Below are positions 1 through 64,000 of a DNA stretch of 64,000 nt, piece after piece. Numbering within the stretch: position 1 is the first letter of the stretch; the number at the start of each line of letters is the position of its first letter. A program made the translations under genes and the position numbers. Source of the DNA: an uncultured Lachnospiraceae bacterium (GTDB lineage Bacteria; Bacillota; Clostridia; Lachnospirales; Lachnospiraceae); the NCBI GenBank assembly GCA_900318375.1, contig ONKG01000007.1, positions 79,829 to 143,828 of the forward strand. Direction: 5' to 3'. Below the pieces are notes generated by a model. It saw only the letters and a list, made by a program, of their open reading frames with translations, did not search any database and was not told the origin of the DNA.

Positions 1-435
1 GTAGTACATTGCCAGATTTTCGGGATTCATCCAGCGATGTTCCGGATGGGACCTGTCCGCTCCTCTCTCCCTGAACATATCCAGGACCATCTGAAAGGCA
101 CAGTCATTGACAATTTCCGCAAAGGAATTCTGCCCCTCGATTTTGACAGCCCGCATATAAAAGTCCTTGTCCCGCAGCAAGTTGCTGAAGATCAGCACAA
201 GAGACTCCCGGTACATCTGATTGGAGATGAGGATCCGCACAGGATCCAGGATCTCCCTGCGCACGATCCAGGCCAGAAGATCATACTTGTCCAGAAAATG
301 ATTATAAAAAGTCACGCGGATGACACCCGCGCCGTCCGCGATCTGCTTGATGGTTATTTTATCAAAGGGCATTCTGACAACCAGTTCTTTCAGGCTGTGC
401 GCAAGCGCCTTTTCAATATCCCTTTTCCCCTCCAA
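1..435 (-). CDS. TetR/AcrR-family transcriptional regulator, 3' end cut by window edge
   Basis: The visible 145 codons encode an N-terminal TetR-type helix-turn-helix followed by an all-helical ligand/dimer domain. The recognition region reads ITIKQIADGAGVIRVTFYNH, close to the family pattern in which T-x-Y-x-H/Y-F closes the HTH. The C-terminus runs off position 1. I chose the TTG start at 435 because a GGAGG lies 8 nt upstream and it places the HTH at the usual distance from the N-terminus. An in-frame ATG at 492 would add 19 residues but has no ribosome site. A near-perfect 18-bp palindrome lies between the promoter and the gene, so autorepression is likely. The ligand is unknown. The gene it controls may be itself or one outside the window. 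Confidence 0.85.
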   Translation of the reverse strand, partial: MEGKRDIEKALAHSLKELVVRMPFDKITIKQIADGAGVIRVTFYNHFLDKYDLLAWIVRREILDPVRILISNQMYRESLVLIFSNLLRDKDFYMRAVKIEGQNSFAEIVNDCAFQMVLDMFRERGADRSHPEHRWMNPENLAMYY

Positions 436-530
436 AAATACAACCTCCGTCCCGGCTGTCCTCTGCAGTCCGGCATGGAGATTACCGGACATGAAAGCAG
501 AAAAACTGACCCTGCCCTGCAGAGACAATA

Positions 531-569
531 AGTTAGTTGCAACTCACTTCCTTGTTCCACCCTATTATA
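531..569 (-). promoter_or_regulatory. Promoter -10 box and palindromic operator for the TetR-family gene
   Basis: On the minus strand a TATAAT box lies at 564-569. An 18-bp palindrome with one mismatched pair (AGTTAGTTGCAACTCACT on the plus strand, 531-548) follows it and would fall at or just after the transcription start. The core AGTTGCAACT is perfectly symmetric. A TetR protein bound here would block initiation. I see no good -35 box, so promoter strength is uncertain. Confidence 0.7.
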
Positions 570-691
570 CACTAAACAGAAAAAAATGCACCTGAAATTT
601 TTTTCCTGATCGGATCAATTCCTTCATTTTATTTCGGATCATGGTTATTGAAATATTGTTAGCGGACTATTATTTCCCGCTGACCGGACTT

Positions 692-1399
692 TCAAGTCAG
701 CCACTTCAGAAGCAGGTCACGCTGCCAGAGCATCAGGCCGAGCACCGCCCACTGGATCAGGATCACGAGCACGCCGCTTATGATACTGCCGCGAATCAGA
801 AAGTTTCCCGCCACACAGGAGGCGAGGATCTGCAGCCAGCCTCCCATGGCAGTCCCGATAAAAAACCGCTCCGGCTCCATATTTCTCTTGACCGCGATAT
901 AGGGGACGATCCCGTTGGGAACGCCTGGAACCATATACACCACTATGACCACGAGCATGGTCGGAGTGCCGCTCAGCATTTCCAGGATTTTCTTCCCCGT
1001 AGGGCCGGGATTGACTTTAATGGATTTTCCCTCTTCCCTCATGCGCCGCACGAACAGAAAAACAGCCATGTTTCCGATAATAAAGCCGGTGTAGCACAGA
1101 AGGAAGGCCTTCCACCAGCTGTAGAGAACTCCGGCGGCGACATGGATCGCGATTCCGGGTAGCACAACACTTGCCACCTGCAGTCCCGACAACAGCATGA
1201 CACAGATCATTCCCGTGATTGCGTCTTCTTCGGAAAGGTAGGTGACAATCGCATGTTTGTCTCCTCTGCGGACCATAGGCAGCAGTATACGAAAGCTTGT
1301 TCCGAAAGCCGCCCAGATGAGAATAAGCGAAATTGCCAGCAGTGCCAGCGCAGGCAGGCGCCTCTTGATTTTAGGCCAGAGTGTCCGTAAAAGTGTCAT
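692..1399 (-). CDS. TVP38/TMEM64 (SNARE-associated/DedA-like) membrane protein
   Basis: This 235-residue integral membrane protein has a first membrane helix at about residues 17-35 and further helices around 60-90, 95-115, 145-165 and 205-230. The central part has the re-entrant-loop style of the SNARE-associated Golgi/VTT family: a hydrophobic stretch with VLPGIAIHVAAG, then a basic RRMREEGK loop and MVPGVPNGIVPYIAV. Members of this superfamily are lipid scramblases or transporters in bacteria, but the substrate here is not known. An AAGGAG ribosome site precedes the ATG. It is followed on the same strand by the TetR gene about 250 nt downstream and preceded by a terminator, so it is probably monocistronic. 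Confidence 0.82.
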   Translation of the reverse strand: MTLLRTLWPKIKRRLPALALLAISLILIWAAFGTSFRILLPMVRRGDKHAIVTYLSEEDAITGMICVMLLSGLQVASVVLPGIAIHVAAGVLYSWWKAFLLCYTGFIIGNMAVFLFVRRMREEGKSIKVNPGPTGKKILEMLSGTPTMLVVIVVYMVPGVPNGIVPYIAVKRNMEPERFFIGTAMGGWLQILASCVAGNFLIRGSIISGVLVILIQWAVLGLMLWQRDLLLKWLT

Positions 1400-1447
1400 G
1401 AGCCTGTTCTCCTTACGACCTCAAATACGCGGCACAATATTTTAAGT

Positions 1448-1470
1448 AAAAAGAGTCCCGCTTGCGGGAC
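1448..1470 (-). terminator. Rho-independent terminator after the acyltransferase gene
   Basis: A 7-bp GC hairpin (GTCCCGC/GCGGGAC, 1455-1470) is followed on the minus strand by CTCTTTTT. It lies about 155 nt past the stop of the gene ending at 1625 and just upstream of the TVP38 gene. Confidence 0.7.
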
Positions 1471-1624
1471 ACTCGCGCCGGGCGCGGCCGCTGCAGCGAC
1501 AGGATTCCCTGCGTGCGAGTGCCCATCCTCCAAGCATCGGCATTATTGATTCCGGCATCATTGTTTACTTATATTTTACTTCGCCGGCTTCCAAAACAAA
1601 ACCTTTTTAGTACAAAAACAGTTT

Positions 1625-2509
1625 TCAGAACAAAAAACTTGTCAATAGATATAGCAGAGGCTGATGGAGCAGATAGACCGGAAGGGAATGCCTGCCGATG
1701 AGATTGAGGAAGGGAAGCTTCAGATGAAAAAGAGGGCTGTCATATATTCTGTTTCCGGACTGCGTATTCTCAGTCCCCCCTCCTGCCTCCGCTCCGCTTC
1801 CCGCCGCCGCGAGCACGCGGTTGAGGAAGAATCCTGCCCGGAACAGGAAAAACCAGGGCAGAAATGAGAAGTAATCAGTCGAAAAAAAATCCCTCATCGG
1901 AAATCCCAGACCTGTCAGCACATAGCCCGGGAAGGCCCCGCTGCCGAATGTGTACAGACCTGCAGGAAGGTTCAGCCTGATCCAGGGTCCCAGCCGTAGA
2001 TACCCGTGATTGATCCATCTCGTCACATGGAATAAAAAAAGACAGACTGCAGCCCCTGTCAGCTGTCTTTTCAGTCCGCTTTCGGGGTCATTTTTCAGCC
2101 CCCCTGCAAAAAAGTGTTCCAGGAGACCTGATACAAGCATGGCGGCGCCCAGGAATGACAGCACACCGAAGAGGACCCGGTCTTCATAAAGGGCAATGAC
2201 CGTCACCGCGCTCACAGCGATCCCTCCCGCGCTGACCTCAAGCCCGCGCCGGAAAATGCGTCGTGAAAAGGGCACACAAAAACCGGAGAGCAAAATAAAA
2301 GTGCGGCAGATACTCTGCTGCCACAGATGCCCGCCGGTTCCCTCATACCAGGTCCGCAGCGCCGTAAATGACGCGCCGCTGTCGGAAAGGTATAGAAAAT
2401 CCCACATTCCGTGGTAAATGATCATACTGATCAGGGTCAGTCCGCGCAGCAGATCCAGTGTCTCAAGTCTGCCGCCGTGCCTGCCGGGTACAGCTCCTGC
2501 TTTTTGCAT
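1625..2509 (-). CDS. DUF1624 / heparan-alpha-glucosaminide N-acetyltransferase-like membrane protein
   Basis: This 294-residue polytopic protein begins RLETLDLLRGLTLISMIIYH, the characteristic opening of the DUF1624/HGSNAT-catalytic family and related OpgC-type acyltransferases, with the D-x-x-R-G motif and a membrane-embedded H in the first helix. Further helices follow, and it ends with a histidine-rich IGRHSLPVYLLHQPLLY helix typical of membrane acyltransferases. It probably transfers an acyl group to a surface sugar or polymer. The acceptor cannot be told from the sequence. The upstream region holds a 16-bp tandem repeat within 25-100 nt of the start. A GAAGG ribosome site lies about 10 nt before the ATG. 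Confidence 0.8.
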   Translation of the reverse strand: MQKAGAVPGRHGGRLETLDLLRGLTLISMIIYHGMWDFLYLSDSGASFTALRTWYEGTGGHLWQQSICRTFILLSGFCVPFSRRIFRRGLEVSAGGIAVSAVTVIALYEDRVLFGVLSFLGAAMLVSGLLEHFFAGGLKNDPESGLKRQLTGAAVCLFLFHVTRWINHGYLRLGPWIRLNLPAGLYTFGSGAFPGYVLTGLGFPMRDFFSTDYFSFLPWFFLFRAGFFLNRVLAAAGSGAEAGGGTENTQSGNRIYDSPLFHLKLPFLNLIGRHSLPVYLLHQPLLYLLTSFLF

Positions 2510-2532
2510 TTATCCGAAACCTTCATATTGCT

Positions 2533-2606
2533 ATTGTTACAATCTGTTATTGTTACAATCTGTTATTGCTACAGCCTGTTATTGTTACAGTCTGTTATTG
2601 TTACAG
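2533..2606. repeat. 16-bp tandem repeat, 4.6 copies
   Basis: Units of ATTGTTACAATCTGTT start at 2533, 2549, 2565, 2581 and 2597 (last unit partial), with only 1-3 substitutions. Each of the first two units contains an 11-bp palindrome, ATTGTTACAAT. The array sits directly upstream of the acyltransferase start at 2509, so it overlaps that gene's leader or promoter. Confidence 0.92.
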
Positions 2607-2911
2607 TGCGCGCCCCTGTCAGGTTCGTGTACGATTACACCTCTTTACTGTATATTCTATACTCGTTCACAGCCTCTCGAGGGTGTGAACAAGTAACATT
2701 GCGCACGAACATTGCGCCCGGCGCCCCCAAGGCCCTTTCCGCCAGTTGTCTCGTCACAGGAGGGGTGGTAAACTATACCCGTAACTCCAATTGCCGCGCG
2801 TGTGCCCGCATCGGCCCTGGTCCCGTGCCCTCACACAGCTGCCTTTTGATCAGCCGGTCCCGTCAAAGAGAAAAGAATCATCCGGTTCCGGTCCAGGAGG
2901 AGATCAACAGT
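2607..2911. other. Intergenic region, no gene recognised
   Basis: This roughly 300-nt stretch is an open frame continuous with the CYTH gene, but the translation has no recognisable domain and the composition is unlike the gene. It ends with the AGGAGG ribosome site of the CYTH gene at 2895-2900. I see no clear promoter or hairpin. Confidence 0.5.
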
Positions 2912-3427
2912 ATGGAAATAGAACGCAAATGGATGGTAAAAGGCTGGCCCGAGGAGTCCTCTTCACTCCCCCTGGTCAGCGAACAACTGATGCGTCAGGG
3001 TTATATCACCGTATATCCCACCGTACGGATCCGCGAGGAAACGGAAAAGGGGGGAGAAACAGACTATATCCTCTGCTTTAAATCCCCGCCCGCTTCTGAC
3101 GGGCTCTCCCGCAAAGAAATCGAATTTCCCATCACGCAGGAGCAGTTCAGCCAGCTCGAAGACCTGATCGGATACCCGCTCATCCCCAAGCTCCGCCGCT
3201 GCTATCGCCTTGCGGACGGACTTATTCTGGAAGTCAACCTTGTCGACGAAGGAATGAAGACAGAATTCATGTACGCAGAGGTCGAATATGACTCAGAAGA
3301 GCAGGCCCGCAATTGGGACCCTGCCGATTTCGGGCTCTCCGAATACCTGAGCGACGATGTGACCGGCCAGCCCGGACAGACAATGGGAGCCTATTGGCAG
3401 ATCACCCGCCTTCATTCAGCAAAGTAA
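2912..3427 (+). CDS. CYTH domain protein (class IV adenylate cyclase / triphosphatase fold)
   Basis: The 171-residue product starts MEIERKWMV, the E-x-E-R-K signature of the CYTH/triphosphate tunnel metalloenzyme superfamily, in which paired acidic and basic residues line a tunnel that binds triphosphate and metal. Later tunnel strands are visible: TVRIREE, YILCFKSPP, SRKEIEF, KLRRCYR and the acidic ILEVNLVDEG and FMYAEVEYDSEEQA strands. Bacterial members are mostly inorganic triphosphatases or ThTPases. A cyclase role is possible but not indicated. The ATG at 2912 was chosen because AGGAGG lies 11 nt upstream and the motif must be N-terminal. An open frame upstream of it is not part of the protein. 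No obvious operon partner. Confidence 0.86.
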   Translation: MEIERKWMVKGWPEESSSLPLVSEQLMRQGYITVYPTVRIREETEKGGETDYILCFKSPPASDGLSRKEIEFPITQEQFSQLEDLIGYPLIPKLRRCYRLADGLILEVNLVDEGMKTEFMYAEVEYDSEEQARNWDPADFGLSEYLSDDVTGQPGQTMGAYWQITRLHSAK

Positions 3428-3439
3428 AGGCGGTCCCGG

Positions 3440-3949
3440 TCAGCGGTACCGCGCCTTCTCAAGGATCAGCTGCATATTGTCGAACGCGACAGGAATCTTC
3501 AGCTCGCCGCTGCTGCCTCCCGAGGTCTCGTTTGTCACCGAACCATGCAGGATATAATACCCGCGCTTGACATCTACGCTGCGCAGCTGCGTGACAGAGT
3601 AGACGTTATAGCGCGGTTTGCTCATTACGAGCTTTTCCGCTTTGTGATACACAATCTTTTTTTTGTAAAGATCGATCGTACTGTTCTTATAGAGCCGTGT
3701 CCTGCCTGTGGACAGAAACCATGCGGTCGGAAAGACAAAAACCGAGGGAATAATATAGATTGCACTGAACAGAGCGGCCAGAGTAGGCACGAACGAGGGA
3801 AGCTTTCCCGCCTGAAAAAAACCGGCATTGATCAGGGCGATCATCACGGCGCCCAGAAAAAGTCCCGGCAGTGTCCAGTTCATTACTTTTCTGTAGATCC
3901 ATCCGTTTCCTTCGTCAAATACATTTCCGTCAAAAGACAGTGTCCTCAT
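3440..3949 (-). CDS. Hypothetical two-helix membrane protein, possibly PH-like
   Basis: The 169-residue product has a short polar N-terminus, two membrane helices (about residues 25-47 and 53-77) and a roughly 90-residue soluble tail rich in beta-forming residues (TRLYKNSTIDLYKKKIVYHK, then VTQLRSVDVKRGYYILHG). The layout resembles small bacterial membrane proteins with a PH-like domain after a helical hairpin, but I see no diagnostic motif. An AAGGGGAAT ribosome site precedes the ATG. It converges with the CYTH gene, with only 12 nt between the stops. Confidence 0.7.
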   Translation of the reverse strand: MRTLSFDGNVFDEGNGWIYRKVMNWTLPGLFLGAVMIALINAGFFQAGKLPSFVPTLAALFSAIYIIPSVFVFPTAWFLSTGRTRLYKNSTIDLYKKKIVYHKAEKLVMSKPRYNVYSVTQLRSVDVKRGYYILHGSVTNETSGGSSGELKIPVAFDNMQLILEKARYR

Positions 3950-4199
3950 ATATAATTCCCCTTTCCGTCTTCAAAGGTTATTCATTCAGCTTTTAATGTG
4001 CTGTCTATGTCCTCTTTCCCGTCATTCCGGATCTATAACCGGATCCAAGCCAAAGCCGAATAGGCGCTGTGAGATACTATTCTATCACATACAATGTTTA
4101 TTATCCATGAATGAAATCGCTGAAGGAGCAGGAACTGCAGCGGAACTGCAGCCGCGGCGGGGGAGCATCCCGGGCCTCCAAGCAGTCTCTGCCCGATTT

Positions 4200-6020
4200 T
4201 TAATCTGCCCAGACACTCTCCTCATACTGTCTTGTAAACAGCTGATAATAATAGCCTTTCTGCCGCATCAGTTCCTGATGCGTGCCTTTTTCGAGGATTC
4301 TGCCGTCCTGCACGGCAAGAATCACATCCGCCCCGACAATGGTCGAGAGACGGTGGGCGATCACAAAAGAGGTCCGTCCTCGGATGACGGCCGCGATCGC
4401 GTCCTGGATGGCGCGCTCTGTCACCGTATCGACGGAGGAAGTGGCTTCGTCCAGCACGAGGATCCTGGGATCCGCGAGAATGGCACGCGCAATGGAGAGC
4501 AGTTGTTTTTCCCCTGTCGAGAGCATACTGCCGCCCTCTCCCACATCGCTGTCCAGGCCTTTTTCCATCCGGTCGACGACAAAGTCCGCAGACGCCGTCC
4601 GCAGGGCCTCCCGGATCTGTTCGTCCGTTGCCTCCGGCCTGCCGTAGCGCATGTTGTCGCGGACGGATCCCGAGAAAAGATAGGGGGTCTGCAGAACATA
4701 GCCGATATTACTGTGAAGCCAGAGCTGAGAGCGCTCCCGCACGTCCCGTCCGTCGATCAGTACTCTGCCGGCAGTCGGTTCATAAAAGCGGCAGGCCAGA
4801 TTCACCAGTGTGGACTTGCCCGCGCCTGTCTCGCCGACGATGGCAATGTTTGTGCCCTGCGGCACTTTCAGGTTAAAGTGTTCGAGCACCATCTCATTCC
4901 CGTCCGGGTACATAAAAGAGACATCTTCAAACTCCACATCCCCCAGAAGAGGTTCCCAGTTCTCTTTTTTCGCATGAAAATGGTCGCCGTATTTTTCAAT
5001 GACTTCGGGGGTATCCTGCACATCCGACTCCTCTGCCAGAAGCCCCGTGAAGCGCTCGATATTGACCTGGATCGAGATCAGGGACGACAGGGATGTGATG
5101 ATACCCTGCACCGGTTCAAGCATGCCGACCGCGTAGGACATAAAGACCGAAAGTGTACCGATCCGGATGACTCCTTCCATGGTCAGTGCGCCGCCCCGCC
5201 ACAGGACCAGAGCCAGGGCCATGGAGGACAGAAAGGTGATCATCGATGTCAGAAGGGCTCCGTGCCTGGCCGTGCGCACAGCTGTCCGGCGCATGCGGTC
5301 CGTCTCCTCTTCAAAGCCTCTTTTTATGGTGTCCTCGATCCGCAGGGACTTTATGCTTTTGATGCCCGTGATCCCCTCGTTGAAATTTCCTGTGATCCGT
5401 GAGTTGATCTCCCGGACCCTGCGGCTCCCGGCGACGATTTTTTTCTGAAAATACATAATGATCACGGCCGCTGCGGGCACCATGACCAGCACATACAGGG
5501 CCAGCCGCGCATTGACGGCCAGCATCACCCCGGTCACACATACAATATAGGAGACATTCCAGACCACATCCATCATCCGCCAGGCCATCAGTTCACCGAT
5601 GCGTTCTGTATCACTCATGGTCCGCGCATGGATATATCCGACGCTGTTCTGGTTAAAATATGAAAACGACAGTGTCTGCAGATGGGCAAATGCCGCATTG
5701 CGCAGATCTCTGTCAATCTCCACCTCCACTTTTCCGCACTGATACAGGCAGTAATAGTTGTCCAGTTCCTGCAGGATCATCAGCAGAATATACAGAAACA
5801 GGAAGACCGGGAGTCCGTCCAGAGTCCGCTCTGCCACAAAGTGATCCAGAGCCCAGCTGTTGAAAAGGGGGTAGATCGTATCCGCCAGACTCGACAGGAT
5901 CCCGAGAAAGATCATCAGAGCTACTGTCGGCACATAGGGACGTAAAAAAGGCATGATCAGAGGAATGCCGAATAAGCGCGTCCTGCCCTGTTCTTTTTTC
6001 TTTTTCTTTTTAGTATCCAT
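4200..6020 (-). CDS. ABC exporter half-transporter (permease-ATPase), partner subunit
   Basis: This 606-residue type IV (B-family) exporter subunit has six membrane helices in the first 320 residues and a C-terminal nucleotide-binding domain with Walker A GETGAGKS, Q-loop in VLQTPYLF, Walker B ILVLDEATSSVD with a canonical catalytic Glu, and H-loop IAHRLS. The ABC signature is non-standard: LSTGEKQ rather than LSGGQ. Its N-terminus is very basic (MDTKKKKKKEQ). It lies downstream of the second half-transporter on the same strand with about 106 nt between them, so the two should form a heterodimer. Substrate unknown; drug- or lipid-type substrates are typical of the family. Confidence 0.93.
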   Translation of the reverse strand: MDTKKKKKKEQGRTRLFGIPLIMPFLRPYVPTVALMIFLGILSSLADTIYPLFNSWALDHFVAERTLDGLPVFLFLYILLMILQELDNYYCLYQCGKVEVEIDRDLRNAAFAHLQTLSFSYFNQNSVGYIHARTMSDTERIGELMAWRMMDVVWNVSYIVCVTGVMLAVNARLALYVLVMVPAAAVIIMYFQKKIVAGSRRVREINSRITGNFNEGITGIKSIKSLRIEDTIKRGFEEETDRMRRTAVRTARHGALLTSMITFLSSMALALVLWRGGALTMEGVIRIGTLSVFMSYAVGMLEPVQGIITSLSSLISIQVNIERFTGLLAEESDVQDTPEVIEKYGDHFHAKKENWEPLLGDVEFEDVSFMYPDGNEMVLEHFNLKVPQGTNIAIVGETGAGKSTLVNLACRFYEPTAGRVLIDGRDVRERSQLWLHSNIGYVLQTPYLFSGSVRDNMRYGRPEATDEQIREALRTASADFVVDRMEKGLDSDVGEGGSMLSTGEKQLLSIARAILADPRILVLDEATSSVDTVTERAIQDAIAAVIRGRTSFVIAHRLSTIVGADVILAVQDGRILEKGTHQELMRQKGYYYQLFTRQYEESVWAD

Positions 6021-6041
6021 TCCTTTATTTATTCCTGTATT

Positions 6042-6144
6042 TTATTCCTGCTCACCGGTCTAATCCTGCGCGTTTATTCCTGCTCACCTGTTTTCCTGCG
6101 CATTTATTCCTGCTATTCCTTTGCATTTATTCCTGCTCACCGGT
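6042..6144. repeat. Degenerate repeats derived from the 3' end of the upstream ABC gene
   Basis: A 19-nt block, TTATTCCTGCTCACCGGTC, occurs at 6126-6144, where it encodes the last codons and stop of the 628-residue ABC protein, and again at 6042-6060. Partial copies lie at 6073-6090 and 6102-6113. The spacing of 24-31 nt suggests local tandem duplication of the gene end followed by decay. Confidence 0.8.
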
Positions 6145-8013
6145 CTGGAGGGCATATACACGGCTGTAGATTCCGCCCTGCGCCATAAGTTCCTCATGAT
6201 TTCCATGCTCGGCGATCTGTCCGTCTTCGAGCACAAAGATCTCATCCGCGTGGCGCAGAGTCGTGATCCGGTGGGCGATCAGGATGACTGTCGCGTCGGA
6301 AGTGTGCTTTCGCAGCTCCGCGCGGATCCTGGCATCCGTCTGCGCGTCAACCGCTGAAAGGGAGTCGTCGAAAACCATGATCGGCGTATGACGCACCAGC
6401 ATCTGCGCTATGGCCGCGCGCTGTTTCTGACCTCCCGAAAGTGTCACACCGCGCTCTCCGACAAAGGTGTCATAGCCGTCCGCGAACCGTTCGACCGCCT
6501 CGTCGAGACAGGCGATCCGCGCCGCCCTGCCGATCTCCTGCGTCCGCCGTTCAGCACTCTGCTCCGCATCCCCGTCCGCTTCATCGGACATGGCGATCAC
6601 GATATTGTCCGCAAGGGTCCGCGAGAACAGATAAGGCTCCTGAAGGACCATTCCGATATTGCTCCTGAGCCAGCCGCGGTCAATCCTGCGGATATCCACA
6701 CCGCCGATCGTAATGGAACCCTGTTCCGGCGCCAGCTCCCACATACGGTCCAGAAGCAGTACAAGGGTGGATTTTCCCGCACCTGTGGCTCCCAGTATTC
6801 CCACTGTCGAGCCTGCCCGGATCTTCATGGAGACATCCCTGAGAACATCAGGCGCATCCTCGGCATACCGGAAGAAAACATGCGAAAATTCGATGTCGCG
6901 GTCCATGGGGGCAAAACGGGAGTCCGGAGTCTCCGCGCCCTCTTCCGGATCCGCATTCATAATATAGCGAAGGCGGTCCATGGAGACTCCTGTCTTGGAC
7001 ATGTCGGCAATGACACGGCCTATGCGCCGCACCGGCAGGGACATCAGGGCATTGTAGGACAAAAACGCGATCAGCCCGCCTGCCGTCAGCTCGTCCCTCA
7101 CACAGAGGACGGCGCCGTAAACAGCGACTGTCATATTGCGGACAGTCGCGATGACATTTCCGGAGACCCAGAAGGCCGCCAGCACCCGCATCAGCCGGAT
7201 CCAGTGGCCGGTGTAAAAATCATTCTGGGCCTCGAATCTCTCCCTCTCGAACAATTCCCGCCCGAATGTCCGTACGACACGGACTCCCGTCAGATTTTCC
7301 TGGGCAATCGCGGACAGATGCCCCTCTTCACTGTCGACCGTCTCAAACTCCTCTCCGATCAGTCCGTAAAAAATCAGGGAACTGATGATCATAATGGGTA
7401 TAAAGACCGCAGCAGCCGCCGTCAGTCCGGGCTGGATCGTGATCATAAAATAAAGAGACATAAAGACCAGTATGAAGACATGCAGCAGGGAGGTCAGCTG
7501 TTCAGAGACAAAAACCCGTATCGTTTCGACATCCGATGTGCAGCGCTGGATAATATCTCCCGTGCTGTTTTCCCCCAGCCAGGCATACGGAAGGGACAGG
7601 ATCTGCCTGAAGAGCTGATTCCTGGTCCTGCGCAGAAAGGTCTCCGAGCCTTTTTCATTGCTCACCCTGAACCCGTAGCGGCTCAGCGCTCCCGCCATTG
7701 CTGCGGCGGCGACTGCCGCTGCCATAATCCACAGATGCCCGCGCAGATAATCCGCTCCGCCAAGGCGCGTGATGATCCGGGCTGCCCATCCGGGGACGGA
7801 GGACAGATTTCCTCCGATCACTGCATCGACAGTGTACTGGATCAGACGCGGGATGATCAGATCAAAAAGAGCCACCAGACAGGCAAAGACGGCCCCTGCC
7901 GTAAAGTAGAAAATGCTTCCCTTCAGGAAAAAGAGGATCAGGCTGGTATTTGTCGGAAACCGCAGTCCGCTGTCCTTTTTATTGTCTTTGATTACGTTTA
8001 TTTTTTCTTTCAT
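6127..8013 (-). CDS. ABC exporter half-transporter with degenerate ATP site
   Basis: This 628-residue subunit has an N-terminal six-helix membrane domain and a C-terminal ATPase domain. Walker A is GATGAGKS, the signature is canonical (LSGGQKQ) and the H-loop is IAHRIT. Walker B reads IMVFDDSLSAVD, with Asp where the catalytic Glu should be. This matches the degenerate-site subunits of heterodimeric exporters such as BmrC or TM287. The partner gene follows immediately on the same strand. The CGGAGAA ribosome site is very close to the ATG. It is probably the first gene of the two-gene operon. Substrate unknown. Confidence 0.93.
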   Translation of the reverse strand: MKEKINVIKDNKKDSGLRFPTNTSLILFFLKGSIFYFTAGAVFACLVALFDLIIPRLIQYTVDAVIGGNLSSVPGWAARIITRLGGADYLRGHLWIMAAAVAAAAMAGALSRYGFRVSNEKGSETFLRRTRNQLFRQILSLPYAWLGENSTGDIIQRCTSDVETIRVFVSEQLTSLLHVFILVFMSLYFMITIQPGLTAAAAVFIPIMIISSLIFYGLIGEEFETVDSEEGHLSAIAQENLTGVRVVRTFGRELFERERFEAQNDFYTGHWIRLMRVLAAFWVSGNVIATVRNMTVAVYGAVLCVRDELTAGGLIAFLSYNALMSLPVRRIGRVIADMSKTGVSMDRLRYIMNADPEEGAETPDSRFAPMDRDIEFSHVFFRYAEDAPDVLRDVSMKIRAGSTVGILGATGAGKSTLVLLLDRMWELAPEQGSITIGGVDIRRIDRGWLRSNIGMVLQEPYLFSRTLADNIVIAMSDEADGDAEQSAERRTQEIGRAARIACLDEAVERFADGYDTFVGERGVTLSGGQKQRAAIAQMLVRHTPIMVFDDSLSAVDAQTDARIRAELRKHTSDATVILIAHRITTLRHADEIFVLEDGQIAEHGNHEELMAQGGIYSRVYALQTGEQE

Positions 8014-8179
8014 TTCTCCGATTTATTAATAAGAATGGACTCGATGTTAAGAATATGCGTTTTATTTTATCATACTATCATGGTATATTAATATCAGTAT
8101 CAGCAATGATTCCGGACTGACTGCAGATCCGGTCAGCCGAGATCTGAATAGATTGTAGATTCAAAAAAGGAGACATGCT

Positions 8180-10606
8180 ATGAATTGCTCAAATTGCGGC
8201 CGTCCCATCCCCGAAGGAAATCTTTTCTGCCTAAACTGCGGCGCCGGCGTTTCCGCCGGCTCCCCCGGCCCTGCTCCGGGAGGGTCGGATTATCCCCGTA
8301 TGAGTCCCTCCGGGCCTGCACCTGCACCGGCCCCTGCATATAGTTCCCGTCCCGGCTCTTTCGGAAAGATTTCCGAAGGTGTGAGGATCGTGCGCAGCCT
8401 TGCCGGCTCCGCTCAGTTTCTGGCTGCATCGATCACCTTCACCCTCTCTATTGTGCTGGGGCTGATCGTCTCCAGTACAGCATACAGTTCCACCCTCAAC
8501 CGGCTGCTGTCTTTATTGAATGAAATGGGCTTATCCGGTTCCGAGCTGTCCGAGTTGGAATCCCTGAGGGAATACGCTTATAGAATCGACTCTGCTTCCT
8601 TTGGGATCGGACTCTTGTTCAGTATCCCTGCCATACTTACTGCAGTAGGGCTGTGGATGACTTATATGGAAGGCAGAAAGACAGAAAAAAGGGACTTTTC
8701 GACAACAGGTCTTTCCATCATTCATGTCCTTGCCATTCTGGATTTCGTCGTCACCTGTATTATCTGCGCAATTATCACGCTGTTCGTACTGATCTCTGTC
8801 TTTGGGATTCTGTCTTATATGTCGTCAGATGACAGCGGAGGTGTGATCGCCGGCATATTGATCGGAGTCGCGCTGTTCGCCCTTATCATTGTACTGGTTC
8901 TGCTTTACAAATTTAAAGTATTCCAGATGGTGGGAGCCGCAAAAGAAATGGCCTTGTCCGGAAAACCGGTCCAGAAGGCATCTATGTATGTCGGCATCAT
9001 TCTGATGATCAGTGCAGTTTTCTCTCTGCCCGGCATATTCACAGGCCTTGCGACATCGATTTTTGTATCTCTGCAGTCGCTTTGCAGCATCATTTACACT
9101 GTGTGTTTCGCGCTGCTGATCTTCTCCTGCAGAAGTAAGACCGAAGATGCTCTCCTTAATCCGGGGGCAGATTATTACAGCGGATCCTCCGATCCTGAAA
9201 GGCTTTATAATGATTCACCTCGTTCAGGCGCATCGCCTGACCTGACTCCCTACGCGGAAGCTGCAGGCCGTCCCGCCTCTCCGGTTTCGCCTTACGGCGG
9301 TGCCCCCGGCGCTTCCGGAGGACGTCCCGTCCCCCCGGCTCCGCCCTATGCCGGCCGTTCCGGCGCTCCCGTCGGCCGGCCCGCTTCCCCGGCTTCGCCT
9401 TACGGCGGTGCCCCCGGTGCTCCTGCCGGCCGTCCCGTCTCCCCGGCTTCGCCTTACGGCGGCGCCCCCGGCGCTCCCGCAGGCCGTCCCACCTCCCCGG
9501 CTTCGCCTTACGGCGGTGCCCCCGGCGCTCCCGCCGGCCGTCCCGCCTCCCCGGCTTCGCCTTACGGCGGCGCCCCCGGAACTCCTGCAGGCCGTCCCGC
9601 CTCTCCGGTTTCGCCTTACGGCGGCAGCCCCGGCGCTCCCGCCGGATCGTCCCCGTCCTATCGCCCGGTTGACGTCTCGGGATTCGGTCCCGCCTCCTCT
9701 TCTTCCGGTTCAGGCGCGGATTTCTCTCCTCTTGATTTTGGTCTCTCTGACATGACCTCTTTGAATTCTGATGAAAAACAGCCGTCTTACGGACGTCCGG
9801 CAGAGGACAATTCCTTCGGATTTTCCGGCTTTTCCTCAGACAGCAGCAGTGACTACTCTATGAATTTCACTGCCTCGGGTCCTTCAGACAGGCTCAAGGG
9901 ATCCCTCCTCAATTCCCTGCAGGATGGAGGAAAGGACAGCGCACAGGAAAACAGGGAACCCGCTCCCTCCAGACTGAAAGGTTCTCTTTTACAGTCACAG
10001 GCCGATCGCGCATCGGAATCCGATTATTCCGACAGTTCATCTGCCTCCGCGGATCTCTTCTCCGATCAGGGACAGGCTGCGGATGTGCCCGGCTACCCGG
10101 ACAATAGTTTCCCTCTGCCGGAAGAAGCTGCCCCCGCGGCTGAAGAGCCCGCATACGATACACCTGCCGCAGCTCCTGCCGGACAGCCCGCCGAAGATTA
10201 TTCTCTTCCGGAACAGCTTGAGACCGTTGACAGCTCCTACAATCCAGCCACCGTATACGCAAGTCCTTACGAGACTACCTCCCTGGATGAAGCGACGCTC
10301 CGACAGCCTCATGCATACCTGTTCCGAGTGAAGGACAACACAGAATTTGCCATCAACATACCCTTTCTCCGCATAGGCAGAAGCTCCTCCCTGTCAGATT
10401 ATGTCATCGAGGACAATCCGGCAATCGGCAGGCATCACGCGGACATCGTCTGCCATGGCACTGATTTCAGCATCATAGACAATAATTCCGTCAACCATGT
10501 TTATGTAGACGGCTCCATCATACCTGCCGGGCAGGAGATTCCTCTTCCCGATCAGGCTGAGATCCGCCTCGCGGATGAAACCTTCCTCTTCAAAGTGGAG
10601 AGGTAA
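8180..10606 (+). CDS. Zinc-ribbon, multi-helix membrane protein with proline-rich repeats and C-terminal FHA domain
   Basis: The 808-residue product has four regions. Residues 1-21 form a zinc ribbon (C3, C6, C17, C20). Residues about 65-320 hold five or so membrane helices. Residues about 363-488 form a Pro/Gly/Ala-rich repeat of seven 18-residue units (GRPASPASPYGGAPGAPA type). After a long Ser-rich disordered stretch, residues about 720-808 form an FHA domain (RIGRSSSLSDYVIED, then IGRHHADI and SVNHVYVDG). FHA domains bind phosphothreonine, and a Ser/Thr kinase gene lies about 4.7 kb away. The Ser of the usual S-x-x-H motif is Gly here, which may weaken phosphopeptide binding. AAAGGAG precedes the ATG. 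I recognise the domains but not a named gene. Confidence 0.88.
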   Translation: MNCSNCGRPIPEGNLFCLNCGAGVSAGSPGPAPGGSDYPRMSPSGPAPAPAPAYSSRPGSFGKISEGVRIVRSLAGSAQFLAASITFTLSIVLGLIVSSTAYSSTLNRLLSLLNEMGLSGSELSELESLREYAYRIDSASFGIGLLFSIPAILTAVGLWMTYMEGRKTEKRDFSTTGLSIIHVLAILDFVVTCIICAIITLFVLISVFGILSYMSSDDSGGVIAGILIGVALFALIIVLVLLYKFKVFQMVGAAKEMALSGKPVQKASMYVGIILMISAVFSLPGIFTGLATSIFVSLQSLCSIIYTVCFALLIFSCRSKTEDALLNPGADYYSGSSDPERLYNDSPRSGASPDLTPYAEAAGRPASPVSPYGGAPGASGGRPVPPAPPYAGRSGAPVGRPASPASPYGGAPGAPAGRPVSPASPYGGAPGAPAGRPTSPASPYGGAPGAPAGRPASPASPYGGAPGTPAGRPASPVSPYGGSPGAPAGSSPSYRPVDVSGFGPASSSSGSGADFSPLDFGLSDMTSLNSDEKQPSYGRPAEDNSFGFSGFSSDSSSDYSMNFTASGPSDRLKGSLLNSLQDGGKDSAQENREPAPSRLKGSLLQSQADRASESDYSDSSSASADLFSDQGQAADVPGYPDNSFPLPEEAAPAAEEPAYDTPAAAPAGQPAEDYSLPEQLETVDSSYNPATVYASPYETTSLDEATLRQPHAYLFRVKDNTEFAINIPFLRIGRSSSLSDYVIEDNPAIGRHHADIVCHGTDFSIIDNNSVNHVYVDGSIIPAGQEIPLPDQAEIRLADETFLFKVER
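9266..9643 (+). repeat. 54-bp coding tandem repeat (7 units) in the FHA protein
   Basis: Seven in-frame 54-bp units encode 18-residue proline-rich repeats. The first, second and last units are the most diverged. The array is GC-rich and prone to copy-number change, and is probably an extended flexible linker between the membrane domain and the FHA domain. Confidence 0.9.
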
Positions 10607-10667
10607 TGACCGGATTCAAGTCAATATATTCAATCTAATATTATATCCAATCTAATATTGCAGCAGC

Positions 10668-10714
10668 AAAAGGGAGCGGTCCACATTTTGAAAATGTGCC
10701 GCCCCCTTTTTTGT
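10668..10714. terminator. Bidirectional terminator between the FHA gene and the TPR gene
   Basis: A long hairpin (left arm AAAGGGAGCGGTCCACATTTT, 10669-10688 region; right arm AAAATGTGCCGCCCCCTTTT) is followed by a T-run on the plus strand and starts with an A-run that becomes a T-run on the minus strand. It serves the convergent genes on both sides. Confidence 0.85.
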
Positions 10715-10827
10715 TCTCACAAAAGAGATGTCCCGCCGCAGCTGTCCTTCCTTCCAGTGGTGCACTGGTTATTCTTCATGGAGCTTTACACGTGCTTCAG
10801 TCTCAGACCCCCTTTTCTGCCCCGGCA

Positions 10828-12798
10828 TCAGGGGCTGACATAAAAGTCTTCATGCCACAGCGACCTGCCGTCCCAGGTCATCTCAAACTCTGCCGCGTCG
10901 CATTTAAACAGGAGCACAGCATGTCCATCCACATCGATCCTGTCAACCGTATAGGTTCCTGTATACGTATAATGATAGTCCTGATCCATGGGATCATTCT
11001 GGCTGAATATTGGAAAGATGCAGCTCAGGCGGAAAGTCCCGTCCTCGTACAGATCCATTTCCGTCGGAATCGCGCCGTCCCCCTGGGGCTTGACACCCTC
11101 ATAATGTCCATAGGACAGACCTATGCTTTCCATGGTCAGGTCCTGCGGCTGGTCCTGATGTTGATCCTGCGGCTGCTCCGGAGCTTCCTGCTGAGGCGGT
11201 TCAGCCGCGGATGACTGACCTGTACTGCCCGAGATCGACGTCATAGTTCCCATGCAGTCCACACGTTCCCGGACAAAATACAAATATCCCACGTCAGGAT
11301 CTGTATTGAAATTATCCCGCTCAAAATCCTGCGATATGCGCATTCTGCCCAGGCGGACCATCTTCCCGCTCACAGGCGCATAGCACTGATCCGCGGTCAG
11401 CCTATAGTCATCATGGCTCCGCAGCCTCTGAATTCCAAGTCTCTGAAGCCCCTGTACAAAAGCCTTCTCCGAATTCTCATAGCTTCCGTCAGTCGGGCGG
11501 ACAACGATTTCCCATCCGCTTTCCATATAGAAAAAACCGGACATGTCCATGGCCGCGTCGGCAGAGCCCGGCTCAAAGTAAATACCGAATGAGTCCTCGG
11601 AGAACCAGAATCCCATCCGCGCACCCCCGTCCATAGTTATCGTGCCGTCACGGTAGGAAAAAGCGACCAGAGAGACGTCATCGGCATGGTCCTGCTCCGT
11701 CACATAGCTTTCCACATAGATTCTCGTCTTACCGTCCCCGTCTGTACAGCGGAAAAACTCAAAGCTGCTGCCGCTCACAAACAGGTTGATTTCGTCACGA
11801 ACAGCCGCCTGGGTACTGTCCGCAAGAACATATCCGTTTTCTGTGAGCTCATAGACTTCCAGATGAGCTCCGGTCCATTCTGTCACATAATCCGGGTTGA
11901 CGCTGGATCTTCCTGTGACAGGATCTCTGCGTATGGTCAGAAGTTCCGGTGTACCGTCGCCGTCGTAATCATAGAGATCTGCCGCCAGAAGGCCTCTGTC
12001 CTTTAAAAACGCCTCTCCTGTAATATCCGGATATATGGATCTCCCGGTATCCACAATCGGGACTTCCACAGTCTCCTCCCCGAAAGGCAGGAGGCCGTAC
12101 TCGTCCGCAAGCTCGCGGATCTTTTTCTCAGCCTGTTCAGCAGGGTCTTCTGAAGGCACAGAGCCGGCTCCGCCTCTGCCGATCCGTTCGCGCAGTTCCC
12201 GGTCTTTGGGCTGATATTCCGGATGTCCCACGACCTCCAGCCATTGTATCAGCTCTTCCCCGTCCACGCCGTCCGCTTCAAGTGCCAATAGTCCGCTCTC
12301 CAGGGCATGATCCCTGCGGCCGACAACATCGATCACATAGACTGCGTCATAGACCTCTTCTGTGACCGGATGACTTGCTGAAGGAAGGTCTGCGGTCCCC
12401 TGGGATGTCTGCCCGACCAGGGTCCGGATCTCTTCCTCTGTCGCACCGTCAGGCGGCAGGACACCTGCGACCGTGATCACCGCCTGATCATAGTTCTCAA
12501 CTGCTGATTTCCATTCGCTCTTGCCGGTATAAGCATCGCCCAGGCCGGTGTAGGCAGCTGTATTTTTATCGTCGATCTCCACGACTTTTGAAAATGCAGT
12601 GACCGCCTTATCGTATTCCATTTCAGACAGATATCTTTTACCCAGACGCAGCTCTCTTTCAACAACAACCTGTCTGGTCTTTCCGAGGACGGAGGGGAGA
12701 ATGGCCCGGCGGATGATCAAAAGCACGGCAAGGATCACCACCAGCACGGCCAGAACGATCACCAGAATGACAAGGCCGTCCTTTTTCTTTCTGCGCAT
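10828..12798 (-). CDS. TPR-containing membrane-anchored protein
   Basis: The 656-residue product starts with a basic patch (MRRKKKDG) and one membrane helix at about residues 8-29, so the rest is probably outside the cell. Residues about 45-120 hold at least two TPR-like units (ELRLGKRYLSEMEYDKAVTAFSK, here split: RLGKRYLSEMEYDKAV and YTGLGDAYTGKSEWKSAVEN). The remaining 500 residues include aspartate-rich stretches such as DYDGDGTPELL, which look like FG-GAP/calcium-binding loops, and DLYEDGTFRLSC with a beta-rich C-terminal domain. It lies 133 nt downstream of the Ser/Thr kinase gene on the same strand and is probably co-transcribed. It may be a sensor or substrate of that kinase (inference). 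No named family recognised beyond TPR. Confidence 0.78.
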   Translation of the reverse strand: MRRKKKDGLVILVIVLAVLVVILAVLLIIRRAILPSVLGKTRQVVVERELRLGKRYLSEMEYDKAVTAFSKVVEIDDKNTAAYTGLGDAYTGKSEWKSAVENYDQAVITVAGVLPPDGATEEEIRTLVGQTSQGTADLPSASHPVTEEVYDAVYVIDVVGRRDHALESGLLALEADGVDGEELIQWLEVVGHPEYQPKDRELRERIGRGGAGSVPSEDPAEQAEKKIRELADEYGLLPFGEETVEVPIVDTGRSIYPDITGEAFLKDRGLLAADLYDYDGDGTPELLTIRRDPVTGRSSVNPDYVTEWTGAHLEVYELTENGYVLADSTQAAVRDEINLFVSGSSFEFFRCTDGDGKTRIYVESYVTEQDHADDVSLVAFSYRDGTITMDGGARMGFWFSEDSFGIYFEPGSADAAMDMSGFFYMESGWEIVVRPTDGSYENSEKAFVQGLQRLGIQRLRSHDDYRLTADQCYAPVSGKMVRLGRMRISQDFERDNFNTDPDVGYLYFVRERVDCMGTMTSISGSTGQSSAAEPPQQEAPEQPQDQHQDQPQDLTMESIGLSYGHYEGVKPQGDGAIPTEMDLYEDGTFRLSCIFPIFSQNDPMDQDYHYTYTGTYTVDRIDVDGHAVLLFKCDAAEFEMTWDGRSLWHEDFYVSP

Positions 12799-12931
12799 CT
12801 TCTTATCCCCCTTCCTGCGTCAGCTCTTGTCCTTTTGAATAGAAAATGAATAGAAAACAGCGGGAAAAGCAGCCATAGGTGCCGGCTTGCCGGGTATTTG
12901 CGGATCCCGAAGGGCCTGCCCGGACTTGTCC

Positions 12932-15292
12932 TCAGAGCCAGCCCTTCTCTCCGAGCTGTCTGTAAATATCATCCAGAATTCCCATCTCCGGGTCCTGGCT
13001 GACATCTCCTCCCTGTCCGCTGAAGAGCTCCTGCGCCTTTGTGCAGTATTGGGCAAACCTGCTGTAGTCCCTGTCATCCGGATCAAGCCGCTCCTGGTAT
13101 GCCTGCTCCAGGAACGCCCTGCGCTTAAAGGTCCTGTAGTCATCCGGCCACAGCTGTTCCATCTGGTCGAGGTACTCTCCCGCCTTGTCCAGATTATCGA
13201 TCTTCTGGTACATGGTGACAATATTGTTGTATGTCAGCGCGGACCCCCATCCGCTGCGGATGATCTGATCAAAAACATCAATACTGTTCTGTGCGTAAGT
13301 GCTTATTTCCGTCAGGTCATACAGATAAATATAGACCTGGGCCAGCCTTTCCAGGACAGGTGCCTTTTTATCCTCCGGCAGACGCATGCGGGCGTCCTCC
13401 AGCATCTGCGCCGCCATGAGCATGTTATCGGCTGTGATCCCCTTGCCCTCATAGGCCTTCTCTTCCAACAGACAGGCGCGGAGTCTGTCAGTGTCGTCCT
13501 CTGCCTGCTCAATACAGAAATCAAAGTTGGATATAGCCTCTTCGTATCTGCCCTCCCGGGAGCAGATCTCACCCTGTACAAGGGCGATCTGGCTCTCCCG
13601 GAGACCGTATCGGTCCGCTTCGTCCAGAATCTTTTCCGCACCCTCGATATCGCCCGACTGGGCAAGCGCGATCGCATAGTCACGGAAAAAGTCCGGGTTG
13701 GTCTCCGTATTGTCCACGGCCTTTTCATAAGCCTGAACGGCTTCTTCCAGATCTCCCTTTTCATAAAAGGCATTGCCCAGAAGATAGCAGACTTCACCGT
13801 AGGACTTTGGATCGGAGGGCTTTCCGTCCGGCTCGACCAAATCGCTGCGGATCAGCTGTATACAGGCGTCATATTCCTTTGACAGGTACAGAAAACGAGC
13901 CATCTGCACCAGAGGCTCCAGTCTGTCCGGATAAAGATCCCCGCAGTTTTCATACAGGTTCAGGGCCTCTTCATATTTCCCGTCAAAAGCCTGATTACTA
14001 CCCCCCGCTGTCCCTGCTTCCTGCGCAAGGGTCTCAAGCCTGGTCAGGTTTCCCTGATATTCTTTCTCCTTTGCGTTCCTGCGGATCCGGAAGACACCTG
14101 CAGTGATCACGAACACCGCCAGCACCGCCGCTGCCGCACAAAGGAGCAGAACTCTGCGGCGGATCACCTTCTGCCGATAGCTTCGTTCTTTTTTCCGGTA
14201 ATTGCGGAGTTCCTCCAGCATTTCCTCCGCTGACCGATACCGCTGTTGGGGATCCGGCCGCATTGCCCGCCAGATCACCGAGATCAGACCGTCGCTGACC
14301 TGCATCTGTTCCAGTATTTCCTGCATCGGGTCCCAATCCCGGCCGGGCAAATAGCCCGTCAGAAGTGTGAACAGAACAGCGCCCACGCTGAACAGGTCGG
14401 CTCGTTCGTCAAAGGATCCTGACGGCACCCTGCTGCCGGTGTTGATCGCTCTCTGAATCGCAAATACCTGCTCAGGTGCCGCATATCCCTGCGTATATCC
14501 TTTTACAAAAAGCCGGTTATCTGTCAGATAGCCCGAGATATTAAAATCGATCAGGCAGATATTGCCTTCCGGCGTCAGCATTATGTTGGAGGGTTTGATG
14601 TCCCCGTGAAGGACCGGCGGCATCTGTCCGTGCAGATAGATCAGTGCCTCCAGAAGCTGTCCGCCATATTTGACCGTCTCCTCCTGCGAAAAACGACGTC
14701 CTTTTTTCATGACTGCCGAAAGAGACTGCCCCTCAATATAGTCCATGACGGTGAACACTTCCCCGTTGACGTCTATAAAATCGATCACTCCGGGCAGGTA
14801 GGAATGACGCAGCCGCTTGAGGATGTCGGTCTCCCGCCTGTTTTCATTAATATTGGACCTGGTGATCTTCATCTTTTTGAGGACGACCGGCTTCTGCAGG
14901 CGCTTGTGCCATGCCTTGTAAACGATTCCGCCGCTGCCGGACCCGATCTCGCCGTCGATGACATAAGTATTGCCGATCTCACTCATGGGCTGCCAGCCGC
15001 CGGATCCTCCCCCGGCAGCAGGACCGGGCATACCCTGTCTGCCCGGAACCGCCTGTCTTCCGCAGGGGTTCTGGCCATTTGCGCCGCCATAGGCTCCGTT
15101 CTGTCCCTGCCGGCCCGGCGCCGCCTGTCTTCCGCAGGAGTTCTGCCCGTTCGCGCCTCCATAGGCTCCGTTCTGCCCCTGCCGGCCCGGTGCCGCCTGT
15201 CTTCCATATGGGTTCTGCCCGTTTGCGCCGGACTGTCTGTATTTTCTTCCCTGCGCATCCGCGCCGGGCTTTCCATCATAATGACCCTGCAT
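12932..15292 (-). CDS. Ser/Thr protein kinase with single membrane helix and extracytoplasmic TPR domain
   Basis: The 786-residue product has an N-terminal Gly/Asn/Gln-rich repeat tail (residues 22-93), a kinase domain at about 108-370, a membrane helix at about 380-402 and a C-terminal TPR array (for example CYLLGNAFYEKGDLEEAVQA and DPDFF/ DYAIALAQSGDIEGAE regions). Kinase motifs seen: glycine loop GSGSGG at 117-122, VAIK-type Lys at 139, helix-C Glu near 154, catalytic loop HGDIKPSN (D231, K233, N236), metal loop DFN at 249-251 where DFG is usual, and APE at 272-274. Catalytic residues are present, so it is probably active. It differs from PASTA kinases in having TPRs outside. GAGGGAGACAGG precedes the ATG. 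Confidence 0.9.
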   Translation of the reverse strand: MQGHYDGKPGADAQGRKYRQSGANGQNPYGRQAAPGRQGQNGAYGGANGQNSCGRQAAPGRQGQNGAYGGANGQNPCGRQAVPGRQGMPGPAAGGGSGGWQPMSEIGNTYVIDGEIGSGSGGIVYKAWHKRLQKPVVLKKMKITRSNINENRRETDILKRLRHSYLPGVIDFIDVNGEVFTVMDYIEGQSLSAVMKKGRRFSQEETVKYGGQLLEALIYLHGQMPPVLHGDIKPSNIMLTPEGNICLIDFNISGYLTDNRLFVKGYTQGYAAPEQVFAIQRAINTGSRVPSGSFDERADLFSVGAVLFTLLTGYLPGRDWDPMQEILEQMQVSDGLISVIWRAMRPDPQQRYRSAEEMLEELRNYRKKERSYRQKVIRRRVLLLCAAAAVLAVFVITAGVFRIRRNAKEKEYQGNLTRLETLAQEAGTAGGSNQAFDGKYEEALNLYENCGDLYPDRLEPLVQMARFLYLSKEYDACIQLIRSDLVEPDGKPSDPKSYGEVCYLLGNAFYEKGDLEEAVQAYEKAVDNTETNPDFFRDYAIALAQSGDIEGAEKILDEADRYGLRESQIALVQGEICSREGRYEEAISNFDFCIEQAEDDTDRLRACLLEEKAYEGKGITADNMLMAAQMLEDARMRLPEDKKAPVLERLAQVYIYLYDLTEISTYAQNSIDVFDQIIRSGWGSALTYNNIVTMYQKIDNLDKAGEYLDQMEQLWPDDYRTFKRRAFLEQAYQERLDPDDRDYSRFAQYCTKAQELFSGQGGDVSQDPEMGILDDIYRQLGEKGWL
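15014..15229 (-). repeat. 72-bp coding repeat (3 units) in the kinase N-terminal tail
   Basis: Two near-identical 24-residue units (GANGQN..GRQAAPGRQGQN form) and a third degenerate one precede the kinase domain. They are disordered, rich in Gly, Gln, Asn and Arg, and follow the reading frame. Confidence 0.85.
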
Positions 15293-15484
15293 CCTGTCTC
15301 CCTCGCCGCGGCCGCGGTTTTTGCCTGCATACGCGTCACTTTATTCCTACAACATTTTCATTATGGACTGAACACAGAATGATTTCAAGCACGTTTGGAC
15401 TGGTGTGCCGGACAGCAGCAGGCTTGCGGGCATCAGACTTGCCGGCTTCAGACTTGTCAAAAAACAAAACAGCAATGTTTATAA

Positions 15485-15650
15485 TATGATGTTGAGGTCA
15501 AAAGGTGGTTAAGGGAACACCGTCTCGTCAAGTTGCACAAACGCCTTGGGCACGCTCTCGCTCTACCCTCGCTGGCAGCGCCCTTCGGCTGTTTGTGCAA
15601 CTTGACGAGACTCAGAGCCAATGGATACCTTTTGACCTTTACATCATAAT
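15485..15650. repeat. Nested inverted-repeat element, about 165 bp
   Basis: A perfect 21-bp inverted repeat (15522-15542 and 15591-15611, starting GTCTCGTCAAGTTGC) encloses a 48-nt GC-rich core. An outer imperfect pair with ATGATGT and AGGTCAAAAGGT shared in inverted order lies at 15488-15505 and 15627-15647. No coding potential and no transposase. It sits in the divergent gap between the kinase gene and the LRR gene. It could be a small non-autonomous mobile element, a structured RNA or a regulatory cruciform. Confidence 0.8.
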
Positions 15651-15852
15651 ATATGTTATAATCTTATGGGAAATGCCGTTTTCAGAGCAGCCCGAATACA
15701 GTGCATAGTTCAATGCCTCAAGATCGTCATAACTGCGGCCGCGGGCGGGTGCCCGGTCATGACTGCTGTATGATTGGAACAATAACTGCGGTCATCCGCA
15801 GCAGACTGATTTCTATCTACTTTTATATTTTAAACGGAAGGAAATAACGGAT

Positions 15853-18800
15853 ATGAAAAAATGCAGCAAATGCGGGAGTGTCCTGGTGGAAGGCGCAAAA
15901 TTCTGCAGAATATGCGGTGAACCCGTGCCACAGGACACATTTGAGGAGGTCACACTGACAGAGACCGGCATCGCCGCTGATCTTCCCCAACCGGCCGGCA
16001 CTGCTGCGGGCCTTCCCGCGCAGACAGGCACAGCACAGGACACTTCTGAAAACACAGGAAGGGCACATCGGCCGCATAAGAATGACGCCCCTGCGCAGAC
16101 GGTATCGAATCAGGACGTCACGGCCCGGAACACCAATATAGAGAAGAGCCAGGACCAGGATTCCAAAGTGCCGGATACCGCTCCCCGTCCCGCAAAGCAC
16201 CGCCAGGGTTATCAGGATCCTGCCTACGCTGCCATATTGGAGGAAATCGAGAAGAAACAGAAAGCGCAAAAGGAAGCGGCTGCAAAATCCGATGGAGAAA
16301 TCCCCGGGAGCAGTGTTTCTTCCGCTGACACAGAATCCGAAGGATCTCATGACAATACCCCCGGAGCGTCTTCGGTGACGGAAATACTTCCCGGTGTCTC
16401 TGCAGGCGGAAAGACCGGGTCTTCAGTTTCCCGTCGGAAAAAGCTTCCTCTTATTCCGGCGGCGATCGTTGCCGCAATCGTTGTCCTCTTTTTGATCCTC
16501 GTGACAAGATTTATGGGCAGCGGCAGCGGTATGACCAGAGAGAAGGCCAAGGATGTAGCCTGGTCCGATTCCGCGCTGGAAATGAGAATGCGCGATATCA
16601 TGGACAATGACAAAAAGGATTTTTTGCCTGTGGACGCGTGGGATCTGGAGGAACTGGATCTGTCAACCGAGTATTACTCCGATACTCTTTATTTTTTCTA
16701 TTCTTATCCTGAGATTACGGATATCTCTGCTGTAAAAGCCTTCGGCAGCCTGAAAAAGCTGAATCTATATGGAAACAAGATCAGTGACATCACTGCTCTG
16801 GAGAATCTCAGCAGCCTGAAAGAGCTGAGCCTGACACAGAATTATGTCGTTGACCTCTCTCCTCTCACAAAGCTGAAAAAACTGGAGACTCTCTCTTTGT
16901 CCACCACAAGGGACGGGACCGCACCTGACCTTGCACCGCTTCAGAAGATTTCTTCTCTGAAAGATCTTTCACTCAATGACATCGATCCGGATATTGATTT
17001 TCTGAAATCTCTCCGCGGCCTGGAATCTCTCACTATTTCCAGTTCGACAGTCACAGATCTAAGTTCTCTTACAGAGCTCAGCCAGCTGAAGACTCTCAAT
17101 CTGTATACAGACGCCGTCAGCGATTACTCTTTCCTGTCAAAAATGACACAGCTTCAGCATCTGAGGCTGTGGGGTAATCAGGTTCAGGATCTCTCCTTTC
17201 TGCACAGCCTGACAAAGCTGGAAAGTCTTGACCTCTATGGAACTGCAGTCAGCGATATCAGTCCTGTTGCAGACCTGACCAAGCTGAAAGAACTGAATCT
17301 GAGCGACACCTGCGTGAGTGATTTTTCGCCACTGCGCGATCTGACGTCCTTGGAAAAACTGAATCTAAATTCACAGGGTATAACCGACATCTCTTTTCTC
17401 AGTGATATGACATCAATGCAGGAACTGAATCTTTCAGACAATCCGATCAGTGATCTGACACCGATAATCGGTATGCGCATGCTGCGGAAGCTTGATCTTT
17501 ATGATTGTTTAATTGAAGATATTTCTCCGCTTTCAGAAATGAGCCTCCTGACGGAGCTTGATTTATCCGATAACCTCCTGACGGATCTCTCCGCGCTTAA
17601 GGAACTGACAAGTCTGGAAAAACTGGAAATCTCGAGAAATAAGCCTTCCGGTCTGAATGCGCTTTCTTCTCTGAATAATCTTAAAGCACTGGATGTAAGC
17701 AGCTGCGAACTGGATAAAATCGATCCGATTTTCAATCTGACCGGTCTCGAATCTCTGAGTCTGAGTGACAATTATATCCGGAAAATCGATGGCATTGAGA
17801 AACTCTCATCCCTGCGCTCTCTGTCACTCTCTTCTAATTCAGAGCTGACTGACATCCAGAGTCTGGAAGACCTTTCCTCTCTCAGAGAACTGGATCTGGG
17901 CTGGTGCGGAGATATCTCTCTGCTGCCTCTCTCCGACCTGACCGGCCTTCGTTCCCTCATACTCAACAGCTATGATGGCGATAGCATCAGGCCGCTTTCG
18001 TACCTCAACAATCTCCGTCTATTGGAATTATCCTATAGTGATGGACCCACAGATTATTCTCCTTTATCAAGACTCAGCAGTCTTGTATCACTTGAAATCG
18101 GCAGTACCAAACCTTCTGACTTCTCTTTCCTGTCAGACAAGCCCTGGCTTACACACCTGGATATTGGCAGTACAGGTTTTTCAGACTTTACCGAACTGGA
18201 AGATCTTCCCTGCCTGAAGGAACTATATGCAAATGAGTTGAATATTGATGATCTGACTCCCTTCTCCGGACTTTCAAACCTGGAATACCTTTATTTGAGA
18301 GACAACTCTGTCAGTGATTTATCGCCGCTGGAGGATCTGGCTCTTCTGGAAACCCTCAATCTGTCTGAAAACAAGGTGTCTGATCTGACCCCTCTGCGGG
18401 GGATGAAAAATCTTTACTCTCTCGATCTCGAAGACAACAAAATCACAGATCTGTCGCCATTGGAAGAGCTGCCGGAGCTGTCATCATTGTACCTGAATAA
18501 TAATCAGGTACATGATCTGTCTCCTCTTGCCGAATCAAGGAATCTCTATTCTCTCAGTATAGAGTCAAATCCCATTAGCGATCTGTCTCCTCTTAAGGAA
18601 TGCTGTAATCTGCGTTCTCTGAATCTGACCAACACTGGAGTAACTGATTTCTCAATTTTTGAGGACCTGCCCGGGATAAGTAATCTGACACTTAATAACC
18701 TGGGACTGTCAGACATTTCTTTCCTTGGTTCTCTCAGAAAGCTGAACAGCTTATATCTCAGCTATAACTGGATTGAAAACATCGATATTCTGAAGGATAA

Positions 18801-19029
18801 AAAAGCTCTGTCCAACCTTTCGCTGGATAATAACGAGATCACCGATATCTCCCCCCTGCGTGATCTAAAGTCACTCAGCTGGCTTTATCTGGAAAACAAC
18901 CAGATTTCGGATCTTTCTCCACTTAAAGATTTGAGCAAGCTCAGTTATCTTACAATCGGAGGAAACGAATGCTCCGACGATGATATAGAATCGCTGCAGA
19001 ATGCACTGCCGGATTGCTACATTTACTGA
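15853..19029 (+). CDS. Zinc-ribbon, single-helix membrane protein with about thirty SDS22-type leucine-rich repeats
   Basis: The 1058-residue product begins with a zinc ribbon (C4, C7, C18, C21), followed by a low-complexity Ala/Thr/Gln-rich cytoplasmic region to about residue 190. One membrane helix (about 197-220, LIPAAIVAAIVVLFLILV) follows, then an extracytoplasmic region. From about residue 290 to the end it is a continuous array of 20-22-residue repeats with LxxLxLxxNxIxDLSPLxxL consensus, the internalin/SDS22 class. There is no wall-anchor LPxTG. Such horseshoe domains bind proteins. The zinc ribbon and helix place it with the FHA and DUF898 proteins of this block. The start has AAGGAAAT upstream. 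The partner is unknown. Confidence 0.88.
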   Translation: MKKCSKCGSVLVEGAKFCRICGEPVPQDTFEEVTLTETGIAADLPQPAGTAAGLPAQTGTAQDTSENTGRAHRPHKNDAPAQTVSNQDVTARNTNIEKSQDQDSKVPDTAPRPAKHRQGYQDPAYAAILEEIEKKQKAQKEAAAKSDGEIPGSSVSSADTESEGSHDNTPGASSVTEILPGVSAGGKTGSSVSRRKKLPLIPAAIVAAIVVLFLILVTRFMGSGSGMTREKAKDVAWSDSALEMRMRDIMDNDKKDFLPVDAWDLEELDLSTEYYSDTLYFFYSYPEITDISAVKAFGSLKKLNLYGNKISDITALENLSSLKELSLTQNYVVDLSPLTKLKKLETLSLSTTRDGTAPDLAPLQKISSLKDLSLNDIDPDIDFLKSLRGLESLTISSSTVTDLSSLTELSQLKTLNLYTDAVSDYSFLSKMTQLQHLRLWGNQVQDLSFLHSLTKLESLDLYGTAVSDISPVADLTKLKELNLSDTCVSDFSPLRDLTSLEKLNLNSQGITDISFLSDMTSMQELNLSDNPISDLTPIIGMRMLRKLDLYDCLIEDISPLSEMSLLTELDLSDNLLTDLSALKELTSLEKLEISRNKPSGLNALSSLNNLKALDVSSCELDKIDPIFNLTGLESLSLSDNYIRKIDGIEKLSSLRSLSLSSNSELTDIQSLEDLSSLRELDLGWCGDISLLPLSDLTGLRSLILNSYDGDSIRPLSYLNNLRLLELSYSDGPTDYSPLSRLSSLVSLEIGSTKPSDFSFLSDKPWLTHLDIGSTGFSDFTELEDLPCLKELYANELNIDDLTPFSGLSNLEYLYLRDNSVSDLSPLEDLALLETLNLSENKVSDLTPLRGMKNLYSLDLEDNKITDLSPLEELPELSSLYLNNNQVHDLSPLAESRNLYSLSIESNPISDLSPLKECCNLRSLNLTNTGVTDFSIFEDLPGISNLTLNNLGLSDISFLGSLRKLNSLYLSYNWIENIDILKDKKALSNLSLDNNEITDISPLRDLKSLSWLYLENNQISDLSPLKDLSKLSYLTIGGNECSDDDIESLQNALPDCYIY

Positions 19030-19129
19030 TCTTCCTGTGAACATTGTCCCGCACAGGCAGGGCAGCCGCCTGCATGACTTTGGCGTATGACTTTACCACA
19101 TCATTCAGCTGCATATCATTTAAATGCAA

Positions 19130-19172
19130 AAAATCCCGGATGCGGAAATCTCCTTTCCGCATCCGGGATTTT
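19130..19172. terminator. Bidirectional terminator between the two LRR genes
   Basis: A perfect 19-bp inverted repeat (AAAATCCCGGATGCGGAAA at 19130-19148; complement at 19154-19172) with a 5-nt loop carries A-runs and T-runs at both ends. It terminates the convergent LRR genes. Confidence 0.93.
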
Positions 19173-19236
19173 CCCTGTATGTTTTCCGACATATAATTCC
19201 TGTCCGGATACTGTCTGCATGTCTATTTCTGAATGT

Positions 19237-20469
19237 TTATTTTTTCAGAGCCTCATCTGACAGAAAAGAGACCGGGCTGTAGTCTGTGATCCTGTTTCTG
19301 CTGAGGACCAGATGCTGCAGCCGGGTCATGCCGGCAAGCGGCGAGATGTCATCGATCATGTTGCCGCCCAGTTCCAGCTTCTGCAGGTTGGTCAGATTCC
19401 GCAGTGACGACAGGTCGCTGATCTGATTGTCGTTGGCGTAGAGTTCTGTCAGCTGTGTCATATCAGTCAGCGGAGAAAGATCCGAGACCCGGTTCTGGCA
19501 CAGATAGAGCCAGGACAGTTTTTTCAAGTTCTGCAGAGGAGAAATATCCGTGACCTGATTTTCACGGACGATCAGTCCTTCCAGGCTTGACAGAGAGCCC
19601 AGCGGCTCCAGATCGCTGATCTTATTGGTGCTCAGATACAGGGTCCGCAGGCCGCTCAGACCCGACAGGGGTGTCAGATCGGAGATCTTGTTGTTATAGA
19701 GCCACAGATGTCTGAGGCTCATCATATTCTGAAGGGGACTGAGATCAGAGATCTCATTGCTGTGCAGATTCAGTTTTTCCAGCTGGTCCATCCCGCTCAA
19801 GGGCCTGATATCCCGGATCATATTCTCCTGCAGTTCCAGACTTTTGAGTCCTTTCATTTCCGACAGAGCGGAAATATCCATAATCTGAAAGCCTGCCACC
19901 TTGAGTTCTGTCAGATCATGAAATTCGGAAAGCCCGGACAGATCATCGATGATCAGGGAAGTATTGCCCGAATCATTTTCCATCTTCAGACTGTCGATAT
20001 TGTAGGTGTCACTCACCAGTATCTCATCACGGGTAATGCCCAGCGCACTGCGCACAGCGTCCTTGAGCACCTGATCCGGAAAATCAATGACCCTGGTCCC
20101 GTCTTCGTCCTTCTCCTCTTCCTCCGGCTCGTCTTCCTCAGGCTCTTCTTCGTCCTCTATGTCCTGTTCTGCAGTCACACCGGGCGCAGGATTGTCGCTG
20201 ATGACTATATCTGTACTGTTTCCCCCGCCTGCACCTCCGGTATGTCCGGGATCGGGGATTACATTTTGTCCGTCTCCGGCGTCAGTCTCCTGTACAGATT
20301 CCTCTTTTTGTGAGCCGCCCGTGAAAAGACTGTGAAGCCGGGTAATATTGATCAGGAGCAGCAGAAAAGTCAGAAGCAATATAGCCGCACACAGTATCAG
20401 TATGACGATATTTGCTATATCCTTCTTCTCCCCGGGTCTACTGTCCCTCCTGTCGTAACGCATATCCAT
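19237..20469 (-). CDS. LRR membrane protein (second leucine-rich repeat protein)
   Basis: The 410-residue product has one membrane helix at about residues 17-42 (IANIVILILCAAILLLTF), then a very acidic linker (about 100-125, DEEEPEEDEPEEEEKDEDG type), then about ten SDS22-type repeats of 22 residues (LEKLNLHSNEISDLSPLQNM). Unlike its neighbour at 15853 it has no zinc ribbon. A short region before the LRRs, FPDQVLKDAVRSALG, resembles the cap seen before many bacterial LRR domains. It is convergent with the larger LRR gene and probably acts outside the membrane as a binding domain. Confidence 0.85.
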   Translation of the reverse strand: MDMRYDRRDSRPGEKKDIANIVILILCAAILLLTFLLLLINITRLHSLFTGGSQKEESVQETDAGDGQNVIPDPGHTGGAGGGNSTDIVISDNPAPGVTAEQDIEDEEEPEEDEPEEEEKDEDGTRVIDFPDQVLKDAVRSALGITRDEILVSDTYNIDSLKMENDSGNTSLIIDDLSGLSEFHDLTELKVAGFQIMDISALSEMKGLKSLELQENMIRDIRPLSGMDQLEKLNLHSNEISDLSPLQNMMSLRHLWLYNNKISDLTPLSGLSGLRTLYLSTNKISDLEPLGSLSSLEGLIVRENQVTDISPLQNLKKLSWLYLCQNRVSDLSPLTDMTQLTELYANDNQISDLSSLRNLTNLQKLELGGNMIDDISPLAGMTRLQHLVLSRNRITDYSPVSFLSDEALKK

Positions 20470-20619
20470 AACTATTTCCTCTCCAGGGCTGCCGTTAAGA
20501 ATGAACCATCTGATCCATATTGCCCTTTTTCCCCGTCTGTTTCAGACACCATGTTATCACATTTAACTTTTTCTTTCTATCTGTGAAGGGAAAAACTCCA
20601 TTTGTTAAGCAATACAGCA

Positions 20620-20648
20620 TTGAACAACGGGGAAGCTGCCGATATAAT
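20620..20648 (+). promoter_or_regulatory. Sigma-A-type promoter for the DUF2752-DUF898 genes
   Basis: TTGAAC at 20620-20625, a 17-nt spacer and TATAAT at 20643-20648. The predicted transcript starts about 80 nt before the DUF2752 start codon. Confidence 0.75.
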
Positions 20649-20732
20649 AAACAGGAATTAAGAAATCAGGTTTCAGAAAACAGTATGCCGGAACATCCGG
20701 TCAGGGGAACACAGTTCAGAAAGAGGAGTCTC

Positions 20733-21113
20733 ATGAACCGCACACAGCGAAAAAGACATATACTTCGTACATGGCTTGAAGTCCTGATCGCAGGTATTAT
20801 CTACCTCATTGTGATCAGCTTCACCAGTTTCCGGATCCCATGTGTCTTTCATCTGCTGACCGGTTTAGACTGTCCCGGCTGTGGAGTTACACGGATGGCA
20901 TACTCACTGGCACATCTGCATTTCAGGGAAGCATTTGCTGCAAACCCCTTTGTTCTGTGTCTGCTTCCCTTTTTAATTCCATATGCCGTCTACCGCACCC
21001 GCAAATATATTGACGGGAAAAGCAGTCAGTACAGTATGATCGAAGTCGCGATCCTGACTATACTCCTGCTCGGTGCGATCGCATTTGGAATTATCCGAAA
21101 CCTGCCTTCCTGA
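20733..21113 (+). CDS. DUF2752 family membrane protein
   Basis: The 126-residue product has three membrane helices and the family's diagnostic motif CPGCGVTRM at about residues 47-55, preceded by PCVFHLLTGLD. Function of DUF2752 proteins is not established. They are often beside zinc-ribbon or DUF898-like membrane proteins. The ATG at 20733 has GAGGAG 6-8 nt upstream. The frame is open further upstream without a ribosome site. It is followed 47 nt later by the DUF898 gene and is probably co-transcribed from the promoter at 20620. Confidence 0.87.
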   Translation: MNRTQRKRHILRTWLEVLIAGIIYLIVISFTSFRIPCVFHLLTGLDCPGCGVTRMAYSLAHLHFREAFAANPFVLCLLPFLIPYAVYRTRKYIDGKSSQYSMIEVAILTILLLGAIAFGIIRNLPS

Positions 21114-21160
21114 TCGAACAGGACGGAAAACACACATACATCATAAAGGAGGAGATAATA

Positions 21161-22294
21161 ATGTTTTGTCCACATTGCGGCAGCCAGTTGGAAGGAACTC
21201 CGAAATTCTGCGGAGTCTGCGGACACAAGATCCCGAGTGGTTCATCCGGCGGATCCAAACTGACTTTCAGCCCGTCCGGCGGCAGCTTTAACGGATTTTC
21301 ACAAGGTGAGGAACTGAACAGCGGTTCTTATTCAGATATGAGCGGGGCGGGAGCCTATAGCAGCAGCGATCAGTATGGTGCCTCCGGCAGCAGCGGATCT
21401 TCTGCCTCTTCCTACGATTACGGTGATAACAGCAATTACAATTCCGGCGGCTATGGGGCCGAAGCTCCCGGCAGCTACAGCGGTGACAGCGGTTACGGCT
21501 CTGACGGCTATGGCGCGGGCGGTTACAGTTCTGGCGGCTATGGCTCTGACGGCTACAACTCTAACGGCTATGGCTCTGACGGTTACGGTACAGGCGGCAG
21601 TGTTCCTACTCCCCCTCCTGTGACTCCCGGTTACAATCCCGGCTCTGACAACGGCTCCTACTTCGACGGTACTGGCGGTGAAATCTTCGTCAAACTCATC
21701 CTTTTCTCACTCCTGACTGTCGTCACCTGCTCGCTTGCAACCCCCTGGATCCTGGTAGATATCCTTCGCTGGCGCAAGAGACATACCGTCATCAACGGCA
21801 AGCGCCTCGACTTCGACGGTACAGCCGGAGAACTCTTCGGCCTCTGGATCAAATGGCTGCTTCTCAGCGTAGTCACCTGCGGCATCTACAGCTACTGGGT
21901 CCGTAAAGACTACCTGGATTGGGAGAAGAGCCATACCTTCTATGAAGGACAGGCTCCTTACTCCAGCACAGGCGAACGCATCTCCTATTTCGACGGAAGC
22001 CTGTTCGAGCTCGTCGGTGTCAGCCACCTTGCTCAGCTGTTGAAAGCCGTCACCTGCGGCATCGGCGGCGCATGGGGTGACAACTGGGCCAACGAGGTTG
22101 AGTTCAAGGGAACCTGCATCTGCGGAGACCGTTTCTTCTATACCGGAACCGGCGGAGCCATCTTCGGCCTCTATATCAAGAACGTTCTGCTCACAGGCAT
22201 TACCTGCGGAATCTATGCCCCCTGGGCAATGTGCGCAGTCTACCGCTACTTCTACAGCAATGTTCACTACGATCCCAAGAAGTCCGGTCACTGA
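21161..22294 (+). CDS. Zinc-ribbon DUF898 (YjgN-like) membrane protein
   Basis: The 377-residue product has an N-terminal zinc ribbon (C3, C6, C17, C20), a Gly/Ser/Tyr-rich low-complexity region at about residues 28-160 with many YGSDGYGAGGYS-like units, then DUF898. That domain has three related modules, each opening with an FDGT/TGTGGE-like strand followed by two membrane helices containing VTCGIYxxW (residues about 167-215, 222-260 and 310-360). YjgN-type proteins are membrane proteins of unknown function. AAAGGAGGAG precedes the ATG. A structured repeat and terminator follow the stop. Linked to the other zinc-ribbon proteins by its N-terminus. Confidence 0.88.
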   Translation: MFCPHCGSQLEGTPKFCGVCGHKIPSGSSGGSKLTFSPSGGSFNGFSQGEELNSGSYSDMSGAGAYSSSDQYGASGSSGSSASSYDYGDNSNYNSGGYGAEAPGSYSGDSGYGSDGYGAGGYSSGGYGSDGYNSNGYGSDGYGTGGSVPTPPPVTPGYNPGSDNGSYFDGTGGEIFVKLILFSLLTVVTCSLATPWILVDILRWRKRHTVINGKRLDFDGTAGELFGLWIKWLLLSVVTCGIYSYWVRKDYLDWEKSHTFYEGQAPYSSTGERISYFDGSLFELVGVSHLAQLLKAVTCGIGGAWGDNWANEVEFKGTCICGDRFFYTGTGGAIFGLYIKNVLLTGITCGIYAPWAMCAVYRYFYSNVHYDPKKSGH

Positions 22295-22357
22295 TCACAT
22301 ACTCTCTTATACAATCTGTTCCGTGCGCGGAAGCAGGGCAGAGGAAGCCCTGCGAAC

Positions 22358-22466
22358 AGGGTAAAGGCGGCAATATGGACTGCTTTGCAGTTCATATGCG
22401 CCCCCTGCCCCGACCTGTCCGTGTCCGCCGAAAACCGGAAAAATACATTACACGGGACATATCATG
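22358..22466 (+). repeat. Pre-terminator two-hairpin repeat, copy A
   Basis: One of four related intergenic repeats. It lies 63 nt past the DUF898 stop, in the gene's orientation, and joins directly to a terminator. Hairpin 1 pairs the arms around ACTGCTTTGCAGT. Hairpin 2 pairs TGTCC-GTGT with ACAC-G-GGACA around an inner CCG/CGG stem. The junction to the terminator reads ATCATGATAAAAAAG. Confidence 0.85.
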
Positions 22467-22475
22467 ATAAAAAAG

Positions 22476-22526
22476 AAGCAGCTCCTGCACCGGGTAAATA
22501 CCGCCGGCAGGCAGCTGCTTTTTTAT
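22476..22526. terminator. Bidirectional terminator between the DUF898 gene and thiD
   Basis: AAGCAGCTCCTGC pairs with GCAGG-C-AGCTGCTT (one bulged base), followed by TTTTTT on the plus strand. The A-run to the left acts as the T-run on the minus strand. Confidence 0.85.
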
Positions 22527-22589
22527 GTCCGTGCTTAATGTCAGAACTTCATGTCGGAATTTCTGTCAGAACTTCATGTCAGAAATCAC

Positions 22590-23387
22590 TCACTGAAGGA
22601 ACTCTCCCTCGATCGCAAAGGCATGATTCATGGGGCCTCTTCCCTTTCCCAGATCCAGCATGGCAGCCAGAGCGCCGGAAATATAGTTCTTGGCACTCTT
22701 TACTGCAGTCGGAAGATCATATCCCTTGGCCAGGCCGGATGCGATCGCGCTTGAAAGCGTACAGCCGGTCCCGTGGGTATTGGGATTGTCGATCCTCTTC
22801 CCCCTGAACCAGATCAATTCCTTTCCATCATATAGAAGATCGTTAGCGTCGTTGATACTGTGGCCGCCCTTGCAGAGAACGCCGCAGCCGTACATCTCAT
22901 AGATTTCCTTTGCGACAGCTTCCATATCCTCACTGGTGCGCACGGTGCGTCCCGAGAGCACTTCCGCCTCCGGAATATTGGGTGTGATCACCGCGGCGAT
23001 GGGAAGAAGTTCCTTTTTCAAAGTCTCAATGGCATCTTCGCTGATCAGTCTGGCTCCGCTGGTGGCGACCATGACCGGATCAACGACAATATTTTCCGCT
23101 CCGTAAAAGCGGAGCCTCTCCGCGATCACCTCGATGAGGGCAGAAGATGAAACCATTCCTGTTTTCACTGCATCCGGACGGATATCCGTGAAAATACAAT
23201 CCAGCTGCTCCTTCAGAAAGTCAGGAGTAACTTCCATAATACCTGTTACGCCGGTCGTATTCTGCGCAGTCAGGGCAGTGATCGCGCTCATGGCATAGAC
23301 TCCGTTCGCGGTCATTGTCTTGATATCTGCCTGGATGCCGGCGCCTCCGCTGGAATCACTTCCGGCGATCGTTAATGCAGTCCTCAT
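22590..23387 (-). CDS. thiD: Hydroxymethylpyrimidine/phosphomethylpyrimidine kinase
   Basis: The 265-residue protein phosphorylates hydroxymethylpyrimidine and its monophosphate in thiamine synthesis. Ribokinase-fold motifs are visible: N-terminal ALTIAGSDSSGGAGIQAD, the VKTGMV strand, DPVMVATSG, TPNIPEAE and the C-terminal anion-hole/ATP motif THGTGCTLSSAIA with the catalytic Asp position replaced in the usual GTGC style of ThiD. Length is normal for the family. GGAAGGAGA precedes the ATG. No other thi biosynthetic genes lie beside it and I see no TPP riboswitch in the leader. It may serve pyrimidine or pyridoxal salvage, since some members (PdxK-like ThiD) also act on pyridoxal. Two direct repeats (TGTCAGAACTTCATGTC) lie just past the stop. 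Confidence 0.93.
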   Translation of the reverse strand: MRTALTIAGSDSSGGAGIQADIKTMTANGVYAMSAITALTAQNTTGVTGIMEVTPDFLKEQLDCIFTDIRPDAVKTGMVSSSALIEVIAERLRFYGAENIVVDPVMVATSGARLISEDAIETLKKELLPIAAVITPNIPEAEVLSGRTVRTSEDMEAVAKEIYEMYGCGVLCKGGHSINDANDLLYDGKELIWFRGKRIDNPNTHGTGCTLSSAIASGLAKGYDLPTAVKSAKNYISGALAAMLDLGKGRGPMNHAFAIEGEFLQ

Positions 23388-23439
23388 ATTTAGTCTCCTT
23401 CCTGCTGGCTCTGAGGTATGTACAGCATTAATTTTTTAT

Positions 23440-23480
23440 AGCGGCAGAAGGTGGTGCCCCCGATCTGCCGCTTTTTTTGA
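23440..23480. terminator. Hairpin upstream of thiD, terminator-like on the plus strand
   Basis: AGCGGCAG (23440-23447) pairs with CTGCCGCT (23465-23472), followed by TTTTTTT on the plus strand. On the minus strand the hairpin follows repeat copy B, but the trailing sequence is ATAAAAAATT rather than a T-run, so termination of the PNPOx transcript is uncertain. Confidence 0.55.
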
Positions 23481-23587
23481 CACAGCCCGTGTAACGTGAT
23501 TTTCCGCCTTACGGCAGATACGGGCCGGTCGGAGCAGAGAACGCATATGAACTGCAAAGCAGTTCATATTGCCGCCTCTGCCCTATT
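23476..23587 (-). repeat. Pre-terminator two-hairpin repeat, copy B
   Basis: Reading on the minus strand it begins TAGGGCAGAGGCGGCAATAT and ends ACACGGGCTGTGTCAAAAAA, directly before the hairpin at 23440. It follows the PNPOx-like gene by about 40 nt in that gene's orientation. The AACTGCTTTGCAGTT hairpin and the GCCGTAAGGC inner stem are intact. Confidence 0.87.
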
Positions 23588-23624
23588 TAATCTTGTTTAT
23601 GCTTATATACTTTTTATCTTATTC

Positions 23625-24023
23625 TTATGAGAGAAGATCCACCCCGGGGCCCATCATTGCGATCTCGACTGCCGTGGCTTCTTCCAGATGGAAGACCATC
23701 ATCTTGTGGCCGGTCTTCTCGTTGTAGATGTCCTTCAGATTAGGCATCACCTCAAGACCTGCTGCCTCGTATTTGGGATCGGTATCAAACACGGCCTTGC
23801 CGGTGTAGCGCATCCAGTGTCCGTCGGGCTTGCAGGCCACAATCTCCACCTTGGGATTGGCGACCAGCTGCTTGTAGACATCCTTAAAATCGCCTACGCC
23901 GAACATCTCTTTTCCTTCCATCTCCATGTGGAAACCAAGGGGACGGAGTTTGGGCTGATCGCCGTCTGCTGTCGCGAGAAAAAAGACACCTGCTTCATTC
24001 AGAAAATCATGTACTTTGCTCAT
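23625..24023 (-). CDS. Pyridoxamine 5'-phosphate oxidase family flavin-binding protein
   Basis: The 132-residue product has the split-barrel flavin fold: FLATADGDQPKLRPLGF near the start (the strand that meets the FMN phosphate), then MFGVGDFKDVYKQL, NPKVEIVAC and WMRYTGKAVF. It is of the small general-stress or heme/F420-like class, not a full PdxH. Substrate unknown. The ATG at 24023 was chosen because GAGGAGG lies 6 nt upstream. An upstream ATG at 24050 lacks a site. Repeat copy B follows. Confidence 0.85.
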   Translation of the reverse strand: MSKVHDFLNEAGVFFLATADGDQPKLRPLGFHMEMEGKEMFGVGDFKDVYKQLVANPKVEIVACKPDGHWMRYTGKAVFDTDPKYEAAGLEVMPNLKDIYNEKTGHKMMVFHLEEATAVEIAMMGPGVDLLS

Positions 24024-24154
24024 TTTTCCTCCTCTATCATTCATAAACATTCATAAAATAACAAATATTCCGTCTGCTGACTGTTCTTTATAAGGTCAAA
24101 GTAAATTATAGCTTTTCAATGTGTTTTTCGCAATAACCCTGCCCCGTCAGAGAT

Positions 24155-25387
24155 TCAGGCATTGAACACACAGCGGTCCAGGCGGTCCATGGCCTCCTCC
24201 ACCCGGGAGAGAGGCAGAGCCAGATTAATGCGCAGATGGCAGGATCCGCGGAACATCTTTCCGTCCTGCAGGGCGACTCCTGCCTGCCAGCACAGATGCT
24301 CGACTTCCTGCAGGGTTTTCCCGTGTTCCTCACACCACCCTGTGCAGTCCGGGAAAAGCATATAAGTGCCCTGGGGATCGGCCAGGCTGACGCCTTTGAA
24401 ATGTGTGCGAATATATTCCGCCGCATAGCGGACATTGCCGGTGAGTACGTGAAGCAGTTCAGCCAGCCACGCCTGTCCCTCATCCGTGTAGGCGCCGATC
24501 AGGGCATACATGGAGAGAACATTCATCTCATTGTAATGGCAGAGCGAAGATTCCTTGAGGATACGCTCACGAAGAGTCTTATTGTAAATAATATGATAGC
24601 TGCCGACCAGACCTGCCAGGTTGAAGGTCTTGGAAGGAGCGTAGAGAGCCACTGTATTTTCACGGGCATAGTCACTGACACTCTGGACCGGGATATGCCT
24701 GTATCCCTCCAGAATGAGGTCGGACCAGATTTCATCGCTGATGACCTTTACCTCATATTTTTCAAAAATCGCGAAGGCGCGCTCCAGTTCCTCTCTTTGC
24801 CACACACATCCGCAGGGGTTGTGAGGCGAGCAGAAAACCGCCGCATGGATATGCTGTTCGCGTATCTTTCTCTCCATGTCGTCATAGTCCATACGCCATC
24901 TGCTCACACCGGGCGCCGTCTCCTCACAGATCAGGGGACTGTGGACAATGTGGTAACCGTTGTTGCGAAGCGTATTCGTAAAACCGATATAGGTGGGACT
25001 GTGGACGAGAACATTGTCGCCGCGGGAGCAGAAAACATTCAATGCACTGACAAGACCGCCCAGTACACCATTTTCATAACCGATGCAGTCCCTTGTCAGG
25101 CCTTGAACGGCCTCCGCACCGTGACGCTCCTGCTGCCAGCGGATGATCGAGTCATAATACTCGTCCCGAGGCCTGAAATATCCGAAGGCCGGATGCTGCA
25201 GACGCTGCGAAACAGCCTGTATGATAGAAGGAGCCGCGGGAAAATTCATGTCCGCGACCCACATGGGGATCACGTCAAAGCCTTCCGCAGGTGCCTCGGG
25301 AGCAAATCCGCTCAGATTTCCGATGGCATCAACTGCGAGAGCATCATGTCCGCGCCGATCCATAATAGTAGTAAAGTCATATTTCAT
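24155..25387 (-). CDS. MalY/PatB-family PLP-dependent aminotransferase / cystathionine beta-lyase
   Basis: The 410-residue protein has the fold-type I PLP pattern: MKYDFTTIMDRRG opening typical of the MalY/PatB family, PMWVADMNFPAAP, a glycine/aromatic region IGYENGVLGGLV, SPTYIGF, FCSPHNPCGCVW, SDEIWSDLIL and the Schiff-base Lys in APSKTFNLAGLVG. Family members cleave C-S bonds of cystathionine or cysteine conjugates to give pyruvate, ammonia and a thiol. MalY also modulates a regulator in E. coli. I chose the ATG at 25387 because it matches the family start. GGGGAGG lies 14 nt upstream, a little far. An upstream start at 25432 is less likely. A 30-bp tandem array lies upstream. Confidence 0.9.
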   Translation of the reverse strand: MKYDFTTIMDRRGHDALAVDAIGNLSGFAPEAPAEGFDVIPMWVADMNFPAAPSIIQAVSQRLQHPAFGYFRPRDEYYDSIIRWQQERHGAEAVQGLTRDCIGYENGVLGGLVSALNVFCSRGDNVLVHSPTYIGFTNTLRNNGYHIVHSPLICEETAPGVSRWRMDYDDMERKIREQHIHAAVFCSPHNPCGCVWQREELERAFAIFEKYEVKVISDEIWSDLILEGYRHIPVQSVSDYARENTVALYAPSKTFNLAGLVGSYHIIYNKTLRERILKESSLCHYNEMNVLSMYALIGAYTDEGQAWLAELLHVLTGNVRYAAEYIRTHFKGVSLADPQGTYMLFPDCTGWCEEHGKTLQEVEHLCWQAGVALQDGKMFRGSCHLRINLALPLSRVEEAMDRLDRCVFNA

Positions 25388-25485
25388 CGCTATAATAGTA
25401 ACCTCCCCTTTGTCTTTTTGTATACTTATCAAGTATATGTCCGGTCAATACGGAAGTCAATCAAGGCGGGGAAAACGTGCTTACA

Positions 25486-25587
25486 GCGTATTGACGGTGT
25501 ATCGCCAGCGCATTAGCGTATTGACGGTGTATCGCCAGCGTATTAGCGTATTGACGGTGTATCGCCAGCGTATTAGCGTATTGACTA
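25486..25587. repeat. 30-bp tandem repeat, 3.4 copies
   Basis: Units of GCGTATTGACGGTGTATCGC plus CAGCGTATTA start at 25486, 25516 and 25546, with a partial unit at 25576. There is one substitution between units. No spacers. It lies about 100 nt upstream of the MalY-family start, in that gene's promoter region. Confidence 0.93.
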
Positions 25588-25599
25588 TGCTCGCTGCAA

Positions 25600-26048
25600 A
25601 TGCTGTGATATCAGGGCAAAAGACGAAAGGCCTGCCCTGACGGAAGTGAATTACTATTCACAGTCCCTTCGGAACTGTGACAGTAACTTGCGTCTGCCAA
25701 TTTCAAATGCTTTTCGAGCATGGGCAAACGCCGTTTACTCGTTTTTTTGCATGCCCCCCATGCAAAAAAACCTCGAAGGCGGAGACCGTGAATAGGAGTA
25801 AGGGAACTGATCCGTTCACTGCAGTCCGGCAGAGTTTTTCTTGCATTCATCCTGCACGCGCACTAAAATAGTAGTCAGCAGTCCCCGGTTCCGGGAGGAG
25901 GGCGGCGAGGTATTCTGCCACGTGCAGTCTGCCGGACTGTCCGGCCGGTATTCAGAGCAAAATAATAAGAGAATGGTTGATATACGCGGCCGCCGGGGCG
26001 TATCAGATGATCGGCAACTGTTCTGCAGTCAGAAATAAGGAGGAGCCC
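25600..26048. other. Intergenic region with hairpins, upstream of coaX
   Basis: No gene recognised. At 25741-25771 a perfect 13-bp inverted repeat (GTTTTTTTGCATG, 5 C loop) stands out. Another hairpin lies near 25660-25680 (CACAGT with ACTGTG, loop CCCTTCGGA type). The last 30 nt contain the coaX ribosome site (AAGGAGGAG). The region is rich in short inverted repeats and may be a regulatory leader or a decayed repeat. I see no T-box or known riboswitch signature. Confidence 0.5.
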
Positions 26049-26849
26049 ATGATTCTCGCAATCGATACCGGCAACACCCATACTGTCATCGGATGCATCG
26101 ACTCTGATGGACAGATTGTCCACATCATGCGGATGGAAAGCAATCATTACAAGACAGAGCATGAGTATGCCGCAAACATGAAGCTCATCCTTGAACTGAA
26201 CGGTGTCAATCTGCGCCGGATCGAGGGAGCGGTGATCTCATCCGTCGTTCCTCCGCTCACCATCGTGCTCAAAAAAGCAGTAAAGATCATCACGGGTGTG
26301 GATGCGCTGGTCGTTGGTGCCGGCATCAAGACCGGTCTTCCTATAATGATCGACGATCCCGGTACTATCGCAGCGGATCTCGTTGCCACCGCAGTAGCCG
26401 CAAAGGAATATTATCCTCTTCCCTGCATCATCATTGACATGGGAACTGCGACGACAGTGACCGTTGTCGACCGCAACGGACGCTACATCGGAGGAGCTAT
26501 CCTTCCCGGTGTGGGTCTTTCCATGGATGCCCTGACCAAAGGAACCTCTCTTCTTCCCAAGATCGAGATCGTACCGCCCAACAAAGTCATCGCCACGAAC
26601 ACTGTGGAGTGCATGAAGGCCGGCATCATCTTCGGCGCTGCGGGCGCGATCGACGGTGTTCTGGACCGCTTCACAGACTCCCTGCAGGCGACAGGTGATG
26701 AAGAGTGGAGCATTGTTGCCACAGGAGGACTTGCAGGAACGATCTGCCCCTGCTGCAGGCACAATATCACACTGGACGAGAACCTCCTTCTCAAAGGCCT
26801 TCTCATTATCTGGGAAAAGAACCGGGGAAATCGCAGGAAGACCAGATAA
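26049..26849 (+). CDS. coaX: Type III pantothenate kinase
   Basis: The 266-residue enzyme phosphorylates pantothenate, the first step of coenzyme A synthesis. It has the ASKHA-fold phosphate loops: LAIDTGNTHTVIG at the start, GADALVVG-like region (TGVDALVVGAGIKTGL), IIDMGTATTVTVVD with the catalytic acid, and the ILPGVGLSMDALTKGTS loop. Length is normal for CoaX. AAGGAGGAG lies 5-8 nt before the ATG at 26049. An open frame continues upstream without support. CoaX uses high ATP and usually a monovalent cation and is not feedback-inhibited by CoA. It stands alone between two terminator or repeat regions. Confidence 0.94.
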   Translation: MILAIDTGNTHTVIGCIDSDGQIVHIMRMESNHYKTEHEYAANMKLILELNGVNLRRIEGAVISSVVPPLTIVLKKAVKIITGVDALVVGAGIKTGLPIMIDDPGTIAADLVATAVAAKEYYPLPCIIIDMGTATTVTVVDRNGRYIGGAILPGVGLSMDALTKGTSLLPKIEIVPPNKVIATNTVECMKAGIIFGAAGAIDGVLDRFTDSLQATGDEEWSIVATGGLAGTICPCCRHNITLDENLLLKGLLIIWEKNRGNRRKTR

Positions 26850-26882
26850 TTCCGCTTTCTGCCGCAGAAACGGCATAACAGA

Positions 26883-27001
26883 CATTCCGGCAAAAACATA
26901 TCGGCAGAAAAATACCTGCAGAAAGATATTTCAGCAAAGAATCATTCCGGCAGAAAGATACCTGCAGAAAGATATTTCAGCAAAGAATCATTCCGGCAAA
27001 G
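26883..27001. repeat. Two imperfect direct repeats after coaX
   Basis: A unit beginning CATTCCGGCA and ending TTTCAGCAAAGAAT occurs at 26883-26942 and 26943-26988, with a partial third at 26989. The second unit is shorter by 14 nt. It lies between the coaX stop and its terminator. Confidence 0.85.
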
Positions 27002-27002
27002 C

Positions 27003-27056
27003 AAAACTGCCGCATCGGGCTTGACCACATGGTCTGAAGCCCGGCGGCAGTTTTTC
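27003..27056. terminator. Terminator between coaX and the Mrp gene
   Basis: AAAACTGCCGCATCGGGCTT pairs with AAGCCCGGCGGCAGTTTT (one short mismatch) around ACCACATGGT, followed by TTTTTCTT on the plus strand. It is also preceded by an A-run for the minus strand, so it can serve both convergent genes. Confidence 0.85.
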
Positions 27057-27202
27057 TTATCAGCATATCAGGGCAGGGGAAGCGGCCGGATGCGGCGCGG
27101 CACTGTTTTTCCCGGAAAGATCGCTCAGATCTGTGAGAGATCTCCTGCTCTTTCCTGATTGATCAGAGCGCTGCGACAGCTTTCCCGCTCCAGAGCAAAT
27201 GA

Positions 27203-28021
27203 TCAGATTTGGGGAAGAACTTCAGCCAGACCGCTCATGAAGTCTCCGGCATAATACTCGATCTTTCCTGTATCGCAGGCCGCGGTCATAGCCGCATCAA
27301 TCGGAATACGCGCAACGACAGGGATACCTTCCTTTGCCGCAGTTTCTTCTATGTGACTGTTGCCGAACATATGGATTTCTTCACCGCAGTGAGGACATTT
27401 GATATAGCTCATGTTCTCGATGAGTCCAAGGATCGGAACATCCATCATCTTTGCCATGCCGACGGCCTTTTTGACGATCATGCTGACCAGATCCTGAGGA
27501 GTTGTGACAATCAGAATTCCGTCAAGGGGCAGAGACTGGAAAACAGTCAGGGGAACATCGCCGGTTCCGGGCGGCATATCCACAAACATATAGTCCACAT
27601 CTCCCCATGCGACATCTGTCCAGAACTGCTTGAGAGCTCCTGTGATCACAGGGCTTCTCCAGATTACAGGCTGCTCCTCGTTCTCCATGAGCAGATTCAT
27701 GGACATAACCTTGATGCCGGTGACAGTAGTTGCCGGAAAGATTGTAGTTTCATTCGCAGAGAGATCATAGGGAGTCACGCCGAACATTTTGGGAATACTG
27801 GGGCCGGTGATGTCTGCGTCCAGAATGCCTACAGAATGGCCATGCCGGCTCGTCCACAGGGCGCTCATGGCTGTGACCGAAGATTTACCGACACCGCCTT
27901 TACCGCTGACGACAGCGATCATTTTCTTTACATGAGAGCCCGGATTGGGATCAACCTTGAAATTGGGCTGCGGAGGAGCCATTTTACCGGTATTCGACTT
28001 CGGGGTGTTTTCATTGCTCAT
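27203..28021 (-). CDS. Mrp/NBP35-family P-loop ATPase, iron-sulfur carrier
   Basis: The 272-residue product is a deviant Walker A ATPase: VVSGKGGVGKSS, Mrp-type DADITGPSIPKMFG, DMPPGTGDVPLTV and the LIENMSY-C-PHC-GEEI region with the CxxC pair that binds a bridging Fe-S cluster between subunits. No N-terminal DUF59 domain is present. It probably transfers Fe-S clusters to apo-proteins. The ATG at 28021 was chosen because AAGGAG precedes it by 13 nt and the upstream extension is unconserved-looking. The leader contains a 9-bp hairpin. A large tandem repeat lies further upstream. Confidence 0.92.
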   Translation of the reverse strand: MSNENTPKSNTGKMAPPQPNFKVDPNPGSHVKKMIAVVSGKGGVGKSSVTAMSALWTSRHGHSVGILDADITGPSIPKMFGVTPYDLSANETTIFPATTVTGIKVMSMNLLMENEEQPVIWRSPVITGALKQFWTDVAWGDVDYMFVDMPPGTGDVPLTVFQSLPLDGILIVTTPQDLVSMIVKKAVGMAKMMDVPILGLIENMSYIKCPHCGEEIHMFGNSHIEETAAKEGIPVVARIPIDAAMTAACDTGKIEYYAGDFMSGLAEVLPQI

Positions 28022-28060
28022 AGTATTTGTCCTGCTCCTTTCAGAATTATATTGCAAATT

Positions 28061-28082
28061 CAAGACCCGTCTGCGGGTCTTG
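28061..28082 (-). other. Hairpin in the Mrp gene leader
   Basis: A perfect 9-bp stem (CAAGACCCG/CGGGTCTTG) with a 4-nt loop lies 40-61 nt upstream of the Mrp start. No T-run follows in the gene direction within a few nt, so this may be a leader stem rather than a terminator. Confidence 0.6.
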
Positions 28083-28295
28083 TGTGCCGGGTGCGGGATG
28101 CTCACAGGCATCAGTCATATCTTTCCAGGATGGATACAGCATCCATCTTCTGCCGCACCGGCAGTCTTTTTATCATACCTTTTATGAATCACTTTTTCAA
28201 CTCTTTCCGACCATACCTGCTATACCGGACACTTCGTTTTCCGGGCTTCGCTTTCCGTGCCTCGCTTTCCGTGCCTCGCTTTCTGAGAGACATGT

Positions 28296-28820
28296 GTGAT
28301 CTTCTGACCGCCGCGCCCTCCGGTCGCTTTGCTCCTTCTTCCGCAGTGGTGATCTTTTTCTTTTTAAGCGTCTCCGTCGCTTCGCTTTTGAAAACCAGTG
28401 GTGACCTTCTGACCGCCGCGCCCTCCGGTCGCTTCGCTCCTTCTCCCTCAGTGGTGATCTTTTTCTATTAAGACATCTCCGTCGCTTCGCTTTTGAAAAA
28501 CATTGGTGACCTTCTGACCGCCGCGCCCTCCGGTCGCTTTGCCCCTTCTCCCGCAGTGGTGATCTTTTTCCATTGAAGCGCCTCCGTCGCTTCGCTTTTG
28601 AAAATCAGTGGTGACCTTCTGACCGCCGCGCTCTCCGGTCGCTTTGCTCCTTCTCCCGCGGTGGTGATCTTTTTCTTTTTAAGCGTCTCCGTCGCTTCGC
28701 TTTTGAAAATCAGTGGTGACCTTCTGACCGCCGCGACCTCCGGTCGCTTCGTTCCTTCTCCCGCAGTGGTGCTCTTTTTCTTTTTATGTGCCTCTGTCGC
28801 TTCTTTTCTTCCCCAACAAA
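28296..28820. repeat. 105-bp tandem repeat, five copies
   Basis: Units starting GTGAYCTTCTGACCGCCGCG occur at 28296, 28401, 28506, 28611 and 28716, exactly 105 bp apart. Differences are single bases scattered along the unit. A plus-strand frame is open through several units (105 is a multiple of 3) but copies 2 and 3 carry stops, so it is probably not coding. The unit itself contains two near-inverted blocks, GGTCGCTTTGCTCC and TCCGTCGCTTCGCTT. Confidence 0.95.
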
Positions 28821-28991
28821 AATGAAAACCGGCACCTCAGCACAATTATTCACTCTTGCCGGCTGGTTATGCCGGTGAGATTGTCATGCTTTCATAAAAA
28901 TGATAATATGATGGAAGTTCTGCACCGTATGAAGAGAAGCGGTGCCATTCGATTTTTAATGCAATTTTTAATGCAGATGAAAGGATATTTT

Positions 28992-30248
28992 ATGGATGAT
29001 ATCAACATCGCAATGCTGATTGACGCGGACAACGTCAGTTCAAAATATATTCCCGGAATCCTGAGCGAGCTGTCCAAGTACGGGAAGATCACGGTGCGCA
29101 GAATGTACGGGGACTGGTCTCAGGACCGCCTTCATTCCTGGCTCAACCAGGCGTCCGGGTATTCTCTGACGCCGGTCATGCAGCCCAACAATACGCCCGG
29201 TAAAAATGCCTCTGACATCGGTCTGATCATCGACGCGATGGACATACTTTACACAGGGGATGTCCAGGGCTTCTGTATCGTATCGAGCGACGGAGATTTC
29301 AACAAGCTTGCCACCAGGCTCCGCGAGGCCGGCAAGGTTGTCATCGGCATGGGCGAAAAAAAGACGCCGGAGTCCTTCCGCGTCTCCTGTGAACGATTTA
29401 TTTTCCTCGAGGTCATCAATGAAAGTGAGAGCGACAATGATGATGACGTCGTGACCGTGACCGGAAAGCGGGGACGAACTTCGCGAAAGAAAAATACGGG
29501 CGCACAGCTTCCGGTGCCCGCCGCAGGATATGGAAACAGTTTTCCCTCCGGCAGAAGCAGCGCAAGCGGTACAGATTCTGCCGGCAGACGGCGGAAAACT
29601 GCAGCAGGAACGGCCGCTGCCGCATCCTCGTATGCAGAGTCTGTCAATCCCTACGGTTCCGCCGGCGGAGGCTCGGGGACGGCTTCCGGGCAGAGTCCCT
29701 ATGCCTCTTCTGCCTACGCAGGAAACGGGGATTCCTATGTATATGAAAGCTCCTACAGCTACAGTATTGATCCGGATTCCGTCAGCGATGAGCAGCTCTT
29801 CACTCCTCCGGAGACCATCGAGGCCACGATCGTAAAGATGATCGAGGATAACAATGCGGAGGGGAAGGAGACTGGGCTGGGGGAGATCGGCTCCCGTCTT
29901 GTCAAGATCTTCCCCGATTTTGACATCCGCAATTACCACTACAGCAAGCTGTCGGAGTTTCTCAAAGACCTGCCCTCGCTATCTGTGGAAAACCGCGACA
30001 ACGCAGTCTGGGTATCTCTGAGCAGTTCACCGGACTCCGATATAGAAAGTCAGATCCTGAAAATATTCGAGAACCACCACACAGACGATATTTACATCAC
30101 AACCCTGAAAAAAGAACTGGAGGAGGTCAACGACAAGCTGGATGCCACAATCCGCAAGAGCGGTGTGACCCGCTTTTCCGTCTATCTCAACCGCATGATT
30201 CCCTCCGTACAGGTCAACGGACGGCATGTCATGCTCCGCAAAAACTGA
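28992..30248 (+). CDS. NYN (PIN-like) domain protein with C-terminal LOTUS/OST-HTH-like domain
   Basis: The 418-residue product starts with a NYN nuclease-like domain: MLIDADNVS, KNASDIGLIIDAMDILY and IVSSDGDFNKLATRLREAG, giving the conserved Asp residues that coordinate metal. A low-complexity Ser/Gly/Ala-rich linker spans about residues 150-260. The C-terminal 150 residues (from about 270) hold two helical segments that look like OST-HTH/LOTUS modules (PETIEATIVKMIEDN..., DIESQILKIFENHHTDDI). Such proteins act on RNA. The ATG at 28992 was chosen because GAAAGGA is 8-9 nt upstream, and the NYN domain must start there. It follows the 105-bp array on the same strand. Confidence 0.85.
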   Translation: MDDINIAMLIDADNVSSKYIPGILSELSKYGKITVRRMYGDWSQDRLHSWLNQASGYSLTPVMQPNNTPGKNASDIGLIIDAMDILYTGDVQGFCIVSSDGDFNKLATRLREAGKVVIGMGEKKTPESFRVSCERFIFLEVINESESDNDDDVVTVTGKRGRTSRKKNTGAQLPVPAAGYGNSFPSGRSSASGTDSAGRRRKTAAGTAAAASSYAESVNPYGSAGGGSGTASGQSPYASSAYAGNGDSYVYESSYSYSIDPDSVSDEQLFTPPETIEATIVKMIEDNNAEGKETGLGEIGSRLVKIFPDFDIRNYHYSKLSEFLKDLPSLSVENRDNAVWVSLSSSPDSDIESQILKIFENHHTDDIYITTLKKELEEVNDKLDATIRKSGVTRFSVYLNRMIPSVQVNGRHVMLRKN

Positions 30249-30292
30249 CCATTTTCCATGAGATAAAAAATTGAACTTACTGTATCAAGCTG

Positions 30293-31288
30293 CTAGATCA
30301 GGGCAACTTCCTGTGCATGGAGGAAACGCTCAATGCGTGCCCAGTAAGTCTCGGGGTCAACATTGACAGACTGCACATGGTCGGCCTCCGGGATCCACTG
30401 GAATGCCTTCGGGCAGGAGGCCGCCTTGTAGAGGGCGGGCATCATTGCGGGCGGCACGAAGCTGTCAGCCTGACCGTGAATAAAGAGGGTCGGTGTAGCG
30501 GAACGGGCAACCGCGCGGATGGGTGCTGCCTTCGCGATATCATAGCCTGCACGGACAAGCGCGATAGCACGGACACTTTCAAGCATAACCGGCGCGGGGA
30601 TCACCGCCTCATCCAGGCTTTTGTAAACAAAGGTAAAAATATCCATGGCAGACGTATAGGCAGAGTCAGACACTGCCGCCCTGACCTGACCGGGAAGATT
30701 GTATCCTGTTGTCATCAGAACAGTGGCTGCTCCCATGGAAATCCCGTGGAGAACGATCTGTGCGTCAGGATCTTTTTCCAGGACCCAGTCGATCCAGCGC
30801 AGAATGTCGCGGCTGTCATCATATCCCATACCGACATAATCACCGTCGCTCCTGCCGTGTCCGCGAAGATCCGGCAGCAGAACATTCATCCCGTAGCGGT
30901 CGCGATAGACAGCAGCATACAGCCCCATGCTGTCGGAGGCGTCCGAATATCCGTGCACACAGATGGCAAAGCGATGTTCCTCCGCTGCTTCTTTATCGGG
31001 GGAAGGATCATTTTCCGCAGGGATATAATTGCCGTGCAGCTGAAGTCCGTCGTCGCCGCGGATATAAACATCCTCGCGCTTTGGATGACTCTTCATCCAT
31101 CTGCGGCCGGCCGCATACTCTTTTTCCGAAGGTTGCTTGTCAAGCCGCGGATCGTGTTTTTTGGGAGTCATGGAGTAATTATAAAAATGTCCCGCCGCTC
31201 CGATCAGTGCACCTGTGCCTGCACAGGCACCGGTCAACAGTACCAGCCCCGCAGCGTCGCGCAGACCCTTTCCGATTCTAGTTGTCAT
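30293..31288 (-). CDS. Alpha/beta-hydrolase fold protein
   Basis: The 331-residue product starts with a basic patch and a short hydrophobic segment (about residues 13-32, LVLLTGACAGTGALIGAAG) that could be a signal anchor. The hydrolase core follows: oxyanion region FAICVHGYSDASDSMG, DLRGHGRS, nucleophile elbow HGISMGAA (Ser in G-x-S-x-G), and the acid and His in FIHGQADSFVPP and EADHVQSV. Family members are esterases or peptidases such as the YqkD/BD-FAE type. It is convergent with the NYN gene and probably monocistronic. Substrate unknown. Confidence 0.88.
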   Translation of the reverse strand: MTTRIGKGLRDAAGLVLLTGACAGTGALIGAAGHFYNYSMTPKKHDPRLDKQPSEKEYAAGRRWMKSHPKREDVYIRGDDGLQLHGNYIPAENDPSPDKEAAEEHRFAICVHGYSDASDSMGLYAAVYRDRYGMNVLLPDLRGHGRSDGDYVGMGYDDSRDILRWIDWVLEKDPDAQIVLHGISMGAATVLMTTGYNLPGQVRAAVSDSAYTSAMDIFTFVYKSLDEAVIPAPVMLESVRAIALVRAGYDIAKAAPIRAVARSATPTLFIHGQADSFVPPAMMPALYKAASCPKAFQWIPEADHVQSVNVDPETYWARIERFLHAQEVALI

Positions 31289-31368
31289 AGCTTAGTATTC
31301 TTCCTTCCTGATCTGATCGATCGCTTCTCGTACATTCTGACCGGGCGCTCCCGCTATGCTCCGGACAT

Positions 31369-34300
31369 TCATACCCTGAGGGCAACTGTCAGTGAAAAAC
31401 GGGTCATGCCGGAACTGCTCCGGGCATGAACGCTCCCTCCCATGAGGGCTGCTGCTTCCTGAGCCGCGTAGAGCACAGGCCGTACAGGTATGTCGGAATC
31501 CGTTGCTTTTTCCGTCTCAAAGATAGCCTGCATCCCGCTGCCCGGAATATCTGTCCCGTTATCATCAATTCTGAAATAGATATTTACAAGGCCGCCGGAG
31601 GGGCGGTCCGCACGGCAGTGGACACTGATGGTCCCGCCAGGCCGTGAGCGGTTGACTGCATTCTCAATAATCTCGCACAGAGCGCTCCTGAGCAGGCCGG
31701 CAAAACCGATCACCGCAGAAGGAAGCCTGCTGTCCATTTGAAGTCTCAGACTGATATTTTTCTCTGCACAGGCAGTCTCCTCATAATCTATGACAGACTG
31801 CAGAAATGCAGCAGGTGAAAAAGATTCCTCCCGAAGCGCGCCCTTTCCGCCGGATCCGGTATCTGAGGAATAAACAGGATCTTCCCATTCATCCGACATC
31901 ATAATGGAATCAGAGAAATCATCGACAGGATCCGTATCCGGATCTGTCTTCATGGAAGAAAAAACTTTCAGACTCTCGGTCTGCGTCATCCAGTCTCCTT
32001 CGCGGATTTCCGAAGACGCCGGGAATGTACCGTATGCTCCTGCGCTCCCGGGGACTGCTGCCGCACCGGATGTGCCTGTGCTCCCCGCGGATACAGTTGC
32101 TGCACCTGCCTTGCCTGCGCTTCCCGCGGATACAGTTGCTGCACCTGCCCTGCCTGTGCTCCCTGATACAGATACTGCCGCGCCTCCTGCAGTCCTTTTA
32201 CGGACAGCTGCCTTCCTGTCTGTGTTTAATGCAGATACTCTGCCTGAAGATGCCGCCGTGCCCACAGGGCTGCCGGCTGTGCCGCCGGCGGGTCTTGCGG
32301 CTCCTGCGGAAACAGAGGCGGAAGATCCGTCTGCCGGCGCATAGATAACTGCTTTTTCCAATGCTGCGGAGGAGTTCAGCGCACCGGCGGATGTCAAGGA
32401 GGATCCCATGGATTCCGCGATCTTCACGGGCGCCTGACGTCTGTCTTCCTCCTGCTTCGCTTTTTGAAGCTCTTCATGCTGTTCCTGAAGCTGTCTGTAT
32501 TGTTCCTCAAGGAGAACGCGGCGGGCCTTTTCCCTGTTGAGCTGCTGCTCAAGGCTGCGGCTGCGCTCCAGTGCCTCACGCAGCTGTTCTTCCAGAAGAT
32601 CGCGGGCACTGCGGGCTTCCTTGACCTGCCTGTCGGCGCGCGCTTCATGATTGCGGATTCTGCGGGCTGCATCTTCCTCAATACGCTGACGTTCCTCGGC
32701 GATCTGTTTCTGTGCCGCCTTCGACTCTTCCAGCTGACGGCTCATCAGAACACCCCGCTTCTTTTCATTTGCGAGGTTGTTTTCGATACGTGTCAGTTCT
32801 TCGGCATGTTTTTTCTCAGCCTCCTTCATAGACGCTGTGAGTTCACTCTGCTTTCTGACTGCGTTTTCCTTTGCCTTGCGCAGATCTGCCCGGAGCTGCT
32901 CCTGTCCGGCCCGGCTCATTTTCATCGCCCGGTCGACCCGGTTCTCCATATCTCTCTGCGCCGCCTCACGATCGTAGTAGAACAAGTACAGGCGCATCGT
33001 GCCGTCCTTGTCTTTCACCCGGCGGACCATCAGCTCCACCCGGATTGCCTTTTCCTCCGACGGATCGAAGTTCTTGATGCGGAAAATACCGCAGGAAACA
33101 GCTTTTGCGACCGCAGCTTTGTCCGGACTCATAATGCAGGACGACATCAGCCTGTCACGCGTAATACTGGTGATCTCCAGTCCGTAGAGCGGATCCTGCA
33201 GGATATTCTTCGTAAATACACTGACGGACACTCCGAACATGGATGGAATATTTTTGCTCGTAAAAAGAACCTTCGGCCCGGTCCCGGTAATTTTCGCGGC
33301 CGGAGATTTAAGCGCGGCGGCCTTCTCTGCCGCACGTTTTCCCCTGCGGTTTCCGCGATAGACTTTTACATCCCCATCGGCTGCCTCCGGGGCCATCTCA
33401 GAACCATCTTCCGATTTATCAGATGAAGTTTTCCCTGTGTTTACGGACGCCGCACCTGCCGCCTGCCCAGCCTGCTTTCCGGCAGCTTCCGCGGCATCAC
33501 CCCCGAACACCAGGGTCTGCCGGCTGACACCCGATCCGGCGCCGGTATCAAAGATCACGGTCTTCTGTTCGGCTCCGCTTCCTGCCTTTCCGACTGCTTC
33601 CGCAGCCTCTTTCCCGGCCCTTTCTCCGGGCACAAATGCCTGCTCCCCCTTCTTCTTTACATCGGATGCGGCATTTGCATGCGCTGTCTTCTCCTCCATG
33701 ATCCGGGGAGGATATTCGATCACGCAGACCGCCTCGGGAATCTGCCGCAGAATCTCCGTGGCTGTGTCCAGGCGGCCCTGGAGCCGGTCTGTCGTCATCT
33801 GAAAGCCGGTTGTCTCCTGGAAGACACAATAATAAACGGTGCCGCCGTCCGCCTGATAGGCCGGCGCCCCCTTCATCCTGTAATAAAAGCTGTTGCCGTC
33901 CCGCCGGTAAAAGCGTAAGTTTGCGGTAATACTGCCGCCGTTTTTGCGGGCCTGGGCAATCTCATCATGAATCCGGTCGCGGTCCTCCTCCGAGGCCATG
34001 AAAAAGGGATTCTGTGCCATTGCCCGCGCAAACTCATCCTGCTTGTAGCGCAGACGATTGGCAAAATACTCGTTGTAAAAAATCGCCTCCTCCCGCTGAC
34101 CGTCCAGACAGGCAAGGATCATCACTCCACAGGGGAGATTGGAGACGAAAGCACGCAGCTGCTCCGAACTGTCGCGCTCCGATTTTTTTGAAAAATGCAA
34201 AAATGTGATCTCGAGCCGCTTGCTGCGCCGGCAGATCACCATGGAGCACCGCAGATAAAGTGGCCTCTCCTCTTCCCTTGACACGAGATTGACCTCGTAA

Positions 34301-34551
34301 GCCACTGTCATAATATTATCCGCGCTCGGGGAACTCTTGATGGAGATCAGATCCACATATCGTGCCTCCGCCTCCTCTTTCACCTTCTTGCGCAGATACT
34401 TCAAAACCGCGCCTTCGGACAGAAAGTGATGCATATTCTCCGGTGTGATCCAAACCAGATCCCCCGCCAGCATTTTCTGACAGGCATCCGCGTCTCTTTG
34501 ATCAAATAATTTATATAAAAAATCTTTTCCGAAATCGATGGGAGTTTTCAT
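31369..34551 (-). CDS. Large sensor-like protein: NTF2-like N-terminus, PAS-like region, coiled coil, degenerate HATPase C-terminus
   Basis: The 1060-residue product lacks membrane helices. Residues 1-120 resemble a SnoaL/NTF2-like fold (FLYKLFDQRDADACQKMLAG..., SKRLEITFLHFS). Residues about 130-260 look like PAS (ILACLDGQREEAIFYNEYFANRL, then FRYRDGNSFYYRMKG). A long charged coiled coil spans about 560-730 (EQLREALERSRSLEQQLNRE). A Gly/Ala/Ser repeat region follows. The C-terminal 150 residues carry a histidine-kinase-type ATPase: N-box EIIENAVNRS, G1-like DDNGTDIPGSG and G2-like MGGSVHARSSSGMTRFSL. I see no HisKA phosphoacceptor. It may therefore bind ATP without autophosphorylating. The start lies 6 nt past an extended -10 box (see the separate entry). 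Confidence 0.78.
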   Translation of the reverse strand: MKTPIDFGKDFLYKLFDQRDADACQKMLAGDLVWITPENMHHFLSEGAVLKYLRKKVKEEAEARYVDLISIKSSPSADNIMTVAYEVNLVSREEERPLYLRCSMVICRRSKRLEITFLHFSKKSERDSSEQLRAFVSNLPCGVMILACLDGQREEAIFYNEYFANRLRYKQDEFARAMAQNPFFMASEEDRDRIHDEIAQARKNGGSITANLRFYRRDGNSFYYRMKGAPAYQADGGTVYYCVFQETTGFQMTTDRLQGRLDTATEILRQIPEAVCVIEYPPRIMEEKTAHANAASDVKKKGEQAFVPGERAGKEAAEAVGKAGSGAEQKTVIFDTGAGSGVSRQTLVFGGDAAEAAGKQAGQAAGAASVNTGKTSSDKSEDGSEMAPEAADGDVKVYRGNRRGKRAAEKAAALKSPAAKITGTGPKVLFTSKNIPSMFGVSVSVFTKNILQDPLYGLEITSITRDRLMSSCIMSPDKAAVAKAVSCGIFRIKNFDPSEEKAIRVELMVRRVKDKDGTMRLYLFYYDREAAQRDMENRVDRAMKMSRAGQEQLRADLRKAKENAVRKQSELTASMKEAEKKHAEELTRIENNLANEKKRGVLMSRQLEESKAAQKQIAEERQRIEEDAARRIRNHEARADRQVKEARSARDLLEEQLREALERSRSLEQQLNREKARRVLLEEQYRQLQEQHEELQKAKQEEDRRQAPVKIAESMGSSLTSAGALNSSAALEKAVIYAPADGSSASVSAGAARPAGGTAGSPVGTAASSGRVSALNTDRKAAVRKRTAGGAAVSVSGSTGRAGAATVSAGSAGKAGAATVSAGSTGTSGAAAVPGSAGAYGTFPASSEIREGDWMTQTESLKVFSSMKTDPDTDPVDDFSDSIMMSDEWEDPVYSSDTGSGGKGALREESFSPAAFLQSVIDYEETACAEKNISLRLQMDSRLPSAVIGFAGLLRSALCEIIENAVNRSRPGGTISVHCRADRPSGGLVNIYFRIDDNGTDIPGSGMQAIFETEKATDSDIPVRPVLYAAQEAAALMGGSVHARSSSGMTRFSLTVALRV

Positions 34552-34557
34552 GCATCC

Positions 34558-34566
34558 ATTATAACA
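34558..34566 (-). promoter_or_regulatory. Extended -10 promoter abutting the start codon (possible leaderless mRNA)
   Basis: On the minus strand TGTTATAAT (34566-34558) ends 6 nt before the ATG at 34551. A normal start site 7 nt past the -10 box would fall on the A of the ATG. There is no ribosome site before the ATG. The -35 region is poor, as is usual with extended -10 promoters. Confidence 0.55.
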
Positions 34567-34727
34567 GAGCCCGGTCCTTTTTTCGCCCCTTTTCCGCCAG
34601 TTTCATTTTTCTGATTTTTCCACACTAATTATCTGAGTTCTATATCACATTTCCCAATATTGAATTATCCGGCGAATTTTTTAGTGTTTATTGCGCTAAA
34701 ACGTAATTTTTTCTACTCTTTTTGAAT

Positions 34728-34761
34728 ATACTTGTGTTTATGACATTCTGTTCACAAGTAT
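34728..34761 (+). promoter_or_regulatory. Inverted repeat upstream of the XRE regulator gene
   Basis: A perfect 9-bp inverted repeat, ATACTTGTG (34728-34736) and CACAAGTAT (34753-34761), with a 16-nt spacer lies 24 nt upstream of the start codon of the HTH gene. It could be an operator for the encoded regulator or a leader hairpin. Confidence 0.6.
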
Positions 34762-34784
34762 GCTTATTGTATAGGAGATGCCTT

Positions 34785-35009
34785 ATGCGTTACAAAGAAA
34801 GACTTCGTTCTTTAAGAGAAGAACATGATCTTACCCAGGATCGTGTTGCGAAAGTGATCGGAGTATCGCAGCGCACCTACAGCGACTATGAATCCGGCCG
34901 GCTGCGTGTCCCGGTGGACCGGCTGGTAGATCTGGCCGAATTCTATGATTGCAGCGTCGACTATATCTCCGGTGCAAGCGATATACGAAGACCCTATCCC
35001 GGGAGATAA
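34785..35009 (+). CDS. Small XRE-family helix-turn-helix regulator
   Basis: The 74-residue product is a single HTH domain (RLRSLREEHDLTQDRVAKVI, then GVSQRTYSDYESGRLRVPVD, ending LAEFYDCSVDYISG), as in many small Cro/CI-like regulators of Lachnospiraceae. TAGGAGA lies 6-8 nt before the ATG at 34785. It is divergent from the 1060-residue sensor-like gene, and its promoter region is shared with that gene's extended -10. Target unknown, but the divergent gene is a reasonable candidate. Confidence 0.88.
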   Translation: MRYKERLRSLREEHDLTQDRVAKVIGVSQRTYSDYESGRLRVPVDRLVDLAEFYDCSVDYISGASDIRRPYPGR

Positions 35010-35136
35010 AACGGGTACAGAGAAATAACACCCGGATATCCGGCGTCTTATCTGTCAGATACACTGCGGGCGTTCAGGATTTTTCTCTGCCAATAGACAA
35101 ATAGACACTTTTCGGCATACAAAATATGAAAGATAT

Positions 35137-35175
35137 GAGGCAGGGATCAGGTTTTATACCTCTCCTGCCTTTTTA
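35137..35175 (+). terminator. Terminator after the XRE gene
   Basis: AGGCAGG pairs with CCTGCCT around a GGTTTTATACC-type inner stem, followed by TTTTTAT. It is about 130 nt after the XRE stop. Confidence 0.75.
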
Positions 35176-35365
35176 TAGTGTCCGTGCTTGCGGTTACACC
35201 TGTAACACTGCATAATGAGATTCCGGCGCGCATCTGCCCCCTGCGCCCTGCTGCCTGCTTTTTCGAGAACAGAGGGCGGCCCCTCCGGAATAACAGGCGG
35301 GCCTGTTCTGTAACGACAGCCCGTATATGATCCGGAAAGTGATCCGGAAAGGCTGAGCTCAGCAG

Positions 35366-35394
35366 TTGCAATCTTTTGTCTGCCTTGCTAAGAT
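35366..35394 (+). promoter_or_regulatory. Promoter for rlmH-proA
   Basis: TTGCAA at 35366-35371, a 17-nt spacer and TAAGAT at 35389-35394, with about 60 nt to the rlmH start. Upstream (35180-35365) I see only GC-rich imperfect inverted repeats and a short direct repeat (TGATCCGGAAAG twice near 35330). Confidence 0.6.
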
Positions 35395-35456
35395 AAGCAG
35401 AACACAGTTTTTTGCTGAAAAGCAGCCGTATGCAGGAAAAACTCGAGAGGAAACAG

Positions 35457-35942
35457 ATGATCAGACTACTGTGCGTCGGGAAAATGAAAGACAAGGCTCT
35501 GCAGTCACTGGCTTCGGAGTATGTAAAGCGGATCTCGGCGTTTGCAAAAGTCGAAGTCCTGGAAGTGAAGGACGAGCCGAACGACCATGCGGAGCGGGAG
35601 GCGGAAGTCATGCGGATCAAAGATGGTGAGGCGGAACGCGTGCTGGCAAAACTCCGGGCGCAGGACCTTGTCATCCTTCTGGATCTGGGCGGAAAGATGT
35701 GGGACAGCGAAGCATTCTCACGTCACCTTAACAGCTGGCAGCAGAGAGCCGGGCAAAAAGGCGGCGACCTGGTATTTGTCATCGCCGGATCCCTGGGCCC
35801 GGGCAAAGCCCTGCTCGACCGCTCGGATGTGCGCTGGAAACTCTCGGATCTCACCTTCACGCATCTGCTCACAAGGGTCCTGATCCTGGAGCAGATTTAC
35901 CGGGGATTCATGATTCTGCACGGCCGTACCTACCACAAATAA
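35457..35942 (+). CDS. rlmH: 23S rRNA pseudouridine-1915 N3-methyltransferase
   Basis: The 161-residue SPOUT methyltransferase methylates pseudouridine 1915 in helix 69 of 23S rRNA, using AdoMet. SPOUT features are clear: IRLLCVGKMKDKAL at the N-terminus, the acidic E/K-rich middle, LVILLDLGGKMWDSEAFS, FVIAGSLGPGKALLDR (the glycine-rich AdoMet loop) and C-terminal ILEQIYRGFMILHGRTYHK, the family signature. Length matches RlmH. The ATG at 35457 has GAGAGG 7-11 nt upstream. It is followed 40 nt later by proA and is likely co-transcribed. Confidence 0.95.
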   Translation: MIRLLCVGKMKDKALQSLASEYVKRISAFAKVEVLEVKDEPNDHAEREAEVMRIKDGEAERVLAKLRAQDLVILLDLGGKMWDSEAFSRHLNSWQQRAGQKGGDLVFVIAGSLGPGKALLDRSDVRWKLSDLTFTHLLTRVLILEQIYRGFMILHGRTYHK

Positions 35943-35982
35943 GGCTGCAGATGCCGGTCGCCCGTTTTTAAGGAGGTAACGA

Positions 35983-37293
35983 ATGAATATCCGTGAAGAA
36001 GCAAGGAAAATGAAGCTTGTCGCTCCTGTTCTTGCCGCGTCTTCCAATGAGACAAGAAATGCTGCGCTGCGCGCGATCGCGGACGCATTGAAAGCAAATA
36101 AGGAAAAGATCTTTGCCGCAAATGCAGAAGACTGCAGAGCCGCCGGGGAAAACGGTATCGCTCCTGCCGTCATGAAGCGTCTTGCCTTTAATGAGGCTAA
36201 GCTTACAGATGTCTGCAAGGGAATCGACCAGCTGATCTCACTTCCCGATCCGATCGGAAAGTCTCTCCTCAAAAGAGAACTGGATGCAGGCCTTGTCCTG
36301 GAGCGCGTCAGCGTTCCGATCGGTGTCATCGGCGTGATCTTTGAGGCCAGACCGGACGCTCTGGTACAGATTTCCACCCTCTGCCTCAAGAGCGGCAACT
36401 GCGCGATCCTCAAGGGCGGCAAAGAGACTGCAGGGACAAACCGTGTGCTCTTTTCCATTATTCACGACGCCGCCGTCTCTGCGGGACTTCCTTCCGAATG
36501 CCTGCTGCAGGCGGAGCTGCACAATGAAATCGATGAGCTGCTGCAGTGCGAAAAAGATGTGGACCTGCTCATCCCCCGCGGCTCCAACCAGTTCGTCCAA
36601 TATATCATGAACAACACCAAAATTCCGGTCATGGGACATGCGGACGGCATCTGCCATATCTACGTGGACCGCGATGTGGATATGGATATGGCGATCAATA
36701 TCATCATCGACGCCAAGACACAGTACACAGCAGCCTGCAACGCCGTCGAGACTATCCTGATCAACCGGGAGATCGCACCCGTCTTCCTTCCTCTCCTTGC
36801 CAGGTCACTCAAAGCCGCCGGCGTGAAGCTGCGGGGCACACAGGAGGCAGAGGATCTGATCGCCCGCTCCTCCGACGCAGCGGCGCAGATCGACGCTGTC
36901 GACATTATGGACGATGACGATTTCCGCACGGAATACCTCGACATGATCATCTCCCTGAAGGTCGTTGCAGACGTCGAAGAAGCCATAGATCACATCAACC
37001 GCTATGGATCTCATCACACGGATTCCATCCTCACCCGCGATGACGCCGCCGCAGCCCGCTTCATGCAGATGGTCGACTCCGCAGGCGTCTACCGCAACTG
37101 CTCCACCCGCTTCGCGGATGGCTTCCGCTACGGCTTCGGAGCAGAGGTCGGCATCAGCACCAGCAAGCTCCATGCCCGCGGTCCCGTCGGCCTCGAAGGT
37201 CTCGTGACCTACAAATACCTGATCACCGGCAGCGGTCAGATCGTAGGCGATTACGCCAGCGGCAGAAGCAGTTTCCACTTCAAAGATCTTTAA
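35983..37293 (+). CDS. proA: Glutamate-5-semialdehyde dehydrogenase (gamma-glutamyl phosphate reductase)
   Basis: The 436-residue enzyme reduces glutamyl phosphate to glutamate-5-semialdehyde with NADPH in proline synthesis. The ALDH-fold features are present: cofactor region VIFEARPDALVQ, LKGGKET, the catalytic Cys in QYTAACNAVETIL, and GYGAEVGISTSK-type (FGAEVGISTSKLHARGPVGLEGL) C-terminus. Length is usual for ProA. GGAGG lies 5-8 nt upstream of the ATG. The proB partner is not in the window. Probably co-transcribed with rlmH. A two-hairpin repeat (copy C) and a terminator follow. Confidence 0.96.
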   Translation: MNIREEARKMKLVAPVLAASSNETRNAALRAIADALKANKEKIFAANAEDCRAAGENGIAPAVMKRLAFNEAKLTDVCKGIDQLISLPDPIGKSLLKRELDAGLVLERVSVPIGVIGVIFEARPDALVQISTLCLKSGNCAILKGGKETAGTNRVLFSIIHDAAVSAGLPSECLLQAELHNEIDELLQCEKDVDLLIPRGSNQFVQYIMNNTKIPVMGHADGICHIYVDRDVDMDMAINIIIDAKTQYTAACNAVETILINREIAPVFLPLLARSLKAAGVKLRGTQEAEDLIARSSDAAAQIDAVDIMDDDDFRTEYLDMIISLKVVADVEEAIDHINRYGSHHTDSILTRDDAAAARFMQMVDSAGVYRNCSTRFADGFRYGFGAEVGISTSKLHARGPVGLEGLVTYKYLITGSGQIVGDYASGRSSFHFKDL

Positions 37294-37318
37294 ACCGGCA
37301 GGCACAATGCCGTCTCAA

Positions 37319-37431
37319 TAGGGTAGAGTCGGCAATATGAACTGCTTTGCAGTTCATATGCTCCCTCTGCCCACGACCGGCCCGTGTCCGCCGTAAGGCG
37401 GAAAAATACATTACACAGGCCGTGTCATAAA
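37319..37431 (+). repeat. Pre-terminator two-hairpin repeat, copy C
   Basis: The copy begins AGGGTAGAGTCGGCAATATG 26 nt past the proA stop and ends ACACAGGCCGTGTCATAA directly at the terminator's A-run. The AACTGCTTTGCAGTT hairpin and the CCGCCGTAAGGCGG stem are perfect. Confidence 0.9.
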
Positions 37432-37467
37432 AAAATGGTCACACCTGATCAGGTGTGGCCATTTTGT
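37432..37467. terminator. Bidirectional terminator between proA and the CotH gene
   Basis: AAAATGGTCACACCTGA (37432-37448) pairs with TCAGGTGTGGCCATTTT (37449-37465), one G-U pair, with A-run and T-run at either end. Confidence 0.93.
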
Positions 37468-37474
37468 TTTTTCA

Positions 37475-39934
37475 TCAGGGAATTCTCTCTGCAAGGGCAC
37501 GCACAGTGACCTTCACTGCCTCTTCTCCGGCAGATCCTGACGTTTCCGATGATTCTTTCGATGATTCCGAGGAAGGCTCAGACGATCCGGCGGTCCCGCC
37601 GGAAGCCAAAGCCTCGCTTACCGCCAGCAAAGCTGTATCCCCGTAACCGGAATCCGCGTCAGCCTCAATAAATGTCCCGTTGACCTCCCATCCGGTGATG
37701 CGGTATCCCTGCTCCGCCCTGGCAGTGACTGTAAAGGATGTTCCGCAGTAATACTCGTTAGACCAGGAGGCTCCGGGAGAAACCGTCATATTGTTCCATG
37801 TGATGCAGGCGCCCTCCCCTGCCTCGATCCGCACGCTGTAGCGTTCCTCCAGTCCCATGTATTTTTTGATATTGGCACGGTAAAGCTCTTCTTTTTCCCG
37901 GACATTGTTTTTGGTCTTATCGGCAGTATCCACCATCTCTGCCCAGAAAGCCCCGCCGTAATCGCGGATGTATTCCTTCTCCATATCCTCATAGAGCGCA
38001 TCGAGGACCGCGCAGGCGTAATCGGGTTCGAACACCGTTTTCAGAAGGTCATCGACATAGGTCAGGAAAGTATCCCGATATCTGCTGCACTGCATAACAT
38101 GGAAGAAGGTATTCCCTTTATCCTTCATCAGATAATCGATGAGCTCCGATGACCACTGCTCGGGTATCCCGTGCAGGTCATTGGTGAGAATCTGGTCCAT
38201 ATCATCCAGAATAAATCTGTAACGGCCGTCCGTGTAGGGATTTTCCGGATCCTGCTCTCCGACATAGCGCCACATAGACACATTGTTGAAGGGCCAGTCC
38301 GCGTTGTTGAAGAGGACCTCAAGCGCAAAATAGAACAGATAATTGTCCATATCCACAGCTTCTTCCAGAGCCTTCTGGTTCTCCTGCTGTGTCAGGTCCG
38401 CATTAAAGAGAGGCAGGATTTTGGTCCGGGTATACACGTCATAGTCGCTGGATTCATATTTTTCAATCGCGTCCGGCGTACCCAGTCCGAAAAGCGCGCA
38501 CATATATTCTTTTGTCACACTCGGTGTGACATCACAGATCGTATAGAATTCCCCGTTGAGATAGGCGATTCCGAGCCTGGCGTCCGGCAGACCGGGAAAT
38601 CCGCACGCGTCCGAGAGAATCCTGGCATATTTATTGCGCACACTCCGGATATGATACTGCGGTATGCCGTGGGTTCGAAAACGGACCTTGTTGAATGCAT
38701 CCGGCTCTGACAAAACCTTCTCTGTTCCGGCCGCCTGCGCAGACCATCCGCCGTTGACATTGACCGCTGAAACACCGCTGTCAGCACCGGGTGCGTCTGT
38801 TTCTATACTCAACAGATTGCCGGCCCTGCTGTAGGAACCTTTTTTAAAAATATCCAGGCGGAAGTATTGGTCGCTGCTTCCCATAGCAGGCGATGCCTCA
38901 ACGCGCAGCGTCCTGGTCGGCAGTCCGCGCGAGCTGTATCCGCCCACAGTGATCCCCGTGTCTTCCTCGAGAAGGACTTCTCCCTCAGGGGAAAACAGGG
39001 TCACATGTCCGTATTTAATCCATTCATCGCCTTCCTGGTAAAAATTGCCGGAGCGGTCCTCTCTTTTTCCGTCGTCGATATCCTTCTGATAATGACTTCC
39101 CTTGACCATGATGCCATTATCATAATCAAAGAGATTGCGGGAATCCGTACTCAGGCATGCCACATATCCGTCATAGCGCTCGAATACGCCCTCGCCGATC
39201 ACAAACGTCCGTGTCACCACGGCGCTCATGTCATCCCCCTGCACAAGCCGCGCGCGGACAGGAATCACATAAATACCGTCATCCTCCTGCTTTACATACA
39301 CACCGTTATCAGAGGAGGCGGAATATTTTTCCTCTTCCCACTGCCGTCTCTGGTTCTGAAGTGAATAAGGATCCGAAGAAGCATCCTGCCCCTCCGTACC
39401 TGTCTGTTCCGGAGATGGGGCCGGACCATCCGCACTGTCATCAGTTTTTTCTGTCTCTCCCTCAGCTTCTTCCGCCGAAGCATTTCCGTCTGCGGCTGTA
39501 TCCGCATTGAGTTTTTCCGCCTCGGCCTTTTTTTCCTCCTCGGCTTTTTTTTCTATCTCCGCTTTTTCAGCCGCTTTCACAGCGGCTTCTTCTTTCGCGC
39601 GGAGGATCATCTTTGCAAGGTCGATCCCGCCATCGTATAAAAAGCTGTCCTGCATCGGTTCGTCACCGTTGACAGTGTAGCGGATTTCAATGCTTTTCTC
39701 CTGCGGGATACGCGAATCCGCAGTCAGCTGCAGGACGAAGCTGTTTTCAAAAAATCCGCTGTCGGCGCTGAAAGACAGAGGATCGCCCTCCACCTTCTGT
39801 AAAGCGGCATGGAGCGTCCTCGGCCTGTCATATTTCACATAATAAAAGAACAGCAGGCCGACGAGCAGCAGTGTCATAAGAACTGCATATTTCATTACAA
39901 TATTTCGTCCTGCATTTTCTCTTTTCAGATGCAT
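37475..39934 (-). CDS. CotH kinase family protein, membrane-anchored
   Basis: The 819-residue product has a single membrane helix at about residues 14-32 and an acidic, charged linker (about 110-200, KAEAEKLNADTAADG type). The CotH domain occupies about 270-680, with VCIGGYSSRGLPTRTLR-like strand (GGYSSRGLPTRTLRVE), HGIPQYHIRSVRNKYARIL, IAYLNGEFYTICDVTP, MDNYLFYFALEVLFNNADWPF-like segments (NYLFYFALEVLFNNAD) and the Asp-rich FILDDMDQIL motif that serves as the catalytic acidic pair. CotH proteins phosphorylate partner proteins in spore coats; here the target is unknown. An Ig-like/repeat-free C-terminus closes the protein. The start is probably at 39934; a later Met at codon 14 is possible. 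Confidence 0.85.
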   Translation of the reverse strand: MHLKRENAGRNIVMKYAVLMTLLLVGLLFFYYVKYDRPRTLHAALQKVEGDPLSFSADSGFFENSFVLQLTADSRIPQEKSIEIRYTVNGDEPMQDSFLYDGGIDLAKMILRAKEEAAVKAAEKAEIEKKAEEEKKAEAEKLNADTAADGNASAEEAEGETEKTDDSADGPAPSPEQTGTEGQDASSDPYSLQNQRRQWEEEKYSASSDNGVYVKQEDDGIYVIPVRARLVQGDDMSAVVTRTFVIGEGVFERYDGYVACLSTDSRNLFDYDNGIMVKGSHYQKDIDDGKREDRSGNFYQEGDEWIKYGHVTLFSPEGEVLLEEDTGITVGGYSSRGLPTRTLRVEASPAMGSSDQYFRLDIFKKGSYSRAGNLLSIETDAPGADSGVSAVNVNGGWSAQAAGTEKVLSEPDAFNKVRFRTHGIPQYHIRSVRNKYARILSDACGFPGLPDARLGIAYLNGEFYTICDVTPSVTKEYMCALFGLGTPDAIEKYESSDYDVYTRTKILPLFNADLTQQENQKALEEAVDMDNYLFYFALEVLFNNADWPFNNVSMWRYVGEQDPENPYTDGRYRFILDDMDQILTNDLHGIPEQWSSELIDYLMKDKGNTFFHVMQCSRYRDTFLTYVDDLLKTVFEPDYACAVLDALYEDMEKEYIRDYGGAFWAEMVDTADKTKNNVREKEELYRANIKKYMGLEERYSVRIEAGEGACITWNNMTVSPGASWSNEYYCGTSFTVTARAEQGYRITGWEVNGTFIEADADSGYGDTALLAVSEALASGGTAGSSEPSSESSKESSETSGSAGEEAVKVTVRALAERIP

Positions 39935-39963
39935 TCCTACTTCTGCTCCAATCTATCTCTTCG

Positions 39964-40264
39964 CTCTTTCCGACCATGCCGCTTGCAAGAGCGGCAGCGC
40001 GAGGAGAAAGCCCGGAAAGGGTTTCTCCGATGCGCTCACAGGATGTTTGCGGCGCTCCGACGCATACATCCGGAGTGAAAAATATTGCATCGGCAATATT
40101 TTTCGCTCTTTCCGACATGTCGAAGCGCTCCTGCGCTGAGACACCCCGAGGAGAAATTCGTGAAGACGATTTCTCCGATGGGATCACAGGATGTTTGCGG
40201 CGCTCCGTCGCAAACATCCGGAGTGAAAAATATTGCATCGGCAAGATTTTTCACTCTTTCGAAC
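39964..40264 (-). repeat. Tandem pair of structured repeats, family 2
   Basis: Two units of 142 and 148 nt start CTCTTTCCGAC at 39964 and 40106 (plus strand), with a third partial start at 40254. Each contains a TCACAGGATG block, a hairpin around GATGTTTGCG/CGCAAACATC and the CATCCGGAGTGAAAAATATT block. Each ends with a terminator-like stem: GAAAAATATTGC (40077-40088) pairs perfectly with 40093-40104 in unit 1. The pair lies directly after the stop of the zinc-ribbon gene at 40275, read on the minus strand. Confidence 0.88.
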
Positions 40265-40274
40265 ATGCCGGAAT

Positions 40275-41693
40275 TTAAATTTTGCCCGGACCTTTTCCTC
40301 CTCCGGGAGGCTGCGCGTTCTGGATCTTGACTCTGGACTCGGTAGTCCTGATATAGTTGTCGCTCCTGGCCCTCAGGTTCAGTCCGCCGTCAGAGACATA
40401 AGCAGACGCGCGGCTCTGCTGCTCCACCGGTTTCATCTGACTGTACAGTACGGCGTTGACGATAAAGGCCGGGATGAGGGCAAAGGCCACCGCCATAATA
40501 TAGGAGGCGGCCGTCACATCCTCTCCTGTCAGCAGGAAAGAACTGAAGACCAGCAGGCTGATCACAAAAACTGCCAGAAACCATATGATCTGTTTCGGTT
40601 TGGATACAGGGAGGTTTCCGATCATTTTTCCGGTCTGCCCATTCATGGCGAAAAGGAAATTCTGCCCCTGCCATTTAGTGCTCAAAAGCCAGACGGGAAG
40701 AACGGCATATTCCGTCTTCTCGTTATAAATCTTTTCGTCATGGGTACGGGTAGTAACGCTGGAATAGCCTTTGACCGAATTGCGCAGAGCATCCTCGGCG
40801 CTCTTTCTGGAGCGCTCGGCGGCGCGTTTCCCGCATTCCTTCCGATCGACATCATATTTATTGGCGAGATATCCCGGCATATATGCCAGGGAGAATTCCG
40901 TAATAGCCTTGTAATCAAATGGCTCAATGCTGTCCATGAGGTCGTCGGGCATCTTGCTGGACGCATCGACGGGGATACGGCTGAAGCTTATAGTGCCTTC
41001 GCGCATAGCTTCGAAATGCTTGGTTCTGGTCACCTGAAATTCGCCCTGGCGGAAAGTTTCCTCCTGTTTAGCGTCATAGAACCCCCTCGCATCCACATGT
41101 CCGCTGTAGAGCCAGAAAGGAACATATACGCCTTTGATCTCCTCGAGGTGATTGGAGTTGCTGAAGGATCCGGGGAGGAGGGTCTTTCCTTTGTAATAGC
41201 CTTTCAGGGCCTCGATTGCGTCCTTCTTTTCACGTTTAAAAGGAATGACATAATCGGGCTTGAGCGTACCGGCAAACTGGCCGGGGATGATCGTATTGTT
41301 GCCGCAGTAAGGGCATTGTGTCGCTGCCGTCGTCGCGTCGCAGATGAGCTCCGCGCCGCAGGAAGTACAGTTGTAGGCCCGCATCTTTGCGGCATCACTT
41401 CCCCAGCCGGATGCATCTTCTGCACCCTCCGCAGCTTCCGGCTTAACGCCTCCCGCTGCCGCCTGCATCTCATTCTGGAAAGCAGCCGCCTCCGCGGCTT
41501 CCTTTTCAGCCTTCTTGTCTGCAGCCTCCTTTGCGCTCACGGCAGAGGCGTTTTTAGCAGCATACAGCTTTTCGACTTCCTGGACCGTGAAGGAGCTCCC
41601 GCAGTAGTCGCATTTCAGTTTCCCGATCTTCCCATCAAAATGGAGCGGACCGGTACATGCCGGACACTGATAATTTGTTACCTGGTCTGCCAT
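40275..41693 (-). CDS. TFIIB-type zinc-ribbon membrane protein (YdjG-like)
   Basis: The 472-residue product begins with a zinc ribbon (C10-PAC13 and C28-DYC31 region), then a charged Ala-rich linker, then a second zinc ribbon (YNCTSCGAEL...TQCPYCG, about residues 104-130), a roughly 220-residue soluble domain (IPFKREKKDAIEAL, GVYVPFWLYSG), two membrane helices near 365-415 and a short tail. This matches the YdjG-type partner of SPFH/virion-core proteins in Firmicutes. It follows the SPFH gene on the same strand with a terminator-like hairpin between. Probably a membrane-organising complex; biochemical role not established. GGAGGA precedes the ATG. Confidence 0.8.
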   Translation of the reverse strand: MADQVTNYQCPACTGPLHFDGKIGKLKCDYCGSSFTVQEVEKLYAAKNASAVSAKEAADKKAEKEAAEAAAFQNEMQAAAGGVKPEAAEGAEDASGWGSDAAKMRAYNCTSCGAELICDATTAATQCPYCGNNTIIPGQFAGTLKPDYVIPFKREKKDAIEALKGYYKGKTLLPGSFSNSNHLEEIKGVYVPFWLYSGHVDARGFYDAKQEETFRQGEFQVTRTKHFEAMREGTISFSRIPVDASSKMPDDLMDSIEPFDYKAITEFSLAYMPGYLANKYDVDRKECGKRAAERSRKSAEDALRNSVKGYSSVTTRTHDEKIYNEKTEYAVLPVWLLSTKWQGQNFLFAMNGQTGKMIGNLPVSKPKQIIWFLAVFVISLLVFSSFLLTGEDVTAASYIMAVAFALIPAFIVNAVLYSQMKPVEQQSRASAYVSDGGLNLRARSDNYIRTTESRVKIQNAQPPGGGKGPGKI

Positions 41694-41760
41694 CTGTTCC
41701 TCCGCTTATATAAATACAGTTTTCACAGGAATCACGCTTTTTTTCTTCTTTATCAAAAAT

Positions 41761-41789
41761 TGTGTCAGGGGAATTATTCCCCTGACACA
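41761..41789 (-). terminator. Hairpin between the SPFH and zinc-ribbon genes
   Basis: A perfect 13-bp stem TGTGTCAGGGGAA / TTCCCCTGACACA with a TTA-type loop. On the minus strand it is followed by ATTTTTG. It probably attenuates or partly terminates between the two genes. Confidence 0.75.
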
Positions 41790-41845
41790 GAGAAGTCTTT
41801 TTCACCGGCGGTCATAACTGTCTTGAGCCGGATCTGTTATTTGGT

Positions 41846-43156
41846 TTATGCTTTGGGCTTGCCGCAGCCGGAGCAGAATTTGCCGGTGTTTCCCGTCTGA
41901 CCGCAGGAAGGGCAGGTCCAGGGGCCGCTGTCCGCGGCAGGTTTTGCCGCGCCGCAGCCGGGGCAGAATTTGCCCTTGTTGCCTGTCTGGCCGCATGCGG
42001 GGCAGGTCCATTCTTCGGCTTCCGCAGGTTTTGCTGTCCCGCAGTTGCTGCAGAACTTGCCTCCGTTGCCGGTGTGACCGCAGGAAGGGCATGTCCAGCC
42101 AGCCGCTGCAGCACCCGGTGCCTGCATCTGAGGAGCCTGCTGCGCTGCCGCCTGCTGCATAAGCTGGGTCACATTGACGCCGCCGGCCTGCTGAGCCATT
42201 CCCATACCGGCAAAGCCCATCATTGCACCGTTGGGGTTCTTGGCAGCATCCTTCATTGCCTGTGCATTTGCCTGGACGGAGATGCCGGCTGCGATGGCTG
42301 CGTTGCCGCCAGCCGCAAGACCCAGCTGCAGGTTCTTGATCGCCTGTTCGTCTTCTTCGGAAGCCTTGACGCTGCTGACGCCGCAGGTCACAATCTCAAT
42401 GCCGTATACCTGTCCCCAGGTTGAGGACAATTCGTTGTTGAGCGCCTCGGAGAGTTCTTTCGTGTGGCCGGGCAGAGAACTGTAGCGGATTCCCTGGTCG
42501 GAGATCCTGGAGAATGCAGGCTGCAGAGCTGTCAGCAGTTCGGAGCGGAGCTGATCGTCGATCTTGTCGCGGGTATAATCCCTGTCGACATTTCCGCAGA
42601 TATTCTTGTAGAACAGGATCGGATCTGTCATCTTGTAGGTGTATTCACCGAAGCAGCGGATGGAGATATCCATATCAAGGCCGATGTTTCTGTCTACCAC
42701 ACGGAAAGGAACGGGACTGGCCGTGCCGTATTTATTGCCGATAATATTCTTTGTGTTGAAATAATAGACGCGCTGATCATGAGCGGTCACACCGCCGTAG
42801 GATACACGCGCCGCGAATTTCTTGAAGCTTTCCACGATGCCCTTGCCGAGACCGCCGGAAAAAATACTGGGCTCTGTGGATGTATCGTAGGTGTAGGCGC
42901 CGGGCTCTGCACTGATGTCAACAATTGCGCCCTGGTCCACGATGATCATACACTGACCTTCGTTGACGACGATGGTAGAGCCGTTGGTGATAATATTATC
43001 ACTGCCGCCTTTGTTCAGGAGGCCCGACTTGCCGGTGTGATGCTCTCCCTTGCGGACAAGGACATCTGTCGGCATTTCAGAGCAGTAAAAGTAATCTTTC
43101 CACTGGTCTCCAAGTACAGAACTAAGCGAAGCGCCTGCTGCTAAAATAAGTCCCAT
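41846..43156 (-). CDS. SPFH-domain protein with three C-terminal zinc ribbons (YdjI-like)
   Basis: The 436-residue product has an N-terminal SPFH core (GDQWKDYFYCSEMPTDVLV at about 16-34, VVNEGQCMIIVDQG, FFNTKNIIGNKYGT-like region, then a coiled segment around residues 200-300). Three CPxCGxTGNxGKFCxxCG zinc ribbons follow at about 353-375, 385-405 and 413-433. The Ala/Gln/Met-rich linker (AMKDAAKNPNGAMMGFAGMG) precedes the ribbons. SPFH proteins scaffold membrane rafts and bind partners. YdjI in Bacillus is linked to PspA-type membrane stress. AAGGAGGTATACT gives a strong ribosome site. The downstream zinc-ribbon gene is the likely partner. Confidence 0.88.
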   Translation of the reverse strand: MGLILAAGASLSSVLGDQWKDYFYCSEMPTDVLVRKGEHHTGKSGLLNKGGSDNIITNGSTIVVNEGQCMIIVDQGAIVDISAEPGAYTYDTSTEPSIFSGGLGKGIVESFKKFAARVSYGGVTAHDQRVYYFNTKNIIGNKYGTASPVPFRVVDRNIGLDMDISIRCFGEYTYKMTDPILFYKNICGNVDRDYTRDKIDDQLRSELLTALQPAFSRISDQGIRYSSLPGHTKELSEALNNELSSTWGQVYGIEIVTCGVSSVKASEEDEQAIKNLQLGLAAGGNAAIAAGISVQANAQAMKDAAKNPNGAMMGFAGMGMAQQAGGVNVTQLMQQAAAQQAPQMQAPGAAAAGWTCPSCGHTGNGGKFCSNCGTAKPAEAEEWTCPACGQTGNKGKFCPGCGAAKPAADSGPWTCPSCGQTGNTGKFCSGCGKPKA

Positions 43157-43321
43157 AGTATACCTCCTTGAATGGTCAAAATGTTTTGCGCCTGGTACGT
43201 CTTTATGATCGTCCGGACAACCTGACCTTCATCAGGCTTTTCCCGGGCTGTTTTTCCTTTTTGCATCAGATGATTATTGAATCAGACTGTTAATGCATTC
43301 AATGCTTAATTCACTCGATGC

Positions 43322-43498
43322 CTACATTTGATGGCGGACAACAGTGTACTCGTCCCCGCCCTGGTAGTAGGGGCAGGCGGAGTGGGTGTCTGTCACAAAG
43401 CGCACATAATCATCTTCATCCATATCCGCTTCGCAGACATAGTCGCCGTAGTCATCGTCATATGCGCACATGGCGCAGGTATCACATTCAATCTGCAT
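43322..43498 (-). CDS. Small DUF6472-type protein
   Basis: A 58-residue protein beginning MQIECDTCAMCAYDDDYGDY, with two paired Cys near the start, VCEADMDEDDYVRF, CPYYQ, and a C-terminal YTVVRHQM. This pattern, including the terminal VVRHQM, is characteristic of the short DUF6472 proteins of Lachnospiraceae. It is rich in Asp and Tyr. Function unknown. The four Cys suggest metal binding (inference). The ribosome site is weak (GGAAAAG). It lies between the S41 protease and SPFH genes on the same strand. Confidence 0.85.
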   Translation of the reverse strand: MQIECDTCAMCAYDDDYGDYVCEADMDEDDYVRFVTDTHSACPYYQGGDEYTVVRHQM

Positions 43499-43641
43499 GT
43501 TTATTAATCTTTTCCAAATGAAAATGAATTTTCCATTCTCTAATGAATTTTCTGAATTTTCACTCTCTTATGGATACTCGGTTTATTATGAATGGTCTGT
43601 ACCGTTCCGGGGGCAGGGGTCTGCCCGCTCACTGTTTCCGG

Positions 43642-44916
43642 TCACTTTCCCAGAAGAATCTGTTTGGCTCTTTCCAGCTGGTTATCGGTCTTATCTTTTT
43701 CGTAGAGGTCCTTATCAAATTCGAGGACTTCATCGGGTTCGATGCCTACCTTATGAATGTTGCGGCCGTTGCGTGTGTAGTAATCCGCAATGGTGATCTT
43801 GATCGCGGAACCGTCGCCCAGAGGATAGAGGTTCTGGACGATGCCCTTTCCGTAGGTCTGGGTACCGACCAGTGTGCCGATCCCTGCGTCCTGGATGGCG
43901 CCTGACAGGATCTCGGAAGCACTTGCGGAGTAACCGTTCACAAGGACAACAAGAGGAATGTCAAAGTCCGCGCCGGGGCAGGTGTATTCCTCGCGCTCAC
44001 CGTTTTTGTCCTCCATATAGAAGATCAGACCCTCGGGCAGAAGCTCTGAGGCAATCTGTGTGACTGCCGAGACAGTGCCGCCGGGATTGTCGCGCAGATC
44101 GAGGATCATGTACTTCATTCCGTCCGCTTTGAGCTTTGCGAAGTTTTCATCAAACTGACCGGGCGTCACATCGTCAAACTGGCTGATCTGAAGATAGCCG
44201 ATTCCGTCTCCAAGCATTTCGGAAGTGACAGTCGGAACATTGATGGTCGCGCGGGTAGCTGTGATCGTGATATACTCACCGTCCCTGTTGACTTTGATCG
44301 TGACGGTAGTGCCCTCTTCACCCTTGACAAGATTGGCGACCTCGGCCGTATCCATTGCCAGCGTATCGACGCCATCCACCTCACAGATGATATCGCCTTC
44401 CATCAGACCCGCCTCTTCAGCAGGCGTTCCGGGCATGATACCGGTAAAGACAGGGACATGCGTTGTCGCGTCGATCCCGATATAGGCTCCGATTCCCTTG
44501 TAAATACCGCTGGTCTCTTCGCTCATTGACTGGTATTCCTTGGGTGTGTAATACACTGTATAAGGATCACCCAGGGAATCCATGAGGCCTTTGTACATGC
44601 CGTTCTCGAGGGTCTCGACAGTGGCGTCCTCCGGCTCGTAGTAGTATTCGCGAATGCAGTCTTCGAGGAGCTGCAGCTTTTCGACAGACTCCTGATTCAA
44701 TGCGGATTCCGTCGTCGAATCGGGATCGCGCTCCGAACTGATGGTCTGCTCCGCGCCGATCCTGACCGGGAGAAGGTGTGTCACGACCGCCAGAAATGCA
44801 ATTCCGACAGCCATGCCGATCGCGAAGATACCGACTCTCCCGGCTGCTGTTCCCTGTTTACGCCCTCTGTCCTGCGGATTCCAGCCGTTTTCGTTCTCGT
44901 ATTTTCTCTCGTCCAT
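43642..44916 (-). CDS. S41-family C-terminal processing protease
   Basis: The 424-residue product has a signal anchor at about residues 27-48 (VGIFAIGMAVGIAFLAVV), then a PDZ domain around residues 120-215 (IGAYIGIDATTHVPVFTGIM, GIMPGTPAEEAGLMEGDII) and the S41 protease domain with catalytic Ser in VNGYSASASEILSGAIQ and Lys in GTQTYGKGIVQ. This is the CtpA/CtpB type, an extracellular tail-specific protease. Length normal. AGAGGAT precedes the ATG. The strong AAGGT/AGAGG site and isolated position suggest a single gene. Substrate unknown; related proteases act in sporulation signalling and envelope homeostasis. Confidence 0.92.
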   Translation of the reverse strand: MDERKYENENGWNPQDRGRKQGTAAGRVGIFAIGMAVGIAFLAVVTHLLPVRIGAEQTISSERDPDSTTESALNQESVEKLQLLEDCIREYYYEPEDATVETLENGMYKGLMDSLGDPYTVYYTPKEYQSMSEETSGIYKGIGAYIGIDATTHVPVFTGIMPGTPAEEAGLMEGDIICEVDGVDTLAMDTAEVANLVKGEEGTTVTIKVNRDGEYITITATRATINVPTVTSEMLGDGIGYLQISQFDDVTPGQFDENFAKLKADGMKYMILDLRDNPGGTVSAVTQIASELLPEGLIFYMEDKNGEREEYTCPGADFDIPLVVLVNGYSASASEILSGAIQDAGIGTLVGTQTYGKGIVQNLYPLGDGSAIKITIADYYTRNGRNIHKVGIEPDEVLEFDKDLYEKDKTDNQLERAKQILLGK

Positions 44917-45053
44917 ATCTTGTAATATCCTCTATATTCTGTGCATATCTACAGTAACTGCTCCTTTTGTCATTTTCTATTCTAATGACTGCGGAGATGT
45001 TTGTCACTGATTTCAGAGGATTCTTCACTGCAAATACACAGAATCCGGATTCA

Positions 45054-46142
45054 TCAGAAATCGTACTGTTCCATATACTTCATATATTTGACGACCATAA
45101 GGGCAATCTTGAACGTGATCGCATCCTCAAATACACGAAGATCCAGGCCTGTACTTTTCTGCAGCTTGTCAAGTCGATAAACAAGGGTATTCCTGTGAAT
45201 GAAAAGCTGCCGGGAAGTCTCGGATACATTCAGACTGTTTTCAAAGAACTTATTAATGGTCGCAAGCGTCTCCTGATCGAAATCATCAGGATTCTTTCCC
45301 TTGAAGATCTCACGGATGAACATCTTGCACAGGGGAATCGGAAGCTGATAGATCAGACGGCCGATTCCGAGCTCATTGTAGGCGATGACTGTGCGGTCCT
45401 CGAAAAAGATCTTGCTGACATCGAGAGCCATTTTGGCTTCCTTGAAGGAGCGGCTGACCTCCTTGATCTCCTCAACAACCGTGCCGTAGGAGACACGGAT
45501 ATCTGTGATGCCGAACCTGTGGAGCTGCTGCTCGATATTGAGGGCAGCTTTTTCAATGTCACGCTCCTTATTGCTGTCGGAAAGATCCTTGACGATGACG
45601 ACATTGGTCTCATCAACAGCGGTGACAAAGTCCGCGCTGGATACTCCGATATACTCCTGCAGCAGTTCCAGAACATTGCGGTCCCGGTCAGCCCCGTTCT
45701 CAACGATCATGACAACGCGTCTGACATCCGGTATGATACGGAGTTTTTTTGCGCGGCTGTAAATATCCACGAGAAGCAGATTGTCCAGGAGCAGGTTCTT
45801 CATAAAGCTGTCTTTGTCATAGCGCTCCTTAAAAGCCGCCATAAGGCCGCGCAGCTGAAAGGCAGCCATCCTGCCAACCAGAAGAGTATTGTCTGTATCC
45901 CCATAGACAACCAGCACATATTCCAGCTGCTGATCCTCCAGAACCTTAAAAAACTGAAAGGGTCCTGCCGACTGGGAATCAGCCGGGGATGCAGCAAAAT
46001 CAGGAATCGCCAGCGATGCTTCCTGGAAAACCGGAGCAGTGGATACTACTTCTCTTCCGTCGGCATCCATAATACAGATCTCCAGTTTTGTAATATCTTT
46101 GATTCCATCAATTGTATTCTGTAAAACCTGATTAGAAACCAT
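45054..46142 (-). CDS. CdaR-type transcriptional regulator with sugar-diacid sensor-like domain
   Basis: The 362-residue product has an N-terminal sensor region (about residues 1-130, ICIMDADGREVVSTAP) as in the carbohydrate-diacid regulator family, a central GGDEF-like or PucR-like segment (about 150-260) and a C-terminal PucR-type HTH (VSETSRQLFIHRNTLVYRLDKLQKST). The ATG at 46142 was used; a GTG at 46151 with a GGAAAG site is the alternative. CdaR family members control sugar-diacid use. The target here is not visible. It is flanked by a strong terminator on its upstream side (46284) and the S41 gene on its downstream side. Confidence 0.87.
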   Translation of the reverse strand: MVSNQVLQNTIDGIKDITKLEICIMDADGREVVSTAPVFQEASLAIPDFAASPADSQSAGPFQFFKVLEDQQLEYVLVVYGDTDNTLLVGRMAAFQLRGLMAAFKERYDKDSFMKNLLLDNLLLVDIYSRAKKLRIIPDVRRVVMIVENGADRDRNVLELLQEYIGVSSADFVTAVDETNVVIVKDLSDSNKERDIEKAALNIEQQLHRFGITDIRVSYGTVVEEIKEVSRSFKEAKMALDVSKIFFEDRTVIAYNELGIGRLIYQLPIPLCKMFIREIFKGKNPDDFDQETLATINKFFENSLNVSETSRQLFIHRNTLVYRLDKLQKSTGLDLRVFEDAITFKIALMVVKYMKYMEQYDF

Positions 46143-46283
46143 ACCTTCCACTCTTTCCTGCAGACTGTTCCCTGCATGAAATTATCCTATAAATGCCCCT
46201 TTCTCTATTCTAAAGTAAAATAAGCTAATTTTCCACAAAAAATGAAAGAAATTTTGTATGAAATACACAAATACCGTAAAAGA

Positions 46284-46312
46284 AAAAAACACAGCTTTCG
46301 CTGTGTTTTTTC
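46284..46312 (-). terminator. Terminator after the CvfB-like gene
   Basis: AAAACACAGC pairs with GCTGTGTTTT, loop TTTC, with T-runs on both strands. It lies just past the stop at 46316. Confidence 0.9.
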
Positions 46313-46315
46313 AGA

Positions 46316-47149
46316 TTATATTAATACAATCTTGTCTTCCTCTATCGAAATCCTGTTTTCCTTGAGAAGATGACCAATCGCACGTTTGAACTCGTTTTTG
46401 CTCATATGTGCCTGTTCGCGGATCAGTTCCGGTGAGGCCTTGTCTGTAAAAGGTATCATCCCGCCGCCCTCATTTAACATATTGAGGACAGTTTCCACAT
46501 CCGCCTCGATCTGAAGATAACTCTTCTCCCTGATGCTCAGGTCGAGCTTTCCGTCAGGTTTGACGCCGGTGACACGCGCTCTGACGACATCTCCTGCCTT
46601 CAGTTCGCGGACAAGTTCACGGCGGGGGATCAGTGCGGAATAAATACTGTCCACGGCAACGAACGCGCCGAAATTGCGGCTTGTCTCGTAAACAATTCCT
46701 GTCACCTGGTCTCCCGTCTGATAGGGGCTGTCGGTTCGAAGCCAGGGATATACATTCATCGTTGCACAGAGACGCTCACTCTTATCCAGATAAACCGCAA
46801 CCAGTACGGTCTGTCCCTCTTTGACACGCTCACGAGGCTGTTCATGATAGGGGAGCAGCAGATCTTTGTCCAGTCCCCAGTCCAGGAACGCGCCGATACG
46901 GCTGACCTGTATGACAGTGAGGTATCCCACCTGATGTAAAGTAAGTTTCGGTTCCTTGCGGGTGGCGATCAGCCTGTCTTCGGAATCCTTATAAAGGAAA
47001 ACCTCCAGCTCATCACCGATTGCGGCGCCTGCGGGCACCTGAGAGCGGGGCAGCAAAACACGTTCATTAGGGACATCCCCGGTCAGATAGACCCCGAAAG
47101 GTACCTGTTTATCTATTCTCAGTGTTTGTTTTTCTCCGATTTTCAGCAT
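46316..47149 (-). CDS. CvfB-like protein with S1 RNA-binding domains
   Basis: The 277-residue product contains tandem OB-fold modules: the first around residues 1-60, an S1 domain near 65-130 (VGYLTVIQVSRIGAFLDWGL), a second S1 near 140-210 (GIVYETSRNFGAFVAVD, VVRARVTGVKPDGKLDLSI) and a C-terminal winged-helix-like region (ELIREQAHMSKNEFKRAIGH). The layout matches CvfB/YitL, an RNA-binding regulator of virulence factors in staphylococci. The start at 47149 (MLKIGEK) has GGAAAGGA 4-7 nt upstream. An open frame continues a further 11 codons. It lies 33 nt after the acyl-ACP thioesterase gene and is probably co-transcribed. Confidence 0.88.
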   Translation of the reverse strand: MLKIGEKQTLRIDKQVPFGVYLTGDVPNERVLLPRSQVPAGAAIGDELEVFLYKDSEDRLIATRKEPKLTLHQVGYLTVIQVSRIGAFLDWGLDKDLLLPYHEQPRERVKEGQTVLVAVYLDKSERLCATMNVYPWLRTDSPYQTGDQVTGIVYETSRNFGAFVAVDSIYSALIPRRELVRELKAGDVVRARVTGVKPDGKLDLSIREKSYLQIEADVETVLNMLNEGGGMIPFTDKASPELIREQAHMSKNEFKRAIGHLLKENRISIEEDKIVLI

Positions 47150-47182
47150 GTTGATCCTTTCCGATCCATACATTTTCGGCAT

Positions 47183-47911
47183 TTACTGAAAATTATTATT
47201 ACATAAAATCATTTCCATAATCGCATAGGGCTTTCCGTTGTGTGCATTGAGCGAAATACAGACCCTGGATGGACCATCCTGATATTGAACAGGGGTGATC
47301 CGGTCTCCCAGGACGGCCTGCTGCCTGTATTCGATCCGAAGGACTGCTGCCTTTGTCTTTTCCGGAAGAAGGCCTGCTGCAATCCGGACATACTGTCCGT
47401 TATTCATATGCCGATTTGAATCGAGATGATACTCCTGCACTACGATTGTCTGCTTTTCCTCACCCGGGCAGTCCGGGAGCCGGATTTTGCGGGAATCATA
47501 CAGCATATCCACCTTTGCTTCAAGCTGATATTTATCACGTATTTCTGCAGGAATACGGACGGGATGCATCGTATTTATGTCTACCAGTGTCCATACAGAA
47601 TTCGCTGCGGCAAGCCTCTCTCCATCAGGCGTCTCCAGCAGGAAATTTCGCAGTCCGACCCCTCCCTTCATTTCATAGGGAGTGGTTCCGATTCTGACCT
47701 CTTCACCCAGTACGGGCATTCTGTATATTTCCACACGCCAGTACACAATAATCCAGGCAAGTCCCTGCGACCGCAGCTTTTTCACACCGATCCCGAGATC
47801 TTCTGACTGAAACGTTGAGCAATCCTGAAAATAATCTATCAGTTTCTCCGGTGTCAGAAATCCATAGGCATCGGTCTCGCTGTAGCGGATTTTGCCGGTA
47901 AACGTATACAT
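47183..47911 (-). CDS. Acyl-ACP thioesterase
   Basis: The 242-residue product has two hotdog folds typical of the plant-FatA-like bacterial acyl-ACP thioesterases: MYTFTGKIRYSETDAYGFL, KLIDYFQDCSTFQSE, then YWRVEIYRMPVLGEEV, VWTLVDINTMHPVRIP and a second fold with EYHLDSNRHMNNGQYVRI, which holds the catalytic Asn/His region. It releases free fatty acids from acyl-ACP. The ATG at 47911 has GGAGG 5 nt upstream. The upstream extension to 47995 is unlikely. It forms a pair with the CvfB-like gene. Confidence 0.9.
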   Translation of the reverse strand: MYTFTGKIRYSETDAYGFLTPEKLIDYFQDCSTFQSEDLGIGVKKLRSQGLAWIIVYWRVEIYRMPVLGEEVRIGTTPYEMKGGVGLRNFLLETPDGERLAAANSVWTLVDINTMHPVRIPAEIRDKYQLEAKVDMLYDSRKIRLPDCPGEEKQTIVVQEYHLDSNRHMNNGQYVRIAAGLLPEKTKAAVLRIEYRQQAVLGDRITPVQYQDGPSRVCISLNAHNGKPYAIMEMILCNNNFQ

Positions 47912-48055
47912 CCAATCCTCCGTTACTATAGTGACTGTGTCATTCCGTACAGGTTGTTCCGTCCGGGTATGGCAGTTACTGCCATCCGCATTCACTGTTT
48001 TTGATACAGCAGGAAGTCCCGTTCGTATTATCCTGTTTCAACACAGCATGAAATC

Positions 48056-50161
48056 TCATCCATGTTTACCTTTTGTCAGAACACCTTTGGAATTAAAGTA
48101 GCATTTCTTTCCGTTAATGGTCTTCCAGCCAACTGCTTTGACCATAGTCTTCTTGTCGAAATAATACCACTTTCCGTTGATTTTTTTCCAGCCCTTGACA
48201 AATTTGCCGGTCTTTTTGTCTGCGTAATACCACTTGGAGCCGATTTTGATAAAGCTGGTCTGACGAACACCCTTACTGTTGAAATAATATGTGCCGCTTC
48301 CGATCTTGTGCTTTCCGGGAGTCATACGTGAATAGTCTTTGACCGAAAAATAGTAAGTCTTATGACCGATCACCTGCCAGCCCTTCAGCAGTTTTCCGTT
48401 CTTGACAGAAGCATAGTACCATTTTTTACCGACCTTGAAAAATGCGGAGGCACGCACACCCTTGGAATCGAAATAGTACCTTGCGCCGTTGATGTCGAGG
48501 AATTTGTTCTTGACGTACTTGCCGTCCGAACCAATGTAATAGACCTTTCCGCCGATTGTCCTCCACACATTTTTAGAGGCCGAATTTCCTGAGGAGGAAG
48601 CTTTTACTGAACTGCGCAGAATGATCGTCGCGCGTTTTCCGCGGCTTCCCATACTCCACGGAACATGATACACATTGTTGGTATGTGCATCCACAACAGG
48701 CATGCCGGACGCATTTTTGCCCACACAGATTCCTGTATGATCGTAGGTTCCGTTTCCGTTCCAGTCGTAATATACCGGATTTCCGACCAGAACATTACCG
48801 TTGCCGGCAGTCACAAAAGCCCCGTACTCTTTGAAGTGACGAATATGGCCCATAACGTTGATCCAGTTCACAGACTGAGGATACCAGTCACTCGTCTTGG
48901 GCATACCGCCTGCATACAGGCACTGGGAAACAAAGTTGGCGCAGTCCACGCCCCTGTACTCTTTGTAACTGCGATTATACTTTTTCCAATATTTGTCCGC
49001 ATAAGCCGCTGCGGCCGCAGGCTTGTACGTATAGTTTGCAGCTGCTGTCTCGTATAGTTCAGCCGCCTGTGCATACTGAGTATCTGCTGCGTGCCTCACA
49101 GCTTCGGAAGAAACTGCCGAGTTCTCATCAATCTCAAAAGAGAGAGATTCCTGATTCTGCTGCGCTCCGTCCTCTGCTGATTCTGTGCCGGAAACGGCTG
49201 TTTCCCCGCCGATCTGCGCGTAGGCAACCGGCGCGTCATCCATATCCGATTTGACTTCAAACAGAACTGCAGGAGCTTCTCCGGATTCTGTCACCGGATC
49301 TTCACCCTCGCCGAGCCAGGCAAAATTTATATCCGTCCCGTTTATTTCAGAAGGCGTCCATACGCCGTCGTCGCTGCATTCAAGAGTCAGGGTAAAAGAA
49401 TAACTATAGGCAGAAGCATTCACGATGTCCGCGTCAGCAGAAACACTATAACCCTGAGTCATCCACTCATCCAGATCCACTTCCAGCACATTGTCTTTTT
49501 TCGTGCAGGAAACAACCTGAAAACGAGGGATCATCTCCCGGATCACTGCTCCCTCCGAAACCATCATCTGCGCATATTTCTCCTGACGGTCCCATTCCCT
49601 GCAGAGCGGATCCTGTGCCGATGCAGAGGATACGGATGACCCATCAGATGTGCGCTTAGTATCAGCATCACCGGCCGGTGTCCCGTCTTTCTGACCGGAA
49701 CCGTTCATCGACGATGTCAGATACTCCGCTTTCGACTCTTCGTAAGCGGTTAATGCCTCGAGAACAACTTCACATTCGTCAGCTTTCAGATCAGAATACA
49801 GTACGTCCCCATCTGACAGAATATCCCGCGCAGAAGCAAGAACCTCTTCGTCTGAAAGGCTGCCGGAATTACGATAGAAAGATTCAATAGCTTTCTCAAA
49901 AGAAAGTCCTTCCGTTCCGGAGATCTCCCCGGCAGTATTTTCCAAAGCAGCATCCTTGTATTCATTCTGCGCTGCAGATCCATATACCTGCACCGGCCCT
50001 GCAAACATGACTCCCATGGCAGCTGCCGCCGCAACGATCTGCACTGATTTCCTAAGATAATACGTTACTGTTTCCAAATATTTTCTACCAAGCCTCTCTT
50101 TAATCCCCTTGTCAAATGCAGCTGTATCGTCCGTCCTGATTTGTAATGAATGTACATCCAC
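48056..50161 (-). CDS. Secreted amidase-domain protein with C-terminal wall-binding repeats
   Basis: The 701-residue product has a hydrophobic segment at about residues 38-60 (signal or anchor), a large, poorly conserved middle and an amidase-type domain at about 370-540: VDCANFVSQCLYAGGMP with the catalytic Cys, YDWNGNGTYDHTGICVG and VVDAHTNNVYH. This resembles the Amidase_6 family of Clostridia. The C-terminal about 150 residues are choline-binding/glucan-binding-type repeats, with Trp/Tyr/Lys-rich units (GKWYYFDKKTM, GWKTINGKKCYF). It is probably exported and attached to the wall. The start is GTG at 50161 with no strong ribosome site, so the true start could be further in. No operon partner. 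Confidence 0.85.
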   Translation of the reverse strand: MDVHSLQIRTDDTAAFDKGIKERLGRKYLETVTYYLRKSVQIVAAAAAMGVMFAGPVQVYGSAAQNEYKDAALENTAGEISGTEGLSFEKAIESFYRNSGSLSDEEVLASARDILSDGDVLYSDLKADECEVVLEALTAYEESKAEYLTSSMNGSGQKDGTPAGDADTKRTSDGSSVSSASAQDPLCREWDRQEKYAQMMVSEGAVIREMIPRFQVVSCTKKDNVLEVDLDEWMTQGYSVSADADIVNASAYSYSFTLTLECSDDGVWTPSEINGTDINFAWLGEGEDPVTESGEAPAVLFEVKSDMDDAPVAYAQIGGETAVSGTESAEDGAQQNQESLSFEIDENSAVSSEAVRHAADTQYAQAAELYETAAANYTYKPAAAAAYADKYWKKYNRSYKEYRGVDCANFVSQCLYAGGMPKTSDWYPQSVNWINVMGHIRHFKEYGAFVTAGNGNVLVGNPVYYDWNGNGTYDHTGICVGKNASGMPVVDAHTNNVYHVPWSMGSRGKRATIILRSSVKASSSGNSASKNVWRTIGGKVYYIGSDGKYVKNKFLDINGARYYFDSKGVRASAFFKVGKKWYYASVKNGKLLKGWQVIGHKTYYFSVKDYSRMTPGKHKIGSGTYYFNSKGVRQTSFIKIGSKWYYADKKTGKFVKGWKKINGKWYYFDKKTMVKAVGWKTINGKKCYFNSKGVLTKGKHG

Positions 50162-50456
50162 TGTTTTTCATATTTTTACATTTTGTGAACACCTAAATTA
50201 AAGCATAACATTTCGGGCTTAAAAATCAGACTCATTTCTCCGAGAGAGCCTGCCACGAAACTGTTATGCGTTATCCGGCAATTGTAAATGAAAAGAAAGC
50301 AGATGTTATTCTATTATATACTTGTAAAAACAACATGTCTACCTGTAATAATCTTAAAAATACCTTAATATTCGCGTCTTCAATATTCCGCAGCCCATAT
50401 TTGAATCATATTTGAATCATAAAGAACAAGTTCTTCCCGGCAAATGATCACGAAAA

Positions 50457-50490
50457 AATGAGCCTCTGACATTACTGTCAGAAGCTCATT
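50457..50490 (-). terminator. Terminator after tRNA-Gln
   Basis: A 15-bp stem with one mismatch (AATGAGCCTCTGACA / TGTCAGAAGCTCATT) is followed on the minus strand by TTTTTTCG. Confidence 0.9.
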
Positions 50491-50500
50491 CAGCCGAAAC

Positions 50501-50572
50501 TGGGCTAGTAGGATTCGAACCTACAAAATGACGGAGTCAGAGTCCGCTGCCTTACCGTTTGGCTATAGCCCA
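50501..50572 (-). tRNA. tRNA-Gln (anticodon CTG)
   Basis: A complete 72-nt tRNA cloverleaf: acceptor stem TGGGCTA/TAGCCCA, D-arm with GCCAAACGGTAAGGC, anticodon stem GCGGA/TCCGT around loop CTCTGAC, T-arm GTAGG-TTCGAAT-CCTAC. The anticodon is CTG. CCA is not genome-encoded. A promoter and terminator flank it. Confidence 0.96.
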
Positions 50573-50610
50573 ATATTCACAGCCGATATATTTCTCGGCT
50601 ACGAATTGAA

Positions 50611-50639
50611 ATTATAAGGCATCACTTTGAAAAAAGCAA
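50611..50639 (-). promoter_or_regulatory. Promoter for tRNA-Gln
   Basis: TTGCTT (plus-strand 50634-50639), 17-nt spacer and TATAAT (50611-50616) on the minus strand. The AGCCGA/TCGGCT hairpin at 50581-50600 lies in the pre-tRNA leader. Confidence 0.75.
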
Positions 50640-50650
50640 GCACTTTTTTC
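50627..50650 (-). terminator. Terminator of trkH
   Basis: GAAAAAAG and CTTTTTTC form an 8-bp stem followed by a T-run, 64 nt past the trkH stop. It overlaps the tRNA promoter -35 region. Confidence 0.6.
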
Positions 50651-50713
50651 AAAAACTTTATGCGCCGGCCAACAGCTATGCTGTGATCCTGCCGGCATGG
50701 CGGATCGCTCTTA

Positions 50714-52168
50714 CTACTTACGCCATACAGCAGGATAAAACAGCAGAAGCATGGGATAAAGCTCAAGTCTGCCTGCCAGCATGTCAAACATGAGGACATA
50801 TTTGGAAGCAAGAGAAAAATGTCCGAAGTTCGCAGTAGGTCCTACAGCGGACAGACCGGGGCCTATATTGTTAAAAGTCGCTGCCACAGAGGTAAAGATC
50901 GTCTCAAGGCTCTGGTCTCCGTCAAAAATCGTGACAAGGAGAATAGAGGCAAAGAAAATGCACACGTACACTCCGATATACATGACTACGGAACGGACTG
51001 TATCACGCTCGACAGGCTTGCTGTCCATGCGGACAGACGTGACGCTGCGGGGGTGGACGTAGTGGTGGACTTCCTGGATTCCGGCTTTGACCAGGATGAC
51101 GATACGGGAAACCTTGATTCCGCCGCCGGTTGAGCCTGCGCAGGCGCCGCAGAACATGATCATCACGAGAAGGCAGCGCGAATACTGCGGCCACAGGTCG
51201 AAATCAGCGGTCGCGTAGCCGGTGGTCGTAATGATAGAGCCAACCTGAAATGCCGCGTGATGAAAAGCGAGATAAAGGTTGTCGAACATCTTATGGATAT
51301 TGATCGTGATCGTCAAAATGCTGAATACAATGATCGCGAAATACCAGCGGACCTCACTGAAACGGAAGGCTTCTTTTTTGTCCTTTCCCAGGAAAAGAAC
51401 AAAGTATGCATTGAAGTTGACACCGAACAGGATCATGAAGATCGTGATGATGCTCTGCTGTATGATCGGATAGCTTGCAATGCTGTCGCCGAGGACTCCG
51501 AAACCTCCGGTACCGGCAGTGCCGAAACTCAGGCACAGACTGTCAAAAAGAGGCATTCCCGCAATGAGGAGCAGGATAATCTCCGTGACGGTCATTCCGA
51601 AGTAAATGATATAGAGGATTTTCGCTGTATCACGAATCTTGGGAACAAGTTTGCCCACGACAGGGCCGGGGCTCTCCGCGCGCATCATATACATCTGACT
51701 GCCCATCCGCCTCTTGCGCATGGGCATGATCGCCAGAACAAAGACAATGACACCCATGCCGCCCACCCAGTGGGTAAAGCTTCTCCAGAAAAGGCTGGCA
51801 TGGCTGAGTGCCTCGACATCTGACAGGATACTGGATCCCGTGGTCGTAAAGCCTGAAACCGTCTCAAACAGCGCGTCCGAATATTTGGGTATGTCACCGC
51901 ACAGCACAAATGGAAGTGCTCCGCAAAGACTGATCACAACCCAGACGAGCGCGACACTGATAAAACCTTCTTTTGTATAAAATTCTGTTCCTGCATCCCC
52001 TTTGAGATTGATCAGGAAACCGATTGCAAAATATGCTGCCGCCAGAGCAAAATAAATCAGGCCCTGCCTCTCCCCGTACAGAAATCCTGTCAGCGCGGGA
52101 AGAAGAAGAAAAACAGCCTCGAATTTGAGTACCAGACCCGTTGTGCGGCGGATTATGGAGTAATTCAT
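50714..52168 (-). CDS. trkH: Potassium uptake protein, TrkH family
   Basis: The 484-residue channel-like protein carries K+ across the membrane, regulated by TrkA. It has the four pore-loop repeats of the TrkH/KtrB superfamily (FTTTGSSILSD, then FGTAGTGGFGVLGDS, SIITTTGYATADF and NIGPGLSAVGPTANF), each with the selectivity-type Gly, and roughly ten membrane helices. Length is typical. The start is 12 nt after the trkA stop, so the two genes are co-transcribed. No sodium-type features were noted. Confidence 0.94.
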   Translation of the reverse strand: MNYSIIRRTTGLVLKFEAVFLLLPALTGFLYGERQGLIYFALAAAYFAIGFLINLKGDAGTEFYTKEGFISVALVWVVISLCGALPFVLCGDIPKYSDALFETVSGFTTTGSSILSDVEALSHASLFWRSFTHWVGGMGVIVFVLAIMPMRKRRMGSQMYMMRAESPGPVVGKLVPKIRDTAKILYIIYFGMTVTEIILLLIAGMPLFDSLCLSFGTAGTGGFGVLGDSIASYPIIQQSIITIFMILFGVNFNAYFVLFLGKDKKEAFRFSEVRWYFAIIVFSILTITINIHKMFDNLYLAFHHAAFQVGSIITTTGYATADFDLWPQYSRCLLVMIMFCGACAGSTGGGIKVSRIVILVKAGIQEVHHYVHPRSVTSVRMDSKPVERDTVRSVVMYIGVYVCIFFASILLVTIFDGDQSLETIFTSVAATFNNIGPGLSAVGPTANFGHFSLASKYVLMFDMLAGRLELYPMLLLFYPAVWRK

Positions 52169-52180
52169 ACTATCAGCCCT

Positions 52181-53584
52181 TTATACCTGAAATCCCTGTA
52201 TTCCTGCCGGCATCTCCTCATCGAGAATATCCCTGATATCCTGGAATCCCATAAGAGTGGTCACGACAATGACGCGGTCATCCACTTCAATCATGGTATG
52301 TCCGTTGGGAATAATGATCTGTCTGTTGCGGTATATGCAGGCGATCAGGACACCTTTTTTGATAGGAAGGTCGATGAGGGGAATCCCGATCACAGGAGAG
52401 CCTATCTGAATAAGGAATTCAAGAGCCTCGGCCTTGCCTTCAATAATGTTGTAGAGAGTTTCCACGTTGCTGCCGATGGAGTTTTCCATCGCGCGGACAT
52501 AACGCACGATGTATTCTGCAGCGATATGCTGAGGGTTGAGGATACTGCCGAGATTCATTTCATCGATGATATCATCATAATTGATCCGGTTTACCTTTGT
52601 GATCAGCTTGACATCCTTAACGGCCGCCTTGCGTGCGTACAGGGACAGGAAGATATTCTCCTCGTCCATACCGGTCAGGCTGACAAAGGACTCCATCTGT
52701 CCGATTCCTTCTTCGAGCAGGACATTCTGGTTGGCGGCGTCGCCGCAGATAATGTTGGCTCCGGGGAGATCCTCGCTGAGGACATCACAGCGGGCGGGAT
52801 CTTTGTCGATGACTGTGACGTTGATATGACTTTCGAGAAGATTCTTTGCAAGGTAGTAAGCGATCGTGCCGCCGCCTATGATCATGCAGTTGGTGACTCT
52901 GCGGGTCTTAAGGCCGACTTTTTCAACGAAGGCACGCGCACTCTTTGCGCCGGCGACAATACTGATCGTATCGCCCGCTTCAAGGCGGAAATCGCCGCCC
53001 GGGATCGTAACATCGTGGTTTGCTCCGCGTTCCACAGCGCAGACCAGGACATCTCCCTTGATGTTTTTGGAAATCTCCGCCAGCGTCCTGCCGTCCAGGG
53101 CAGATCCCGTAGGAACGGCAAATTTTAGAAGTTCGACGTGGCCGCGGGCGAAGGTCTCGATCTTGATCGCAGAGGGGAACTTGAGCAGACGGGAGGCCTC
53201 CATGGCTGCCGCATACTCGGGATTGACTGTCAGGGACAGTCCGAGTTCCTCGCGGATAAAGCCCACTTCACTGTTGTAAATGGGGTTTCGTACCCGGGCA
53301 ATGGTATTGCAGTCACCGGCCTTCTTGGCGATCAGGCAGCACAGCAGGTTCAGCTCATCCGAATCCGATGCCGCGATCATCAGGTCGGCGTCCTCGACAC
53401 CCAGATCCTTCTGCACCGAATAGCTTCCTCCATTGCCGACGATACCGAGAACATCACAGCTGCTGGAGACTTCGTTCACCACCTGCTGGTTTTTGTCCAC
53501 AACGCTGACGTCGTGTCCTTCTTCGCTGAGCTGCCTGGCAAGAGCGGAGCCCACTTTGCCGCAGCCGACTACAATAATTTTCAT
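52181..53584 (-). CDS. trkA: Trk system potassium uptake regulatory protein TrkA
   Basis: The 467-residue cytoplasmic regulator has two RCK modules. Each has a nucleotide-binding N-lobe (KIIVVGCGKVGSALARQL at the start; CMIIGGGTIAYYLAKNLLE at about 228) and a C-lobe. The C-terminal part contains VIVVTTLMGFQDI. RCK domains bind NAD(H) or ATP/ADP and gate TrkH. GGAGG lies 7-11 nt upstream of the ATG. It is immediately followed by trkH, the membrane channel, in a two-gene operon. Confidence 0.95.
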   Translation of the reverse strand: MKIIVVGCGKVGSALARQLSEEGHDVSVVDKNQQVVNEVSSSCDVLGIVGNGGSYSVQKDLGVEDADLMIAASDSDELNLLCCLIAKKAGDCNTIARVRNPIYNSEVGFIREELGLSLTVNPEYAAAMEASRLLKFPSAIKIETFARGHVELLKFAVPTGSALDGRTLAEISKNIKGDVLVCAVERGANHDVTIPGGDFRLEAGDTISIVAGAKSARAFVEKVGLKTRRVTNCMIIGGGTIAYYLAKNLLESHINVTVIDKDPARCDVLSEDLPGANIICGDAANQNVLLEEGIGQMESFVSLTGMDEENIFLSLYARKAAVKDVKLITKVNRINYDDIIDEMNLGSILNPQHIAAEYIVRYVRAMENSIGSNVETLYNIIEGKAEALEFLIQIGSPVIGIPLIDLPIKKGVLIACIYRNRQIIIPNGHTMIEVDDRVIVVTTLMGFQDIRDILDEEMPAGIQGFQV

Positions 53585-53650
53585 ATTGATTCCTCCGTAC
53601 CGCTCGCCCGGGCGGTAGTCCGGTCTTCCCGGAAATGCTGTCTTTTCTGT

Positions 53651-53701
53651 TTATCTGCTGACCCGCAGGAGATTGCTGTTATCTGCTGACCCGCAGGAGA
53701 T
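53651..53701 (-). repeat. 23-bp direct repeat duplicating the trhP gene end
   Basis: TTATCTGCTGACCCGCAGGA plus GAT occurs at 53679-53701, encoding the last codons and stop of the U32 gene, and identically at 53651-53673 in the intergenic region. Spacing is 28 bp. Confidence 0.93.
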
Positions 53702-54983
53702 CGCCGGGCGCAGCCTGCGCATCCAGCTGAAGGCGGATCAGCTCTCCGGGATGCGGGGCACTCTGCACAGCTTCTCCGTCTGCGTTCCACATACCGAGTA
53801 CATGTGCAGGGAGATCTCTGCCGTCGGGACACATGATCTCGATCGTCTCTCCGACCGAGAACTTGTTTTTCTGATGAATGGTCACAAGACCGGGCAGACT
53901 CTCCTGCCCTGCCGGACCTGCGCCGCTCTGCTGCAGGCCCTCTGCCGCGCCGGGCGCCGTCTCTTCGATAATTCCCAGAAATACCGCGTCGCTGGCATAG
54001 GTATTATCTGTATAGACCATGGACTGCGTGTCGGGCCTTCCGAAGTAAAAACCGGTCGTGAAGTCACGATAGGTGCACTTGCGGATCTCCTGACGATACC
54101 AGTCCATGCCGGCGGCATATTTTTCATCGCTCTCAAGATAATCGTCAATTGCGCGTCTGTAGGCACGGGTGATGGAAGCGACATAAAGCGCCGTCTTCAT
54201 GCGCCCCTCGATCTTGAGGCTGTCGATTCCGGCCCTGGCCAGTTCCGGCAGATGTTCGATCATGCACAGATCGCGCGAATTAAATATATATGTTCCTCTT
54301 TCGTTTTCCTCGACAGGGAAATATTCTCCGGGACGAGTCTCCTCCGCGACCGCATATTTCCATCTGCAGGGATGTGTACAGGCACCGCGGTTGGCATCAC
54401 GCCCTGTAAACCAGGCGGACAGCAGGCATCTTCCCGAATAGGAAATGCACATGGCGCCGTGGATAAAAGCCTCAATTTCCAGATCAGCAGGTGTCCGCTC
54501 CCGGATCTGCGCGATTTCCTTCAGAGACAGCTCTCTTGCGCAGACGACGCGGGCGGCGCCCAGCTCATGCCAGAAACGGAATGTGCCGTAATTGGTATTG
54601 TTTGCCTGCGTAGAGATATGAATCGGGATTTCCGGACAGAACTGTCTGGCCAGTGAAAACATACCCGGATCCGCCACGAGGACAGCATCCGGCTTCATCT
54701 CCGCCAACTCCTCAAAGTAAGCAGCCGCTCGGTCCAGATCCTGATTGTGAGCAAAAATATTGGCGGCGACATGAACATGCACGCCTCGGGAGTGTGCGTA
54801 TTCAATGCCCGCCCGCATATCTTCGGGGCTGAAATTCCTGGCCTTTGCGCGCAGGCTGAAGGCCTCTCCCCCTATATATACTGCGTCCGCGCCGAAGTTC
54901 ACTGCTGTGCGCAGGACTTCAAGATCCTTTGCGGGGATCAGAAGTTCCGGCTTGGCGCGGTTTGTCTTCCATCTTTTTTCCAT
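53679..54983 (-). CDS. U32-family peptidase/tRNA-hydroxylation protein (TrhP-like)
   Basis: The 434-residue protein matches the U32 (YegQ/YrrN-YrrO) group: ELLIPAKDLEVLRTAVNFGA, VADPGMFSLARQFCPEIPIH, FIHGAMCISYSGRCLLSAWF and the Cys-rich ANRGACTHPCRWKY, where conserved cysteines bind an Fe-S cluster. In Bacillus, TrhP proteins hydroxylate U34 of tRNAs, using prephenate, and TrmR methylates the product. The methyltransferase gene is the next gene upstream here, supporting that role. Only one U32 gene is present in this window, whereas Bacillus carries two adjacent. The start has no strong ribosome site. Confidence 0.88.
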   Translation of the reverse strand: MEKRWKTNRAKPELLIPAKDLEVLRTAVNFGADAVYIGGEAFSLRAKARNFSPEDMRAGIEYAHSRGVHVHVAANIFAHNQDLDRAAAYFEELAEMKPDAVLVADPGMFSLARQFCPEIPIHISTQANNTNYGTFRFWHELGAARVVCARELSLKEIAQIRERTPADLEIEAFIHGAMCISYSGRCLLSAWFTGRDANRGACTHPCRWKYAVAEETRPGEYFPVEENERGTYIFNSRDLCMIEHLPELARAGIDSLKIEGRMKTALYVASITRAYRRAIDDYLESDEKYAAGMDWYRQEIRKCTYRDFTTGFYFGRPDTQSMVYTDNTYASDAVFLGIIEETAPGAAEGLQQSGAGPAGQESLPGLVTIHQKNKFSVGETIEIMCPDGRDLPAHVLGMWNADGEAVQSAPHPGELIRLQLDAQAAPGDLLRVSR

Positions 54984-55007
54984 ATTTTATCTTTTTTATC
55001 TTTTTTT

Positions 55008-55170
55008 GTAACTATTCAGCTTCACCGGAATCTGTCTCAAAACCGGGACGGGAGCTTGCTTACCGGACAGGTTTGAGACAAATTCCGGTGAAGGCCTGGA
55101 GCGGAGCCCCCCGGACTTTCCACAGCGGGCAATGCCGTGCATTGCGAGCCGAAGAAAGCTGAATAGTTAC
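55008..55170. repeat. Long nested inverted-repeat element between trmR and trhP
   Basis: Outer arms GTAACTATTCAGCTT (55008-55022) and AAGCTGAATAGTTAC (55156-55170) are perfect. Inner arms 55021-55041 (TTCACCGGAAT start) and 55072-55092 are 21 bp with one mismatch, around a 30-nt loop. A CAATGC/GCATTG stem lies in the right-hand interval. The right arm overlaps the trmR stop codon. T-runs lie just outside both arms on the plus strand. Confidence 0.88.
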
Positions 55171-55868
55171 TTTTTTTTCAGTGAAACAGCTGCGCCGTCT
55201 CCCGTCGGGAGCAGAAGAGTCTCGAGCCGGGGCTCCTCCATCAGTGCGCGGATATAGGCGCGCATGCGGGCATGGATCGTCCTGTTGCGGCGGGTCACGG
55301 CAAAACGGGAGGAAAGTATCTCCCCCTCCTGCAGAATATTGTCCGTGATCATGATCCCGCCCGGACTGAGCAGGCGGACCGCATCCGGCAGAAAACGGAT
55401 ATACTGTCCCTTCGCCGCATCCATAAATACCAGGTCAAAAGAAGCATCCTCCCGGATTTCCTGCAGGACCTGCGCGGCATCTCCTTCCATCAACTCGATG
55501 CCGGTCTTTTTGCCGCCGGCAGCCTCTGTGCCGTATTTTATGAAGTTTCCGCGCGCTGCCGCGGCGCGTTGGTGATCTTTTTCGATTGTCAAGATCCGGC
55601 AGCCCTCAGGAGCATAGTGCTGCATGAAGAGGGCGGAAAAGCCGACTGCCGTCCCGATCTCCAGAATACGGGCCGGCCTGTTCATGGTGAGAAAAAACCG
55701 GATCAGATTCTGTGTCTGCGGCCTTATGATGGGAACACCCGCCAGAAGGGCCTCCTGTTCCAACCCCTGCAGATGCGCCGGCCCCGGAGGTGTCATTGCC
55801 TCAATGAACACTTCCATACGTTCAGGATCAGGCACAGGATTCAAACGTCCGTCACTGTCCCCAGACAT
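55167..55868 (-). CDS. O-methyltransferase (TrmR-like, tRNA 5-hydroxyuridine)
   Basis: The 233-residue AdoMet-dependent methyltransferase of the SAM-binding Rossmann type has FARILEIGTAVGFSALFM-type motif I (RILEIGTAVGFSALFM), GCRILTIEKDHQRA, LMEGDAAQVL and FDLVFMDAAKGQY (motif IV/V, metal-dependent O-MT). This is the YrrM/TrmR group that converts ho5U34 to mo5U34 in tRNA. Its stop region overlaps an inverted-repeat element. It overlaps the MltG-like gene upstream by 17 nt and precedes the U32 gene downstream, as in Bacillus yrrL-yrrM-yrrN. GGAGAATAAAG precedes the ATG. Confidence 0.87.
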   Translation of the reverse strand: MSGDSDGRLNPVPDPERMEVFIEAMTPPGPAHLQGLEQEALLAGVPIIRPQTQNLIRFFLTMNRPARILEIGTAVGFSALFMQHYAPEGCRILTIEKDHQRAAAARGNFIKYGTEAAGGKKTGIELMEGDAAQVLQEIREDASFDLVFMDAAKGQYIRFLPDAVRLLSPGGIMITDNILQEGEILSSRFAVTRRNRTIHARMRAYIRALMEEPRLETLLLPTGDGAAVSLKKK

Positions 55869-56334
55869 CTTTATTCTCCGTCTCTGTATTGGTCTGTCCG
55901 CTGTCCGCCGGCACTTCTCCCGTGCTCTGATTCTCTCCTGCAGGTACTGAGGCAGGATCGACAGACAGTTTTTCCAGCATTTGTTCCATGGTCATATCAG
56001 AAGAGAGGGTGTAGGTTCCGGGCACAATCGAATGCCTGTACCCGGAGAGCCTCGCCTTGACAGCAAATGCATACTTGCTGCTGATGAGGTTCAGATTCTC
56101 AAGGACTTCTCCCACCTCGAGCGCGGAAGAGGCCTGCTCTTCGGAAATCGTTACCAACTCACTGTGGGCTTCACCGGGAGTGTCGAGTCCCTTTTGTACG
56201 AACAGTCCGTATCCCTCTGTATAGGCGCGTCCCGCCCAGATCACGATCAAAACTGCACATATGATCGGGACAGCATCCATGATCAGACCGATGACCGTCT
56301 CAATAATACCTGTTCGCTCGATTTTGTTATCCAT
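55852..56334 (-). CDS. Short MltG-like membrane protein lacking the catalytic domain
   Basis: The 160-residue product has one membrane helix (about residues 17-38, LIMDAVPIICAVLIVIWAG) and a LysM-like/YceG-N-terminal region (VTISEEQASSALEVGEVLENLNLISSKYAFAVKARLSGYRHSIVPGTYTLSSD, about residues 58-115 in split motifs), then a Pro/Gln/Asn-rich tail. It matches the substrate-positioning region of the YceG/MltG endolytic transglycosylases but stops before the catalytic Glu region. In Bacillus the gene in this position (yrrL) is full-length mltG. Probable role is binding or regulation rather than lysis. The ATG at 56334 has GGAGGAAGC upstream. It overlaps trmR. Confidence 0.8.
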   Translation of the reverse strand: MDNKIERTGIIETVIGLIMDAVPIICAVLIVIWAGRAYTEGYGLFVQKGLDTPGEAHSELVTISEEQASSALEVGEVLENLNLISSKYAFAVKARLSGYRHSIVPGTYTLSSDMTMEQMLEKLSVDPASVPAGENQSTGEVPADSGQTNTETENKDVWGQ

Positions 56335-56438
56335 AGAGCTTCCTCCGGGATGATTGATGATTTCCTTCACTCACTGACTCACCTTGCCTGCGGCGCCAGA
56401 TGCAGCTTCGACTGCTGCGGCCGGTCCTGCGGCAGCCT

Positions 56439-58601
56439 TTAAACTTCAAGGATCATAGGAAGGATGACGGGACTCCTCTGGGTTTTTTTCCAGAAAAAGT
56501 CATTCAGTCCGTCCTTCACGGTGTTTTTGTAGCGGTTCCAGTCGGTAACACCGTTCTCCATGCAGCGGTAAATCGCCTCTTCCGCAACTGCGGCGGCTCC
56601 GGTCATAAGGTCGTCCGCCTCCTTGATATACACGAATCCACGAGATGTGATCTCGGGACCCGAAAGCAGTTCGCAGTTCTGCGCATCGAGGGCAAAAGCG
56701 ACAATGACGATTCCGTCCTCTGCCAGGTGCTGCCGGTCGCGCAGGACCACATTTCCGACATCTCCGACGCCGAGTCCATCGACCAGAATATTTCCGACCT
56801 GGACCTTCTCGCGGACGGCTGCGCCGTCTTCCGAGAGTTCGAGCACGTCGCCGGAACGGAGGATGAAAATATCCTCCTTGCTATAACCCATTTCACGCGC
56901 AATCTTTGCCTGCGCCTTCAGATGACGGAATTCGCCGTGGACCGGAATGGCAAATCTGGGCTGGACCAGCTGATAAATCAGCTTGACATCCTCCTGACAG
57001 GGATGGCCGGATGCATGCACGTCCTGCGTTATAACATCAGCTCCCTTCATGAGGAGTTTGTTGACGACTGCTGTGACTGCCTTTTCATTGCCCGGGATCG
57101 GGCTGGAGGAAAAGACAACTGTGTCGCCTGGGCCGATGGTCACCTTGCGGTGCATGCCGTCCGCCATTCGGCTCAGAGCGGCCATGCTCTCACCCTGGCT
57201 GCCGGTGGTGATGATAACAGTCTTCTCTCCCGGATAGTTTTTGAGCTGATCGATTTCGATCAGGGTATTGTCCGGGACATTGAGCACATCAAGCTTGGTG
57301 GCAGTCTCAATGATATTGACCATGCTGCGTCCCTCGACGACAACTTTCCGGCCGTATTTATAGGCGTAATTGATTATCTGCTGCACCCGGTCCACGTTGG
57401 ACGCGAATGTGGCGACAATAATGCGTGTGTCCGCGTGATCACGGAAGATCTGGTCGATATTTCTGCCGACTACCTTCTCGGAAGGTGTGTGTCCGGGGCG
57501 CTCGGAATTAGTGGAGTCGCACATAAGGGCCAGCACACCTTCATTGCCCAGTTCGGCAAAGCGCTGCAGATCGATCGCATCACCGTAGACCGGCGTGAAG
57601 TCGACCTTGAAGTCGCCGGTGTGCACAATGGTGCCTGCCGGAGATTTAATGGCCAGTGCAGCTGCATCCACAATGCTGTGATTGGTCTTGATGAATTCGA
57701 CATCGAACTCTCCGAGTTCTACAATATCGCCGAAGGAGACCACATGGCGTTCGGTAATCTCGAGCAGATTGTGCTCACGGAGCTTGTTTTCAATAATACC
57801 CATTGTCAGGCGTGTCCCGTACACGGGAACATTGATTATTTTCAAGACATAGGGGAGAGCCCCTATGTGGTCCTCATGTCCGTGGGTGATGACGAAGCCT
57901 TTTACCTTGTCAATATTCTCTTCCAGATAAGTGGTATCCGGAATAACCAGATCGATGCCGAACATATCGTCCTCCGGGAACGCGAGGCCGCAGTCCACAA
58001 CGACGATGCTGTCCCCGTACTCAAAGGCTGTGATGTTCATACCGATCTGCTCCAGTCCTCCCAGCGGAATGATCCGCAGAGAAGGAGCGGGCCCCATATT
58101 TAATTTTTCCTTGTTGTTTTTCAATCTGTCTCCTCTTCCGGGGACCCAATCCCGCCTTTTCAATCCTTCGGAGCGGCCTGTGCTTTTCTTCTGCCTGTCA
58201 GATCCGGATCTGTGTTCTGCAGCGGTTACTGACCTGTCCGTTCTGACTCTCTGTTCTGTCTTCCCGGCAGCTTTGACTGACCCCGGCCTGTGATCTGCAG
58301 ATCTGTAATCTGCGGTCTTCCCTGCAATATCTTTATAATTCTTACCCCGGTTCTTATTATTCCCGGGATTCTTGCTGTTCTTATCCGGTCTGTTCTTATC
58401 CTCGCCGCCGCTGAGCCTGGCCTGTAAGTGAGATCCGGTTCCTTTCTTTACTGCTTTTTTCTTTGCCGCTTCTTTCTTTACCGTTTCTTTCTTTACCGTT
58501 TCTTTCTTCTTAATTTCTCTCTTTTTATAACCCTGCTTTTTTAATTCTCTCCCGGGTGTGTCTTTTTTAAACTCTCTTTTTTTAAATATACTTTTCTTCA
58601 A
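56439..58601 (-). CDS. rnjA: Ribonuclease J with a long basic N-terminal extension
   Basis: The 720-residue product has a typical RNase J from about residue 169 onward: beta-lactamase HGHEDHIGAL metal motif (about 241), VFSSSPIPGNE, TQDVHASGHPCQED and VHGEFRHLKAQ, with the C-terminal RNA-binding domain. It acts as an endo- and 5'-exonuclease for mRNA decay and rRNA processing. The first 168 residues are disordered, Lys/Arg-rich repeats (KKETVKKETVKKEAAKKK). The TTG start at 58601 has no strong ribosome site, whereas MGPAPSL at codon 169 (58097) has AAGGAAA 8 nt upstream, giving a normal 552-residue enzyme. Both forms may be made. It is near the DUF1292-ruvX-ireB-mtaB genes. Confidence 0.93.
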   Translation of the reverse strand: MKKSIFKKREFKKDTPGRELKKQGYKKREIKKKETVKKETVKKEAAKKKAVKKGTGSHLQARLSGGEDKNRPDKNSKNPGNNKNRGKNYKDIAGKTADYRSADHRPGSVKAAGKTEQRVRTDRSVTAAEHRSGSDRQKKSTGRSEGLKRRDWVPGRGDRLKNNKEKLNMGPAPSLRIIPLGGLEQIGMNITAFEYGDSIVVVDCGLAFPEDDMFGIDLVIPDTTYLEENIDKVKGFVITHGHEDHIGALPYVLKIINVPVYGTRLTMGIIENKLREHNLLEITERHVVSFGDIVELGEFDVEFIKTNHSIVDAAALAIKSPAGTIVHTGDFKVDFTPVYGDAIDLQRFAELGNEGVLALMCDSTNSERPGHTPSEKVVGRNIDQIFRDHADTRIIVATFASNVDRVQQIINYAYKYGRKVVVEGRSMVNIIETATKLDVLNVPDNTLIEIDQLKNYPGEKTVIITTGSQGESMAALSRMADGMHRKVTIGPGDTVVFSSSPIPGNEKAVTAVVNKLLMKGADVITQDVHASGHPCQEDVKLIYQLVQPRFAIPVHGEFRHLKAQAKIAREMGYSKEDIFILRSGDVLELSEDGAAVREKVQVGNILVDGLGVGDVGNVVLRDRQHLAEDGIVIVAFALDAQNCELLSGPEITSRGFVYIKEADDLMTGAAAVAEEAIYRCMENGVTDWNRYKNTVKDGLNDFFWKKTQRSPVILPMILEV

Positions 58602-58681
58602 CTTATCTCTTCTACTCTTCTCTTTCTTCTTCTCTTCTGTCTTACAAACAAGCCCATCCAGGGAGCGGCATCCGCAGCGCG

Positions 58682-58729
58682 GTCACAGGATACCTGCGCC
58701 GCCCGGCGGTAAAATCATCCGGAGTGAAA
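58682..58729 (-). repeat. Short diverged copy of the family 2 repeat
   Basis: Shares the TCACAGGATACCTG block and AAAATCATCCGGAGTGAAA with the copy at 63686. It lies just past the DUF1292 stop, in the same orientation relative to the gene. Confidence 0.7.
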
Positions 58730-58780
58730 TAACCGCCCCTGCGATATGCGGCAGTCCGTTCGTCCCCGTCAGCTTTCTCC

Positions 58781-59047
58781 TCAGATTTCCACTTCAATGC
58801 CGAGTTCTTCGAGGTCATCGCGCATCAGCAGAAGGACTGCGGTCAGTTCATCTTCATCTTCCACGACATCAAAAGTGACCTCATTCCCGTCATCATTGGG
58901 ATTGGCGCGCAGAATGAGCGCTTCTGCATCGTCATTCTGGCTGTCTGTGACAAACAGATACTGTTTTCCGCCCAGCATTGCTTCTTCCAATACGTAAAAA
59001 TCCACTGCGTGGTCTTCGCCTTCCGGCATAAACTGTACTTTTTCCAT
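58781..59047 (-). CDS. DUF1292 family small acidic protein (YrzB-like)
   Basis: The 88-residue acidic product matches DUF1292: QFMPEGEDHAVDFYVLEE, KQYLFVTDSQNDDAEALI and the acidic C-terminus VVEDEDELTAVLLLMRDD. Function unknown. In Bacillus the gene (yrzB) lies beside yrrK (ruvX) and yrzL, exactly as here. The ATG at 59047 has CAGGAG 5 nt upstream, better than the GTG at 59053. It is probably co-transcribed with the ruvX-ireB-mtaB block, 64 nt after ruvX. Confidence 0.9.
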   Translation of the reverse strand: MEKVQFMPEGEDHAVDFYVLEEAMLGGKQYLFVTDSQNDDAEALILRANPNDDGNEVTFDVVEDEDELTAVLLLMRDDLEELGIEVEI

Positions 59048-59111
59048 AATCACTCCTGATGATCCGGGACAGGTCCGCAGAAAACGGACTCATCCCGTCG
59101 GACTCTCTTGC

Positions 59112-59570
59112 CTATCTGCCGTTTTCCGGCGCAGCAAAACAGGCAATCTCCTCGCGATGGTTTTCCATGTATTCCCTGAGTATGATGCCTGCAGCGATCA
59201 TATCGACATAATCATGGTATTTTTCACGGGGGATCCCCTGTTCTTTCATTATTTCATCGGCTTCGACCGTTGTCAGACGCTCATCGGACATAACAACCGG
59301 GAGACCGGTTCTTCTCTGCAGACTTTCCTGGAATTCCAGTGTCTTTTCTGCCCGCTCTCCCTGCGAATCGTCCATATTTAACGGCAGTCCCAGAACAATC
59401 AGACCGACATCATACTCCTGGATCAGCTCCTCAATTCGCGCAAATGTCCTGCGGAGCTTGCTCTCTCTGTCTCTGCGGATGATTTCCTTTGGCTGTGCTG
59501 TAATCAAAAGCTCATCACTGAGAGCAACACCGCAGGTCTTTCCGCCAAAGTCCAATCCCATTATTCTCAT
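59112..59570 (-). CDS. ruvX: Holliday junction resolvase-like RNase-H-fold protein
   Basis: The 152-residue product carries the YqgF/RuvX motifs: RIMGLDFGGKTCGVALSD at the start, LIVLGLPLNMDDSQGERAEK and SDERLTTVEADEIM, with acidic residues spaced as in the RNase H fold. YqgF-type proteins act in 16S rRNA 5' processing and are also called Holliday junction resolvase RuvX. The gene is between the DUF1292 gene and ireB, matching the Bacillus order. No special control features were noted. Confidence 0.93.
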   Translation of the reverse strand: MRIMGLDFGGKTCGVALSDELLITAQPKEIIRRDRESKLRRTFARIEELIQEYDVGLIVLGLPLNMDDSQGERAEKTLEFQESLQRRTGLPVVMSDERLTTVEADEIMKEQGIPREKYHDYVDMIAAGIILREYMENHREEIACFAAPENGR

Positions 59571-59614
59571 ATCTGCTTCGTCATTTTCCGTGTGCTGATC
59601 TCCGGATACATCAG

Positions 59615-59902
59615 TCAGTCAGACCAGTGGTTGGCCTGGATATAGCTGCGCATGATTTCCTCGACCAGCTCATCCCGCTCCACTTTCATGATCAGACTGC
59701 GCGCGCCCTTATAGTTCGTCACATATGTGGGGTCGCCGGACATGATATATCCGACAATCTGATTGACGGGGTCATACCCCTTCTCGGAGAGTGCCTCATA
59801 CACAACGGAAAGGATTTTCTGTACTCCGTTTACCTGATCAGGCTGAATCCGGAAAAACTGTGTGCTCTCCAGATCCTTTCTCGAATTGTTTCTATCTTCC
59901 AT
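59615..59902 (-). CDS. IreB family regulatory phosphoprotein
   Basis: The 95-residue product matches DUF965/Ire[58 protein letters not shown] and [13 protein letters not shown]. In Enterococcus IreB is phosphorylated by the PASTA kinase IreK and modulates cephalosporin resistance. The Thr residues near the N-terminus are plausible phospho-sites (inference). The ATG at 59902 follows a GCGAGGCG sequence. It lies 44 nt upstream of ruvX. No PASTA kinase is present in the window. Confidence 0.9.
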
Positions 59903-60153
59903 ACACGCCTCGCAAAAGACCACATCCCCGCAAATCTCTGTGCTGCCATGTCCACAGTATTGATTCCGGTCTCTGCCGCATCCGGCAGATATCGCAGCAG
60001 GCACAGAATCGCGGCGAATCGTTCAAAAGTCTATCCTTTATCTTACCTTATTTATTGTTCTGATTCAATATTTGTTTATCATAAGTCTCCCGTACCCGCA
60101 GTGACCGCCGGTCTGCCCGGTTTTTCCGGATCAACGTTTTTACGATTTCCCTG

Positions 60154-61698
60154 TCATTCCGGACAGAACAGTACAGCGTCTCCGCGGGACAAAGAAATAC
60201 TGTCCTCAAGGAAGGTCCCTGTGAGCAGCATGCCCGAGTGCAGGCCGGAATCTTCCTCGTCCCCGGCAAAAACAGCGCCGGTCACATAGCGGGCAGTACT
60301 TCCTGTCCAGTATTGTTTTCCCTCATGGCTGCAGAGTTCCTCGAGCAGGATCGTCTCCTTCTCTCCCTCAAACTGCGCGCGGAAATCTGCCGCCTGGGCT
60401 GACGTCATAGCAAGCAGGCGGTCGCTCCGCTGCGCCTTGACAGGCTCCGGGATCTGTCCGGGCATCTTTGCCGCCGCTGTGCCGTTTCGTCTGGAATATC
60501 TGAAAACATGGATCTCGTAAAAACGGATCCGTTCGAGGAAAGCACATGTGGCCGCAAATTCCTCTTCGGTCTCACCCGGGAATCCGACAATGACATCCGT
60601 CGTGATTGCCGGGCGGTCATAATACCTGCGCAGCAATTCCACACTCCGTGCATATTCCTCTGTTGTGTAGTGCCGGTTCATGCGGCGCAGAGTGGCGTCG
60701 CACCCGCTCTGCAGAGAGAGATGAAAATGTGGGCAGACTTTTTCCAGACCCGAAAGACCTGCTATAAAGGATTCCGTCATGATCCGGGGCTCCAGAGAAC
60801 TGAGGCGGATCCTCTCTAATCCTTCCAGGCTGTTCAGTTCTGTCAAAAGATCCAGCAGAGCCTTTCCCGCACGGACAGGATCAAAGCGGATTCCGCGGGG
60901 AATACCGTTCTTGCGGGCAGCACCTCCCTGTTCCTGCCGGGATAAATCCGGATTTGTCAATGCATCCCGGCTTCTCACTGCATCCCGGCTTTTCGCTGCA
61001 TCCGGTTGAGCGTATGCCTCCGGGGAGCCGGCAGCACTGTCAGCAGGAAAGTCCAGCCCGTAAGAACTAACATGAATCCCTGTCAGGACCACCTCGCGGA
61101 TGCCGTCAGCCACCAGTCCTCTGACCTCCCGCAGGATCTCATCCTCTGCCCTGCTGCGGATCCGCCCCCGGGCAAACGGAATGATACAGTAGCTGCAGAA
61201 CTGATTGCATCCGTCCTGAATCTTGATATAGGCACGGGTGTGCCCGGGACTTGTCAGATACATGTTCTCAAAGGCAGGCGAGCAGGTCAGATCCTCCCGG
61301 AAGGAGGGCTTTTCCCGCTCTGTCTGTGCGGGACTCTCCTGTCCCTCTCTCTCGGAGAGGAACTCTGTGAGGATACTGCCGATCTGCGCTTTTCTGTTAT
61401 TTCCGATCACAAGATCGATCGCGTCATCCGCCTCCACCCGCTCCGGATCTGTCTCCACATAGCAGCCGACTGCAATGACAACGGCATCCGGATTCTGTTT
61501 TTTCGCCCGATGCAGCATCTGACGGCTCTTGCGGTCCGCAATATTGGTCACAGTACAGGTATTGACCACGTAAATGTCCGCCTCTTCCTGGAAGGGGACT
61601 TCCTCAAAGCCCCCATCCCGCAGAATCTGGCGCATAATATCCAATTCATAGCTGTTCACCTTACAGCCAAGGTTATGAAAAGCGACTCTTTTTTTCAA
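60154..61698 (-). CDS. mtaB: tRNA threonylcarbamoyladenosine methylthiotransferase
   Basis: The 514-residue protein adds a methylthio group to t6A37 of tRNAs (MtaB class). It has an N-terminal UPF0004 domain (HNLGCKVNSYELD, NTCTVTN, VGCYVETDP), a radical SAM core with the three-Cys motif CNQFCSYCIIPFARG, DVIVGFPGETEEEF and a C-terminal TRAM-like region. It is about 60-80 residues longer than usual because of an Ala/Asp/Ser-rich insertion around residues 245-300, with SRDAVRSRDAL-type repeats. The TTG start at 61698 has GGAG 7 nt upstream; the ATG at 61734 is an alternative. It heads the ireB-ruvX block. Confidence 0.93.
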   Translation of the reverse strand: MKKRVAFHNLGCKVNSYELDIMRQILRDGGFEEVPFQEEADIYVVNTCTVTNIADRKSRQMLHRAKKQNPDAVVIAVGCYVETDPERVEADDAIDLVIGNNRKAQIGSILTEFLSEREGQESPAQTEREKPSFREDLTCSPAFENMYLTSPGHTRAYIKIQDGCNQFCSYCIIPFARGRIRSRAEDEILREVRGLVADGIREVVLTGIHVSSYGLDFPADSAAGSPEAYAQPDAAKSRDAVRSRDALTNPDLSRQEQGGAARKNGIPRGIRFDPVRAGKALLDLLTELNSLEGLERIRLSSLEPRIMTESFIAGLSGLEKVCPHFHLSLQSGCDATLRRMNRHYTTEEYARSVELLRRYYDRPAITTDVIVGFPGETEEEFAATCAFLERIRFYEIHVFRYSRRNGTAAAKMPGQIPEPVKAQRSDRLLAMTSAQAADFRAQFEGEKETILLEELCSHEGKQYWTGSTARYVTGAVFAGDEEDSGLHSGMLLTGTFLEDSISLSRGDAVLFCPE

Positions 61699-61782
61699 AC
61701 TCTTATCTCCTGCGGGCCTGTCGGCATGGATCATTTGAGCCGTTCCGAAACCACAAGGGTTTTATAACCCGGATTTTTATCA

Positions 61783-61811
61783 TTGACTTTTATCAACTCA
61801 GATTTTATATT
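61783..61811 (+). promoter_or_regulatory. Promoter for the HPr-like gene
   Basis: TTGACT at 61783-61788, a 17-nt spacer and TATATT at 61806-61811. About 140 nt lies between the predicted start site and the HPr-like start codon. Confidence 0.7.
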
Positions 61812-61953
61812 TTTTTATGGAACAGGCGTTTCCAGACGATCCTATCCTTCTTCGGACAGTCAGTCCGCCCGGAAAGGGGATCCGTCTGATGCATTACAAG
61901 TATCTCCTCGAACAGGTGCCGTGCACCGGAAAGGAAAAGGGTTAATCAATCAT

Positions 61954-62187
61954 ATGAAAACAGTATCTATCTCTTTGAATTCCATCGACAAGGTCAAATC
62001 TTTTGTGAATGACCTCACTAAATTTGATGATGATTTTGATCTCGTCTCCGGACGTTATGTTATCGACGCAAAGTCGATCATGGGTATCTTCTCTCTGGAT
62101 CTTTCCCGTCCGATCAATCTGAACATTCACGCTACTGAAAACCTTGACAAGATCCTGGAGGTTCTCGATCCCTATATCATCAAATAA
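61954..62187 (+). CDS. HPr-like protein lacking the active-site histidine
   Basis: The 77-residue product has the HPr-fold strand pattern and the Ser46 region (VIDAKSIMGIFSLDL, matching K-S-I-M-G-x-x-x-L). The N-terminal loop that carries the phosphorylatable His15 (GLHARPA type) reads SLNSIDKVKSF instead, with no His. A phosphotransfer role is therefore unlikely. A regulatory role like that of Crh, which also lacks His15 and uses Ser46, is plausible (inference). The start at 61954 has AAGGAAAAGG at 12 nt. It is divergent from mtaB and convergent with thiI. Confidence 0.86.
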   Translation: MKTVSISLNSIDKVKSFVNDLTKFDDDFDLVSGRYVIDAKSIMGIFSLDLSRPINLNIHATENLDKILEVLDPYIIK

Positions 62188-62312
62188 CATCAAATAACGA
62201 TTTCAGGTCATCCTACGGAACCATCCTGCAGAATCCGGCGGCAGTCATCCCGATTCTTCCGATTCTGCCGGTCTCTGAGCTGAATCTCAAACTGAATTTG
62301 TTTCGAAAAACT

Positions 62313-62348
62313 GCGCGTGTGCCGGCATTCCCGGTACACGCGCTTTTT
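62313..62348. terminator. Bidirectional terminator between the HPr-like gene and thiI
   Basis: GCGCGTGTGCCGG (62313-62325) pairs with CCGGTACACGCGC (62331-62343), one G-U pair, followed by TTTTTC on the plus strand. On the minus strand it directly follows repeat copy D and carries an AGTTTTTC tail. Confidence 0.9.
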
Positions 62349-62440
62349 CATGACACAGCGGGTGTAATGAATTGCCCTTCTTACGACGGACTCGCGCCGG
62401 CCGGGATGGCCAGAGGGCGGCGGCGCTGTCTCTGCCTTAT
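62349..62440 (-). repeat. Pre-terminator two-hairpin repeat, copy D (diverged)
   Basis: Read on the minus strand it begins ATAAGGCAGAGACAGCG at the thiI stop and ends ATTACACCCGCTGTGTCATG directly before the terminator. The GTCGTAAG loop region and the CATTACAC...GTGTCATGA end match the other copies. The first hairpin has been replaced by a different GC-rich stem. Confidence 0.75.
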
Positions 62441-63660
62441 CTTTCCTCCTGCGGGCGGTAAGTGCTGACATTGATGATCTCATCTGTCTCGAGGGCGCGT
62501 TCCACCATCTCATCGATTTTCTCATCGAGGTTGTGCTCGTGCTTACGGATCACATCTGCCTTGGGCTTTGTCACAGGGTGCTTTGCCACAAAGATCGTGC
62601 AGCAGTCCTCATAGGGCAGGATAGAGGTCTCATAGGTGCCGATCTTTTTGGACACCTGGACGATCTCTTCCTTATCGAAGCCGATCAGAGGACGGAAGAC
62701 GGGCAGTGTGCAGACCTCGTTGGTAACCGCCAGGGCAGCCAGAGTCTGGGACGCAACCTGTCCGATGCTCTCTCCTGTAATGAGGCCGAGGCATTCGTTT
62801 TCTTTCGCAATACGCTCCGCAATGCGCATCATGTAGCGGCGCATGATGATGGTAAGTTCATCGTGAGGGCACTGCTCGTAGATATAGAGCTGAATTTCCG
62901 TAAAATTGATATTGTGCAGGCGGATCGGGCCGGTGTAGACCGAAATCTCACGAGCCAGATCAATGACCTTCTGCAGAGCGCGTTCGCTTGTATAGGGCGG
63001 CGCGTTAAAATAGACAGCGTCGATCCGCACACCGCGCTTTGCCACCATGTAGCCTGCGACAGGGGAATCGATTCCGCCGGAAAGGAGCAGCATGCACTTG
63101 CCGCCGACCCCCACAGGAAGGCCGCCGGGTCCCGGGATGACCTGGGAATACAAATAGATTTTCTCACGGACCTCAATGCTGAAAGTGATCTCAGGCTTGT
63201 GCACATCAACGCGCATATTGGGGCAGGCCTCGAGCACTGCATGGCCCACTTCGGCGTTGATCACAAGGGAATCCTGAGGATATTCCTTATTCATGCGTCT
63301 GGTGCGCACCTTGAAGGTATGCGCGGTCGCAGCTGTACCGCCGTCTGGATATTCGGACTTTATAAAGGACGCCGCTGTCTCGCAGAGCTGTTCGATGGGC
63401 ATGAGGTCATACTCCGCGACCGGGCAGATCCCCCAGATACCGAAAACATGGGAGAGCGCCTCGGTGACTTCCTCGAAGTCGTAGTCGCTCTTTGCTTCGA
63501 CAAAAACTCTTCCGTAGGTGCGGACCACATTGAAATGTCCCTCGCAGGGGCGCAGGGCGATCCGGATCTGACGGACCAGAGCCTCCTCGAAGATGTGGCG
63601 GTTTTTGCCCTTGATGCCGATCTCGGCGTATTTGATCAGAAATGCGTCGTATTTGTTCAT
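62437..63660 (-). CDS. thiI: tRNA uracil 4-sulfurtransferase
   Basis: The 407-residue enzyme makes 4-thiouridine in tRNA. It has an N-terminal ferredoxin-like and THUMP region (residues about 1-165), then the PP-loop pyrophosphatase SGGIDSP (about 195-201) and CVLP-type elements (EVCTLPVFRP, TYETSILPYEDCCTIF). It is shorter than the E. coli enzyme because it lacks the C-terminal rhodanese domain, as is usual in Firmicutes that use a separate sulfurtransferase such as a NifS-like partner. AGGAGG lies 14 nt upstream. Repeat copy D overlaps the last nucleotides. Confidence 0.95.
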   Translation of the reverse strand: MNKYDAFLIKYAEIGIKGKNRHIFEEALVRQIRIALRPCEGHFNVVRTYGRVFVEAKSDYDFEEVTEALSHVFGIWGICPVAEYDLMPIEQLCETAASFIKSEYPDGGTAATAHTFKVRTRRMNKEYPQDSLVINAEVGHAVLEACPNMRVDVHKPEITFSIEVREKIYLYSQVIPGPGGLPVGVGGKCMLLLSGGIDSPVAGYMVAKRGVRIDAVYFNAPPYTSERALQKVIDLAREISVYTGPIRLHNINFTEIQLYIYEQCPHDELTIIMRRYMMRIAERIAKENECLGLITGESIGQVASQTLAALAVTNEVCTLPVFRPLIGFDKEEIVQVSKKIGTYETSILPYEDCCTIFVAKHPVTKPKADVIRKHEHNLDEKIDEMVERALETDEIINVSTYRPQEER

Positions 63661-63685
63661 ACCTGTGGTTATGACCTCCTGTTTA

Positions 63686-63883
63686 CTCTTTCAAACATGT
63701 CGAAGCGTTCTGCTCTGAGACACTCCGGAAGAATGCCCGCAGTATAAAAGACGGACCATTCATGTCATCGATTATTCCGATGCAATCACAGGATACCTGG
63801 CCATCCCGCGGCTAAATCCTCCGGCCGTCCGCGGCAAAATCATCCGGAGTGAAAAAGATTGCATCGGCACTATTTTTTGCCCT
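63686..63883 (-). repeat. Structured repeat, family 2, long copy
   Basis: Shares CTCTTTC..ACATGTCGAAGCG, CTGAGACAC, TCCGATG.AATCACAGGAT and CATCCGGAGTGAAAAA.ATTGCATCGGCA blocks with the pair at 39964-40264. It is longer (about 198 nt) because of an insertion containing a TCATCGATTATTCC segment. It lies in the thiI upstream region. Confidence 0.85.
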
Positions 63884-64000
63884 TATTTTCTCACAAATTT
63901 CGGCGCTTCTGTAGCTTGGGTGGGTAAGTAAGCGCTGAATCTTGCCCACCAGTAAAGTTGTGGTTACGGTACGCCGCCCTTGCGTGAACCTCAGATGGAT
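63884..64000. other. Window end, no gene recognised
   Basis: The last 117 nt contain no open frame with a family signature and no clear RNA hairpin apart from TGGTGGGTAAGTAAGCG-like repeats of GGGTAAG. It may belong to a gene or repeat beyond the window. Confidence 0.4.

Follow-up and report, generated by a model that had tools for sequence, protein, structure and literature searches.

Bacterial genomes contain many terminators, which look like harmless places for insertion, and to our knowledge few elements use them as such. Group IIC introns carry a ribozyme, in most cases together with a reverse transcriptase, while members of the IS200/IS605 family have hairpin ends, make no target duplication and include gene-less derivatives; in IS608 guide and cleavage sequences pair. 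According to one account (PMC8919778), the insertion sites of group IIC (bacterial class C) introns lie immediately past rho-independent terminators, and coding sequence is spared. Pairing with the target is described for IS608 (PMC5934647), and REP and REPIN sequences are presented as intergenic palindromic repeats which form populations (PMC8049555). BOX, RUP and SPRITE of Streptococcus pneumoniae are described as small structured repeats that cluster, SPRITE being terminator-like (PMC10969869). No description of the element reported here was found in the PMC papers searched, which is not proof of its absence in print.

The window, that is, the whole stretch of DNA analysed here, comprises 64,000 nucleotides of the genome of an uncultured Lachnospiraceae bacterium (G000, a metagenome-assembled genome of 3.93 Mb in 193 contigs, 82% complete). 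A sequence-only reading of the window had placed four related elements near 22358, 23476, 37319 and 62349, each directly after a stop codon and before a hairpin in the sense of the gene followed, and had proposed a 3'UTR role for them. All four are present (copies A to D, Table 1), as are the two stems described for three of them, and the junction to the hairpin does read GTGTCA-(T)-A-run. In copies A to C stem 1 has GGGYARAGG..CCCTCTGCCC-type arms around a AACTGCTTTGCAGTT palindrome, and stem 2 a GGCCCGTGT/ACACGGGCC-type arm around CCGCC-GTAA-GGCGG, which is worn in copy A. Copy D, which is short and decayed, folds differently from the other three.

Table 1. Features of the window associated with the repeat; ends of copies A-D are uncertain by 2-3 nt.
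Feature	Position	Strand	Remarks
Copy A, long form, two hairpins	22357..22464	+	R1 match 22358-22469, 65.7 bits; fold -41.2 kcal/mol (22357-22466)
Copy B, long form	23478..23585	-	R1 match 23472-23584, 72.6 bits; fold -58.2
Copy C, long form, the best-preserved of the four	37319..37427	+	R1 match 37320-37433, 85.6 bits; fold -61.2
Copy D, short decayed form	62351..62439	-	R1 match 62345-62437, 57.6 bits
Bidirectional terminator hairpin adjoining copy A	22476..22520	both	Imperfect stem; fails terminator script; read by eye
thiD	22590-23387	minus	PF08543
Target hairpin of copy B, upstream of thiD	23441..23471	+	By eye; fails terminator script
Terminator hairpin adjoining copy C, between Aldedh/proA-like gene (plus) and CotH gene (minus)	37434..37463
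Terminator adjoining copy D, after ORF 61783-62187	62313..62343	+	T-run 62344-62348
Probable remnant of a sister-subfamily copy, tandem before copy A	22335..22356	+	Read from the sequence

The names given to the upstream genes fit the Pfam results: DUF898 (PF05987), PNPOx_N (PF01243) and ThiI (PF02568) precede copies A, B and D, and the gene upstream of copy C specifies an Aldedh-family protein of 436 aa which, like the earlier reading, we take to be proA. While all four copies follow a stop codon, they do not do so directly, the gap being 62 nt for copy A, 39 nt for copy B and 25 nt for copy C; copy D overlaps the stop codon of thiI, whose TAA is contributed in G000 by the initial bases of the insert. 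Three of the four copies are located between convergent genes: copy A between DUF898 and thiD, copy C between the proA-like and CotH genes, and copy D between thiI and ORF 61783-62187, which is without a Pfam match. At copy A the A-run (22469-22474) is a U-tract on the minus strand, which is the strand of thiD. The genes on both sides of copy B are on the minus strand, and the T-run of the hairpin adjoining this copy (23472-23478) is found on the plus strand only. The hairpin noted behind each element turned out, as an adjoining terminator, to be the key feature of the family, but that of copy B is at no gene end; it is situated upstream of the thiD start and is kept in relatives. The core of this thiD-upstream hairpin, GTGGTGCCCCC, was present at 7/7 of the relatives' loci examined, with stems that vary, and it may be a conserved leader element. 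The short stretch before copy A is probably what a deletion has left of a tandem sister-subfamily copy, and a similar remnant precedes the copy at L003.

With copy C as the blastn query 59 matches were found in G000, a part of which are hits of its palindromes on the reverse strand. The sequence-only model R1, constructed from 33 copies, gave at least 89 matches there at E<=0.01, with scores computed for 150 of 1278 candidates. The repeat family is real and far beyond chance, and the many copies which the earlier reading expected of a model search are there. The short form measures ~90 nt and the long form ~110 nt. The consensus of the former is approximately YAGGGYAGAGGCGGCnnTGCCGCCCTCTGCCC-CCGACC-GGCCCGTGTCCGCCGTAAGGCGGAAAAATACATTACACGGGCCGTGTCA; TAAAAAA comes next, and after it a hairpin which in most copies is a different one. 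Hairpin 1 of the long form contains AATATGAACTGCTTTGCAGTTCATATG. Tandem copies occur at 6 places in the genome.

Several other repeats were encountered. A sister subfamily within G000 (L013 525-637, L014 1398-1492, L083, L084, L096, L097 and L098) possesses another outer stem, of the GGGCTGCCGT/ACGGCAGCCC type, and the end CTGCGATAAAA, and is nearer to some of the types found in other genera. Near-identical terminator hairpins (GAGTCTCGC..GCGAGACTC) follow the copies at L002, L007, L026, L041 and L105; at L002, L007 and L105 they are extended by a common stretch, CAGCGACATAATTCCTTGCG, another dispersed family. Within the window a second repeat family, TCACAGGAT...CATCCGGAGTGAAAAA-hairpin-TTTTTCACTCTT, is located at 40022-40122, 40170-40270, 58683-58729 and 63786-63884, and a motif related to it is found near L015 and after the terminator of C80:2515. 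The window also contains tandem arrays at 9261-9653 and 28296-28803, with units of 54 nt and 105 nt.

For the analysis of gene context 85 of the 89 R1 matches were used, the four weakest (E>0.001) being left out; genes were called by a dicodon script of our own and not by a standard gene finder, and calls are missing near contig ends. The upstream neighbour is in the sense of the element and stops before it in 38 copies, is antisense and starts there in 46, and is uncalled in 1 (p=0.45 against one half). The downstream neighbour, in contrast, was called in 78 copies, and in 66 of these it is an antisense gene whose end points to the element (p=3e-10). An opposite-strand intrinsic terminator was recognised by script at the 3' edge of the element in 58/85 copies, and in 54 of these 58 the end of the stem falls within -2 to +5 nt of that edge; the mirrored left side gave 1/85, and of up to 600 positions drawn at random from the same intergenic regions 18 were positive. 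The script was failed by 27/85 copies, including window copies A and B. Several of the failures are outer tandem members, truncated matches or imperfect hairpins, though not every one is explained; the hairpins of copies A and B are imperfect, yet in both the hairpin and T-run are plain by eye. On C94 (L084) two copies face each other across a single terminator, each with its 3' end towards it. On the sense strand a T-run follows the hairpin in 23/38 copies behind a stop versus 9/46 behind a start. Based upon these counts of neighbours, terminators and T-runs, the element marks the downstream edge of a terminator of the opposite strand. The rule that it lies in the sense of the gene followed is owed to the window, in which three of the four copies have convergent genes on their two sides, and the T-run split fits bidirectional terminators of such genes making the window look sense-specific.

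Presence and absence between species was observed at four loci. Copy B is absent at the collinear loci of G008 and G014, where the hairpin is kept, and copy D is absent from G008, G011 and G014, where the terminator is kept; in the orientation of the element the empty site of G014 for copy D reads GCGA^TAAAAAAACGCG. The site C80:2515 is filled in G000 and the copy is lacking in G011 and G008 (left anchor >=98% identical in both) and in G061, G018 and G028, while G010 has at the same place a copy with another stem (GGCAAGTG/CACTTGCC), which either was inserted independently or has diverged from the same insertion. At the thi locus there is a tandem pair in G010 and none in G018, the left flank being alignable over ~7 nt only. 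No target duplication was seen at the four filled and empty loci, with an ambiguity of 1-3 nt in which a very short one could hide, since AAY is nearly constant before the element. The empty sites would be ones that were never invaded, although absence in relatives of ~80-98% identity could in principle reflect deletion.

R1 matches were found in 8/60 relatives, all 8 among the 36 belonging to the same genus, with 1-70 per genome as lower bounds (69 candidates scored per genome). In a sample of the family containing one genome per genus this model gave one other hit, a weak one in G257 (14 candidates scored per genome). An identical 92-nt stretch occurs in G068 at four unrelated loci with unlike flanks (L318, L320, L321 and L323), a sign of recent spread. 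Searches of phages, plasmids and viral contigs with one 29-base pattern and one 117-base query gave no match.

RNAalifold returned no consensus pair for a first alignment of 33 copies, which we ascribe to decay and misalignment, and for that reason 22 copies, chosen and for the most part intact, were given a structure by hand. In an unselected test, all 122 R1 matches (118 of them distinct), in an alignment made from sequence only, displayed both-sided change in 22/27 pairs versus 16.6 in shuffled alignments (4/500 reach this), and 92 double-changed cells versus 39.8 (0/500). The compensatory changes that the earlier reading had sought as support are thus present. The hand-set structure and the 22 copies gave a structured model (R2), which was run on 299 genomes representing 298 Lachnospiraceae genera; 15/297 other genera match at E<=5.4e-5 and 9 more do so weakly, only the 15 being counted here, and the numbers of matches in this family-wide search are lower bounds (14 candidates scored per genome). 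With 150 candidates scored, G194 gave at least 19 R2 matches, the most per genome in that search. Copies from other genera are much diverged in sequence but keep the same order of parts, as in AATCGAGTAGGG...CCCTACTCGC-CGCGC-GGGCCGCGT-TCGGC-GTAA-GCCGA-..TTTCCTTACGCGGCCC-TGTGCATAAAAAA.

The terminator is found there also. Of 28 loci scanned, six were left out of this analysis, namely L281 (contig end), L285 and L287-L290, as were loci repeating others; L285 and L287-L290 look false by eye and are without such a terminator. In 50 of the 51 rows (one duplicate flank was dropped) the opposite-strand terminator follows in 41/50 copies, or 41/55 if the five weak hits excluded beforehand are counted, as against 0/50 on the left side and 8/500 at random positions of the loci. 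The 49 distinct rows display both-sided changes in 27/27 pairs, with 300 cells versus 85 in shuffled alignments, and slid structures score no more than 0.089 versus 0.556 for the set structure, in an alignment which was itself fitted to the structure and so is biased towards it. At the foot of hairpin 2 the 5' nucleotides can pair with those after it (GCGC/GTGC, CGC/GCG, GAC/GTC); this amounts to at least 3 bp in 31/34 distinct cases from other genera and 51/73 of the own-genus set, the excess over shuffles being small (mean 4.21 versus 3.96; 7 and 14 of 1000 shuffles reach it). With the foot able to pair with the 3' end in this way, the element consists of two abutting hairpins whose bases form its ends. 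At the element itself Rfam gave no match at gathering score in the window, in the L010 and L321 stretches or in 17 loci of other genera. Outside it one tRNA was found in the window and one SRP RNA and one tRNA in the 17 loci, and the L010 and L321 stretches had only weak matches below the cut-offs.

These repeats are very probably small non-autonomous mobile elements of ~90 or ~110 nt which target terminators with fixed polarity. A putative enzyme acting in trans would insert the element precisely at an RA^T-like site, at the margin of an intrinsic terminator's A/T tract. The element would have its hairpin-2 end turned towards the terminator, which would place it just downstream of the terminator of the opposite-strand gene. 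Insertion would proceed without target duplication and leave the terminator its U-tract. Presumably the hairpins of the element are recognised as folded single strands, and the terminator hairpin, together with its T-tract, may itself be part of the recognised target; the site past a terminator, where little lies, would serve as a safe haven.

That the repeats might instead be cis-acting 3'UTR elements, contributing to stability, processing or support of the terminator and lying in sense to the gene followed, was suggested by the window itself, where 4/4 copies follow a stop in sense, and it accords with stems kept by compensatory change. Over the genome, however, only 38/84 copies lie in sense behind a stop codon and 46/84 are antisense behind a gene start, a result which largely refutes such a role; presence and absence between species, tandem copies and the patchy spread also speak against it. 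Orientation to the gene followed is random over the 85 copies, an outcome which the earlier reading had itself named as contrary to its proposal, and on this ground we reject a 3'UTR function, which now seems very unlikely; transposase-like target duplications, which it had also named, were not seen. Even less credible is a classical MITE moved by a DDE transposase: the repeats are short, gene-less, multi-copy and intergenic as such an element would be, but the ends YAGGG.. and ..GTGTCA are not paired with each other, the folds pair within each hairpin, and the four compared loci are without target duplication.

As to what moves the element, neither an autonomous copy nor a mobilising enzyme was found among PF01797 and PF08388 matches in carriers or at Y1 loci. 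A narrower form of the mobile-element reading assigns it to a Y1 HUH transposase (IS200/IS605 TnpA or RAYT), with single-strand excision and insertion beside a short target and no duplication. Both ends of the element are hairpins, no target duplication was seen, and the pairing between the hairpin 2 foot and the 3' end resembles the guide and cleavage pairing of IS608. Further, PF01797 is present in 9/9 same-genus carriers versus 17/28 genomes without R1 matches (Fisher p=0.036), which mildly favours the idea, and RAYT-like genes occur in G068 and G361, both of which have near-identical copies. PF01797 is, however, found in only 7/15 other-genus carriers, was not found in G194 in spite of its many copies, and is partial in all four of its matches in G000. 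Nor is there an element at 19 Y1 loci searched with R2 or 30 searched with R1, and by eye the RAYT genes of G068 and G361, as at the loci L301 and L315, are flanked by another kind of palindrome. Given the other-genus carriers, the Y1 loci and these other palindromes, a Y1 or RAYT protein is unproven as the cognate enzyme; a hairpin-binding, single-strand transposase of the HUH type is still the likeliest class, as a choice little better than a guess. At L301 and L315 the RAYT-like genes lie between long GGGGACGG/CCGTCCCC-type palindromes, apparently their own REP-like repeats. Retromobility, whether by priming of an element RNA with the terminus ...AUAAAA on the 3' end of the terminator T-tract or by group IIC intron machinery borrowed in trans, appears improbable. 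The A-run junction would suit T-tract priming, and the position immediately behind a rho-independent terminator is where group IIC introns insert according to the account cited (PMC8919778), but the A-run is already present in empty sites. The PF08388 maturase, searched for in carriers only, was found in 8/23 and is absent from G000, G010 and G194, and domain V could not be recognised in the element by eye. Truncation at the 5' end, as a sign of target-primed reverse transcription, was looked for among the R1 matches of G000 and set aside, there being no bias (12 matches without the 5' part versus 11 without the 3' part), although as local match lengths these are weak evidence.

We may tentatively suggest, as a rather doubtful possibility, that the terminator-targeting element represents a new, family-wide mobile class, composed of two abutting hairpins of near-free sequence, with a terminator attachment site read by its shape (hairpin and T-tract) and an enzyme which is neither Y1/HUH, group II maturase nor DDE. 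An element defined by structure, tolerant in sequence and of fixed terminator polarity across many genera of the Lachnospiraceae would represent a further way of inserting safely. In genomes without annotation it could serve to locate terminators, and it may also lead to a recombinase which recognises hairpins. There is also a warning here, in that repeats beside terminators can mimic 3'UTR regulators when it is mainly convergent genes that are seen.

Compared with the systems described above, the element resembles group IIC introns in lying directly after a terminator with fixed polarity, which holds in its own and in other genera; unlike them it is only ~90-110 nt long, has no recognised intron core or Rfam match, and has PF08388 in no more than a part of its carriers. 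It shares with IS200/IS605 the hairpins at both ends and the lack of duplication, but no TnpA with matching ends was found, the target is a hairpin plus T-tract, and hairpin 1 lies at the very end. REP and REPIN sequences are likewise intergenic palindromic repeats, whereas this element consists of two unlike hairpins in fixed order and does not stand beside the Y1/RAYT loci examined, where other palindromes flank RAYT. Unlike BOX, RUP and SPRITE it carries no terminator of its own and adjoins a different one in most copies, and unlike a DDE-type MITE it has neither terminal inverted repeats nor a target duplication. Among known systems it is best placed as a small non-autonomous mobile repeat, possibly moved by a new class of enzyme.
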